Positions 1 through 36,914 of a stretch of DNA of 36,914 bases are shown piece by piece. The position numbers were made by a program, and so were the translations under genes. This DNA comes from Hydrogenobacter sp. (lineage in GTDB: Bacteria > Aquificota > Aquificia > Aquificales > Aquificaceae): assembly GCA_041287335.1 (NCBI GenBank), contig JBEULM010000023.1, forward strand, positions 1 through 36,914. Reading direction: 5' to 3'. Below the pieces are notes generated by a model. That model made no database searches. It was not told the origin of the DNA and saw only the letters and a list, made by a program, of their open reading frames with translations. Each line of letters starts with the position of its first letter. The first letter of the stretch is position 1.

Positions 1-35
1 CATATATTACAGATGCAGATTATCTGTAATATATG
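1..35. repeat. Perfect 14-bp inverted repeat at the window edge
   Basis: Positions 1-14 and 22-35 are perfect reverse complements, separated by a 7-base loop. The arms are AT-rich (CATATATTACAGAT) and may continue left of the window. The stop codon of the leftward cytochrome gene (7-9) lies inside the left arm, so the dyad covers the last codons of that gene. It could be a terminator stem or the end of a small inserted element. There is no T-run that can be judged, because the window starts here. Confidence 0.7.
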
Positions 36-420
36 CAGGCGCAGGTTTTTGAGGTCTTGATGGATAATTCATGTAAATAGCCATCAAGGCTTTCTGCTCA
101 GATAAAGGAGCGTGACAATCCATACACTTATTCGCCGATAACTGGTCCATCATCTTCATTTGCCACAATAAACCTGAAGATATTGTTTTGGAGTGCAGGC
201 TCTGTTGCCATTCTGTATACTTTTCTGCATGGCAAGAACCGCATGCCTTCGGATCTAAAGATGCTTCTAATGCTGAATAAATTTTTGGGGGTTCACCGTT
301 AGGTCTTATAGGTCTTTCCCAGTATTTTTCCACTGTATCATACCTCTCCTTACAAGAAAAAAGAAAGGCAAGGGTAATGAAAATAACCCCTGCACACGAA
401 TTTTTTATTACCCACCGCAT
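7..420 (-). CDS. Diheme c-type cytochrome, possible lipoprotein, probably C-terminally short
   Basis: 137 residues. The N-terminus is hydrophobic and ends in a lipobox-like LFSC (Cys23), so export and lipid anchoring are likely. Two haem-binding motifs are visible: CGSCH at about residues 60-64 and CMDCH at 99-103. The stretch between them (SCHAEKYTEWQQSLHS) resembles the start of multihaem cytochromes of the cytochrome c-554/tetrathionate-reductase type, which normally carry more haems after this point. Here the reading frame ends soon after the second haem, inside a perfect inverted repeat, so truncation by insertion or frameshift is possible. The start overlaps the end of the upstream lipoprotein gene by 13 bases, which indicates one transcript and probably one electron-transfer function outside the inner membrane. 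Confidence 0.75.
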   Translation of the reverse strand: MRWVIKNSCAGVIFITLAFLFSCKERYDTVEKYWERPIRPNGEPPKIYSALEASLDPKACGSCHAEKYTEWQQSLHSKTISSGLLWQMKMMDQLSANKCMDCHAPLSEQKALMAIYMNYPSRPQKPAPAYITDNLHL

Positions 421-2171
421 GGCATAGGCAGTGTGCCACCACCTCCTCCGCCACCACCTGAAGGTGGAGGTGGTGTAGCACCCTTTGTAGGCATAAGCAT
501 GCTTTTTGTGGTCAAGGCTTGAGAGGCAGCTGGAACGGGTATGATATCCGAGATGCTCTTAGTAAAGGTGTCTATAACATAAATTATAGGGTTAGCTCTA
601 TCATTTATAAAGACCTTGCGCCCATCAGAGGTAAAAGTCATGACCGCTGAAGTGGTATTATAAACGAGATTTATCCTGTGGGAAACTGGGAAAGGAGGAT
701 TGCCATTTCCTGCAAAGCCCCTATAACTAACTACACCGACTTGACCATATCCAGGTGTTATGCCCACTATGTACACCTCGTCTCCTTTCACTACATTACC
801 GTTAGACTTTCGGACCACATTTACGGGTCTCATATCATCGGTGAAGGGTGCTATAGGTATTCCATCGGTTATATAAGAGGGTCCTGGGTCAGATGGATTT
901 ACTTTTTCTAAATAACCTGTGGATACAAATCCGGAAGCTTTTCGAAAAACATAGTTTACATTGTAAGTTTGCTGGTTTGCTATACCAGAAACCTTACCCG
1001 CTTGGTCATAGTTATAAGAGTATATGTACCTCACTTTAATTTGATAAATTTGTCCGTTTGTTAAGTCATCACTATCTATACTGTCAAGACATGAAAAACG
1101 GGGCACTATCATCTGTATGAGTCTTATATTGGAAAGATCTGTTACGTCCAGTATATATTCGTGTCCTCTGCATGGATCATTACCCATTGAAGTGTCAAGA
1201 TTTTCGGTAAAGTAGTAAGCGCGTCCATTATACATATTTATGGAAACGGTACCCATAAAATCACCAGGCATAATAGAGTTTTTCAAGAGGACAGGTAAAA
1301 GATATTGGTAAATTTTATCGTTATTTGTTATATCCAAACAGGTGACAGTACCTCCATACCAATCTGGTTCGCAGAAAATAACTTTACCATCATCCTTTAG
1401 GACAATAGAAGCATCGCATACTCCCGCTCTGCATGTATTTTGATTTATATCACATCTTCCAGCGGAGCCTTTTATACCTCTATTTCCACCTGCCACTGGA
1501 CCACCAGTAGGGATGTACAAAGTTTGATACGTTCTTATTACATTACCATTTGCATCTTTAACTTTTCCAGTAACTACATTTATACACCTTATAACTTTAC
1601 CAAAGTTTTGGGTTCCGAAAGCATTATCTAACACACATATTTCATCTTCTCCTCTTCTCGATGCGTAAACGTAACGCCCGTCCGGGGTCACATCAATGAA
1701 GGTAGTCTCAAGAGAAAAATTCTCTATTCCCTTCGCAATAGGTTGTGCAACCTGCAATGGAGTTAATAAATCTCTATTACCCGTATCTATGTGACAGGAA
1801 GGTTTATAAGTAGAAGTGCCTGTCATTAGAAGTTGCTGAGGACCAAACTGAGGATATCCAAAGGCTGATGTTATCAAGTCAAAATCGTCTGCTCTCACTG
1901 CATATACGTTTCTGCCGTTATTGAACCACATTACAGCACCAAGATCAAAATGATTATTTGTATACTCACCCCAAGCACCTACATTCTTGACCCCCACTAT
2001 CTCATCCGTTTTTGGGTCTATAACAGCAACTTCGTTGGAGACTAGGGAAGCCAACACAGCTTCGCTTTCTTGTTTTGAAGGAGAGGGAGTTGTAAGCTTA
2101 GTACCACTACTACCACAACCGAGGAACCACGACGCACACAAAATCATAATTATGAACCTTACTTTCCTCAT
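408..2171 (-). CDS. Large secreted lipoprotein with beta-propeller-like repeats
   Basis: I place the start at 2171 rather than at the longer frame opening at 2258. It has a strong ribosome binding site (GAGGAGGTGG) and begins directly with a lipoprotein signal peptide ending in FLGC. The mature protein is about 565 residues. Segments such as AVIDPKTDEIVGV, DVTPDGRYVYASRRG and FTSDGRKVFINDRANPIIY recur with the pattern of YVTN/NHL-type beta-propeller blades. Several Cys pairs suggest disulfides. The C-terminus is unusual: a run of four Pro and a run of eight Gly before the stop. The gene is first in a leftward operon with a diheme cytochrome and has its own sigma-54-type promoter. A role as a surface or periplasmic partner of the cytochrome is inferred; no enzymatic motif is visible. 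Confidence 0.75.
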   Translation of the reverse strand: MRKVRFIIMILCASWFLGCGSSGTKLTTPSPSKQESEAVLASLVSNEVAVIDPKTDEIVGVKNVGAWGEYTNNHFDLGAVMWFNNGRNVYAVRADDFDLITSAFGYPQFGPQQLLMTGTSTYKPSCHIDTGNRDLLTPLQVAQPIAKGIENFSLETTFIDVTPDGRYVYASRRGEDEICVLDNAFGTQNFGKVIRCINVVTGKVKDANGNVIRTYQTLYIPTGGPVAGGNRGIKGSAGRCDINQNTCRAGVCDASIVLKDDGKVIFCEPDWYGGTVTCLDITNNDKIYQYLLPVLLKNSIMPGDFMGTVSINMYNGRAYYFTENLDTSMGNDPCRGHEYILDVTDLSNIRLIQMIVPRFSCLDSIDSDDLTNGQIYQIKVRYIYSYNYDQAGKVSGIANQQTYNVNYVFRKASGFVSTGYLEKVNPSDPGPSYITDGIPIAPFTDDMRPVNVVRKSNGNVVKGDEVYIVGITPGYGQVGVVSYRGFAGNGNPPFPVSHRINLVYNTTSAVMTFTSDGRKVFINDRANPIIYVIDTFTKSISDIIPVPAASQALTTKSMLMPTKGATPPPPSGGGGGGGGTLPMPCGG

Positions 2172-2208
2172 CTTTTCCACCTCCTCAACGCTACCTGCTA
2201 TATTTTTA

Positions 2209-2224
2209 TGCAAATATAATGCCA
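2209..2224 (-). promoter_or_regulatory. Sigma-54 (-24/-12) promoter, leftward
   Basis: Read on the minus strand the sequence is TGGCATTATATTTGCA. It has GG at -24 (2223-2222) and GC at -12 (2211-2210) with the fixed spacing of the RpoN consensus TGGCAC-N5-TTGCA. Transcription would start near 2198, about 27 bases before the lipoprotein start codon at 2171. It is nearly identical to the rightward promoter at 2398-2413, including the flanking TTGGCAT and TTTGCATAA, which makes chance unlikely. Confidence 0.8.
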
Positions 2225-2285
2225 AAAAAAATACTCCTCCAGAAGGGAGACTGACCAACGCTTTTTATCTATAAACTTTAGGAAT

Positions 2286-2336
2286 ATGTTTCACAAAAGA
2301 AACATAAAAAATTTAAAGGTTAAAATCTTGAAACAT
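2286..2336. promoter_or_regulatory. Candidate enhancer (activator-binding) site between two sigma-54 promoters
   Basis: A perfect dyad ATGTTTC-N6-GAAACAT occupies 2286-2305, and a third half-site GAAACAT lies at 2330-2336. The dyad is about 120-140 bases upstream of the rightward start site and about 90-105 upstream of the leftward one. This is the usual distance for an NtrC-family enhancer-binding protein that must contact sigma-54 holoenzyme by DNA looping. One site could serve both directions. The activator gene is not in the window. Confidence 0.6.
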
Positions 2337-2397
2337 AAAATCGCAAAGAAAAAAGGATTTTTCAGATTTTCCTAAGCTAAAATGGTAAGTAATTTGT

Positions 2398-2413
2398 TGG
2401 CATACTGTTTGCA
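2398..2413 (+). promoter_or_regulatory. Sigma-54 (-24/-12) promoter, rightward
   Basis: The sequence TGGCATACTGTTTGCA has GG at 2399-2400 and GC at 2411-2412 in exact RpoN spacing. The expected start is near 2424, leaving a 5' leader of only about 13 bases that holds the AGGAGG ribosome binding site of the gene at 2437. It should drive the sulfur operon 2437-7226, whose genes follow with short gaps or overlaps. Confidence 0.85.
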
Positions 2414-2436
2414 TAATATACGATAGGAGGTGAATT

Positions 2437-2649
2437 ATGAAAAACGCTGTTCTCATCCTTTTCACTATTGCTGGTGTTGGATGTGGACAGGTAGTAGAAA
2501 CTAAAGCAAATATAAAGAGAGAGCTAAAAATCTCAATAAGTGGTGAACTACCAAAAGGAGCAAAGGGACCTGTTTGCGGATGTGGAGGTAAGGAAATAAA
2601 AGGTACAGATATGGAAAAAGCTCTAAACTCTCTTATTAAAAACAAGTAA
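2437..2649 (+). CDS. Small Cys-rich lipoprotein, first gene of the sulfur operon
   Basis: 70 residues with a signal peptide ending in the lipobox AGVGC (Cys at about 16) and a good ribosome binding site (AGGAGGTG). The mature part is about 54 residues and contains VCGCGG, a CxC pair at about residues 47-49 that could bind a metal, sulfur or persulfide. No family is recognised. Its position as first gene behind the sigma-54 promoter and before a triheme cytochrome suggests a periplasmic accessory role in the same process. The gap to the next gene is 14 bases. Confidence 0.65.
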   Translation: MKNAVLILFTIAGVGCGQVVETKANIKRELKISISGELPKGAKGPVCGCGGKEIKGTDMEKALNSLIKNK

Positions 2650-2663
2650 GAAGGAGGTGTATT

Positions 2664-3185
2664 ATGAGAAAAAAATTGCTGCTTTTGGTTGGTTTTGGTA
2701 GTTTAGTAACGCTTTGCGGGTTACTTGTAGGAAACTTTTTTAATAAGAACTCTTCTCGTTGGGGGTCCGAAGCTCTTGTAGAGAAAGAGCCCGTGAAATA
2801 CTTTTTGGAGCACCATATATTCATACCACTAGCAAATGCATGCGGATTAGGTGCAACCTCTTGTTTTAAATGCCACAATGGGCAAAGAGCGGAAGCGCCT
2901 GCTCCAAAACCCTGGCACACAGATCATACAAGAGTTAATTTCTCTTGCAACGGTTGTCATAAAGGTAATCCTAGACTTATCAAAAAGGAGCTCGCACACA
3001 CAAAAATGATTCCTAATCCCCTCACAGAACCCAGTGCTACATGCGCAAGCTGCCACATGGGTCAGAACATAGGTGAACTTGTAAAAAAATACGAAGCCGT
3101 GAAGAAGCAAAGCTTTAAGTCAGATATGGAGCTTTTAGGATTCTTGGCACATCATACACTTTTTCTTTCCAAGGGAGGTAAATGA
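2664..3185 (+). CDS. Membrane-anchored triheme c-type cytochrome
   Basis: 173 residues. An uncleaved or cleavable N-terminal hydrophobic segment (about residues 5-24) is followed by three haem-binding motifs: CFKCH (67-71), CNGCH (95-99) and CASCH (127-131). Extra His residues (HTDHTR, ELAHTK, LAHHTL) can serve as distal ligands. It is expected to carry electrons in the periplasm. It lies between the small lipoprotein and the outer-membrane porin, and its stop overlaps the earliest possible start of the porin gene. The ribosome binding site AAGGAGGTG is strong. The exact family is not clear; small multihaem cytochromes of NapC/NrfH or class III type are alternatives. Confidence 0.8.
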   Translation: MRKKLLLLVGFGSLVTLCGLLVGNFFNKNSSRWGSEALVEKEPVKYFLEHHIFIPLANACGLGATSCFKCHNGQRAEAPAPKPWHTDHTRVNFSCNGCHKGNPRLIKKELAHTKMIPNPLTEPSATCASCHMGQNIGELVKKYEAVKKQSFKSDMELLGFLAHHTLFLSKGGK

Positions 3186-3187
3186 TC

Positions 3188-4360
3188 ATGAAGAGGGTAA
3201 CTTTATTGATGGGGGTATCTAGTTTATTAAGTACTATGCCTGCTATTTCTGGACCAGTTATAACTTATGGAGAGCAGAGTTATGTACAGCTAAATTACTA
3301 TTTCCAACTATGGGGGCGGTACAGGAGCTTTAGGTATTCAAAAGATTCTGGTAGTTTATGGGACATTTTTTTTAGAAGAAATAGGCTTAACCTGAGTGGC
3401 CAGTATAATGATAGAATCGGTTTCTACTTTCAACTAGATGCGCCTTTTGAGGGTCAGGTTGACAAATTCACAGGAGAAAGAACACCATCAAAGGTGGATG
3501 TTTTAGATGCATATGTCACCATAGATCCCCTCCCAGAAAGCGATGCTGTTCACTTCATACTTGGAAAGTTTAAGCAAACCCTTACCAGAGAAAACCTTGA
3601 AGCATGTCTTGAACCTTTAAATATAGACAGAGGGGAAGTGTTACCGTATACTCCCTTCGGTCCGAGTAGGGATATCGGAGGTGCTGTGTGGGGTAACCTT
3701 TTTAATGGTAAGTTCCAGTATAGGCTTATGATTTCCAAAGGGAGAACAGAAAGTGTAACACCTAAAAGTTCCCTTAGATTTACCACAAGAGTGCATTTGA
3801 GTCTGTTTGATCCGGAAACTGACTATGGCTACAAGGGAACTTACTTGGGTACGAAAAAGGTTTTAACCTTTGGTGCAGGCTTTGATTATCAGCCTGATGT
3901 AGCCTACGCTAATTACCCTACTAGGTCTGAACCTAAGAATTACAAGGGATGGACCGTTGATGCCTTTCTTGAGTATCCTACATCTACTGGTGTATATACT
4001 CTCTCGGGAGCTTATATAAGGTACGATGTTGGAGATGCCATAAATAAGAATCCTGATCCAACACTACCTATATCGACACAACTGAAAGGATATTACATAA
4101 AGGGTGGATATCTTTATCCCAGAAAAATTGGTTTCGGTTTTCTACAACCTTTCTTCAGATATGAAAGGGATAATTACGGGTTAAAGAGCGGTTTATACAG
4201 CAACAAACAGTACAGTATAGGTTTTAACTATTACATTAACGGGCAGTCTCTCAAGGTAACTTTCCAAGCAGATAGAATAAAGTATGACAAAGAAGACCCT
4301 ACAAATTTCGCTTTACAAAACTATACGCAGTACACATTGGGCTTTCAAATGCTCTTTTAA
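3188..4360 (+). CDS. Outer-membrane beta-barrel porin
   Basis: The second in-frame ATG (3188) is chosen because GGAGG at 3174-3178 stands 9 bases before it but only 3 bases before the ATG at 3182. The product is 390 residues with a signal peptide ending near PAISG. The rest shows alternating hydrophobic/polar strands with many aromatic residues and the terminal Phe (GFQMLF) typical of outer-membrane proteins inserted by BamA. The N-terminal pattern LNYYFQLWGRYR...FFRRNRLNLSGQ resembles the phosphate-selective porin O/P group. Placed between a triheme cytochrome and an inner-membrane sulfur transporter, it is likely the outer-membrane entry route for the sulfur compound; the substrate itself is inferred. 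Confidence 0.8.
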   Translation: MKRVTLLMGVSSLLSTMPAISGPVITYGEQSYVQLNYYFQLWGRYRSFRYSKDSGSLWDIFFRRNRLNLSGQYNDRIGFYFQLDAPFEGQVDKFTGERTPSKVDVLDAYVTIDPLPESDAVHFILGKFKQTLTRENLEACLEPLNIDRGEVLPYTPFGPSRDIGGAVWGNLFNGKFQYRLMISKGRTESVTPKSSLRFTTRVHLSLFDPETDYGYKGTYLGTKKVLTFGAGFDYQPDVAYANYPTRSEPKNYKGWTVDAFLEYPTSTGVYTLSGAYIRYDVGDAINKNPDPTLPISTQLKGYYIKGGYLYPRKIGFGFLQPFFRYERDNYGLKSGLYSNKQYSIGFNYYINGQSLKVTFQADRIKYDKEDPTNFALQNYTQYTLGFQMLF

Positions 4361-4372
4361 AGGAGGTCTAAT

Positions 4373-5806
4373 ATGAAAGAGCTTACCTTACCACAGGCTC
4401 CTATGAAACACAGAACATACGCATGGCTGATAATTATTTTAGGTTTTCTGTTTTCCATAATAGCCATGTTCGTCGATATACGCTTTTCTTATATGGTTGC
4501 TTATTTCTGGGCTGGTGTGGTGTATGGTCTGTTCCTACAATACGGACACTTCTGCATGGCATCTGCCACAAGGGACCTTTTTGCTATAGGGACCACACGA
4601 GTAGCCGTAGGTATACTAATAGCTATAACCCTTTACGGTTTTACCTCCCTTATAGACAGACTTATTGGTATAGCTCCCTTCCATGCGAATCCTATAGGCA
4701 TACATACTCTCATTGGAGGGCTCATATTTGGCATTGGGATATCTTTCGCAGGAGGTTGTTCTTCGGGGTCTTTGTATAAAAGTGGGGAAGGTAACATCGC
4801 AGCTATGATAGTAGTAACAAGCGTAGCTATTGCACAGGCACTTTTTGTCTCTACGTTGAAGTTTCCCCTCGTACCTTATCTAGTACCAGAATCTTGGGTA
4901 AAGGCGGCTAATCAGCAGGTAGATATGGGTATACCTAAAGAGTTTATATCTTCTTGGTACGATTACTTTTTGACGGGTTACGCATGGAATCTAAAAGGGC
5001 TCAGCGGTGCAGATCTCATACCTTCTGATAATACCCTCTTGAGAGAAGTCATTGGCAACTTTTTACTTGGAGTTATAGTCCCCACATTGTTCTTTCTCAT
5101 AGTCACCTACTCGTTCTTTTTTAGAAAGAGGTTTTTACGTAATGTTAAAGATGTTCGCTTCGTGCTTACAGACATAAAGGGCTTGATAGCTATGATAACT
5201 GACTCAAAGAGAACAGCTCTTGCAGGTTTGGGTTTAGGAATAGCCTCAGGTTTGCATATGTGGGTACTTGGACTTTTAAGAGAAAGGTTTGGTATAGACA
5301 ATTTCGGTGAGCTTCTGCAACAGATGGGTTTTACAAGCGGTTTAACTATACAAGGAACAGCTTTTGACCCGGGCTATTGGTACATAACTACACAGGAGGC
5401 TCAGTGGATGGCATGGACTATCCAAAAGATATTCAGGGTTGACTTATACCACAACATTTTCTTTGGTGTAGAAAACGGTATACTTAATCCTTTGATAAAT
5501 GCAGCAGACCTGATGATCATTGGTATCATTTTAGGTGCAGCCTTTATGGCTCTTCGTAGAGGAGAGTTCAAATGGCGCAAACCTACCGGTGAGCAGATAG
5601 TCTTTGCTCTGATAGGTGGTACCTTTATGGGTGTAGGAGCAAGATTAGCTCTAGGATGCAACATAGGAGCCCTTTTTGTACCTGCCGCAAATGGAGATTA
5701 CAGTGGATGGCTTTTTTTCGTAGCTATGGGTGCTGGTGCTTACTTAGGTGTAAAGATCACTACATGGTGGATAAACAGAAGGGTACAAAAGGAGTTTGAA
5801 TTTTAA
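4373..5806 (+). CDS. YeeE/YedE-family sulfur (thiosulfate) transporter, TsuA-like
   Basis: 477 residues and about ten or more membrane segments. The family's conserved Cys-centred motifs are present: GHFCMASATRD (Cys61), AGGCSSGSLYKSGEGN (Cys129) and, near the C-terminus, ALGCNIGALFVPAANGDYSG (Cys about 429). In TsuA such cysteines pass thiosulfate across the inner membrane. The gene is followed after 17 bases by a TusA-like carrier, the usual partner of this family. It has a good ribosome binding site (AAAGGAGG). Uptake of thiosulfate or a related sulfur species is the expected function; the substrate cannot be read from sequence. Confidence 0.9.
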   Translation: MKELTLPQAPMKHRTYAWLIIILGFLFSIIAMFVDIRFSYMVAYFWAGVVYGLFLQYGHFCMASATRDLFAIGTTRVAVGILIAITLYGFTSLIDRLIGIAPFHANPIGIHTLIGGLIFGIGISFAGGCSSGSLYKSGEGNIAAMIVVTSVAIAQALFVSTLKFPLVPYLVPESWVKAANQQVDMGIPKEFISSWYDYFLTGYAWNLKGLSGADLIPSDNTLLREVIGNFLLGVIVPTLFFLIVTYSFFFRKRFLRNVKDVRFVLTDIKGLIAMITDSKRTALAGLGLGIASGLHMWVLGLLRERFGIDNFGELLQQMGFTSGLTIQGTAFDPGYWYITTQEAQWMAWTIQKIFRVDLYHNIFFGVENGILNPLINAADLMIIGIILGAAFMALRRGEFKWRKPTGEQIVFALIGGTFMGVGARLALGCNIGALFVPAANGDYSGWLFFVAMGAGAYLGVKITTWWINRRVQKEFEF

Positions 5807-5823
5807 AGAAAGGAGGTAATAAC

Positions 5824-6075
5824 ATGGCTGTAAAGTTTGAAAAGCTTTCCGATGATAAGTATTTTCTAGATGTGAGGGGGTATGTTTGCCCCCACCCTCA
5901 GATGTATACAAAAAAGGCGATGGAAAAAATGCCAAAAGAAGCAGCCTTAGAAGTTGTGCTTGATAATCCGTCATCATGTGAAAGTATATTTGATCTTTGT
6001 AAGATAGAGGGTTATAGAATAATTGACTACAAAGAGGAAGGTGGCGTATTTCACTTTTTGCTTCGTAAGGAGTGA
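5824..6075 (+). CDS. tusA: TusA-family sulfur carrier protein
   Basis: 83 residues, the normal size of TusA/SirA proteins. The signature LDVRGYVCPHPQMYTKKAM carries the persulfide-forming Cys22 in a CPxP motif, which is the only invariant functional residue of the family. The protein accepts sulfane sulfur and passes it to cytoplasmic partners. Coupling to the YeeE/YedE transporter upstream and to DsrE-like proteins downstream matches sulfur-trafficking clusters of sulfur oxidisers. A second Cys pair (SSCESIFDLC) is less usual. Strong ribosome binding site AAAGGAGG. The symbol denotes family only. Confidence 0.88.
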   Translation: MAVKFEKLSDDKYFLDVRGYVCPHPQMYTKKAMEKMPKEAALEVVLDNPSSCESIFDLCKIEGYRIIDYKEEGGVFHFLLRKE

Positions 6076-6079
6076 AAGT

Positions 6080-6388
6080 ATGAAGTGGCATCTAATACTC
6101 ACTGATGAAAAAAGCTTTGAACTCGCTGTGTGTATAATCTCGAAGCTAAAAAATGATAAAAAGAACAATGTATCTGTCTTTCTGACTGGTAGAGGTGTAC
6201 TACTTGTAAATAACAGTAAATTTCTTTCCCTACTCAAGAAACTGGACAGATGCGTAGCTTGTGAGTTTTCTTTGGAAAAGTATGGTATAGAAAAGCGATC
6301 CGAACTTATAAAATACAATATAGACATTGGTGGACAGTTCCAAAATGCTGAGCTTGTGTCAATATCAAATGCATGTATATGTATATAA
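6080..6388 (+). CDS. DsrE-like small sulfurtransferase-type protein
   Basis: Start placed at 6080 (MKWHLILTDEK) behind AAGGAGTG; a longer upstream frame overlaps tusA and has no such site. 102 residues with the alpha/beta layout of DsrE/TusD proteins: an opening strand, a helix AVCIISKLK, the strand VSVFLTGRGVLLV, then a Cys-containing stretch CVACEFSLEKYGI and the C-terminal NACICI. In DsrE proteins a Cys in this second half accepts sulfur from or donates it to TusA. The match is by pattern and neighbourhood only, so DsrE-like is a family guess. Confidence 0.65.
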   Translation: MKWHLILTDEKSFELAVCIISKLKNDKKNNVSVFLTGRGVLLVNNSKFLSLLKKLDRCVACEFSLEKYGIEKRSELIKYNIDIGGQFQNAELVSISNACICI

Positions 6389-6397
6389 GGATGTATC

Positions 6398-6655
6398 ATG
6401 AGGAAGAACATTCTTGTAATAGCTATAAAAGATAAAGTAGAGGCGTTAAGAGTAGCAAACGGTCTATCTATACTACACGAAGTTAAGGTTATTGCTATTA
6501 ATGGTTTAAATAGGGACGAACCTAAGATCACAGAGCAGTTGGAAGCAATGGAATTTGCTGAGATACCCTTCCTGGAAGTCTATACAGATGACGGAGATTA
6601 TGGGAAATTTATTGGCGATTTAATTTTGCAATCAGAGGAGGTATTCATTATATGA
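6398..6655 (+). CDS. Small alpha/beta protein, possible DsrF/DsrH-like
   Basis: 85 residues without Cys. The opening ILVIAIKDKVEALRVANGLSILHEVKVIAING alternates strand and helix like a DsrE/DsrF fold, but the catalytic Cys is missing. It may be a structural subunit that pairs with the DsrE-like protein just upstream, as DsrE, F and H form mixed complexes. It overlaps the next gene by 4 bases (ATGA), so the three small genes are translationally coupled. Function is not proven by the sequence. Confidence 0.55.
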   Translation: MRKNILVIAIKDKVEALRVANGLSILHEVKVIAINGLNRDEPKITEQLEAMEFAEIPFLEVYTDDGDYGKFIGDLILQSEEVFII

Positions 6656-6834
6656 AAAATGTCAAGGAACTTTTGATAATCTATGAAAATGAGAAGGCTA
6701 AAGAATGGTTTAACCCAGTAATAGAGTACTTAAGTAGGTATATCAATATCACCGAAACGTTTGAGTGTCGTAACTTGAAGAGGAAATATAAAGTTATCTA
6801 TGTGAAATCAAGTAAAGAGGAGGTCAAGCTATGA
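6652..6834 (+). CDS. Small hypothetical protein in the sulfur operon
   Basis: 60 residues, 4-base overlaps at both ends (ATGA at 6652 and at 6831), so it is firmly inside the operon. It begins with a strand-like ELLIIYENEKAKEWF and is rich in Lys. There is one Cys (FECRNLK). No family recognised. Given its neighbours it may be a small partner of the DsrE-like proteins. Confidence 0.5.
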   Translation: MKNVKELLIIYENEKAKEWFNPVIEYLSRYINITETFECRNLKRKYKVIYVKSSKEEVKL

Positions 6835-7226
6835 AAGAAGTAGTCGTTCTGATACTGATTGTAGTGAGTTCTATAGTTTGGTCTCAACCTATGCTTCAAT
6901 CTCAAAAACAGCTTGCTGTCTTTAAAGAAAATGGATGCGCTAACTGTCACAACATACACAAGGTATCTGAATTTACGGATTATGGGAAGTGGGCTAGGGA
7001 TAGGGGATACGGTTGTATAAACTTACTCTCACTTATAAAGTTACACAATATAAAAGGTCCAGCCTTAGAAAGAGCTAAAGAAGTTTTTGTACAAAACAAG
7101 TGTTCCGTTTGCCACGAAGTAAGTGGTAAAGGTGTAGGCAAAGAAAATCTTACTTCTTATGGTGTGAAAATAAAAAGGGAACAGCTTGGCTGCACTGCTC
7201 TTTATAAGGCGCTTTTAAAGGAATGA
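6831..7226 (+). CDS. Periplasmic diheme c-type cytochrome
   Basis: 131 residues. A signal peptide (about 1-18, ending VWSQ) is followed by two haem sites: CANCH (36-40) and CSVCH (91-95). The two halves both have the pattern aromatic/basic-x-CxxCH and Cys later (GYGCINLL, QLGCTALY), suggesting an internal duplication of a monohaem unit, each with an extra Cys. It is the last gene of the sulfur operon and the probable electron acceptor or shuttle. It ends 15 bases before gspE, which starts an unrelated set. Confidence 0.8.
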   Translation: MKEVVVLILIVVSSIVWSQPMLQSQKQLAVFKENGCANCHNIHKVSEFTDYGKWARDRGYGCINLLSLIKLHNIKGPALERAKEVFVQNKCSVCHEVSGKGVGKENLTSYGVKIKREQLGCTALYKALLKE

Positions 7227-7241
7227 GTTAAAATTAAGGTT

Positions 7242-8654
7242 ATGGACTTTATAAAAACATACAGGCTAATACCTGTGGAGGAAGGAGAGAGTTATATAAA
7301 ACTGCTCGCTCCTAAAGGGTACGATCCTTTTGCGGTTGAGGAGATAAGGTTTCTTACCGGAAAATATGTAGAAGTTTTTCAAGTAGATGAAGAGGAATTT
7401 TCAAGAGAGTTACAAAAGAGACTGGCAGAGGAAGAAGTTTATGTAGAAGAAAATGAGGAGGAGGATAGAAATTCAAAGGACATACTCATGGAAGAGGAAA
7501 AGAGTCCAGCGGTTAGTCTGGTAAACGCTACCCTTATAAAGGCTGTGACTCTATCCGCTTCCGACGTACATATAGAGCCTTACGAAGATTCTGCGCTGAT
7601 AAGATTTCGCCTTGACGGTATACTTCATGATTACGTGAGTATTCCCTTATCTCTTCACGAATCTGTAGTTTCGCGTATAAAGGTGCTTGCCAATCTCAAT
7701 GTAGCCGAAAGGCGTATACCTCAGGACGGCAAAATAAGAGTGAGGATAGGAAAGAGAGATATGGATATAAGGGTTTCTATAGTACCCACCACTTTTGGAG
7801 AAAGGGTGGTGCTTAGGCTCCTCGACCGTTCTGGGAGCATGCTCACTCTTGAAGAGCTTGGGCTTTCAGATCATCATCTTGAGAAGATAAAGAGGCTTGC
7901 AAAAAAACCTTACGGCATAGTGCTGGCAACCGGACCAACAGGTGCGGGGAAAAGTACTACACTTTACGCCATGATCCTTTACGTGAAAAGCCCAGAAAAG
8001 AACATAATAACTATAGAAGATCCACCTGAGTATCAGGTGAAAGGAGTCAGCCAGATACAGGTAAATCCCAAAGTGGGGCTTACCTTTGCAAACGGGCTGA
8101 GAGCCATCCTAAGGCAGGATCCTGACATAATTATGGTAGGAGAGATAAGGGATACGGAAACCGCACAGATAGCTGTCCATGCTGCACTTACCGGTCACCT
8201 CGTACTTTCCACCCTTCACACCAACGACGCACCTTCAGCTGTCACGAGACTTTCGGACCTTGGAATAGAACCTTTCCTTATAGCTTCATCTTTGGAGGGT
8301 GTCATAGCACAAAGGCTTGTGAGAAAAGTGTGTGAGTACTGCAAAGAACCTTATCTGCCTACAAAGGAGGAACTTTCGGAACTCGGACTTTATGGGAATT
8401 ACACCTTTTACAGAGGTAAAGGGTGTGATATGTGTATGGGTACGGGCTATAGAGGAAGAACAGGTATTTACGAAGTTTTGGAACTTGACGAGGATCTAAA
8501 ACAACTTCTTATAAAAACACAGGATGCTAACGATATAAGGAAGCTTGCAAGGGAGCGCGGTTTTAAAACCATGTACGAAGATGGGCTTGAAAAGGTCACG
8601 AAGGGCATCACTACACCTGAGGAACTCATAAGAGCCGTAAAAGTGGAGGAATGA
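7242..8654 (+). CDS. gspE: Type II secretion ATPase GspE
   Basis: 470 residues. A short N-terminal domain is followed by the GspE/PilB core: Walker A GPTGAGKST (231-239), the Asp box ITIEDPPEYQ, Walker B-type IIMVGEIRDTETA and the His box LTGHLVLSTLHTND. The Zn-binding tetracysteine loop is present (CEYCKEPY ... CDMC). The enzyme drives pseudopilus assembly at the inner membrane. It overlaps gspL by 4 bases. There is no clear Shine-Dalgarno; a TAAAAT box ends 7 bases before the ATG, so a very short or absent leader is possible. PilB is the alternative name, but the GspL/M/K genes that follow favour GspE. Confidence 0.92.
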   Translation: MDFIKTYRLIPVEEGESYIKLLAPKGYDPFAVEEIRFLTGKYVEVFQVDEEEFSRELQKRLAEEEVYVEENEEEDRNSKDILMEEEKSPAVSLVNATLIKAVTLSASDVHIEPYEDSALIRFRLDGILHDYVSIPLSLHESVVSRIKVLANLNVAERRIPQDGKIRVRIGKRDMDIRVSIVPTTFGERVVLRLLDRSGSMLTLEELGLSDHHLEKIKRLAKKPYGIVLATGPTGAGKSTTLYAMILYVKSPEKNIITIEDPPEYQVKGVSQIQVNPKVGLTFANGLRAILRQDPDIIMVGEIRDTETAQIAVHAALTGHLVLSTLHTNDAPSAVTRLSDLGIEPFLIASSLEGVIAQRLVRKVCEYCKEPYLPTKEELSELGLYGNYTFYRGKGCDMCMGTGYRGRTGIYEVLELDEDLKQLLIKTQDANDIRKLARERGFKTMYEDGLEKVTKGITTPEELIRAVKVEE

Positions 8655-9802
8655 TATACACAGGCATTGACGGTAAAAAGATCCTTAGCGTTGAGCATTC
8701 ACCTCTAAGAAAAGTATGGAAAATTACAAAAAAGATGGGGAGGAGAATATGCGTTATCCCATCCGATTTGTGTTTTGTTAGGGTAGAACCCTCTTTCTCA
8801 AAAAGGATAAGTGAGGTAAAAAGCTTTTACGCCCTTGATGTGGAACAAAGATATGGGAAAGTGAGCTGGGATGTATCTATGTATGGTGATCAGGTTTTTC
8901 TCGGTGTGTATAGAGGAGGCTTTTCCAAAGACTGTGAGAATGTTGAGCTTGAGATCTTCGCTCTCGCTCGCGCACTGTCCCTTTTGTATAAGGATGGCTA
9001 TCTGCTGGATATGGGAAGGAGAAAAACTACACTTATAAGGTGTGAAAAAGGACTGCTCAAAAGTTACCGGGTAATTCTCAAAGGAGGGGACTACATTAAT
9101 CTTCTAATATCACAAAAAAGAGGTATAGAGCTTAGCAAAGCCGAAGAGTTAAAAATAAAGGAGGGCTTGGAGCTTGAGGAGGCATTACACGGTGTAAAAG
9201 ACATTCTCTCATCGCTCGGTATAAACCAAGATAGCGAGCCACTCTTATTAAGTGGAGGTGCTTCCTCAATAAAGGGCTTGAAAGAGCTACTTCCAAAGGC
9301 TGAAAAAAACCCTTACTGTGATCCAGACCTTACATCGGCTCTTGGAGCGAGTCTTAAGTTTGTTCTCAAAAATCCCTATCCTGACTTTGTCCAGAGAGAA
9401 CTTTCCCAAAGAGATCTGAAGATAGCGGGGATAACTGTAGGAGCTGCAGCATTCTTATTCGTTACATCTTATGCTCTCACAGGATCGCTTTGGTCATCAG
9501 AAAAGTTGAGGGATATACAAAGGGAAGAGTTCAAGAGAATCTTTCCAGGAACGCCAATAGTTTCCATCTACGATCAGGTAAGGTCAAGGGTTTCGACGGA
9601 AGAGCCTTACGAACTTACCAAAAAGTTTACCGAACTTTCAAGAAGACTCAGGCAGGATGTGAAGATATACTCCATAGAATTTTCCGAAGGCACTTTGACA
9701 ATAAAGGGGGAAGGAAAAGAAGATGTAGTTAGCCAAATGAATCCCAAAAGGGTAAAAAGGACACCCACAGGAAATGTAGAGTTTGAACTGGAGATAAAAT
9801 GA
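8651..9802 (+). CDS. gspL: Type II secretion assembly protein GspL
   Basis: 383 residues. The first about 250 residues form an actin-like (PilM-type) cytoplasmic domain, with LLLSGGASSIKGLKELL as the phosphate-binding-like turn. One membrane segment follows (IAGITVGAAAFLFVTSYAL, about 257-276), then a periplasmic part with RIFPGTPIVSIYDQVRSRV, a pattern usual in GspL before its ferredoxin-like domain. It links GspE to the membrane platform through GspM. It overlaps gspE and gspM by 4 bases each. Confidence 0.8.
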   Translation: MIYTGIDGKKILSVEHSPLRKVWKITKKMGRRICVIPSDLCFVRVEPSFSKRISEVKSFYALDVEQRYGKVSWDVSMYGDQVFLGVYRGGFSKDCENVELEIFALARALSLLYKDGYLLDMGRRKTTLIRCEKGLLKSYRVILKGGDYINLLISQKRGIELSKAEELKIKEGLELEEALHGVKDILSSLGINQDSEPLLLSGGASSIKGLKELLPKAEKNPYCDPDLTSALGASLKFVLKNPYPDFVQRELSQRDLKIAGITVGAAAFLFVTSYALTGSLWSSEKLRDIQREEFKRIFPGTPIVSIYDQVRSRVSTEEPYELTKKFTELSRRLRQDVKIYSIEFSEGTLTIKGEGKEDVVSQMNPKRVKRTPTGNVEFELEIK

Positions 9803-10203
9803 AAGGGAGACTGACCAAAAGGAATCTGACAATACTAACTTTAGCTCTTTCCTTGCTTATGTTCTACATTTTTCTAAACAGATACTACAAACTTAGAGAG
9901 AATTACTACGAGGATTATCTCAAACACAAAGAAATTATGTTTCTTTTAAAGAATTACCAAGAGAGAAAGAGACAGGAGCCTACGGAGGAGCTTCTGAGAA
10001 AGTTGATATCTCTTGCAGGTGGTGAGTTCCTATCCCTAAGACAGACGGATATAGGATATGAGGTAAAGAGTAGAGGTGTAAAAGGTGGAAAAATTCCACA
10101 GCTTGTGTATTCTCTTGAAGAGCGTGGAATAAGGATTGTAAAGTTTAAGGCTGTTGATAATACGGGTCAAGGAATCTTTGATGTGGATATGGTTTTAAGA
10201 TGA
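9799..10203 (+). CDS. gspM: Type II secretion protein GspM-like
   Basis: 134 residues: a short basic N-terminus, one membrane segment (LTILTLALSLLMFYIFL), a coiled-coil-like charged stretch and a small C-terminal alpha/beta domain. This is the size and layout of GspM, the partner of GspL. Sequence identity in this family is low, so the call rests on topology and on position between gspL and gspK with 4-base overlaps on both sides. Confidence 0.7.
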   Translation: MKGRLTKRNLTILTLALSLLMFYIFLNRYYKLRENYYEDYLKHKEIMFLLKNYQERKRQEPTEELLRKLISLAGGEFLSLRQTDIGYEVKSRGVKGGKIPQLVYSLEERGIRIVKFKAVDNTGQGIFDVDMVLR

Positions 10204-11054
10204 TAGTGCTCGTTTTACTTGTGTTTTTCATCTCCGCAGTGTATTATGTTGTTGATGTTTATTCAAGTGTCAGGTCTGCGGATCTCACAGTGGAACAGAT
10301 TTACTTTAAAGAGCAAGCATACAATGTTTTTATTTCAGCTTTACCGCTGGTTATTGAGATGCTTAAAAGCGATGATCCTTCGGTTGATAGCCTTCAAGAC
10401 AGATGGGCATATCCGCTGACATTCAATACCTCAAAAGGGGAGCTTTACATAAATATATACGATGAAGATAGATTCCTCAACCTGAACTATGTGGATACAG
10501 GAGCTTATGGAAATTTCTTTGAAAGACTCCTGAGATTGCTAAACATTGATCCATCATACAAAGATAATCTTCTGGCATGGGAGGGCAAAATCAACAAAAG
10601 CATAGAGACTGACTATCCAATAAAGAGGGGACTCTTAGACTCAAAAGAGGAATTAAGGTGGGCTGGATTTAAAAAGGATGACCTTCTTGGTAAAACGATA
10701 GGTGGGGAGTTCTATCCTGGGCTTTTGAGCGTGATAACTGTTTACTCTTCAGGTAAAATAAATATAAACACCGCAAACATTTATGTACTTATGGCTCTGG
10801 ACCCAAGAATAGATCGGGTTTTGGCAAGTAAGATTATAGACAGAAGAAGTAGAGAACCCTTTAAAAAAGTAGAAGATTTGCTTCTTGTGGATGGCTTTAC
10901 TTTTGACATTCTATACGCTATAAAGAATTTAGTTGATGTGAAAAGTAGATACTTTCACATAGTTATGGACTTAAAATCAGGTGGAAAACTTGCAAGCTTT
11001 GAGGTTATATATGACAGGCAAAGTGATGGGATCGTTTACAAAAAGATACTCTGA
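10200..11054 (+). CDS. gspK: Type II secretion minor pseudopilin GspK
   Basis: 284 residues. The N-terminal hydrophobic stretch (IVLVLLVFFISAVYYVVDVY) is pilin-like, though the usual prepilin Gly/Phe junction is not seen before it, as the protein starts directly with MIVL. The strand pair GELYINIYDEDRFLNLN and the helix-hairpin-helix-like SGKININTANIYVLMALDPRID...REPFKKVEDLL are characteristic of GspK, which caps the pseudopilus tip. It overlaps gspM by 4 bases, and the next gene starts inside its 3' end. Confidence 0.78.
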   Translation: MIVLVLLVFFISAVYYVVDVYSSVRSADLTVEQIYFKEQAYNVFISALPLVIEMLKSDDPSVDSLQDRWAYPLTFNTSKGELYINIYDEDRFLNLNYVDTGAYGNFFERLLRLLNIDPSYKDNLLAWEGKINKSIETDYPIKRGLLDSKEELRWAGFKKDDLLGKTIGGEFYPGLLSVITVYSSGKININTANIYVLMALDPRIDRVLASKIIDRRSREPFKKVEDLLLVDGFTFDILYAIKNLVDVKSRYFHIVMDLKSGGKLASFEVIYDRQSDGIVYKKIL

Positions 11055-11514
11055 AATTCTGCTTTACTTACTTTTGATAACAAATATAGTTTTACACAAA
11101 GCGTTTGCTTTACCGGATTTTTCTACCTTTGTGTTGCTCTCCCCTCTCCTACTCATGGAAGACTCTTACAGATGGAAAAACCCGTGGAATATCTTCGCTA
11201 TTACTTATCCAGCATGTTTCTCCTTAGGTATTTATCCTTATGATCTTCTAAGCCTCACGCTGTCAGCCTTTGCTGAAGAGATCTTTTTCAGAGCTTATAT
11301 GATGCGAAAATATGGGAATTTTACTGTATCTTTGATGTTCGCCTTACCTCACTTTTTGATATATCAAAATCTTCAATCCCTTCTCACTTTTTTTCCGTCT
11401 TTATTTTTCGGTTTCCTGTATAAAAAAACCAATTCTTTAATATTTGTAAGCCTAATACACCTTTACTCTAATCTCGTCTATAGAAACTTTACATTTCTTC
11501 ATCTTTGGATATAA
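11011..11514 (+). CDS. CPBP-family (CAAX-like) intramembrane protease
   Basis: I use the ATG at 11011 behind GAGGT; a GTG at 10981 and an ATG at 11026 are other options. About 167 residues with several membrane segments. The family motifs are visible: AEEIFFRAYMM (EExxxR, catalytic Glu), FALPHFLIY (FxxxH) and SLIHLYSN (HxxxN). Such proteins cleave within the membrane or process peptides. The gene overlaps gspK by 44 bases and may be cotranscribed with the secretion genes, where it could process a pseudopilin or substrate; that link is speculative. Confidence 0.75.
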   Translation: MTGKVMGSFTKRYSEILLYLLLITNIVLHKAFALPDFSTFVLLSPLLLMEDSYRWKNPWNIFAITYPACFSLGIYPYDLLSLTLSAFAEEIFFRAYMMRKYGNFTVSLMFALPHFLIYQNLQSLLTFFPSLFFGFLYKKTNSLIFVSLIHLYSNLVYRNFTFLHLWI

Positions 11515-11515
11515 T
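11488..11515 (+). promoter_or_regulatory. Sigma-70-type promoter of tRNA-Gly
   Basis: TTTACA at 11488-11493 and TATAAT at 11510-11515 with a 16-base spacer. The start would be near 11522, five bases before the mature tRNA. The promoter overlaps the 3' end of the protease gene. Confidence 0.65.
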
Positions 11516-11526
11516 ACCTCTTATTA

Positions 11527-11598
11527 GCGGGCGTAGCTCAGGGGTGGAGCGTCTGCTTCCCAAGCAGGAGGTCGGGGGTTCAAATCCCCTCGCCCGCT
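11527..11598 (+). tRNA. tRNA-Gly (anticodon CCC)
   Basis: Full cloverleaf: acceptor GCGGGCG with CGCCCGC, D arm with GCTC/GAGC, anticodon loop TTCCCAA, T arm GGGGGTTCAAATCCCCT. The discriminator base is T, as in bacterial tRNA-Gly. CCA is not encoded. Confidence 0.95.
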
Positions 11599-11620
11599 TT
11601 ATACCACGAGGAGGTGCAAT

Positions 11621-12637
11621 ATGAAGAGGTTTTTGTTGCTTAATATTTCACTGCTTCTTGCAGGAAGCGTATTTTCAAAAAATGACCCAGATAAGGAGCT
11701 TTTAGATAAAGCCAGACAGTTCTTTTCTCCCCTACCAAAAAGCTTTCCATCAAAGGAAAATCCAATAACTCCGCAGAAGGTAGAGCTCGGAAGACTCCTA
11801 TTTTTTGAAAGGAGACTATCTGTAAATGATATGATAAGTTGTTCTACGTGTCATGCTATAGAATACTACTATTCTTCACCTGCTCCCAAGCAGATGGGTG
11901 CGCTAAAACTTCAACCCAGACATGCTCCTACAGTGCTAAATTCGGCAGGACAATTTGTTCAACACTGGATCGGTAATAGGAAAGATGTAGAGGATCAGGC
12001 ATTGCAGTCTTTGACAGGACCTCCCGCTCTTGGAAATCCATCCAAAGAGAGTGTGGAAGAAAAGCTCAAAAGCATACCTCAGTATGTAGAACTCTTCAAG
12101 AAAGCTTTTCCCAAAGACAAAGAGCCTATAACTGCCGAAAATATAGCCAAGGCGATAGGAGCTTTTGAAAGGACGTTGGTTACTCCGTCAAGGTTTGACG
12201 AATTCCTAAAGGGGGATACTAAAGCTCTCACACAAGAAGAAAAAAGGGGACTCAAGACTTTCATAGAGGTTGGCTGTGTTGCATGTCATAACGGTAGTCT
12301 CGTGGGCGGAACCATGTATCAAAAGTTTGGTATTTACGAGCCATACTGGAAATACACAAAGAGTGAGAGCATAGATGAGGGTAGATATGCGGTCACAAAG
12401 AAAGAGGAAGATAAATACGTCTTTAAAGTACCACCGCTGAGAAACGTTGCAATGACGCCTCCCTACTTCCATGATGGATCAGTAAAGACCCTGGAAGAAG
12501 CTGTCTGGATAATGGGAAAGGTCCAACTCGGCAAAGACCTCAGTAAGGAACAAGTTAAAGACATAGTTGCCTTTTTGAGGAGCTTGACAGGTGATATACC
12601 AAAAGAGGCAAGAAAACCACCTATTTTACCTCCATGA
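11621..12637 (+). CDS. Diheme cytochrome c peroxidase (MauG/CcpA family)
   Basis: 338 residues with a signal peptide (about 1-19). Two haem sites: CSTCH (74-78) in the N-terminal, peroxidatic half and CVACH (about 220-224) in the electron-accepting half. The family landmarks KVELGRLLFFERRLS, RHAPTVLNSA, VPPLRNVAMTPPYFHDGS (axial Met region) and DIVAFLRSLTG are all present. The enzyme reduces hydrogen peroxide in the periplasm with electrons from a small cytochrome. Ribosome binding site GAGGAGGTG. It stands alone between tRNA-Gly and accC. Confidence 0.92.
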   Translation: MKRFLLLNISLLLAGSVFSKNDPDKELLDKARQFFSPLPKSFPSKENPITPQKVELGRLLFFERRLSVNDMISCSTCHAIEYYYSSPAPKQMGALKLQPRHAPTVLNSAGQFVQHWIGNRKDVEDQALQSLTGPPALGNPSKESVEEKLKSIPQYVELFKKAFPKDKEPITAENIAKAIGAFERTLVTPSRFDEFLKGDTKALTQEEKRGLKTFIEVGCVACHNGSLVGGTMYQKFGIYEPYWKYTKSESIDEGRYAVTKKEEDKYVFKVPPLRNVAMTPPYFHDGSVKTLEEAVWIMGKVQLGKDLSKEQVKDIVAFLRSLTGDIPKEARKPPILPP

Positions 12638-12653
12638 TGTATGGCTTTATAAT
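12625..12653 (+). promoter_or_regulatory. Promoter of accC
   Basis: TTTACC at 12625-12630, a 17-base spacer, then TATAAT at 12648-12653. The start codon at 12663 lies 9 bases after the -10 box, and no Shine-Dalgarno is present, so the message may be leaderless or nearly so. The -35 lies inside the last codons of the peroxidase gene. Confidence 0.6.
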
Positions 12654-12662
12654 GTTAAGTCT

Positions 12663-13997
12663 ATGCTCAAGAGAGTTCTCATAGCAAACAGAGGAGAAAT
12701 AGCTGTCAGGATCATAAGAACATGTAAGGAGTTAGGTCTAAAGACAGTTGCGGTTTATTCGGAAGCTGACAGAGATTCTATGCATGTAAAGCTCGCTGAC
12801 AGAAGTATATGTATAGGACCTGCAGAACCATCCAAAAGCTATCTGGACATCCCTCGTATAATGTCAGCTATAGAGATTTCTGATGCGGATGCCGTACACC
12901 CAGGCTACGGTTTTCTTGCTGAAAATCCAAGGTTTGCTGAGATAGTAACCGCTAGCAAAAAAATATTTATAGGTCCATCAGCCAAAGCCCTTGAACTCAT
13001 AGGTGATAAAATAAAGGCTAAGGAGGTAGCTAAAAAGCTCGGAATTCCTTTGGTACCTGGGAGCGATGGATGTGTCAGCCTTCAGGAGGCTGTAGAGGTT
13101 GCCAACAAAATAGGTTACCCGGTTGTGATCAAAGCCTCCGCAGGAGGAGGTGGCAGAGGTATAAGGGTAGTAAGGAACGAGAAGGAACTCAGAGAGAAGC
13201 TACCCTTAGCCATAGAGGAGGCAAAAATAGCTTTTGGTGATGGAAGGGTTTACATAGAGAAGTATATAATAAATCCCAAACACATTGAGGTACAAGTACT
13301 TGCGGATAGGTATGGAAACGTAGTAGCGCTCGGAGAAAGAGAGTGTTCCATACAGAGGAGGAATCAAAAGCTCATAGAAGAAGCCCCAAGCTCTTTTGTA
13401 GATGATACTTTAAGAAAACAATTAGAAGAAGCGACCGTTGAGTTTTGCAAATCTATAAATTACGAAGGTGCTGGAACTGTTGAATTTTTGGTAGATCAGG
13501 ATGGGAAGTTTTACTTTATGGAGATGAACGGAAGGATTCAAGTGGAGCATCCTGTGACCGAGATGATCACGGGTATAGATATAGTAAAGTGGCAGATAAA
13601 GATAGCCAAAGGTGAGAAGGTGAGTGTTAGGAGTGTTGAAAGGAGAGGTTGCGCAATAGAGTTTAGGATAAATGCTGAGGATTCAAACACTTTCATGCCA
13701 ACGCCCGGCAAGATAGATGAGCTTTACCTCCCAGGAGGCTTTGGTGTTAGAATAGATACCCATATATACTGCGGATACACTGTACCTCCTTATTATGACT
13801 CCCTCCTTGCTAAACTTATAGTATGGGGAGAAGACAGAAGATCGGCTATAAAAAGGGCAAAAAGGGCTTTAGAAGAGTTTGTTATATCAGGACAGAGTTT
13901 GAGAACCAACATAGAGTTCCACAAAAGGGTAATATCTACGAGGGAGTTTATGGAAGGTAAGCACCACATAAAGTTCATAGAGGAAATGATGATGTAG
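12663..13997 (+). CDS. accC: Biotin carboxylase subunit (acetyl-CoA carboxylase AccC type)
   Basis: 444 residues, the normal AccC length. Start at 12663 gives the canonical opening MLKRVLIANRGEIAVRIIRTC; the longer frame from 12591 overlaps the peroxidase gene. Visible motifs: HPGYGFLAEN, the ATP-grasp Gly-rich loop KASAGGGGRGIR, HIEVQVLAD, GERECSIQRRNQKLIEEAPS and QVEHPVTE. One oddity is EMNGRIQ, where most family members have EMNTR or EMNAR. It carboxylates biotin on BCCP for fatty-acid synthesis. In Aquificales very similar subunits serve pyruvate or 2-oxoglutarate carboxylase in CO2 fixation, so cfiB or pycA are alternatives; no BCCP or transferase gene adjoins it. Confidence 0.8.
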   Translation: MLKRVLIANRGEIAVRIIRTCKELGLKTVAVYSEADRDSMHVKLADRSICIGPAEPSKSYLDIPRIMSAIEISDADAVHPGYGFLAENPRFAEIVTASKKIFIGPSAKALELIGDKIKAKEVAKKLGIPLVPGSDGCVSLQEAVEVANKIGYPVVIKASAGGGGRGIRVVRNEKELREKLPLAIEEAKIAFGDGRVYIEKYIINPKHIEVQVLADRYGNVVALGERECSIQRRNQKLIEEAPSSFVDDTLRKQLEEATVEFCKSINYEGAGTVEFLVDQDGKFYFMEMNGRIQVEHPVTEMITGIDIVKWQIKIAKGEKVSVRSVERRGCAIEFRINAEDSNTFMPTPGKIDELYLPGGFGVRIDTHIYCGYTVPPYYDSLLAKLIVWGEDRRSAIKRAKRALEEFVISGQSLRTNIEFHKRVISTREFMEGKHHIKFIEEMMM

Positions 13998-14017
13998 TTT
14001 ATGACTCTTTTTATTTG

Positions 14018-14026
14018 TGCTATAAT
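14018..14026 (+). promoter_or_regulatory. Extended -10 promoter of the TonB-like gene
   Basis: TGCTATAAT is a perfect extended -10 element. The ATG at 14035 follows 8 bases later with no Shine-Dalgarno. A recognisable -35 is absent, as is usual for extended -10 promoters. Confidence 0.6.
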
Positions 14027-14034
14027 TGTAGCCT

Positions 14035-14742
14035 ATGGCTGAGGAGATGCACGTTGAGGACATCTTTTACTGGCTCATATCTACTTTTATAAATCTCGTC
14101 CTATTTACATTTCTATCCTACTTGTTACTTCTCAAGATAGACATAAAGGAAGAGATGCCTCCTATCAATATCTTTCTTGAGACGCCACCACAAATAACTC
14201 AGGAAGTGAAGTTTTCAAAAGGTAGACACACTTACATAAAACCCAAAGAAGGAAAGCACACCTTAGCCAAAGGGAAGGGATCGGCTAATCTAACACCTAT
14301 GGTGATTGAAAGAAAGGAAGGGGATTTAGCGATGCCTTCTGGCAGAGAAACGCAAGAAGATGTATCTATTTTATCAAACATAGAAGAAAAAGTCAGGGGT
14401 AGAAAGCAAACTCAGGAAGAAGGCACACCTGTGAAAGAAATAGGTGAGGTAAGCGCAGTTATATCTAAAGGAAGCGTAGGATTTGGAGGTGGTGCAGGTA
14501 GAGGTATCCTCTACGCTCCGCCATTGCCGAAACTCATTTCCGAAGAACTACCTTCAATACTGAGGATAAAAGTTTGGGTGGAACCATCTGGAGAAGTCTC
14601 AAGGGTACAGATCATACAGAGAAGCGGTGTACCTGAAATAGATCAAAAGCTTTTGGAGTTCGTTAGGCGCATAAAGTTTGAGCCTATAAAGGAGGGTATA
14701 CTTCAGACTGGAATACTCACATTCAGGTTTAAGGGAGGTTGA
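14035..14742 (+). CDS. TonB-like energy-transducing protein
   Basis: 235 residues: one N-terminal membrane segment (about 13-33), a variable charged linker (about 50-155) and a C-terminal TonB domain with [40 protein letters not shown] (about 180-220), the conserved part of TonB C-termini. The linker lacks the usual Pro-Lys/Pro-Glu repeats. It would pass proton-motive energy to outer-membrane receptors; no ExbB, ExbD or receptor gene is near. The start at 14035 is chosen over the ATG at 14047 from the position of the -10 box. Confidence 0.75.
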
Positions 14743-14744
14743 CA

Positions 14745-15548
14745 ATGGTAAGCATAGGAAAAGCTGTCAGACTTGAGAGAATCATTGACAGAAATACCGG
14801 AAACACCATCATAGTGCCTATGGATCACGGTGTTAGCTCTGGACCAATAGAGGGCATAGTAGACATAAGGAGTGCGGTGAATGATGTTGCGGAAGGAGGT
14901 GCCAATGCAGTTGTTCTGCACAAAGGTATGGTAAAAGCTGGACACAGAGGAAAAGGCAAAGATATTGGTCTAATAGTACATCTTTCCGCTTCAACGGATC
15001 TTTCTCCCACTAAGAACGACAAGGTTCTTGTATGTACAGTAGAAGAAGCTATTAAACTTGGGGCTGACGGTGTATCCGTGCATATCAATATAGGTGCGGA
15101 TATGGAAAGGGAGATGCTCAGGGATCTCGGATATGTATCAAAGGTGTGTGAGGAGTGGGGTATGCCCCTTTTAGCCATGGTGTACGGAAGAGGTAAGGAT
15201 ATAAATCAGTACGATCCTAAGGTGATAGCTCACTGTGCGAGGATAGGTGCGGAGCTTGGTGCGGATATAGTAAAAGTCCCTTACAGTGGAGACCCGGAAA
15301 GTTTTAAAATTGCTGTGGAAGGTTCTCCAGTTCCCGTAGTTATAGCGGGAGGACCAAAAATGAAGACAGAAAGGGAAGTTTTAGAGATGGTCAAAGGTGC
15401 AATAGAGGCAGGTGCGAAGGGGCTATCTGTAGGAAGAAACATTTTTCAGGCAAAAGACAGAGTAAAGATGGTAAAAGCTCTCGTACATATAGTCCATAAA
15501 GGTGGAAGCGTTGAAGAGGCTATGGAGATCCTTAAGGAAGAAGAATAA
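14745..15548 (+). CDS. DhnA-type class I aldolase (fructose-bisphosphate aldolase or ADH synthase)
   Basis: 267 residues. The ATG at 14745 has GGGAGG six bases upstream; the longer frame would use TTG at 14739. The sequence follows the archaeal DhnA family closely: [16 protein letters not shown] near the start, [13 protein letters not shown], the Schiff-base Lys in [11 protein letters not shown], and phosphate-binding VVIAGGPK and [10 protein letters not shown] at the end. Archaeal members are either fructose-1,6-bisphosphate aldolases or 2-amino-3,7-dideoxyheptulosonate synthases of the alternative shikimate entry. From recall it is nearer the latter (MJ0400-like). In a bacterium it may serve gluconeogenesis instead. 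Confidence 0.82.
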
Positions 15549-15559
15549 AGGAGGTTTTT

Positions 15560-16378
15560 ATGGGTATTCTTGAGGGAAAGAAGGCTCTCATAACAGGTGT
15601 GGCTAACGAAAAGAGTATAGCTTACGGTATAGCAAAAGCCTTTTACAGGGAGGGAGCAAAACTCGCCTTTACCTATGCCAGCGAAAAGCTCAAAAGTAGA
15701 GTACAAGAGATAGCAGCTGAGTTCGGTTCGGATCTCACTTTTGAGTGTGACGTGTCAAGGGATGAACATATAAAATCTCTCGGATCTGCCCTTAAATCGG
15801 TTTGGGGGAATCTGGATATTCTCGTTCATTCAATAGCCTTTGCTCCAAGAGAGGAATTTAAAGGTGGTGTTATAGACACATCAAGGGAGGGATTTAAAAT
15901 AGCTATGGATGTGTCCGTTTATTCTTTGATAGCTCTCACCAGAGAGTTACTCTCCCTTATGGAAGGAAGGAACGGCTCAATAATTACGCTTACATATTAT
16001 GGTGCTGAGAAGGTAGTTCCGCATTATAATGTTATGGGAATAGCCAAATCAGCTCTTGAAAGTACGGTCAGATATTTAGCGTATGATATCGCTAAGTACG
16101 GGCATAGGATAAACGCCATTTCAGCGGGACCTGTAAAAACACTCGCCGCGTACAGTATAACAGGTTTTCACCTTTTGATGGAACATACCACAAAGGTAAA
16201 TCCTTTTGGAAGAGCTATAACCATAGAGGACGTAGGAGATACAGCGGTTTTTTTGTGTAGCGATCTGGCGAGGGCTATAACAGGTGAGGTTCTGCACGTA
16301 GATAACGGATATCACATAATGGGTGTGTTTGGAAGAGAAGAAGAGATAAAGAAGGAAATATTCGGAGAAAATTCATGA
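15560..16378 (+). CDS. fabI: Enoyl-[acyl-carrier-protein] reductase (NADH) FabI
   Basis: 272 residues, family length. The variant Gly motif GVANEKSIAYGIAKAF binds NADH. The active site Tyr-x6-Lys is seen in YNVMGIAKSALE with the preceding Tyr pair in TLTYYGAEK. NAISAGPVKTLAAYSITGF is the flexible substrate-binding loop of FabI. It performs the last reduction of each fatty-acid elongation cycle. Strong ribosome binding site AAAGGAGG. It overlaps the aminotransferase by 4 bases (ATGA). Confidence 0.95.
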   Translation: MGILEGKKALITGVANEKSIAYGIAKAFYREGAKLAFTYASEKLKSRVQEIAAEFGSDLTFECDVSRDEHIKSLGSALKSVWGNLDILVHSIAFAPREEFKGGVIDTSREGFKIAMDVSVYSLIALTRELLSLMEGRNGSIITLTYYGAEKVVPHYNVMGIAKSALESTVRYLAYDIAKYGHRINAISAGPVKTLAAYSITGFHLLMEHTTKVNPFGRAITIEDVGDTAVFLCSDLARAITGEVLHVDNGYHIMGVFGREEEIKKEIFGENS

Positions 16379-17556
16379 GCCTTTCCAGAAGAGTTTCCCA
16401 TATAAAGCCGGCACCTACCTTACAAATCTCAGCTAAAATAAATGAGCTAAGATCAAAAGGTGTGGATCTCGTAGGTTTTGGAGCTGGTGAACCAGACTTT
16501 GACACACCTAATTTTATAAAAGAAGCTTGCATAAAAGCGCTTAAAGATGGAAAGACTAAGTACACACCTTCCGCAGGTTTACCAGAACTCAGAGAGGCTT
16601 TGTCGGAAAAACTTTATAGAGAAAACTCTGTGCATTACGCTCCGTCCGAGATAGTAGTTACCGCTGGTGCAAAAATGGCTCTTTATCTTATTTTTGTAGC
16701 GGTGCTTGAAGAAGGGGATGAGGTACTTTTGCCATCACCATATTGGGTCACATATCCAGAACAGATCATGCTTTGCGGTGGAGTTCCTGTGATTGTGCCG
16801 CTAAAAGAAGAGAAGGGTTTTGTTCTTACAGCTGAAGACATAAAACCCTACATAACAAAAAGAACTAAGATACTTATACTTAACTCACCTTCCAATCCTA
16901 CAGGGGCGTTTGTACCGCAAGAAGAACTCAAGAAGATCGTTGAGCTATGTATTGAGAATAATGTGTTCCTGGTATCCGATGAATGCTACGAAGCTTTTGT
17001 ATATGATGGAAAAATCTTTACAAGTCCTGCAAGTTTTTCCAAAGAGGCGAGGGAAATTACCTTTACGGTAAATGCCTTTTCTAAAACCTTCTCTATGACA
17101 GGCTGGAGGGTTGGTTATGTAGCAGCACCAGAAAGGTATGCAAAGGTAATGGCAGACGTAAACAGTCAAACCATTTCCAACGCAACCTCCTTTGCCCAAT
17201 ACGGCGCTTTGGAGGCTTTGAGGAACCCCCAAGCTAAAGCTTTTGTTCAAGAAATGAGGGAAATCTTTGAGAAGAGAAGGAATTTAGCCTATGAGATGCT
17301 TCTCAAAATACCTTACATAAGTGTCGTAAAACCCGAAGGAGCTTTTTACATATTTCCAAATCTCAGCAAATATTCAAGTATACTTGGCTCGGATCTCAAA
17401 CTCGTAGAATATCTTATAGATAAAGGTAAGGTAGCTTGCGTGCCAGGTTCAGCTTTCGGTGCGGAGGGTTTCATCAGAATATCTTACTGCGTATCGGAAG
17501 ATACCATAAGGGAGGGTATAGAGCGTATAAAAAAAGTCTTAGAAGAACTTTTCTGA
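16375..17556 (+). CDS. aspC: Class I pyridoxal-phosphate aminotransferase (aspartate aminotransferase type)
   Basis: 393 residues. Family marks: GAGEPDFDTPNFIKEA, the YTPSAGLPELREALS block, ILNSPSNPTGA, the PLP-binding Lys in NAFSKTFSMTGWRVGY and the substrate-carboxylate Arg in GFIRISYCVSE. This is the subgroup I-gamma of aspartate/prephenate aminotransferases found in thermophiles. Translationally coupled to fabI by a 4-base overlap, though the pathways are unrelated. Substrate range (aspartate, prephenate or aromatic) cannot be decided here. Confidence 0.88.
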   Translation: MSLSRRVSHIKPAPTLQISAKINELRSKGVDLVGFGAGEPDFDTPNFIKEACIKALKDGKTKYTPSAGLPELREALSEKLYRENSVHYAPSEIVVTAGAKMALYLIFVAVLEEGDEVLLPSPYWVTYPEQIMLCGGVPVIVPLKEEKGFVLTAEDIKPYITKRTKILILNSPSNPTGAFVPQEELKKIVELCIENNVFLVSDECYEAFVYDGKIFTSPASFSKEAREITFTVNAFSKTFSMTGWRVGYVAAPERYAKVMADVNSQTISNATSFAQYGALEALRNPQAKAFVQEMREIFEKRRNLAYEMLLKIPYISVVKPEGAFYIFPNLSKYSSILGSDLKLVEYLIDKGKVACVPGSAFGAEGFIRISYCVSEDTIREGIERIKKVLEELF

Positions 17557-17557
17557 C

Positions 17558-18946
17558 ATGTTGATAGTCTTTGTAGTTATGTATATGCTTCTTACCATTG
17601 GGGTTGGGGTTTTAGCAAGCAGTTTCGTAAAAAGCAGCAAGGACTTCCTTCTTGCAGGGCGTAGCTTACCTTTATACATATCAGCAAGCGCACTATTTGC
17701 TACATGGTTTGGTTCAGAAACAGTTCTCGGCGCATCCTCAAAGATAGCTCAGGATGGGCTTTACGGTGTCATAGAAGATCCATTCGGCGCTTCCCTCTGC
17801 CTCTTTCTCATAGGACTCTTTTTTGCTAAACCCCTCTACAGAATGAATCTACTTACCTTCGGTGACTTTTACCGTGTTCTATACGGCAGAAAGGTTGAAG
17901 TTGTAGCGAGCATTATGCTCGCTATGTCTTATTTTGGATGGATTGCTGCTCAGATAGTTGCCATAGGTATAATCATGCAGGTTACTCTGTCCATACCAAA
18001 GGAGATGGGTATTCTGATAGGCTTCGGTGTAGTACTTTTCTACACTTTTCTTGGAGGGATGTGGGCTGTATCTCTTACGGACTTCATACAGACTGTTATG
18101 ATAATTACGGGACTTTTGTTTACCCTCTACGAGGTTTCCCAAGGTTTTACCCGTATAATCCCCATTTTAACCTCCCAACCTGCTGGCTTTTACAAGTTTT
18201 TACCTGACATGAACTTGAAGGACATCCTCCTTTACGTATCCGCCTGGATAACCATAGGGCTTGGATCTATACCTCAGCAAGATGTGTTTCAAAGGGTTAT
18301 GTCTTCAAGGTCCGAAAGGGTAGCAGTTCTTTCTTCTTTGATAGCTGGTTTTATGTATTTGACAGTTGCTATGATACCCTTGCTTCTCGCTCTATTTGCA
18401 AAAGCCTATTATCCTCAACTTCTAAAAGTTGACAGTCAACTTCTTCTTCCACGAATGGTTATGGACCACACGAATTTACTGACGCAAGTGCTATTTTTGG
18501 GCGCACTCCTTTCTGCAATAATGAGTACAGCAAGCGGAGCGATACTCGCGCCCTCCGCTATACTGAGTGAAAATCTCATAAAGCCCATGTTTAAAAACTT
18601 ATCGGACAGAGAATTCCTTTGGATCACAAGGGCTTGCATTCTTTTTGTAGCGCTCATTTCTTTGATCTTTGCATTTATAGGAGAATCCATATATGAACTT
18701 GTTGGAAGTTCATCGGCTCTGAGCCTGGTATCTCTTTTTGTCCCTCTAACCACAGGGCTTTACTTTAGAGGATCTAACAGTGTCAGCGCAATGAGTTCTA
18801 TGCTGTGTGGATTTATCGCTTGGTTGGTAGCTTATATACTAAATTCCGACTACTCCCTTCTAATAGGTCTTTTTTTCAGTGTTTGTGGTTACGCTGTACC
18901 TTCGTTTTTGGCAAAACTAAAAGGATCTCTTGAAAAGGCTTTTTAA
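17558..18946 (+). CDS. Sodium:solute symporter family (SSS) transporter
   Basis: 462 residues with about 12-13 membrane segments. The family's unwound first helix region is seen in ASALFATWFGSETVLGASSKIAQDGLYG, and the sodium-site region in LLSAIMSTASGAILAPSAILSENL. LAGRSLPLYISA is the usual N-terminal SSS motif. It imports a small organic solute with sodium; the substrate is unknown. It starts one base after the aminotransferase stop, and its 3' end overlaps ubiX, which converges on it, by 4 bases, leaving no room for a separate terminator. Confidence 0.88.
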   Translation: MLIVFVVMYMLLTIGVGVLASSFVKSSKDFLLAGRSLPLYISASALFATWFGSETVLGASSKIAQDGLYGVIEDPFGASLCLFLIGLFFAKPLYRMNLLTFGDFYRVLYGRKVEVVASIMLAMSYFGWIAAQIVAIGIIMQVTLSIPKEMGILIGFGVVLFYTFLGGMWAVSLTDFIQTVMIITGLLFTLYEVSQGFTRIIPILTSQPAGFYKFLPDMNLKDILLYVSAWITIGLGSIPQQDVFQRVMSSRSERVAVLSSLIAGFMYLTVAMIPLLLALFAKAYYPQLLKVDSQLLLPRMVMDHTNLLTQVLFLGALLSAIMSTASGAILAPSAILSENLIKPMFKNLSDREFLWITRACILFVALISLIFAFIGESIYELVGSSSALSLVSLFVPLTTGLYFRGSNSVSAMSSMLCGFIAWLVAYILNSDYSLLIGLFFSVCGYAVPSFLAKLKGSLEKAF

Positions 18947-19512
18947 CTTTTCCATCTTTTGTATAGGTTGTGTTTTATATCCAAGCTGTCTAAGACTTTG
19001 CCTACTACGAAATCTATGAGATCCTGAAGACTTTGAGGTTTATGATAAAAGCCGGGACTTGCAGGCATAACTATAGCTCCAGCTCTTGCAACTTTTAGCA
19101 TGTTTTCAATGTGAAGAACGGAGTAAGGCATCTCACGCAAAAGGAGAATAAGAGGTACGCGTTCTTTGAGTGCAACTTCGCAAGTTCTGTGTATGAGATT
19201 TTGATTTATTCCGTTTGCGATGCATGCGAGACTGCTCATTGAACAAGGGGCAACGATAACACCTTTATAGACACAAAGGCGGGAACCGCTTGCTGTATGA
19301 CTGTCTATTTTTGAAGATGGTATCAGATTAACATTCGGAAACCTTTCTAAAATATCCTCACGTGTTAGTCCGAGTTCTTCTTTCATAACCACATACCCGG
19401 ATGGAGAGATAATAAGATGTATATTGAAGTCTTTGTAAAGAATCTCAAGCAATCTGTATCCGTATATACAACCGCTCGCACCTGTTATACAAAGAACAAG
19501 ATCTTTTTTCAA
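18943..19512 (-). CDS. ubiX: Flavin prenyltransferase UbiX
   Basis: 189 residues. Family marks: CITGASGCIYGYRLLEIL (FMN-binding loop), the ISPSGYVVMKEE region, VYKGVIVAPCSMSSLACIANGINQNLIHRTCEVALKERVPLILLLREMPYS and PASPGFYHKPQSLQDLIDFVVGKVLD. It makes prenylated FMN for UbiD-type decarboxylases, used in ubiquinone or menaquinone (futalosine) synthesis. No ubiD is near. It begins one base after the stop of the phosphodiesterase gene and is part of that leftward pair. Confidence 0.93.
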   Translation of the reverse strand: MKKDLVLCITGASGCIYGYRLLEILYKDFNIHLIISPSGYVVMKEELGLTREDILERFPNVNLIPSSKIDSHTASGSRLCVYKGVIVAPCSMSSLACIANGINQNLIHRTCEVALKERVPLILLLREMPYSVLHIENMLKVARAGAIVMPASPGFYHKPQSLQDLIDFVVGKVLDSLDIKHNLYKRWKS

Positions 19513-19513
19513 G

Positions 19514-20314
19514 TTAAACTCCGTCCAATTCTTCCTTCCTTATATAGTACTGAAGTCTCTCTATCCTTAAGGTCTTGCCAGAAATATTGTCTATATCTAC
19601 CAAAAGACCGTTGAAAATCACATCTTCTTTCTCTTCCACTTCGTACTTCTGAGGAATACCTTTCAAAAATCTCTCTATAGCTTCCTTGGACTTCATACCT
19701 ATGACTGAATACCAGCACCCACTCATTCCCACATCGGTAATATAACCTGTTCCGTGCTTGAGTATCGTATGATCTGCAGTGGGTACATGTGTATGCGTTC
19801 CGTACACGAGGCTCGCTCTTCCGTCCACGTACAAACCGAAAGCCCACTTTTCTGAGGTGGTCTCCGCATGAAAGTCAACTATAATTATGTTAGTAATCTT
19901 TGAAACCTCTTGATAAATTCGGTCAAATACTCTGAAAGGGTTGTCCAGATTTGAATCAAGAAGTGACCTGCCCATAAGATTTATAAGGGCAAATTTCACA
20001 CCGTCTTTTTCAAAAAGACCATAACCTTTACCCGGTACACCATCTGGATAATTTGCAGGTCTTAAAAGATCCTTCACACTGTCTATAAATTCGTACACCT
20101 CCTTTTTATCCCATATATGATTCCCTGAGGTCATAAAGTCAACACCAAGCGACTTTAGTTCCTCGTATACCTTTTTGGTGATACCAAAGCCACCTGCAGC
20201 GTTCTCCACATTAACCAATACGAGATCTACAAGATCTCTGTACCCTTTTAACATATATTTTAAAGCCCTTCTTCCAGGCTTACCTATTATGTCACCAACC
20301 ACAAACAGTCTCAT
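19514..20314 (-). CDS. YmdB-family metallophosphoesterase
   Basis: 266 residues from the ATG at 20314 (MRLFVVGDIIGKPGRRAL); the longer frame runs into tRNA-Leu and is rejected. Metal ligands of the calcineurin-like fold are visible: GDIIGKPG, ENAAGGFG, SGNHIWDKKEV, DFHAETTSEK and GTHTHVPTADHTI. This group hydrolyses 2',3'-cyclic nucleotides and related phosphodiesters. It is cotranscribed with ubiX. The gene starts 13 bases from the end of tRNA-Leu on the same strand, so it may be read from the tRNA promoter. Confidence 0.88.
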   Translation of the reverse strand: MRLFVVGDIIGKPGRRALKYMLKGYRDLVDLVLVNVENAAGGFGITKKVYEELKSLGVDFMTSGNHIWDKKEVYEFIDSVKDLLRPANYPDGVPGKGYGLFEKDGVKFALINLMGRSLLDSNLDNPFRVFDRIYQEVSKITNIIIVDFHAETTSEKWAFGLYVDGRASLVYGTHTHVPTADHTILKHGTGYITDVGMSGCWYSVIGMKSKEAIERFLKGIPQKYEVEEKEDVIFNGLLVDIDNISGKTLRIERLQYYIRKEELDGV

Positions 20315-20326
20315 GTTCTCAAAATA

Positions 20327-20409
20327 TGCGGGTGGAGGGAGTTGAACCCTCACGGGATAACCCCACAGGATCCTAAGTCCTGCGCGTCTGCCAGTTCCGC
20401 CACACCCGC
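20327..20409 (-). tRNA. tRNA-Leu (anticodon TAG)
   Basis: Read on the minus strand: acceptor GCGGGTG/CACCCGC, anticodon loop CTTAGGA between CAGGA and TCCTG, a long variable arm (TGGGGTTATCCCGT) as required for a class II tRNA, and the T loop GTTCAACTC. Discriminator A. CCA is not encoded. Confidence 0.95.
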
Positions 20410-20423
20410 TTTTCAAAAGGTAT

Positions 20424-20429
20424 ATTATA
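20424..20429 (-). promoter_or_regulatory. -10 box of tRNA-Leu
   Basis: TATAAT on the minus strand, ending 14 bases before the tRNA 5' end at 20409. It lies in the 53-base gap between the divergent tRNA genes. Confidence 0.5.
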
Positions 20430-20442
20430 AAATAGGTTGTTA

Positions 20443-20451
20443 TGGTATAAT
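20443..20451 (+). promoter_or_regulatory. Extended -10 promoter of tRNA-Val
   Basis: TGGTATAAT, an extended -10 element. The expected start near 20458 is a few bases before the mature tRNA at 20463. Confidence 0.55.
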
Positions 20452-20462
20452 TTTAAAAGTTA

Positions 20463-20534
20463 AGGCGCGTAGCTCAGTGGGAGAGCGCCGCCCTTACAAG
20501 GCGGAGGTCGGGGGTTCAAGTCCCCCCGTGCCTA
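20463..20534 (+). tRNA. tRNA-Val (anticodon TAC)
   Basis: Acceptor AGGCGCG/CGTGCCT with one G-T pair, D arm GCTC/GAGC, anticodon stem CCGCC/GGCGG with loop CTTACAA, and T arm GGGGGTTCAAGTCCCCC. Discriminator A. The 3' half is the integration target of the decayed element to its right. Confidence 0.95.
20500..20524 (+). repeat. Left attachment repeat (tRNA-Val 3' end)
   Basis: 25 bases covering the anticodon 3' stem, variable loop and T arm of tRNA-Val, identical to 22891-22915. A further 8-base match (CCCTTACA, 20491-20498 and 22883-22890) precedes both, with one A deleted in the right copy. Confidence 0.8.
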
Positions 20535-20540
20535 TTTTAA

Positions 20541-20913
20541 ACCCTTGCCTTTCAAAGCCTTGAAAATAGCCCCTTTTAAAAGCCTTGTCTTTCAATGGAA
20601 AATTTCCAAAGCCTTGTCAGTCAATAACTTGAATAGCCCACTATGACCCATTATGACCCACTAAATTACATCCAATCTTTAACCTTTCTTTAACACTTCT
20701 GAGCCTTGTCTATCAAGCACTTGAAGAGGGTTTAATTTAACATGTTAAAAGAAATGGCAGGAAAGCCCTGTCAGTAAAGGCTCAGGTGGTCTTTTAGGTG
20801 TTAAAAGCCTATGACCCGCCCGCAGGTGTTAAAAGAATATGCCTTAAAGCCTTGCCAGTAAAGGCTTGGAAGGGTTTTAACCTGTTAAAAAGCATAAAAG
20901 CCCTGTCTTTCAA
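20541..20913 (+). repeat. Seven degenerate 15-bp direct repeats (iteron-like)
   Basis: Consensus AGCCYTGYCNNTMAA. Copies start at 20541, 20581, 20610, 20702, 20764, 20848 and 20899. Spacing is irregular (29-92 bases), so this is not a CRISPR array. In several copies the unit continues as TCAA-N4-TTGA, giving a small dyad (after copies 1, 3 and 4). They fill the otherwise gene-free stretch 20535-20970 together with GTTAAAA half-sites and TATGACCC repeats. Such dense repeats next to attachment sites suggest a replication origin or recombinase/regulator binding region of the element. Confidence 0.65.
20736..20890. promoter_or_regulatory. Two perfect GTTAAA palindromes plus half-sites
   Basis: TTTAACATGTTAAA (20736-20749) and TTTTAACCTGTTAAAA (20875-20890) are perfect dyads sharing the GTTAAA half-site. 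Single half-sites GTTAAAA occur between them (near 20788 and 20828) and elsewhere in the element (near 21274 and 22839). The spacing within the dyad (2 bases) is constant, which fits a dimeric DNA-binding protein. The binding protein is not identified. Confidence 0.5.
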
Positions 20914-20970
20914 GCCTTTGACTGGTTTTAACTGCCTTAATGCTTTAACCTGTATAATGGAGTTAATACC

Positions 20971-21219
20971 CTAACCCTTACCCATCAACTCATCAAACAC
21001 ATGGCTTATGGCTATCCTGAGCCGTTCCTTTCTTTCTTCCTTTGTCATAGCTTGGTATTCTTTAAGGCTCTTGTGAAGTAGCTGGAGGGTTTGCCTCTTG
21101 GCGTCTTCAGGTAAATCACTTGCCATTATCTTCTGTGTTTGGTTTGTAAATAGGTTATTCACAAAAACCACCACATATACTTCTATGCAGTCCGCTTTTA
21201 GCAGTGCAATGATGCCCAT
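20971..21219 (-). CDS. Small hypothetical protein of the element
   Basis: 82 residues if started at 21219, or about 51 if started at the internal Met (21126). The C-terminal part (ASDLPEDAKRQTLQLLHKSLKEYQAMTKEERKE and on) is strongly helical and charged. The N-terminal part is less convincing. It points away from the other element genes. No family recognised, and it is uncertain that it is expressed. Confidence 0.35.
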   Translation of the reverse strand: MGIIALLKADCIEVYVVVFVNNLFTNQTQKIMASDLPEDAKRQTLQLLHKSLKEYQAMTKEERKERLRIAISHVFDELMGKG

Positions 21220-21317
21220 GGCTTACCCTTCTTTAAGGGTTTTTGCGGGTATAAACACAATCACTCTTCATAAAGATGTTAAAAGTTTTTTATTCTAAGT
21301 TAAACCGCTTGGTGATG

Positions 21318-21331
21318 TATATTTACATGTA
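21318..21331 (+). promoter_or_regulatory. -10 box and overlapping palindrome at the start of the small DNA-binding gene
   Basis: TATATT (21318-21323) is followed by the 8-base palindrome TACATGTA (21324-21331), which reaches into the ATG at 21331. A palindrome between -10 and start codon is a natural autorepressor site, and the gene it precedes could encode a small DNA-binding protein. No Shine-Dalgarno is present. Confidence 0.4.
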
Positions 21332-21525
21332 TGGCAAGAGAAAGGTCAGGGTTTAAAGCATTAAGCCCTCGGACACTCCCAGAAAAAACTCAGATAAGAC
21401 TGCACAAGGAATTGATGGAATGGCTAAAAGCCAAAGCCCGCAAAGAAGCCAAGAGCCTGAGCCTCGTCCTCACTGAAATACTTGAAAAAGCTAAGCAGAG
21501 AAAGGAAGCCCAAGGTGGTAAGTAA
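21331..21525 (+). CDS. Small basic protein, possible ribbon-helix-helix DNA-binding protein
   Basis: 64 residues, Lys/Arg-rich. A short strand-like LPEKTQIRLHKELMEWLKAKAR and a second helix SLSLVLTEILEKAKQR give the strand-helix-helix layout of Arc/CopG proteins. It is first of a rightward series of small element genes and overlaps the next start by 1-3 bases (TAATG). Likely regulator of the element; the assignment rests on pattern only. Confidence 0.5.
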   Translation: MARERSGFKALSPRTLPEKTQIRLHKELMEWLKAKARKEAKSLSLVLTEILEKAKQRKEAQGGK

Positions 21526-21725
21526 TGGAAGGGCTAAAGAAAAGGCTTGAGATTGAGCAGGACAGATTTAAGGTCTTTCTGTCCCTTGCTTCAGTGGTAG
21601 TTGGTGGTTTTGTAGGGCTTCTTTTTAGGGAAAGGGATGCTATTACTACCACCCTTATGTTTCTTGGCTTAATTGTTGCCCTGTTTAGCTTTGGTCTTGC
21701 TATCAAGTCTTTTTTTCAAGGTTAA
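21525..21725 (+). CDS. Small two-helix membrane protein
   Basis: 66 residues: a charged N-terminus (EGLKKRLEIEQDRFK), then two hydrophobic helices (FLSLASVVVGGFVGLLF and TTTLMFLGLIVALFSFGLAI) separated by RERDA. The layout resembles the protein at 21905, so the two may be diverged duplicates. It starts on the stop codon of the preceding gene. No family recognised. Confidence 0.5.
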   Translation: MEGLKKRLEIEQDRFKVFLSLASVVVGGFVGLLFRERDAITTTLMFLGLIVALFSFGLAIKSFFQG

Positions 21726-21760
21726 TAGGCTTTTGAAGCTTTTAGAGGAGGTGGATAAAA

Positions 21761-21892
21761 ATGTTTGAGATAATCATGACCTTAATCTTAGGTGCCATCG
21801 TCATTATATCACTTGGCATAATGCTTTATGAAGAAATGAAGCCCCTGCCCTATGAGAAGGACAAAAAGCCCCAGACTAATAAGCCATCATGA
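21761..21892 (+). CDS. Very small single-helix membrane protein
   Basis: 43 residues, with a strong ribosome binding site (GAGGAGGTGG at 21745-21754). One hydrophobic helix (IIMTLILGAIVIISLGIMLY) is followed by a charged, Pro/Lys-rich tail (EEMKPLPYEKDKKPQ). The good ribosome binding site and clean start and stop favour a real gene. Function unknown; the shape would suit a small toxin, a holin-like or a phage-type membrane protein. Confidence 0.5.
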   Translation: MFEIIMTLILGAIVIISLGIMLYEEMKPLPYEKDKKPQTNKPS

Positions 21893-21904
21893 GAGGTTCT
21901 AAAC

Positions 21905-22117
21905 ATGGACAGCAAGGAAGAGGTTAAGGAGCTAATAGCCTATTACAAGCACCTGTTTAGCCATGTCTGGAATGCCTTTCTTTTACTGACTGGTGGCTTG
22001 GCTGGTCTGGTTTTTAAATGGGACAGCTTGGTGGCTAAGGTTGTTTTCTTTATGGGTGGTGTCTGGTGGATGCTCTTATTCTCTTTGAGCCTTGTCTTAG
22101 AAACCACTTGCTTGTAA
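21905..22117 (+). CDS. Small two-helix membrane protein
   Basis: 70 residues: an acidic and basic N-terminal helix (SKEEVKELIAYYKHLFSHVW), then two hydrophobic helices (AFLLLTGGLAGLVF and VVFFMGGVWWMLLFSLSLVL). It resembles the 21525 protein in layout. It lies 12 bases after the previous small gene, in the same direction. No family recognised. Confidence 0.5.
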   Translation: MDSKEEVKELIAYYKHLFSHVWNAFLLLTGGLAGLVFKWDSLVAKVVFFMGGVWWMLLFSLSLVLETTCL

Positions 22118-22147
22118 GAACCAGAAGACTAATAAGGAGGTTATAAC

Positions 22148-22255
22148 ATGGATGTAAAGGTTGCCCTTGTGGTATTGGTTATATTGACCGTTATCTTTGT
22201 GGTAGGCTTTGCATATATAGGATACAGCATATGGAAAGATGAGCCTAAGGGTTAA
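22148..22255 (+). CDS. Very small single-helix membrane protein
   Basis: 35 residues behind AAGGAGG: VKVALVVLVILTVIFVVGFAYIGY spans the membrane, followed by a short charged tail. It is the fourth small membrane protein of the element. The consistent ribosome binding sites suggest these are real genes. Function unknown. Confidence 0.45.
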   Translation: MDVKVALVVLVILTVIFVVGFAYIGYSIWKDEPKG

Positions 22256-22314
22256 GGCTTTTTCCTATGGGTTTAACTCCATTCATGGCTCAGGACAGGC
22301 AAAGGAGTTAAGGT

Positions 22315-22790
22315 ATGGCAGGCAAAAAGAAGGGTAAAGTAGCCTACGGTGATAACCTTTATGAAATTCATGGCTCATACTGGCTAATATTTACCCATCA
22401 TGACAAGACCTACACAGAAAGGATTGGAAGGGTCAAAGACCTGCCCCTCACTATGGCAAGGAATATAGCAGTAAAGAGAAAGGCAGAGATAATTGAAGGC
22501 ACTTATTTACCTAAGAAAGAGGAAAACCTGACCTTTGAGGAGCTTGCTAAGGAATATTTAAGCTGGTATAAATCCACACGCCCGCAGGTGAGGAAAAGAA
22601 CCCTTTACGATTTGGAAAAGAGGATTGACAGGCTTGTGGGCTACTTTGGAGGTATGCAGGTTCACCAGATAAGCACCTTACAAGGCACAAATCCACCGCT
22701 ATGCTAAAGAGGTATGCCCACCTAAGCCCTGAGCATTTCAGAAAGGCTTTGGAAAGGCTTGGCAAGTTTATGGAAGAAGGCAGTAAGTAG
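22315..22790 (+). pseudogene. Tyrosine integrase with its catalytic core deleted
   Basis: The first about 120 residues (from 22315) give an intact arm-binding and core-binding region (YEIHGSYWLIFTHHDKTY ... LTFEELAKEYLSWYKST ... DRLVGYFGGMQVHQIST). Near 22680 the frame shifts. A second frame from about 22680 to 22790 encodes the last about 37 residues of the same family: RHKSTAMLKRYAHLSPEH, with the catalytic His region and the Tyr nucleophile in RYAHLSP. Roughly 130-150 residues between them, including the catalytic Arg-Lys-HxxR part, are missing. The gene is therefore an internal deletion with frame change, not a simple truncation. It adjoins the right attachment repeat, as integrases usually do. 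Confidence 0.85.
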
Positions 22791-22890
22791 GCTTCAATCC
22801 AGCTTTTAACCTGTCTTTAACATTTGACTACCCACCTTGTTAAAAACTTTGAAACTCAAGGCTTTTAGAATGCAAAACGTCACCCTTACA

Positions 22891-22915
22891 GGCGGAGGTC
22901 GGGGGTTCAAGTCCC
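22891..22915 (+). repeat. Right attachment repeat (tRNA-Val copy)
   Basis: Identical over 25 bases to 20500-20524. After 22915 the similarity to tRNA-Val stops (GCCCCTGC instead of CCCGTGCC), so the copy has no complete acceptor stem and is not a working tRNA gene. The adjacent stretch 22791-22882 has no gene but shares TTTAACCTnTCTTTAACA-type sequence with 20676-20696 at the other end. Confidence 0.75.
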
Positions 22916-22929
22916 GCCCCTGCAAAATC

Positions 22930-23553
22930 CTAAAATAAAAGTCTTATCTTGTCTTCTCTTAGGTTTTCAGCCAATAGCACTAGGCTTTTAAACTCTTCTA
23001 AGTAGTCCAATAAATACATATTCTTGTTTATCAACTCTTTAGCCTTCTCTAAGTTTAAAGAACCGCTTTTTATTAGAAAAGTCACATCCAAGTAGTCCTT
23101 CCCTCTACCAGCGAAGAGCTTTGAAACAACAAGATACTCAGGAGCTATGACCCTCAACTTAACCTTTAACCTGCTCAGCTCAAAAACCAGGGAAGACTTT
23201 AAGGCTTTCTTCTCCCAGCCACTTTCAACAAGACCTATATCTACATGCTGTCCATCTTTTTCAAAAATAAGCCAGCCATTGCTTCTTAAAAGCCTAAAAC
23301 CGTGACCTTTTAGTTCCTCAGTTAAAGGTTTTACCTGCGAAGATAGGACTTTAAAGTCTATATCCTGAGGAGTGGGCTTTCTTATACCTTTAGAGTACAA
23401 AGCTATTGCCCATCCACCCACTAACATACCCTTATAACTTTCAATCACATATAGAGCCTCTTTTATAACTTCCGCTTCCCTCTCTTTGCATTCCTGCAAA
23501 AACCTCTCAAAAAGGCTTTCTATATCAATAGCTCCAGGCTTCAACTTCTTCAT
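22930..23553 (-). CDS. Nucleotidyltransferase-like protein (AbiEii/MNT-type fold)
   Basis: 207 residues. VGGWAIALYSKG...TPQDIDFKV (about 52-74) is the GG-x-DxD signature of polymerase-beta-type nucleotidyltransferases; a third acid may be the Asp in GQHVDIGL. FAGRGKDYLDVTFLIKSG (about 155-172) matches the KDxxD motif of AbiEii/DUF6036-like proteins, many of which are toxins of toxin-antitoxin or abortive-infection pairs. The gene is the last of a leftward cassette and overlaps the upstream paralogue gene by 29 bases, so translation is coupled. A usual AbiEi-type antitoxin is not present. Confidence 0.7.
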   Translation of the reverse strand: MKKLKPGAIDIESLFERFLQECKEREAEVIKEALYVIESYKGMLVGGWAIALYSKGIRKPTPQDIDFKVLSSQVKPLTEELKGHGFRLLRSNGWLIFEKDGQHVDIGLVESGWEKKALKSSLVFELSRLKVKLRVIAPEYLVVSKLFAGRGKDYLDVTFLIKSGSLNLEKAKELINKNMYLLDYLEEFKSLVLLAENLREDKIRLLF

Positions 23554-24094
23554 AATTATGATACTCTATTTTTGGTTTTACTATCCATGCATCCTTGCAC
23601 AACCAGATATATTCATACCTTTTAAAGTCATGCAAACTGCCACGCAGACAGAGTTTTTTAGCATACCCCCTATGAACAAGGTAGCCCCACTGGTCATAAG
23701 CGTAAGCCCATCGCTCTATGTATATTTCAAGCCTCCTATAGTCATGCCTTTCGTAGCTTTTTTTTCCAGCAAAGTTCCTACCAGGAAGTATCAAAAGACA
23801 AATATCCTGTAGCTCCTCTTGAGGCACGCTCAACTCTCCACCCCTGACAATCCTGATACCTCCCTTCAACGAAAACTTTAGAGGCTTTGCTATGTAGCCA
23901 GCAAGCTTTACAGACCTTATTAGCCTTTCTATCCTCCTTTTCCTCCACGCATAAAACAGCTCCTTTGCCCTTTTTATGGCTTTTGTGTCAGGCTCATACA
24001 GAAAAATCCAGCCAAAGCCTACTCCAGTGATTCCAAAAGGCACACCCATTCTGAGATACTTATACAGGTTTATTCCTGCGAGAAATTCTAACAT
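23525..24094 (-). CDS. Unknown protein, short paralogue of the upstream gene
   Basis: 189 residues. It aligns with residues about 50-235 of the 360-residue protein next to it: VPFGITGVGFGWI with HPFGIISAEVGWT, RLIRSVKLAGYIAKPLKF with KLIKDIRKAGYVAKPLIR, LLILPGRNFAGKK with FVVLPGKAYRKKR, and YRRLEIYIERWAYAYDQWGYLVHRG with YERLQEFLQKWAYEYDQKSYVIYRG. It lacks the N-terminal and C-terminal extensions. No known family is recognised; it is rich in Tyr, Trp and Arg. The start has GGAGGAGG upstream, inside the end of the preceding gene. Confidence 0.7.
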   Translation of the reverse strand: MLEFLAGINLYKYLRMGVPFGITGVGFGWIFLYEPDTKAIKRAKELFYAWRKRRIERLIRSVKLAGYIAKPLKFSLKGGIRIVRGGELSVPQEELQDICLLILPGRNFAGKKSYERHDYRRLEIYIERWAYAYDQWGYLVHRGYAKKLCLRGSLHDFKRYEYIWLCKDAWIVKPKIEYHNYEEVEAWSY

Positions 24095-24096
24095 AC

Positions 24097-25179
24097 TTAA
24101 GCCTCCTCCGAGAGCTTATGCCTTTTTTCTAAGAGTTTTACCAAGTCTTCTTCATACTCATAGCCTTCCCAAAAGTTTATGTATCCATCCAGCTTACCGC
24201 TTAGGTAATGCATGGCTTGCACCACATCTTTGCCAAGCCCTCTCCTCAAATAGGCTATTCGCAGAGCTTCCATGCCAGCAAGAGGTATATCGTAAAAGGT
24301 GGCAAAAACATAGAGCTTCTTCTCAAGTTTTATAACCAAGTCATAATTGGAACTTACTGAATCCATCTTTAAAAAGTATCCTCTACAACCTTCAAGACCC
24401 TTAGACTTTGGCATGCTACTCAGGTATAGGACTATGTCTGGAGCTTCTTCTTTTTCTTTCTTGTCGGGTATTATATACTCCCACTCCTTCCAAAGTCTAT
24501 AAGCACACCTTTTATAGTTAAGGTATTCTATCCAAGTTTGATATCCAACCGCTAACTGCACGAGCCTTCTACCTTCTAAGGGTCTATAGACCTTATAGAG
24601 GCACACCTTATTTTGGTCTCCCCTGTATATAACATAGCTTTTTTGGTCGTATTCATAAGCCCATTTTTGGAGAAACTCCTGTAGCCTTTCATAGTCTTGG
24701 TTTTTATACTCTCCCCTTTTCTTTCTGTAGGCTTTTCCAGGAAGCACCACGAAGTAAAACTCAGGCACGTATATAAGCCAGCCCAACTCCTTGTTTTTAA
24801 CTACATAATTTAGACCAAACCTTATAAGAGGCTTTGCCACATATCCAGCTTTTCTTATGTCCTTTATGAGCTTTATAGTTCTTTCTCTGTTAAAACTCTT
24901 TAGCTTGTTGCTTACAGCCTTTGCTATCTTTTCACCTTCTGTACTTTCTTCCTTTAAGAGGTTTGTAATAGTCCAACCCACCTCTGCGCTTATGATGCCG
25001 AAGGGATGCCCATCTATAAGATGGCGGAGTAGATTCCCATAACCTACCTCGCTTATGACCGTGAGCCCAGAAAGTATAGGAATCCATACTCTGTACTGCC
25101 CCTTTTCTAAAAGACCTTCCATAACCTTGTCAATCTCCGACAGGACTACATTAAGCCCCCTCTCAAACTCTTCAGGCAT
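24097..25179 (-). CDS. Unknown 360-residue protein of a four-gene cassette
   Basis: Three parts: an N-terminal about 45 residues, a central region (about 48-235) shared with the downstream 189-residue paralogue, and a C-terminal region (about 240-360) with DIVLYLSSMPKSKG, KLEKKLYVFATFYDIPLAGMEALRIAYLRRG and an acidic/aromatic end. No catalytic signature is evident, no signal peptide, and no clear membrane helix. Ribosome binding site AAAGGAGGTGG is strong. It lies 57 bases after the acidic protein gene and 2 bases before its paralogue. The set may be an accessory cargo beside the tRNA-Val element. Confidence 0.7.
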   Translation of the reverse strand: MPEEFERGLNVVLSEIDKVMEGLLEKGQYRVWIPILSGLTVISEVGYGNLLRHLIDGHPFGIISAEVGWTITNLLKEESTEGEKIAKAVSNKLKSFNRERTIKLIKDIRKAGYVAKPLIRFGLNYVVKNKELGWLIYVPEFYFVVLPGKAYRKKRGEYKNQDYERLQEFLQKWAYEYDQKSYVIYRGDQNKVCLYKVYRPLEGRRLVQLAVGYQTWIEYLNYKRCAYRLWKEWEYIIPDKKEKEEAPDIVLYLSSMPKSKGLEGCRGYFLKMDSVSSNYDLVIKLEKKLYVFATFYDIPLAGMEALRIAYLRRGLGKDVVQAMHYLSGKLDGYINFWEGYEYEEDLVKLLEKRHKLSEEA

Positions 25180-25236
25180 AATACCACCTCCTTTTAAAGA
25201 TTTTTAAGGCTTATTAAAAGGTTTTACCCTAACTTT

Positions 25237-25599
25237 TTAACGCATCTCCCCTTTTATTAACCTGCTGTATAGCCTGTAGGCTTGCCTGTAGGCTTGTGGG
25301 TCTTCCTCAGCAGTAAAAACTAACGCACCCTTTATCTCTTCCTCCTCATCGTCAAAGTAAAAGCCTTCAAAGGCTATAAGAACAGCCTCATCATCTGCAT
25401 CTACGAAGGCTACCTTTGAAGGATTTATAAAATATCGGATATCGTCATTATCAATAAGCCAAAAATGGTCAGATATTTCTATATCTTCCTCTATTTCTAT
25501 GGCATTTTCCTCGTAGTAGCCACCAAAGTAGGCAAGCGTTAAATCTTCCCTCCTGTCTTGCTCTATCAGGGTTGCTATGGAGAGGTTTATGTACTTCAT
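25237..25599 (-). CDS. Small, very acidic hypothetical protein
   Basis: 120 residues, of which about 30 are Asp or Glu against about 10 Lys or Arg. Acidic clusters IEIEEDIEISDHF, DADDEAV and FDDEEEEIKG alternate with aromatic and hydrophobic strands. Such composition is found in DNA-mimic inhibitors and in some antitoxins, but no family is recognised. It is the first gene of the leftward cassette, with GAGGT before the ATG, a TATACT box at 25618-25613 and a dyad near -60. Confidence 0.65.
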   Translation of the reverse strand: MKYINLSIATLIEQDRREDLTLAYFGGYYEENAIEIEEDIEISDHFWLIDNDDIRYFINPSKVAFVDADDEAVLIAFEGFYFDDEEEEIKGALVFTAEEDPQAYRQAYRLYSRLIKGEMR

Positions 25600-25658
25600 G
25601 TGCTAACCTCAAAGTATATTTTGTGTTTTTTAATTTATACCTAATTTTATTTTTGACA

Positions 25659-25672
25659 ATGATTTAGATCAT
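25659..25672. promoter_or_regulatory. CRP/FNR-type dyad upstream of the acidic gene
   Basis: ATGAT-TTAG-ATCAT, containing the TGAT-N4-ATCA core used by the CRP/FNR family. With the -10 box TATACT at 25618-25613 and a start near 25606, its centre is about 60 bases upstream, the class I activator position. It is the only notable element in the gap 25600-25732. Confidence 0.4.
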
Positions 25673-25732
25673 ATTTAAAAAAACCACTTTAAATGTGTAA
25701 GAGTTTGGATTCTCGGCAATGCCTTCTGGAGT

Positions 25733-26527
25733 CTATGGTTCCCCGTGCCTGCTTAAAATCCGTTTATTTTCGTGTCTCAAATATTCCATAATAAGGAGTA
25801 AGACAAAAACGAATAACTCCACCAAAGAAGAGGTGAGTCTATCTAAAGCAAGCCCATGCATACTGTGTGGCTTTGTCAGGAGATCCCCAAAGGTTGCTCC
25901 AAAGGGTCTGGTAAAAATGAAAGCTACCCAGAACAGCAAAGTCTTATTTAGTTTTGTAAAGTGATGTAATAAAAACACAAAGATTATTACTAAACTTGTA
26001 GCTATAGCCCCTTCTATGTAGCTGAGACCTATATTATCCGTAAGAAAGTCTCCAAAAGCAGTCCCCAAGCTATTAGAGAAAACCACCGCTGTCCAGAAGA
26101 ATACCTCCTTTAGTGGTTCGTTCATTGGGCGGATGTTTATCGTTTTATATCTCATGTACCACACAAAAAGCGTCAAGAAAAGACCCGCAGAAAGTATGAG
26201 GCTTCCCAAAAGGTATCCAAGTCCAAAGGTTCTATCCATGGCATCTGAAATTTCCGTTCCCATCACAGTAGTAGAAGCTATGGAAAACCAGAAAATGGGC
26301 GGACTGTAAGTCTTTGAGTATAGCTGTAAAACTAAAAGTGTCACAAAAATTACAAAGCTTATAAAGAAGCTATGCACATATCCCAATCCTAAACTCATAG
26401 ATAGGAAATCTCCGAAGGTCTCGCCAAGGGTAGTGGCTACGATTTTCAAAAGCCAAAAAAGTAAAGTGATCTCCGGTATTTTGCTCAATAGCCATTCATC
26501 CTTTTCCACAGCTTCAAATACCTTCAT
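25733..26527 (-). CDS. Multi-spanning membrane protein with four internal repeats (COG4705 type)
   Basis: 264 residues, about eight membrane segments. A four-fold repeat is plain: TTLGETFGDFLSMSLGLGY, TVMGTEISDAMDRTFGLGY, NSLGTAFGDFLTDNIGLSY and RPFGATFGDLLTKPHSMHG. Each has an acidic residue (GDxL or SDxM) in the membrane, suggesting a cation path or binding site. The opening KIPEITLLFWLLKIVATTLGE is typical of this uncharacterised family. It is last in a leftward row with a PepSY protein and a two-component system, which suggests a stress- or metal-responsive transporter. Confidence 0.7.
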   Translation of the reverse strand: MKVFEAVEKDEWLLSKIPEITLLFWLLKIVATTLGETFGDFLSMSLGLGYVHSFFISFVIFVTLLVLQLYSKTYSPPIFWFSIASTTVMGTEISDAMDRTFGLGYLLGSLILSAGLFLTLFVWYMRYKTINIRPMNEPLKEVFFWTAVVFSNSLGTAFGDFLTDNIGLSYIEGAIATSLVIIFVFLLHHFTKLNKTLLFWVAFIFTRPFGATFGDLLTKPHSMHGLALDRLTSSLVELFVFVLLLIMEYLRHENKRILSRHGEP

Positions 26528-26615
26528 GGCTAAACCTCCTGACGTTTATAGAGGCATAAAGGAAGCCTGCCCTTCTGCCTATAACTCTCCTCAAGTGGTG
26601 CGTTTCCCTTAGCTT

Positions 26616-26909
26616 TTAATCTTCTTCCTCTTCTTCCTTTTCCACCTTTAGCACCTTGCCCGTGTTGGCGTCTACCTTTACATCGTACTCTTCCGCATCT
26701 TTTATAAGCTTGACGCCATAGACCAGCCTTCCGTCCTCATCCTCAAGCTCGTAGCCTAAAACATCACCACCTACTTGGCTCTTTGCAGAACTTGTCGCTT
26801 CCTGAGGGCTTATCTTAGCCTGCTTAGGGTTTGGTAGCGTGTTTTCAATCTCTGCAATGGCAAGCGTAAAGCCTGCTAAAAGTCCTCCTAAAAGTAGGAG
26901 CTTCTTCAT
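26616..26909 (-). CDS. Periplasmic PepSY-domain protein
   Basis: 97 residues. Signal peptide about 1-19, then a single PepSY domain: ISPQEATSSAKSQVGGDVLGYELEDEDGRLVYGVKLI...YDVKVDANTGKVLKVE, ending in a very acidic tail. PepSY proteins often accompany two-component systems and may bind metal or inhibit proteases. Strong ribosome binding site AAGGAGGTG. A row of response-regulator-like half-sites lies about 50-90 bases upstream. Confidence 0.85.
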   Translation of the reverse strand: MKKLLLLGGLLAGFTLAIAEIENTLPNPKQAKISPQEATSSAKSQVGGDVLGYELEDEDGRLVYGVKLIKDAEEYDVKVDANTGKVLKVEKEEEEED

Positions 26910-26960
26910 GGTTGCACCTCCTTAAAGTTTTTAACCTACTATTTAGATTAGAACCAGCAC

Positions 26961-26999
26961 CTTAAGGAAATCTGAAGGTTAGCTTAACCTAAGCTGAAA
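26961..26999 (-). promoter_or_regulatory. Four direct repeats in 11-bp register (PmrA/QseB-like box)
   Basis: On the minus strand: TTTCAG-N5-GTTAAG-N5-CTTCAG-N5-CTTAAG. Each 6-base half-site recurs every 11 bases, one DNA turn, and the last is the exact PmrA half-site CTTAAG. OmpR-family regulators bind such direct repeats head to tail. The row overlaps the end of the kinase gene and stands upstream of the PepSY gene, so the regulator at 28280-28945 may control it. Confidence 0.65.
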
Positions 27000-28287
27000 A
27001 ACACACCTTTACGAGAAGACCGCCATTTCTTTTGTTTTCAAGTAAAATCTTCCACCCAAAGAGCTGTGCTATGGCTCTTGAAATGCTCAGGCCCAAGCCT
27101 GAACCTTCTTGACTCAGAACATTGGAACCTCTATAGAAAGGCTCAAAAACTTTTTCCATGTCTTCTTCTTGTATTCCAGGTCCGTTATCAGATATATATA
27201 GACAGCCTTTATTCGTAGTGATCTCAATTTTACCACCAATGGGACTATACTTTACCGCATTTTCTACAAGATTTATTAGTATGGAATAAACAAGTTCTTT
27301 GTCTGCCTCTAAAATAACATCATCAAGTTTTACGTCTACAGTAAGGTTTTTCTTGTCAATAAGGGGCAAAAGTTCATCTAAAACTTCTTCAATGAGTAAT
27401 TTTAAGTTAAAGTTTTCAAGATTGGTTTGATGGCTTTTGCTTTCAAGCCTATAAAGAAAGAGCATCTTTTCTGTAATCTTCAAAGCCTTTTCTACGGAAG
27501 CTCTTATGTTTAGAAGGAGGTTTAAAAGTTCCTCTTTTTTCCTGTTCTGTCTGAAGGCAAGATCTACCGCAGTTCTTATTACAGAAAGTGGGGTTTTTAG
27601 ATGATGTGAAAGGTGATACAGAAAAAGTCTTTGATTTTGGATATACACGTTTAATCGTTCTATAAGTTTGTTATAGGAATTAAGAAGAGGCATAAACTCA
27701 GAGGGAAGTTTTATGTTGATGGGCTTTAACTCCTCTGGCGTACTTATCTCTATGCTTTTTGCAAGCTTTCTTATATTCCGCAAAGACAGGAACCAAAGGA
27801 CGTAGGACAAAAGAAGAAACAAGATTAGAAGCAAAAACCAACCTAAGGTAAACTTTTTAAGCAAGGTGTTTTTATAGGATCGTTTTTCGCTTACGTCTCT
27901 ATAAACACCTATGGTATAACCTTCATAAGATTTTATAAAGCCTGCTATTAGTCTACCTTTCCATTCAAAGGTATAAAAGCCATAGCGTTGAGGAAAATCT
28001 AAAACATACTCATCAGGTTGAATTTCAGCTACCCTGTTTCCTTGCTTTACCAAAAGGTAATTTCCGGAACCTTTACGGAAAATTGAAAAAACTTCCTCAT
28101 CGTACTGGAAACCACCATCTTCCTGTATAAGCGAAGCTATAGACTGCCAGGAAGTCCTTAAGGACCACTCTATTTCTTCATTCAAAGTCTGTTGTAAAGT
28201 GTAGGATACAAAGACATAAAGAGATATAAAGGCTAAGGATATAAGTATAGAAAAGATAATGTAAACCCTTACAAAGAGACTATTCAT
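26989..28287 (-). CDS. Membrane sensor histidine kinase
   Basis: 432 residues. Membrane segments at about 8-29 and 150-172 enclose a periplasmic sensor of about 120 residues. A HAMP-like linker follows, then the H box HLSHHLKTPLSVIRT, the N box INLVENAVKYSP, the G1 box DNGPGIQ and the G2 box GSGLGLSISRA. It autophosphorylates and passes phosphate to the regulator encoded just upstream, with which it overlaps by 8 bases. The signal is unknown; sensors of this QseC/PmrB layout respond to metals, pH or cationic peptides. Confidence 0.92.
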   Translation of the reverse strand: MNSLFVRVYIIFSILISLAFISLYVFVSYTLQQTLNEEIEWSLRTSWQSIASLIQEDGGFQYDEEVFSIFRKGSGNYLLVKQGNRVAEIQPDEYVLDFPQRYGFYTFEWKGRLIAGFIKSYEGYTIGVYRDVSEKRSYKNTLLKKFTLGWFLLLILFLLLSYVLWFLSLRNIRKLAKSIEISTPEELKPINIKLPSEFMPLLNSYNKLIERLNVYIQNQRLFLYHLSHHLKTPLSVIRTAVDLAFRQNRKKEELLNLLLNIRASVEKALKITEKMLFLYRLESKSHQTNLENFNLKLLIEEVLDELLPLIDKKNLTVDVKLDDVILEADKELVYSILINLVENAVKYSPIGGKIEITTNKGCLYISDNGPGIQEEDMEKVFEPFYRGSNVLSQEGSGLGLSISRAIAQLFGWKILLENKRNGGLLVKVCFSA

Positions 28288-28945
28288 TACTTAAAAGATA
28301 TCCATAACCTTTTATTGTCTTTATATACTTTCCTTCTGGGTCAAGTTTTTTCCTTAACTTGCTTATTAGTACTTCTACTACGTTGCTATCTGGAAAAGCA
28401 TTCCATCCATAAAGCTGTTCATTAAGGTATGTTTTAGACAAAGGTCTGCCCAGGTTTAAAACCAATAAGGAAATTAATTTCCATTCCATGTGGGTAAGTT
28501 GTACCTCTCTATTACTTTTAAAAACACGGTGAGTGTTGAGATCTACAACTACATCAGAAAAAGAAACCCTATTTTCTAAAACACCATAAGACCTTCTTAT
28601 TAAAGCTCTTATTCTTGCAAGAAGCTCCTCAAAAGCAAAAGGCTTTGAAAGATAATCATCAGCACCTAAATCAAGACCTTTTACCTTATCTTCTGTAGCA
28701 CCTCGTGCAGTAAGTATTATTATGGGAGTTTTAATTCCATGACCTCGTGCTATTTTTAGAAGATCAAAACCGTCCCTTTTAGGAAGCATAAGGTCTAAAA
28801 TGATCACTTTATATTCTACACTTTTTATATATTCTTCCGCTGTGATTCCGTCAGAGACCCAATCTACGGTATAGCCAGCCTCTTCTAATCCTCTTTTTAT
28901 AAGTCTTCCTAAGCTTTTATCGTCTTCTACAAGGAGAAGCCTCAT
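28280..28945 (-). CDS. OmpR-family response regulator
   Basis: 221 residues. The receiver domain has acidic pocket DD at 8-9, phospho-acceptor Asp51 (VIILDLMLPKRDG) and the Lys in DYLSKPFAFEEL. The winged-helix DNA-binding domain includes LTHMEWKLISLLVLNLGRPLSKTYL and SNVVEVLISKLRKKLDPEG and GYGYLL. The PmrA/QseB-like half-sites before the PepSY gene are probable targets. It starts 9 bases after the nadC stop with no clear Shine-Dalgarno, so it may be read through from nadC or leaderless. Confidence 0.93.
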   Translation of the reverse strand: MRLLLVEDDKSLGRLIKRGLEEAGYTVDWVSDGITAEEYIKSVEYKVIILDLMLPKRDGFDLLKIARGHGIKTPIIILTARGATEDKVKGLDLGADDYLSKPFAFEELLARIRALIRRSYGVLENRVSFSDVVVDLNTHRVFKSNREVQLTHMEWKLISLLVLNLGRPLSKTYLNEQLYGWNAFPDSNVVEVLISKLRKKLDPEGKYIKTIKGYGYLLSNE

Positions 28946-28954
28946 AAAAATGTC

Positions 28955-29764
28955 TTAAACTATCTTCAGGCTCATGTCAAGCCAGCGAGCCGAATGGGTT
29001 ATGAAACCACATGAGATATAATCTACGCCTTCAATCGCATAAAGAGTGATGTTCTCAGGCGTTATGTTACCAGAAACCTCCAACTTCACACTGCCTTTAG
29101 CTACTTTTACAGCCTCCTTCACACCATCAGGTGTAAAGTTGTCCAACATAACTATATCTACACCGCAATCTAAGGCTTGTTTGAGTTCTTCTATATTTTC
29201 AACTTCCACCTCTATCTTATAGGCGGGACTGACGACCTGCCTGACCCTTCTTACCGCTTCGGTTATGCTACCCGCTACTTTTTTGTGATTATCTTTTATG
29301 AGAACCATATCATATAAGGCAAACCGGTGATTTTTACCTCCACCCACACGCACCGCGTATTTCTCAAAGATCCTGAATCCCGGTGTAGTTTTTCTAGTAT
29401 CAAGGATCTCAATTCGTGTACCTTCAAGCCTTTCAACGAACTTCCGTGTCAGCGTGGCTATTCCGCTAAGCCTTTGTAGTATGTTTAGAGCGAGCCTCTC
29501 ACCCTTGAGAATACTCTCCGCAGAACCCTCAATTACCAGAAGCTCGTCCCCTTTTTTAAAAGTTACACCGTCCATCTTTGAAGTTATTACTCCAACACCT
29601 CCTAAAAGTTCAAACACCTTTATCGCAAAGGGCATACCTGCAAGAATTCCCTCATCTTTAGCCCTTATAACCGCTCTGACCCTTTCGCCCCTGCAGATAC
29701 TTTCAGTTGTTATGTCCCCGGTTCCTATGTCCTCTTTCAAGAATAATCTCAGAGCATCCTCCAT
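28955..29764 (-). CDS. nadC: Nicotinate-nucleotide pyrophosphorylase (carboxylating)
   Basis: 269 residues. Quinolinate phosphoribosyltransferase marks: EDIGTGDITTE at the start, RTRK-type LDTRKTTPGFR, YAVRVGGGKNHRFALYDMVLIKDNH, IEVEVENIEEL, DIVMLDNF and LEVSGNITPENI. It converts quinolinate and PRPP to nicotinate mononucleotide in NAD synthesis. It diverges from glgA with only 32 bases between the start codons. Confidence 0.95.
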   Translation of the reverse strand: MEDALRLFLKEDIGTGDITTESICRGERVRAVIRAKDEGILAGMPFAIKVFELLGGVGVITSKMDGVTFKKGDELLVIEGSAESILKGERLALNILQRLSGIATLTRKFVERLEGTRIEILDTRKTTPGFRIFEKYAVRVGGGKNHRFALYDMVLIKDNHKKVAGSITEAVRRVRQVVSPAYKIEVEVENIEELKQALDCGVDIVMLDNFTPDGVKEAVKVAKGSVKLEVSGNITPENITLYAIEGVDYISCGFITHSARWLDMSLKIV

Positions 29765-29776
29765 GCTATAATTTTA
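29764..29776. promoter_or_regulatory. Overlapping divergent -10 boxes for glgA and nadC
   Basis: Rightward, TGCTATAAT (29764-29772) is an extended -10 for glgA. Leftward, TAAAAT (29776-29771) ends 6 bases before the nadC ATG at 29764. The two boxes share bases, so the promoters should compete. Confidence 0.5.
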
Positions 29777-29796
29777 GTTCAAAAAGTGGGGTTACT

Positions 29797-31251
29797 ATGA
29801 AAGTTGTTATGGTAGCTTTTGAGAGCGCACCCTACCTTAAGGTGGGTGGGTTGGGGGATGTGATACACTCACTCTCAAAAACATTGGTAAGATTGGGACA
29901 CCAAGTGAGTGTGATCACCCCACTTCACAAAAAGATAAAGGCAGATCTTAAAAAGGTGAGGGAAAACCTTAAAATTTATATAGACCACGAGTGGAAAGCT
30001 TTTAATCTTTATGAGGATACGTATGAAGGTATCCGTTACCTCTTTGTAGACCATCCACTTTATTACCATAGAGAATACGTGTATGCACCTCCAAAAGGTG
30101 ATTACGAAGACAATGCGCTCAGATCGGGATTTTTCAGTATGGCAGGGCTTGAGGTAATGAGACAGATTTCACTCTCTCCAGATGTGATACACACACACGA
30201 TTGGCACACGGCGCTCTTGGGTCTTTACAAAGAGCTTTACTATCAGGATATGAACAATGTAGCCCTTGTTTTCACTATACACAACGCTATGCATCAAGGT
30301 ATCTTTGATAGCATGTTTCTGCCGAGACTCAATCTTCCTTGGGAAGTTTTCCATCCCTTCGGTGGTATTGAGTTTTATGGAAAGATAAACCTTTTAAAAG
30401 CGGGCATAACTTTCTGCGATGTTCTCACTACGGTGAGCCCCTCTTATGCGGAAGAGTTAAAGGAGAATGCCTACGGTCTTGAAGGTGTGATAAAAGAAAA
30501 GAAGTACTTTTTTGGTATACTCAACGGTATAGATTACGATATATGGAACCCTGAAAGAGACAGGTACATAAAAGTACACTATAGCATAAAGAATTTTAAG
30601 AAAAAGAAGTACCAAAATAAGAAGCATCTGAGAGATGTGTTCGGTCTTGACGATGCACAGGACAAACCTCTTGTAGGTATGGTATCAAGGCTGACAGCTC
30701 AAAAGGGTTTTGATATCATAAAGGGCATGATGGATGAAGCCGTTGCAGAAGGCTTTGAGTTTGTATTTTTAGGCTCAGGTGAAGAAACTTATCAAAACAT
30801 GCTCATTGAGTTCATGAAAAAGTATCCCAAGAGTGTGAGAGTCAGGATAGAGTATAACGAGGAACTTGCACATATAGTTTATGCAGGAAGCGATATGTTC
30901 CTGATGCCTTCCCTCTTTGAACCCTGCGGTATATCCCAGATGATAGCCATGAGGTATGGCACAGTTCCTATAGTTAGAAAGGTAGGTGGGTTGAAAGATA
31001 CGGTGATTGATGTTGTGGAAAACCCCCAAGAAGGTACAGGTTTTACCTTTGAAGAGTACAAGCCTAAGGAACTTCTCCACGCTATGCTCAAAGCTGCGGT
31101 TTATTACGAAATGGAAAAGTGCAACAGCTCAAGAAGATGGTCCCAGCTCGTGAAGAGATGCATGTCCAAAGATTTTTCTTGGGAAAAAAGCGCCAAAGAG
31201 TACGAAAGCGTTTACTCTTCTGCTATGCTTTTGAGAAGATATGATACTTGA
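29797..31251 (+). CDS. glgA: Glycogen synthase GlgA
   Basis: 484 residues from the ATG at 29797; the longer frame from 29707 runs into the nadC gene and is rejected. GT5 family marks: the ADP-glucose-binding KVGGLGDV (15-22), VIHTHDWHTALLG, TIHNAMHQG, LTTVSPSYAEE, LNGIDYDIWNPERD, GMVSRLTAQKGFD and MPSLFEPCGISQMIAMRYG with the two conserved acids. It elongates alpha-1,4-glucan from ADP-glucose. The next gene starts 11 bases before its end. Confidence 0.95.
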   Translation: MKVVMVAFESAPYLKVGGLGDVIHSLSKTLVRLGHQVSVITPLHKKIKADLKKVRENLKIYIDHEWKAFNLYEDTYEGIRYLFVDHPLYYHREYVYAPPKGDYEDNALRSGFFSMAGLEVMRQISLSPDVIHTHDWHTALLGLYKELYYQDMNNVALVFTIHNAMHQGIFDSMFLPRLNLPWEVFHPFGGIEFYGKINLLKAGITFCDVLTTVSPSYAEELKENAYGLEGVIKEKKYFFGILNGIDYDIWNPERDRYIKVHYSIKNFKKKKYQNKKHLRDVFGLDDAQDKPLVGMVSRLTAQKGFDIIKGMMDEAVAEGFEFVFLGSGEETYQNMLIEFMKKYPKSVRVRIEYNEELAHIVYAGSDMFLMPSLFEPCGISQMIAMRYGTVPIVRKVGGLKDTVIDVVENPQEGTGFTFEEYKPKELLHAMLKAAVYYEMEKCNSSRRWSQLVKRCMSKDFSWEKSAKEYESVYSSAMLLRRYDT

Positions 31252-31723
31252 TCTTGAAAGCTTAATAGAGTTTTTGGAGAGAGAGAGAGCCAAAGGCAAG
31301 AAGATAGTCTTTACAAACGGATGCTTTGATCTGCTTCATGCCGGACACGCCCATTATCTAAAGAGGGCTAAGGAGTTAGGAGACATACTCGTGGTAGGCA
31401 TAAACTCGGACAGTTCCGTAAGGAGGATAAAAGGAGATAAAAGACCTATAATAAAACAGGAGATGAGAGCTTACCTTGTGGACAGCTTAAAACCAGTTGA
31501 TTACGTGGTGATATTTGAAGAGGACACACCAGAAAGGTTAATAAGGAGCATCAAGCCCCACGTACTTGTCAAAGGTGGAGACTGGAATATAGAGAATATA
31601 GTTGGTGCTGACTTTGTACTCTCTTACGGAGGAAGAGTGGAAAGGATAGAGTTCTCTTTTGATATATCCACGAGTATAATAGTGCAAAAAATCCTGTCTA
31701 TCTATAGAGACATTTCCAAGTGA
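31241..31723 (+). CDS. rfaE2: Heptose-1-phosphate adenylyltransferase (RfaE2/HldE-C type)
   Basis: 160 residues, a stand-alone nucleotidyltransferase domain. FTNGCFDLLHAGHAHYLKRAK carries the HxGH motif; GINSDSSVRRIKGDKRPI, VIFEEDTPERLI and LVKGGDW are family signatures. It activates D-glycero-beta-D-manno-heptose 1-phosphate with ATP for lipopolysaccharide core synthesis. The kinase half is not adjacent. Overlaps glgA by 11 bases and converges with the recO-like gene (22-base overlap). Confidence 0.9.
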   Translation: MILDLESLIEFLERERAKGKKIVFTNGCFDLLHAGHAHYLKRAKELGDILVVGINSDSSVRRIKGDKRPIIKQEMRAYLVDSLKPVDYVVIFEEDTPERLIRSIKPHVLVKGGDWNIENIVGADFVLSYGGRVERIEFSFDISTSIIVQKILSIYRDISK

Positions 31724-32277
31724 GCGTCTATGATCTTTTCTATCTTACTGATGATCTCTTTATCAAGTTTCATCCTTTCAAGCAGTAATTTTCTACCCTC
31801 AGATAAAGTTCTTACAACGGATCTTATGTCTTCTTCAAAGATCATTTCTTTGTAAAGCCCCATAGCTTTGAGAATATCCAGTTTGAACCTGAGAAAAAAT
31901 ATGCTAACGTTTTTGATCCTTATAGAGAGGTAATTTAGAAATACCTCAAAAAGTTGCTTATCGTAATACCTCACCCATTTTATAAAAAAACCTGCGAGAC
32001 TGCACATCCACAGGTATCTTTCGTAACTTTCCAAAGCTAAATAGGACAGAAAACTCACCTTACTTATATCTATGGGGATTATTATCTCACCGCTTTGCCT
32101 GTAGGTGAGTTCAACTACATTGAAGGGTTCAAAAATACCAGCATATCTGCTCTGCGCAAGTGCGCCCTCCCTCACAAAGAGGTTCATCACTCCACCCCAA
32201 CCGTAAACCTTAAGTAAAAGATCCTCCTCCCCCACGAGAAGTCTCCTTAGTACGATCACCTTGCTTTTTGAGGACAT
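31702..32277 (-). CDS. recO: RecO-like DNA repair protein, short form
   Basis: 191 residues. The opening SKVIVLRRLLVGEEDLLLKVYGWGGVMNLFVREGA matches the OB-fold N-terminus of RecO, and FEPFNVVELTYRQSGE the next strand pair. RecO normally has about 240 residues and often a four-Cys zinc site; here neither the length nor the zinc Cys are found. RecO loads RecA on SSB-coated DNA in the RecFOR pathway. The call rests mainly on the N-terminal pattern. Confidence 0.65.
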   Translation of the reverse strand: MSSKSKVIVLRRLLVGEEDLLLKVYGWGGVMNLFVREGALAQSRYAGIFEPFNVVELTYRQSGEIIIPIDISKVSFLSYLALESYERYLWMCSLAGFFIKWVRYYDKQLFEVFLNYLSIRIKNVSIFFLRFKLDILKAMGLYKEMIFEEDIRSVVRTLSEGRKLLLERMKLDKEIISKIEKIIDAHLEMSL

Positions 32278-32278
32278 G

Positions 32279-32287
32279 TGTTATAAT
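32279..32287 (+). promoter_or_regulatory. Extended -10 promoter of panC
   Basis: TGTTATAAT, an extended -10 element between the divergent recO-like and panC genes, whose start codons are 34 bases apart. The panC ATG (32312) has GGAG upstream, so this message keeps a short normal leader. Confidence 0.5.
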
Positions 32288-32311
32288 TTACTCCCACAAA
32301 GGAGAGATGAA

Positions 32312-33181
32312 ATGCCTACCTTGTTCAGGAAAGTCAAAGATGTGAGAAACTATATAAGGAATCTAAGACATTCTGCGGAAAACAATTACAGCGTAGGTTT
32401 AGTTCCAACCATGGGATATCTACACGAAGGACACATGGAGCTTGTGAGAAAGTCTAAACTTCAGAACGATATAACCGTGGTTAGTATATACGTCAACCCC
32501 CTTCAGTTTGGTAAAGGCGAAGATTACGAAAGATATCCCAGAGATCTGGAGAGGGATCTCGCCATGTGTGAAGAAGCGGGTGTAGATATAGTATTTGCCC
32601 CGACAGATGAGGAGATTTATCCACAAAAGCCTAAGGTGGAAATAAATGTGGAGGGGATAAGCAACGTACTTGAGGGAGCTTTCAGGACAGGTCACTTCAG
32701 CGGTGTTGCCCTGATAGTCCTGAAGCTCTTTAACATAGTTCAGCCCGATAGGGCATACTTTGGCGAAAAAGACTTTCAACAACTAAAACTCATAGAGAGA
32801 CTCGTAAGGGATCTATCTTATCCGGTTGAAATAGTGCCTGTACCTACAGTGAGGGACAAAGATGGTCTTGCGTTGAGTTCAAGAAATACCTATCTGAAGG
32901 AAAACGAAAGGGAATCCGCACTTTCCATATACAGATCCTTTCTGATAGCTCAAAAGCTCTTTAAGGTAGGAAACACGAAAGCCGAAGACCTCAAAGAAGC
33001 AATAAAGGATTACATAAGCAGGCATCCACACGTTAAAAAGATAGATTACGTGGAGATAGTGGATGAAGAATTTAACATAAAAAGCGGTGAAGTTTCTGAA
33101 GGTGATAGGATACTCGTTGCGGTTTGGATAGGTGATACGAGACTTATAGACAACTGGAGGCTTAGCTATGAAGAGGTATGA
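32312..33181 (+). CDS. panC: Pantothenate synthetase PanC
   Basis: 289 residues from the ATG at 32312. Family marks: [20 protein letters not shown] (HxGH), [76 protein letters not shown]. It joins pantoate and beta-alanine. It overlaps ribH by 14 bases, forming a compact panC-ribH-nusB unit. Confidence 0.96.
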
Positions 33182-33632
33182 AGGACTTTTAAAAGCGGAT
33201 GGTGTGAGGTTCGGTATAGTAGCGAGCAGATTTAACCACTTGCTTGTGGATAGGTTAGTAGAGGGGGCATTAGACTGCATAATGAGGCACGGCGGTTCGG
33301 AAGAGAATATACATATAGCGAGAGTTCCAGGTTCTTGGGAAATACCCCTGATCGTTAAGGAAATGGCTCTGAGAGATGACTTAGATGCACTGATAGCTCT
33401 GGGAGTGCTAATAAGAGGACAAACTCCTCATTTTGAGTATATAGCTAGTGAGGTATCAAAGGGACTTGCTCTCGTGAGTCTTGAGACAAGAAAACCCGTA
33501 TCTTTTGGAATAATCACCGCAGATTCCCTTGAACAAGCCATAGAGCGAGCCGGCACAAAGCAAGGAAACAAAGGTTGGGAGGCAGCCCTTTCGGCTATAG
33601 AGATGGTAAACCTCTTAAGAAGTCTTAGATGA
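33168..33632 (+). CDS. ribH: 6,7-dimethyl-8-ribityllumazine synthase RibH
   Basis: 154 residues, family size. Marks: [62 protein letters not shown] and [34 protein letters not shown]. It forms the riboflavin precursor. It overlaps nusB by 4 bases (ATGA), a pairing seen in many bacteria. Confidence 0.96.
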
Positions 33633-34033
33633 TATACAAACAAAAGGCTAGAAAGGATGCCTTCCTCGTTCTTTACCAATGGGACATAAAGGCGGACAAA
33701 CTTGAAGATATAACAGAAGACTACATAGCTTCAAACCTCATAAAACATCCTGAGCGCAGAAGGTATATAAGGAAGCTCGTAAGGACATACATGGAAAAGG
33801 CAAAACAGATAGATGGTCTCATATCGGAGCTGAGCCAGGATTGGGAAATAGACAGAATGGGGTACATAGAGAGGAACATACTCAGAGTTGCCTTAGCCGA
33901 GATACTCTTTGTAGGTGTAAAGAACCTAAAGGCTGTGATCAAGGACTACGTGAAGCTAACTATCAAGTACGCAGGCAAAGAACCCGCCAAGTTCGTAAAC
34001 GGCGTTTTGGGTAAAGCCATTAAATCTCTTTGA
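33629..34033 (+). CDS. nusB: Transcription antitermination factor NusB
   Basis: 134 residues, all-helical. Marks: [12 protein letters not shown] at the start, then [20 protein letters not shown] and [31 protein letters not shown]. It binds boxA with NusE in rRNA operon antitermination. It is translationally coupled to ribH; its 3' end overlaps hisA (convergent) by 14 bases. Confidence 0.95.
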
Positions 34034-34727
34034 TGTTCAGTTTTCCTTCGTATATAGCCTTTCCAACTACCACACCTTCAACTACACCGTAAAGCCTCTT
34101 TACGTCCTCAAGGCTTGAAACCCCGCCGGAGGCAAGAAGAGGCTTCTTGACAAATTTTTTAAACTTCAGGTATATATCTACATCCACACCCTCGAGGCTC
34201 CCATCTTTCTCTATATTTGTGTATAGATACCCCCATATATGGAGATTTTCAAACTTAAGCGCCAGTTCTTCCGGACCCAAAGAACTCTCTTCCTGCCAAC
34301 CGCTTACAGCAACCTTGCCCCTTTTCGCATCCACGGAGAGTATAATCCTATCCGGAAAAGCCTCAACTATAGATTTAAAAATGGAAGGTTCTCTCAGCGC
34401 AACGGTTCCTGCAACGAAAAGATCTATACCTTCATCGTCAAGTACCTGACACACCTCCAGGCTCCTTATACCGCCTCCTACCTGTATCTGACCGGAAAAG
34501 ACTCTCCTGATCTTTTTTATGGTTTCTATGTTTTTTGGCATACCCTCAAGACTTCCGTCAAGATCAACCACATGTAGCCTTTTAAAGCCAATCTCATTAA
34601 AAAGTTTTGCTACCTCTTCAGGATGCAGAGGATACTCTTTGACGCTCTCAAAACTACCTCTGTATAACCTTACAACTTTTCCTTCCTTTATGTCTATGGC
34701 AGGTATAATGAAGGATCTGAGATCCAT
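34020..34727 (-). CDS. hisA: Phosphoribosylformimino-5-aminoimidazole carboxamide ribotide isomerase HisA
   Basis: 235 residues, TIM barrel. Marks: IIPAIDIKEGKVVRLYRG, LHVVDLDGSLEG, IQVGGGIRSLEV, DLFVAGTVALREP, ILSVDAKRGKVAVSGWQEES and LLASGGVSSLEDVKRL. The catalytic Asp8-type (AIDIK) and Asp in VDLDGS are present. Fourth step of histidine synthesis. It begins 5 bases after the stop of the preceding leftward gene, with no Shine-Dalgarno and TACAAT seven bases before the ATG. Confidence 0.95.
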   Translation of the reverse strand: MDLRSFIIPAIDIKEGKVVRLYRGSFESVKEYPLHPEEVAKLFNEIGFKRLHVVDLDGSLEGMPKNIETIKKIRRVFSGQIQVGGGIRSLEVCQVLDDEGIDLFVAGTVALREPSIFKSIVEAFPDRIILSVDAKRGKVAVSGWQEESSLGPEELALKFENLHIWGYLYTNIEKDGSLEGVDVDIYLKFKKFVKKPLLASGGVSSLEDVKRLYGVVEGVVVGKAIYEGKLNIKEI

Positions 34728-34732
34728 CCAAA

Positions 34733-35125
34733 TTATTGTAACATCAATTTGAAGCAGTCAGACTTTTTGATGAAGTCTTTAGCCCTTTTTTCCTCACCCT
34801 TGATCAGAAATACTTTATCTTCGTAAGGACCCTCTATCCTTAACCCTGCGAGTTCAAGATCTTTAGAGAGCTTTAAGAAACTCACGTCCTTTACAAGTTT
34901 TACTTGCACACCCTCTACACCCATTGTAGTGTATTCCTTGGGTTTGAAATAATTGTATATATGCAGTGAGAGAAGGAGAAAGATAGCTAAAGACTCCAAA
35001 ACCATCAATCTGAGGATCTTCTTCCTCTTGTACCTTTCTATCCTCAGCAAAACGATATGATCAAGCGCATCAATTGGCTCTTTGCCCCTGTAAAACTCCT
35101 CAAAAGCTTTCTTTAAGTTCTTCAT
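34733..35125 (-). CDS. Single-pass membrane protein, possible anti-sigma factor
   Basis: 130 residues. A cytoplasmic basic N-terminus (about 1-38), one membrane helix (LRLMVLESLAIFLLLSLHIYNYF, about 39-61) and an outer domain of about 65 residues. The gene overlaps the ECF sigma gene by 26 bases, the usual arrangement of sigma/anti-sigma pairs. The zinc HxxxCxxC motif of ZAS anti-sigma factors is absent. The anti-sigma role is inferred from context and topology. Confidence 0.6.
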   Translation of the reverse strand: MKNLKKAFEEFYRGKEPIDALDHIVLLRIERYKRKKILRLMVLESLAIFLLLSLHIYNYFKPKEYTTMGVEGVQVKLVKDVSFLKLSKDLELAGLRIEGPYEDKVFLIKGEEKRAKDFIKKSDCFKLMLQ

Positions 35126-35645
35126 CCTTAAGCTCCTTTATAACTTCCAGAAGCCTCTTCTTTGCGTAAAACACCCTCGTCTTTACCGTACCCAGAGGTA
35201 TGCCCAAAATCTTAGCTATTTCTTCATAGGGAAGTTCCTCGTAAAAGGCAAGGTGAAGTACCTCCCTGTGCGCAACTGATAGCCTATCCAAAGCCTTCTT
35301 CACCAGCTCTACACTCTCGCTATCTATAGATTGGTCCTCAAAGATGGCGTCGTGTTCCATGATCTCCACCGTTTTTATCTCCCTCATCCTCTTTCTGAGC
35401 ATATTTCTACTAACGTTTCTCGCTATTCCAAAGAGCCAAGTACTCACCTTAGAACTCCCTTTGAAGTTTTTTGCGCTCCTCCAGACCTGATAAAAGGTTT
35501 CGATCAGAGCTTCCTGAGCATCTTCGTAATTCTCAAGCAGTCCGTAAATGTAGAAGAAGAGTCTGTTTTTGTAAAGATCCATAAGTTTCTTGAGAGCCTT
35601 CTCGTCACCTCTGGCTATCTGATCGAGCAGTTCCTCATCTCTCAT
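35100..35645 (-). CDS. ECF-type sigma-70 family factor
   Basis: 181 residues. Region 2: LFFYIYGLLENYEDAQEALIETFYQVWRSAKNFKGSSKVSTWLFGIARNVSRNMLRKR. Region 4: LSVAHREVLHLAFYEELPYEEIAKILGIPLGTVKTRVFYAKKRLLEVI. Regions 1 and 3 are missing, which defines group 4 (ECF) sigma factors, active under envelope or other stress. It is paired with a membrane protein that may hold it inactive. A GAACTT box (35702-35697, minus) upstream resembles an ECF -35. Confidence 0.92.
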   Translation of the reverse strand: MRDEELLDQIARGDEKALKKLMDLYKNRLFFYIYGLLENYEDAQEALIETFYQVWRSAKNFKGSSKVSTWLFGIARNVSRNMLRKRMREIKTVEIMEHDAIFEDQSIDSESVELVKKALDRLSVAHREVLHLAFYEELPYEEIAKILGIPLGTVKTRVFYAKKRLLEVIKELKDEELKESF

Positions 35646-35706
35646 GGGAGTATTTTAAGACTGCTCTCATATAGTATGTGTAAACTCTAACCGTCAAAGT
35701 TCGGTT

Positions 35707-35712
35707 TATAAT
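35707..35712 (+). promoter_or_regulatory. -10 box of the pseudopilin gene
   Basis: TATAAT, with the ATG at 35722 nine bases later and no Shine-Dalgarno: another case of a -10 box set almost on the start codon. Confidence 0.5.
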
Positions 35713-35721
35713 TTTCCTAAC

Positions 35722-36048
35722 ATGAGGGGATTTACCTTACTTGAGCTGATCATAGTTATCACTATAACAGCCATGCTTACCCTCGTTGTGCTTCCCACAC
35801 TTGAGAGAAAATTTTTTGGAGAGAAGGACATTCTCAGGGCTTTTATACTAAAAAACTTGAATCTTGCCATGAAGACAGGTAAGGTTATTGAGCTTTTGGG
35901 AGATGGTAAAAGCATATCATCCTCAACAGGGGAAAAGTTAAACTTGCCCCTCATGGGAAGGTGTTACATATACCCAAGCGGAGAGTTAAGACAGTGCTGG
36001 TTTGGGAAAGGAGGAGATCGTGTTTATTACACACTACTTGACTTCTGA
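35722..36048 (+). CDS. Type II secretion pseudopilin (GspH-like)
   Basis: 108 residues. The prepilin leader is very short (MRG) and cleavage before the Phe gives FTLLELIIVITITAML, with the conserved Glu5. The soluble part is small, with DKSIS-like turns and a late Cys pair (GRCYIYPSGELRQCW) that may form a disulfide. It probably belongs to the type II secretion system whose E-L-M-K genes are at 7242-11054; a type IV pilus subunit is the alternative. It overlaps the next gene by 29 bases. Confidence 0.75.
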   Translation: MRGFTLLELIIVITITAMLTLVVLPTLERKFFGEKDILRAFILKNLNLAMKTGKVIELLGDGKSISSSTGEKLNLPLMGRCYIYPSGELRQCWFGKGGDRVYYTLLDF

Positions 36049-36914
36049 AATAGAGGGAAAAAAGCGCAAAAACCTGGAGTATATTCGGAAGGTATCGCCC
36101 CACTTTTATAACTTTTTAAACCTGAATGGAAAAATAAACTCTCAGGTAACTTATTGGCTGGGTAGGTGGGACCTTTTGATCAACGGCACATCCCTTTACG
36201 GAGGTGATGCATACGCAAACACCAAAAGGCAGTTTGAAGCTTACCTTAAAACTCCAAACTCCTTTAGCACACCCTCTTATATATATGAATTCCCACAAGA
36301 TACTATAGATGGGAGGCTTTCTGAAAACTTAAAGAGAATACTTATATCATCGGAACTCGCTGAGCGGTGCAAAGAGAAAAAAAGTGTCGGTACGGTGTTA
36401 GTCTTTGGTGTAGGACTGGGTTTTCATATAGATTTTCTTACCGAGCATTACGATATAAAACAGCTCATACTTGTGGAAACCGACGTTGAGCTGATAAAAC
36501 CCACCCTATACACCCTTGACTGGGAAAAACTGCTCAGCATATACAATGGGAAAGACAAAATAATCAGCTTTTATCTGCATACAGACCCAGAACTTTTAGC
36601 TGCTGGGCTTTTAGACCACCTCATAGCATACTACAATCCCACGCTTTTGACCCACTTTCACTTATACATGCACAGGCAAGATCCAGTTCTCGTAGAAGGT
36701 GCCAAAAAGTTCTTTGCCTCCAACAAATCTCCTATCGCAGGTTTTGGTTACTTTCAGGACGAGCTTTGGTCGTTGGAATACACCCTTGAGAACATAAAAA
36801 GGGAGATACCCCTCTATCAGGGAAAGAAGCAAGTCCCATCAGACGCTGTTGCCTTCGTCATAGGAGCGGGTCCTTCCCTTGAGTATGCCCTTGACTTTAT
36901 CAAAAATAACAAAG
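36020..36914 (+). CDS. DUF115/Maf-type glycosyltransferase (partial, runs off the window)
   Basis: Starts at GTG 36020 behind AAGGAGGAG and stays open to the last base (298 codons). SVGTVLVFGVGLGFHIDFLTEHYDIKQLILVETD is the Rossmann-like N-terminal part, and VAFVIGAGPSLEYALDFIK the conserved GxGPSL motif of the DUF115/MptE-like family that includes flagellin-modifying Maf proteins. It may glycosylate a surface structure; its link to the pseudopilin gene is suggestive only. The C-terminal half is outside the window. Confidence 0.8.
   Translation, partial: MFITHYLTSEIEGKKRKNLEYIRKVSPHFYNFLNLNGKINSQVTYWLGRWDLLINGTSLYGGDAYANTKRQFEAYLKTPNSFSTPSYIYEFPQDTIDGRLSENLKRILISSELAERCKEKKSVGTVLVFGVGLGFHIDFLTEHYDIKQLILVETDVELIKPTLYTLDWEKLLSIYNGKDKIISFYLHTDPELLAAGLLDHLIAYYNPTLLTHFHLYMHRQDPVLVEGAKKFFASNKSPIAGFGYFQDELWSLEYTLENIKREIPLYQGKKQVPSDAVAFVIGAGPSLEYALDFIKNNK

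Follow-up and report, generated by a model that had tools for sequence, protein, structure and literature searches.

Do two operons that diverge from one short gap in a Hydrogenobacter genome answer to a single activator, and what would that activator switch on? The question is raised by a stretch of 36,914 nucleotides (contig JBEULM010000023.1, here called the window), near the start of which 265 bp separate the start codon of a minus-strand operon at 2171 from that of a plus-strand operon at 2437. We analysed the gap, the genes on both sides and the contig that appears to continue the left operon. The features concerned are collected in Table 1.

Table 1. Features of the divergent locus, in window coordinates unless marked L049.
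Feature	Position	Strand	Remarks
Pentaheme ExtKL-like cytochrome lipoprotein, 5' part, cut at contig end	7-420	minus	complete on contig C27 (L049:346-1551)
Beta-propeller lipoprotein, 587 aa, first left-operon gene	408-2171	minus	YVTN repeat 35 bits, cut-off 27.85
Left-operon -24/-12 (sigma-54) element TGGCATTATATTTGCA	2224-2209	minus	exact TGGCAYN5TTGCW match; predicted start 2198; ATG 2171
Candidate enhancer dyad 1, ATGTTTC-N6-GAAACAT, perfect	2286-2305		centre 2295.5; -97.5 from left start, -128.5 from right start
Candidate enhancer dyad 2, AGGTTAA-AATCTT-GAAACAT, degenerate	2317-2336		centre 2326.5; -128.5 from left start, -97.5 from right start
Right-operon -24/-12 (sigma-54) element TGGCATACTGTTTGCA	2398-2413	plus	exact TGGCAYN5TTGCW match; predicted start 2424; ATG 2437
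Small lipoprotein, 70 aa, first right-operon gene	2437-2649	plus	no family match
Triheme c-type cytochrome	2664-3185	plus	PF14522 26.3 bits; 3 CXXCH
Outer-membrane porin, ExtI family (selenite/tellurite reduction operon porin)	3182-4360	plus	NF040900 342.7 bits, cut-off 150; assigned to ExtI
YeeE/YedE-type (Sulf_transp) inner-membrane transporter	4373-5806	plus	PF04143 152.7 bits
TusA/YedF-like sulfur(selenium)-carrier protein	5824-6075	plus	PF01206 77.3 bits; below specific NCBIfam cut-offs
Two small proteins, first weakly DsrE-like	6086-6655	plus	PF02635 18.4 bits, below cut-off of 22.7
Diheme c-type cytochrome, last insertion gene	6831-7226	plus	15 bp before T2SS ATPase gene

Sigma-54 promoter elements in the gap

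The gap carries exact TGGCAT-N5-TTGCA elements, one per strand. Searching the whole 1.67-Mb genome with the strict sigma-54 pattern TGGCAYN5TTGCW, we found 11 sites, versus 0 for the same pattern reversed. Among the remaining sites are those at the starts of NifH-like and PII (GlnB)-like genes (named from their translated starts), and most lie ~40-60 bp upstream of a start codon; the pattern is therefore a good sigma-54 marker in this genome. Both gap elements sit 39-53 bp from their start codons, as at nifH and glnB. We took as a sigma-54 promoter a -24/-12 element TGGCAY-N5-TTGCW upstream of a gene in a genome that encodes rpoN and activators, and this is what was found on both strands. Transcripts from such promoters are expected to start ~12 bases past the GC of the -12 element. 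The rpoN gene is intact; an apparent stop pair was dismissed as an interruption, as the open frame continues through the RpoN box (ARRTVAKYR), in which it ends. Nine genes for NtrC-type ATPases match PF00158 strongly, and one of them lies inside the same insertion as the two operons (see below).

Conceivably, the elements could be decayed or match by chance, with transcription coming from sigma-70 promoters instead. Sigma-70-like matches do overlap the region, but at 27 versus 22.5 in shuffles (window 1-9000) they are about as many as expected, whereas among 20,000 Markov sequences of gap composition the strict sigma-54 pattern appeared on any strand in 0.05% and on both strands in none. Given also the distances to the start codons, we regard transcription from sigma-70 promoters as highly implausible.

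Paired dyads between the promoters

The perfect dyad 1 was rejected as stand-alone evidence, because inverted repeats with perfect 8-bp arms arose by chance in 15% of the simulated AT-rich gaps (5% if a third half-site was required as well). The third GAAACAT half-site in the gap (2330-2336) is part of dyad 2, which has 3 mismatches in 14 positions and a poor left arm (4/7). With 0 or 1 mismatches, ATGTTTC-N6-GAAACAT is present as a single copy in the genome; no GAAACAT dyad elsewhere in the genome has fewer than two mismatches, and two-mismatch matches were fewer than those of the reversed control.

The two dyads mirror exactly about the promoter midpoint. Their centres have their midpoint at 2311.0, where the midpoints of the promoter pair and of the predicted starts also fall, so that each start has sites at -97.5 and -128.5. 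The centres are 31 bp apart, that is, three helical turns, and the NtrC sites at E. coli glnA have a similar spacing. The frequency of dyads with up to three mismatches is 1.4e-4 per position in simulated sequence, and nine were counted in 105 kb besides the perfect copy, which makes it unlikely that dyad 2 landed at the mirror position by chance, in a symmetry test that was chosen after the pattern was seen. Dyads located ~80-150 bp upstream of the start and helically phased, which is how we defined an enhancer pair, are thus present, dyad 2 in degenerate form.

The same geometry bears on the idea that the two sigma-54 promoters are independent, with separate activator sites, and that the dyad is a chance AT-rich repeat or a repressor site. 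This would agree with the frequency of chance repeats in the simulations, but it leaves the mirror placement about the promoter midpoint and the helical spacing to coincidence. Moreover, other sigma-54 promoters of the genome, e.g. that of glnB, have similarly placed palindromes (77-126 bp upstream of the -24 element) with other sequences, as would fit different activators, though short palindromes are common by chance. We consider independent promoters improbable. The gap, judged from its letters, is best read as two divergent sigma-54 promoters that share an enhancer. In an earlier note on this DNA, a -24/-12 element on each strand and the perfect dyad between them had been pointed out; both elements proved to be exact consensus matches of a pattern that separates cleanly from its control, the dyad is present, and the start positions proposed there are the same as ours. 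The note had missed dyad 2.

Palindromes of other kinds were seen elsewhere in the genome. Two sigma-54 promoters, on contigs C64 (L050, near 2560-2730) and C37 (L060, near 1775-1890), have a common GTTGCAAC-type palindrome (GTTGCAACACTGTTGCAAC and TGCAACGACCGTTGCA) 78-91 bp upstream of the -24 element, which suggests another small regulon with one activator. On contig C63, a sigma-54 element (L062, 1899) precedes a gene with a twin-arginine-like signal, and a 16-bp palindrome, TGGCAAAGCTTTGCCA, is located 88 bp upstream of its -24 element.

Gene content of the two operons

The porin of the right operon is an ExtI above the family cut-off, the only one among 136 Aquificota genomes (1/136), and plasmids gave distant matches only (29.5% in Methylosinus). 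The YeeE/YedE-type transporter stays below the NCBIfam cut-offs for YedE/FdhT (NF033796, 138.1 bits, cut-off 350) and TsuA. To the left, the propeller lipoprotein had no match among plasmids and no orthologue in the 135 other Aquificota genomes (1/136), for which reason there were no orthologous gaps for comparison. The pentaheme cytochrome, complete on contig C27 (401 aa, five CXXCH), is closest to ExtKL, itself a pentaheme protein (PMC6148476), but falls far below the cut-off (NF040886, 65.9 bits, cut-off 250) and is called ExtKL-like here. Two scans of genome contigs, one for the YeeE-type transporter and one for the pentaheme cytochrome, revealed no orthologous locus, only one distant Chloroflexota MAG. 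No rhodanese-like ExtH was detected among the gene products examined, and ExtMNOPQ were not found here.

From their predicted products, the two operons appear to encode components of a single Ext-like envelope redox system, in which case their co-regulation would be expected and not odd. In ext-type clusters the surface lipoprotein is often exchanged (PMC6148476), and by analogy the propeller lipoprotein may be the counterpart of this exchangeable component. Geobacter sulfurreducens reduces selenite and tellurite less well when ExtI is lost (PMC5877670). What crosses the envelope through the machine encoded here is probably electrons, chalcogen oxyanions (selenite, tellurite or an oxyanion of sulfur) or both. 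By gene content, the locus is an Ext-like island and not merely a sulfur-uptake operon. The label 'sulfur uptake', given to the right operon earlier, does capture the YeeE/TusA-type genes, but it is incomplete in view of the ExtI porin and the triheme cytochrome.

Probable contig join and regulatory genes

Window positions 1-35 form a perfect fold-back palindrome, catatattacagat-gcagatt-atctgtaatatatg, and the apparent stop of the 137-aa open reading frame at 7-420 is an artefact of this contig-end fold-back. Contig C27 (L049; 7,853 bp) dovetails with the window, its positions 1-756 matching window 761-10 with 95.5% identity over 756 bp, and a join of the two is strongly suggested. The two contigs differ in the overlap mainly at third codon positions (10 of 17 differences within the cytochrome part), as is expected of real strain variants, and C27 carries a 1-base frameshift in the propeller end. 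C27 and the window may thus stem from slightly different variants, by strain mixture or by partial duplication at the join; both the limited identity and the frameshift count against our best explanation of the locus. We also considered that C27 might represent another complete left operon, but rejected this as the principal explanation: no other contig carries a second propeller 5' half, and the gene order of a related genome (G004, below) puts C27 beside the window.

On C27, the cytochrome gene is followed by a membrane histidine kinase gene, which overlaps its 3' end and is the last gene of the left operon. Facing the kinase gene, and outside the activated operons, is a gene for an NtrC-type response regulator with receiver (PF00072), AAA+ (PF00158) and Fis-type HTH (PF02954) domains. 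Its loop reads GSFTGA instead of the canonical GAFTGA, which also counts against the best explanation. A sigma-70-like promoter upstream of the regulator gene is at about chance level.

Insertion between sensor and T2SS genes

In the complete genome G004, from the same genus, genes for a roadblock protein, an MglA-like protein, a 390-aa protein and a Tll0287-like protein run straight into T2SS ATPase, PilM and onward, with ~8 bp between the Tll0287-like and T2SS ATPase genes. Here, these two genes are separated by ~11 kb, from the response regulator through the diheme cytochrome (window 7226), comprising the two divergent operons, the NtrC-type response regulator and the membrane histidine kinase. 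Because the flanking genes are contiguous in G004, we place C27 adjacent to the window and read the intervening genes as an insertion. GC3 is 0.23-0.38 in the island genes (histidine kinase 0.28, response regulator 0.30, propeller 0.32) versus 0.40-0.47 in the flanks, and acquisition appears likelier than loss elsewhere as the direction of change. Among three other genomes of the genus, the flanks lie apart in two, the C27-side 390-aa gene was not found in the third, and the stretches examined held none of the island genes. Given the short distance between the last island gene and the T2SS ATPase gene, where no plus-strand terminator-like site was found, read-through from the island into the T2SS/pilus-type assembly operon is possible.

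The C27 flank (L049 4524-7650, minus strand) encodes the roadblock protein, an MglA-like GTPase, the 390-aa protein and a Tll0287-HAMP sensor with one CXXCH. As these genes directly precede T2SS ATPase/PilM in G004, they may belong to a signalling-to-pilus operon, which the island would have split here. Further along the window, a MauG/MbnH-like diheme enzyme gene (11621-12637) lies near genes for an Rce1/myxosortase-like protease (10981-11514) and a T2SSK-like protein, and a 130-aa fragment (22315-22707) matches the N-terminal SAM-like domain of phage integrases.

Proposed mechanism

The promoters might depend on sigma-54 and the enhancer still be worked by another activator of the genome, either a global one or an unrelated NtrC-type protein, instead of the island regulator. 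Of the nine strong PF00158 matches, others than the island regulator could bind here. Yet the dyad is unique in the genome, which would leave such an activator without another obvious target, the palindromes at other sigma-54 promoters are different ones, and regulator and kinase arrived with the operons in one insertion. We judge control by another activator to be unlikely. It appears likely to us, on the other hand, that the shared sigma-54 enhancer drives an Ext-like module which was acquired laterally and regulates itself. The earlier proposal that one NtrC-type activator governs both operons stands as the best reading, with an intact rpoN and one of the activator genes within the insertion.

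Taking linkage, domains, promoter elements and geometry together, we infer the following circuit. The response regulator would be made from its own sigma-70-like promoter and phosphorylated by the island kinase. In this form it would bind the tandem dyads and loop to sigma-54 RNA polymerase on either side, switching on the propeller lipoprotein, pentaheme cytochrome and kinase to the left, and the lipoprotein, triheme cytochrome, ExtI porin, YeeE transporter and TusA to the right. With the kinase gene at the end of the left operon, induction would reinforce itself. Only tentatively do we offer the fuller picture of a transferable, self-contained module, which would combine a two-component sigma-54 switch, a mirror-symmetric shared enhancer, an Ext-like selenite/tellurite/sulfur-oxyanion system and kinase positive feedback, would have been inserted as one block and would have placed a T2SS/pilus-type operon downstream of a sigma-54 promoter.

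If control by the island regulator is true, regulation would be portable with the machine, as the sigma-54 two-component control shares one insertion with the porin. Mutating one short DNA segment should then silence the whole system, and there would be a direct route to finding its signal and substrate.

Comparison with known systems

ZraR controls the divergent sigma-54 promoters of zraSR and zraP (PMC4987338). Like the locus described here, ZraSR/ZraP of Salmonella and E. coli combines an NtrC-type two-component system with divergent sigma-54 promoters in one intergenic region and has its own kinase in the regulon (PMC4987338). However, that system serves a zinc-binding chaperone and has zraS and zraR in a single operon, whereas here two redox/porin operons are served and the regulator gene lies apart from them, opposite the kinase gene. 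At the hyc/hyp intergenic region, FhlA likewise serves divergent operons of one machine as a single sigma-54 activator, but it senses formate, is not a phosphorylated response regulator, and its cargo is a hydrogenase. With these two precedents, the earlier view that the wiring was not known as described does not hold.

Regarding sulfur chemistry, TspS-TspR/sox-II of Acidithiobacillus caldus shares with our locus a sigma-54 two-component control of periplasmic sulfur chemistry and an upstream inverted repeat, TGTCCCAAATGGGACA (PMC6335251). It differs in that there is one sox cluster with tspS-tspR upstream, and no porin or Ext components are described (PMC6335251). The extHIJKL(MNOPQS) cluster of Geobacter resembles the island in its ExtI porin, pentaheme cytochrome and surface lipoproteins; here, rhodanese ExtH and ExtMNOPQ were not found, and the genes form two divergent operons with YeeE and TusA. 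Most extHIJKL-type clusters have a LysR regulator upstream on the opposite strand (PMC6148476). In the literature searched, which covered few subscription papers, we found no report of an ExtI operon under sigma-54 control, nor any of ExtI in Aquificota. Ext-type conduits have been described in Geobacter-related bacteria, and here an ExtI porin is encoded by a deep-branching thermophilic hydrogen oxidiser. The class of wiring is known from ZraSR/ZraP and FhlA, its use for an Ext-like island appears to be new, and the exact mirror placement of the dyads makes the gap a clean natural experiment on whether two sigma-54 promoters share an enhancer.

What the first reader, a model, noticed from the sequence alone, without database searches (positions are those of the whole stretch)
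22930..25599. Undescribed four-gene cassette beside the tRNA-Val element
A very acidic 120-residue protein, two tandem paralogues of unknown family (360 and 189 residues) and a nucleotidyltransferase-like protein lie in one direction, with coupled overlaps, next to a tRNA integration site. The nucleotidyltransferase resembles AbiEii-type toxins but lacks the known antitoxin partner. The duplicated unknown protein could be the target, immunity or effector part of a new defence or toxin-antitoxin system.
Basis: inference. Interest (0 to 1): 0.75.

Follow-up and report, generated by a model that had tools for sequence, protein, structure and literature searches.

The report
Nucleotidyltransferase cassette with SAM-lyase-like partner
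A rare set of genes in a hot-spring bacterium pairs a toxin-like nucleotide-attaching enzyme with an undescribed partner that resembles proteins cutting the cofactor SAM, plus a strongly acidic protein; in a related bacterium the same set sits inside an anti-virus gene island, so it is probably a new kind of bacterial self-defence module.

Summary
On the minus strand lie an acidic protein (120 aa, net charge -19), two paralogues (360 and 189 aa, 35% identical, E 5e-23) and a nucleotidyltransferase. The acidic and middle proteins match no Pfam, NCBIfam, PADLOC or PHROG family. The nucleotidyltransferase is DUF6036 (PF19502), related to AbiEii but below the AbiEii cutoff. Among 136 Aquificota genomes, the acidic and middle genes occur together in exactly two genera, with conserved gene order and a conserved FNR-like promoter; the other genome has one middle gene. 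There the cassette lies between brxC-pglZ-brxL and a helicase-methylase operon (BREX-type island). All four congeners lack it. The middle protein's low-confidence AlphaFold model best matches phage T3 SAM lyase (Foldseek prob 0.98, E 0.013), with the catalytic Glu and Gln in the expected places; sequence profiles alone do not prove it. A third genome, from a distant family, has a divergent middle protein directly beside a DUF6036 nucleotidyltransferase, so the pairing recurs. Most likely this is a toxin-antitoxin/abortive-infection-type module: nucleotidyltransferase effector, PII/SAM-lyase-like regulator and acidic accessory protein. Chemistry, toxicity and defence are untested. The tRNA-Val element only adjoins the cassette.

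The parts
25237..25599 (-). Acidic protein, 120 aa (P0004), first gene of the cassette
   Evidence: Net charge -19, pI 4.1; 71% identical to the gene at the same position of the G083 cassette; no family hit; found only in G000 and G083 among 136 Aquificota genomes
24097..25179 (-). Middle ('core') protein 1, 360 aa (P0003), with SAM-lyase/PII-like domain at about residues 47-198 and an unassigned C-terminal part
   Evidence: 35% identical to the single copy in G083; AF2 + Foldseek best PDB match is T3 SAM lyase 7ock, prob 0.98; E140 and Q179 sit at the positions of the lyase Glu and Gln
24586..25041 (-). SAM-lyase/PII-like domain inside core protein 1
   Evidence: beta1-alpha1-beta2-beta3-alpha2-beta4 order in the model; hhalign to phage SAM lyases, 5 of 200 shuffles as good
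23525..24094 (-). Middle ('core') protein 2, 189 aa (P0002), tandem paralogue lacking the C-terminal part; Asp97 in place of the catalytic-position Glu, Gln135 kept
   Evidence: BLASTP 35%, E 5e-23 to P0003; residue positions
22930..23553 (-). DUF6036 nucleotidyltransferase, 207 aa (P0001); motifs GG46-47, D64xD66, D105, K145, D153/D156
   Evidence: PF19502 31.5 bits, cutoff 23.6; AbiEii PF08843 13.8, cutoff 22.5; motifs invariant in A4
25654..25672 (-). Cassette promoter region: palindrome ATGATCTAAATCAT joined to TTGTCA (-35-like), FNR/CRP class II geometry
   Evidence: Upstream alignment with G083 scores 48, best of 500 shuffles 33; the same palindrome lies upstream of nuo and other host genes
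22883..22923 (+). att-like copy of the tRNA-Val 3' end; boundary of the neighbouring remnant element, about 7 nt from the cassette
20463..20534 (+). tRNA-Val(tac), the other att site of the remnant element (context only)
22315..22707 (+). N-terminal remnant of the element's tyrosine integrase (context only)
   Evidence: PF14659 26.9 bits; phrog_1 integrase E 1.7e-7

Best explanation
The cassette is a rare, horizontally distributed accessory module of defence-island type, built of three functions. (1) A pol-beta-fold nucleotidyltransferase (DUF6036, sister to the AbiEii/MenT toxins) is the likely effector, probably attaching a nucleotide to a cellular target such as tRNA and so stopping growth. 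(2) The translationally coupled middle protein, with a trimeric-PII/SAM-lyase-like domain plus extra N- and C-terminal parts, is its cognate partner. It would hold the nucleotidyltransferase in check, or gate it, in response to a SAM- or adenine-nucleotide-type ligand that phage infection changes. In this genome the partner is duplicated, and the short copy lacks the catalytic-position Glu, so it is probably regulatory. (3) The slowly evolving acidic protein, first in the operon and behind a host FNR-like promoter, is an accessory or inhibitor. Shown: gene content, order, coupling, rarity, co-occurrence, conserved promoter, BREX-island location in one relative and nucleotidyltransferase motifs. 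Suggested by structure and profile evidence: the SAM-lyase-like fold. Inferred: who is toxin and who is antitoxin, the ligand, the target, horizontal spread, and antiphage function.
For: Nucleotidyltransferase: DUF6036 above cutoff; all AbiEii/MenT-type motifs present (hGG, DxD, hDh, K, KDxxD, motif definitions from PMC7205606). Unit: acidic-core-NTase order repeated in G083, with the NTase start overlapping the core stop in both genomes. Acidic and core genes co-occur in exactly the same 2 of 136 genomes. Promoter conserved between genera. Defence context: the G083 copy lies between BrxC/PglZ/BrxL and a PLD-SNF2 helicase plus type IIG methylase operon that starts 6 nt after the NTase stop. 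[quoted passage not shown] Glu and Gln sit where the lyase papers place them (PMC7877911, PMC12255297). Recurrence: in G125, from another family, a divergent core-domain protein (hhalign E 3.4e-4; score 31.6, next best unrelated ORF 23.8 of about 300) directly follows a DUF6036 NTase, beside a PLD-domain protein. DUF6036 NTases elsewhere in the phylum come in two-gene modules with varied small partners. NTase toxins are known to have unrelated antitoxins (PMC11375011).
Against: No experiment exists. The AF2 model is poor overall (mean pLDDT 44), and HMMER does not connect the core to SAM lyases; Pfam S-AdoMet_lyase (PF23780) is not hit. hhalign support is modest: 5 of 200 shuffles score as high. 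Only one of the three loci with a core homologue lies in an unmistakable BREX island. The window copy sits among housekeeping genes and a remnant element. P0007 scores best against aminoglycoside adenylyltransferase (PF10706, 24.0 bits, cutoff 21), so a small-molecule substrate is possible.
Confidence: 0.42

Rival explanations
1. Reversed roles: the SAM-lyase-like protein is the toxin, depleting SAM, and the nucleotidyltransferase is the antitoxin that AMPylates and silences it, as MntA does to HepT.
For: Nucleotidyltransferase antitoxins that adenylylate their toxin are established (HEPN/MNT, PMC7641770). P0003 and P0006 keep the Glu and Gln required for SAM lysis. The duplicated P0002 with Asp in place of Glu could be an inactive decoy.
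Against: The NTase is of the larger AbiEii/DUF6036 type rather than a minimal MNT. The G083 cassette shares an operon with a SAM-dependent methylase, an odd place for a SAM-depleting enzyme. Lyase activity is unproven.
Confidence: 0.18
2. Small-molecule signalling: the nucleotidyltransferase makes a SAM-AMP-like or other nucleotide signal and the PII/SAM-lyase-like protein binds or destroys it, a CRISPR-independent analogue of the Cas10-CorA-SAM-AMP lyase pathway.
For: The core fold search also hits SAM-AMP lyases 9gab and 9gad. A SAM-AMP lyase is encoded with the signal maker in type III CRISPR loci (PMC12255297).
Against: No CorA-like or other recognisable signal-responsive effector is in the cassette. 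The motif evidence for the NTase points to AbiEii-type enzymes. SAM-AMP lyase hits are at E 0.4-1.1 only.
Confidence: 0.08
3. Metabolic or resistance cassette: the nucleotidyltransferase modifies a small molecule (aminoglycoside-nucleotidyltransferase-like) and the other proteins are accessory; no defence role.
For: P0007 exceeds the PF10706 aminoglycoside adenylyltransferase cutoff (24.0 against 21). A host FNR-like promoter with sites shared with nuo suggests metabolic control.
Against: P0001 does not hit PF10706. The cassette is embedded in a BREX/type IIG island in G083. The NTase is translationally coupled to an orphan partner.
Confidence: 0.14
4. Counter-defence gene set: a SAM-lyase-like protein carried by mobile DNA to blunt restriction or BREX, as phage T3 SAM lyase does.
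For: Nearest structural match is an anti-restriction protein; phage SAM lyase neutralises restriction-modification and BREX (PMC12255297).
Against: In G083 it lies inside and in line with the host's own BREX/type IIG genes. It is absent from phage, plasmid and viral collections at the sensitivity used. It lies outside the att-bounded element in the window.
Confidence: 0.06
5. Unrelated neighbours: four genes that happen to lie together, with no joint function.
For: Only two complete copies are known, so conservation rests on one comparison.
Against: Same order and coupling in two genera, a conserved promoter, exact co-occurrence in 136 genomes, and the NTase/core pair again in a third genome.
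Confidence: 0.05

Closest known systems
AbiE / MenAT (AbiEii-DUF1814 nucleotidyltransferase toxin-antitoxin systems)
   Same: Pol-beta-type nucleotidyltransferase with hGG, DxD, hDh, Lys and KDxxD motifs; neighbouring coupled partner; accessory, patchy distribution; related systems give phage resistance.
   Different: Belongs to DUF6036, below the PF08843 cutoff. The partner is not AbiEi (wHTH) nor a recognised MenA family but a PII/SAM-lyase-like protein. An additional acidic protein is present. The Ser/Thr near DxD is at -3, not -2.
Phage T3 SAM lyase (SAMase, PF23780) and CorA-associated SAM-AMP lyase
   Same: Predicted PII-like ferredoxin fold, with Glu at the start of beta3 and Gln before beta4; Foldseek best match.
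   Different: No significant sequence-profile match; much longer protein (360-399 aa) with extra N- and C-terminal parts; chromosomal, coupled to a nucleotidyltransferase; one paralogue lacks the Glu.
HEPN/MNT (HepT-MntA)
   Same: Two-gene module with a nucleotidyltransferase and a partner.
   Different: No HEPN domain detected; the NTase is not a minimal nucleotidyltransferase.
Accessory effectors embedded in BREX loci (PMC12839542)
   Same: The G083 copy sits within a BREX-type island, a place where auxiliary effectors accumulate.
   Different: The passages read name HEPN-fused MNT, PIN, HNH and similar nucleases; term searches of the text found no SAM-lyase/PII-like plus NTase cassette. The window copy is not in a BREX locus.

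Membership tests
DUF6036 nucleotidyltransferases (PF19502) | Pfam gathering score reached | tested here: met
   P0001 31.5 bits, cutoff 23.6; the G083 orthologue is below (16.5), so the cassette NTases are at the family's edge
AbiEii / type IV TA toxin (PF08843) | Pfam gathering score reached | tested here: not met
   P0001 13.8, P0007 18.3, cutoff 22.5
AbiEii / type IV TA toxin (PF08843) | Catalytic motifs hGG, DxD, hDh, Lys, KDxxD | tested here: met
   Invariant in A4: G46 G47, D64 D66, D105, K145, D153, D156; motif definitions in PMC7205606
AbiEii / type IV TA toxin (PF08843) | AbiEi (COG5340, wHTH) partner adjacent | tested here: not met
   No AbiEi or wHTH hit in P0002, P0003, P0004 or the G083 counterparts
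AbiEii / type IV TA toxin (PF08843) | Toxicity neutralised by partner | not testable with these tools
   Needs expression in laboratory E. coli
SAM lyase family (PF23780) | Match to the family profile | tested here: not met
   No PF23780 hit up to E 10 for any member; own SAM-lyase HMM gives 0.8 bits for P0006
SAM lyase family (PF23780) | PII-like beta1-alpha1-beta2-beta3-alpha2-beta4 fold | tested here: inconclusive
   Model has this order and Foldseek prob 0.98 to 7ock, but mean pLDDT is 44 and E is 0.013
SAM lyase family (PF23780) | Catalytic Glu at the T-loop end and Gln in the B-loop | tested here: inconclusive
   E140/Q179 in P0003 and E162/Q200 in P0006 fit; P0002 has D97/Q135; the Gly-x-Tyr motif is only partly matched (PMC7877911)
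SAM lyase family (PF23780) | SAM cleavage to MTA and homoserine lactone | not testable with these tools
   Needs an enzyme assay
HEPN/MNT toxin-antitoxin | HEPN partner | tested here: not met
   No HEPN hit in Pfam, NCBIfam or PADLOC
BREX accessory gene set | Within or adjoining brx/pgl genes | tested here: inconclusive
   Met in G083; not in the window, where the flanking genes tested are not BREX genes

The most novel reading that the evidence does not exclude
A previously undescribed defence system in which a nucleotidyltransferase makes a SAM- or adenosine-derived nucleotide signal (or modifies its target under control of one) and a duplicated PII/SAM-lyase-like protein senses or destroys it: SAM-based immune signalling outside type III CRISPR, with an acidic accessory protein.
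Probability: 0.1. Interest if true: 0.88.

Novelty: new variant of a known kind. Interest (0 to 1): 0.56.

Why it matters
Nucleotidyltransferase toxins are widespread prokaryotic immune effectors and are known to have unrelated partners. A PII/SAM-lyase-like partner would link them to SAM or adenine-nucleotide sensing, a theme so far known from T3 anti-restriction and type III CRISPR SAM-AMP signalling. The cassette is small, thermophilic and intact, so structure and enzymology are directly feasible.

Tried and rejected
Homologue scans of genome contigs and viral contigs with core and acidic alignments, and of phages and plasmids with core, acidic and NTase proteins, found no further copies beyond the G083 record. 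tRNA intron endonuclease (PF01974, E 0.027) as the core family: rejected because only one of three members hits and far below cutoff. DUF3293 relationship (from memory): the family has no Aquificota members and could not be aligned. Direct HMMER linkage of core to SAM lyases failed; hhalign with the single T3 sequence failed; the core+X profile was no better (4 of 200 shuffles). Weak phylum hits to core (L137-L144) and acidic (RimM in G007) are chance. The acidic model is too poor for fold search. tRNA-Val element as carrier: not supported, since the cassette lies outside both att copies and no third att copy exists in the window. Compositional anomaly: none, G+C as surroundings.
Full report
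Observation. The window is an Aquificota contig (G000:C23; the phylum follows from its relative G083, whose contig is titled an Aquificota MAG). On the minus strand, in transcription order, lie an acidic 120-aa protein (P0004), a 360-aa protein (P0003), its 189-aa paralogue (P0002) and a 207-aa nucleotidyltransferase (P0001). P0003 and P0002 share 35% identity (E 5e-23). P0002 overlaps the NTase by 29 nt; P0003 and P0002 are 2 nt apart; the acidic gene is 57 nt upstream. Base composition does not differ from the surroundings.

Family searches. P0001 is a DUF6036 nucleotidyltransferase (PF19502, above cutoff) with a sub-threshold AbiEii hit. The other three proteins hit nothing convincing in Pfam, NCBIfam, PADLOC or PHROGs. 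The DUF1814/AbiEii motifs defined in PMC7205606 are present in P0001: hGG (46-47), DxD (64, 66), hDh (105), Lys145 and KDxxD (153, 156).

Distribution. In 136 Aquificota genomes the core protein is found in G000 and G083 only, and the acidic protein in exactly the same two. Weak hits elsewhere are chance. None of four congeners has the cassette; in those examined tRNA-Val is followed by other genes. No copy was found in 72,556 plasmids, 50,697 phages, IMG/VR, or 84,980 species genomes beyond the G083 record itself; the species-genome and viral scans reach only loci that match short peptide patterns.

The second copy. In G083 (JAUQQK010000008.1, an Aquificota MAG whose isolate name carries 'Tibet') the order is acidic (71% identical), core (35%, single copy), NTase (43%), with a 7-nt overlap between core stop and NTase start. 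Upstream lie BrxC, PglZ and BrxL; a PLD-SNF2 helicase starts 6 nt after the NTase stop and is followed by a type IIG-like methylase. The cassette is thus embedded in a BREX-type island. The acidic protein is far more conserved than its two neighbours, which suggests that core and NTase diversify while the acidic protein is constrained. Inference: the acidic protein touches something conserved.

Promoter. Upstream of the acidic gene both genomes keep ATGATYTAAATCAT joined to TTGTCA (alignment score 48, best of 500 shuffles 33). The palindrome also lies upstream of nuo and a few other genes in G000. Its position relative to the -35 element fits a class II FNR/CRP-type activator site (inference).

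Fold of the core protein. The AlphaFold model from three sequences is poor overall (pLDDT 44) but better over residues 50-200, and shows beta-alpha-beta-beta-alpha-beta order. The best PDB matches are two chains of T3 SAM lyase (E 0.013, prob 0.98), followed by PII proteins and SAM-AMP/SAM lyases. PII is the known structural relative of SAM lyases (PMC7877911). The lyases need a Glu at the end of the T-loop and a Gln in the B-loop. P0003 has E140 and Q179, P0006 has E162 and Q200; P0002 has D97 and Q135. The helix motif N-x-x-R-x3-[LM]-x3-[IL]-R of T3 (N27) aligns without gaps to P0003 N97. Profile comparison with 23 phage SAM lyase sequences gives hhalign score 17.9, reached by 5 of 200 column shuffles; HMMER alone does not detect the link. 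I treat the fold as probable, not proven (about 0.6).

Recurrence of the pairing. The core HMM's best non-self hit among 639 fetched ORFs is a 213-aa protein in G125 (a different family) that directly follows a DUF6036 NTase. hhalign gives E 3.4e-4, 0 of 150 shuffles, and score 31.6 against 23.8 for the next unrelated ORF. It has the same FxxF[ST]A start, Glu and Gln. Its neighbourhood holds a 664-aa protein with a PLD-like N-terminus and P-loop (read by eye as a HerA-type ATPase), a second NTase pair and an AAA ATPase. So the DUF6036 NTase and SAM-lyase-like partner occur together in at least two arrangements, in opposite gene orders.

Context of DUF6036. Thirty of 136 Aquificota genomes carry DUF6036 NTases, mostly overlapping or adjoining small unannotated partners of about 100 or 72-87 aa. 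The family therefore looks like toxin-antitoxin modules with exchangeable partners, as reported for MenT (PMC11375011).

The tRNA element. tRNA-Val (20463-20534) and a 29-nt near-perfect copy of its 3' end (22890-22918) bound 2.4 kb with a broken integrase. The cassette begins just outside. There is no third att copy in the window and no tRNA within about 9 kb of the G083 copy, so the element is a neighbour, not shown to be the carrier.

Mechanism. The best-supported view is an abortive-infection or toxin-antitoxin-type module: NTase effector, PII/SAM-lyase-like partner as regulator, acidic accessory protein. A constitutively active SAM lyase seems unlikely in an operon with a SAM-dependent methylase, which favours sensing or tightly controlled turnover. 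The reversed assignment (SAM-lyase toxin, NTase antitoxin), a SAM-nucleotide signal, and a small-molecule NTase remain open.

Verdict. It is a new variant of a known kind: a nucleotidyltransferase module with an undescribed partner.

Noticed in passing
window 20534-22923: Remnant of a tRNA-Val-integrated element: att-like repeat, N-terminal integrase fragment 22315-22707 followed in another frame by what reads as its C-terminal end, several small membrane-protein ORFs, and about 4 or more spaced copies of a 'AAAGCCTTGTCTTTCAA'-like motif at 20534-20914 (possible binding iterons).
   Followed up: partly
L105, L109, L112-L119, L123, L125, L129, L131, L132, L134: Most Aquificota DUF6036 nucleotidyltransferases overlap or adjoin one of two unannotated small partner families (about 97-107 aa '...LLSSRAGxxLLPYEI...' and 71-87 aa '...RTRPRDPxK...PPAxDILSGxxF...'), sometimes with two modules back to back; they look like uncatalogued toxin-antitoxin families.
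   Followed up: partly
L155 4605-11384 (G125:C1): Candidate defence island in another Aquificota family: PLD-like plus P-loop (HerA-like) protein, NTase with SAM-lyase-like partner, a second NTase/90-aa pair and an AAA ATPase.
   Followed up: partly
window 25659-25672; L017, L018, L019, L020: Palindrome ATGATYTAAATCAT, an FNR/CRP-like operator, occurs at about seven places in the 1.67 Mb genome with up to one mismatch (reversed-pattern control 0), including upstream of nuo genes.
   Followed up: partly
window 25733-28945: DUF347 membrane protein, PepSY protein, sensor kinase and response regulator cluster next to the cassette; in congeners only weak matches to it were found, away from tRNA-Val.
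   Followed up: partly
window 24100-24470 and L012 9870-10280: The C-terminal parts of P0003 and P0006 share a motif (PDIxxY...GM..R...AxxYLSG...WE) absent from P0002; an unassigned second domain.
   Followed up: no
L013 9721-10362 (G056): A lone NTase 37-39% identical to P0001, near a transposase-like ORF and without core or acidic genes; an orphan member of the cassette's NTase subgroup.
   Followed up: partly
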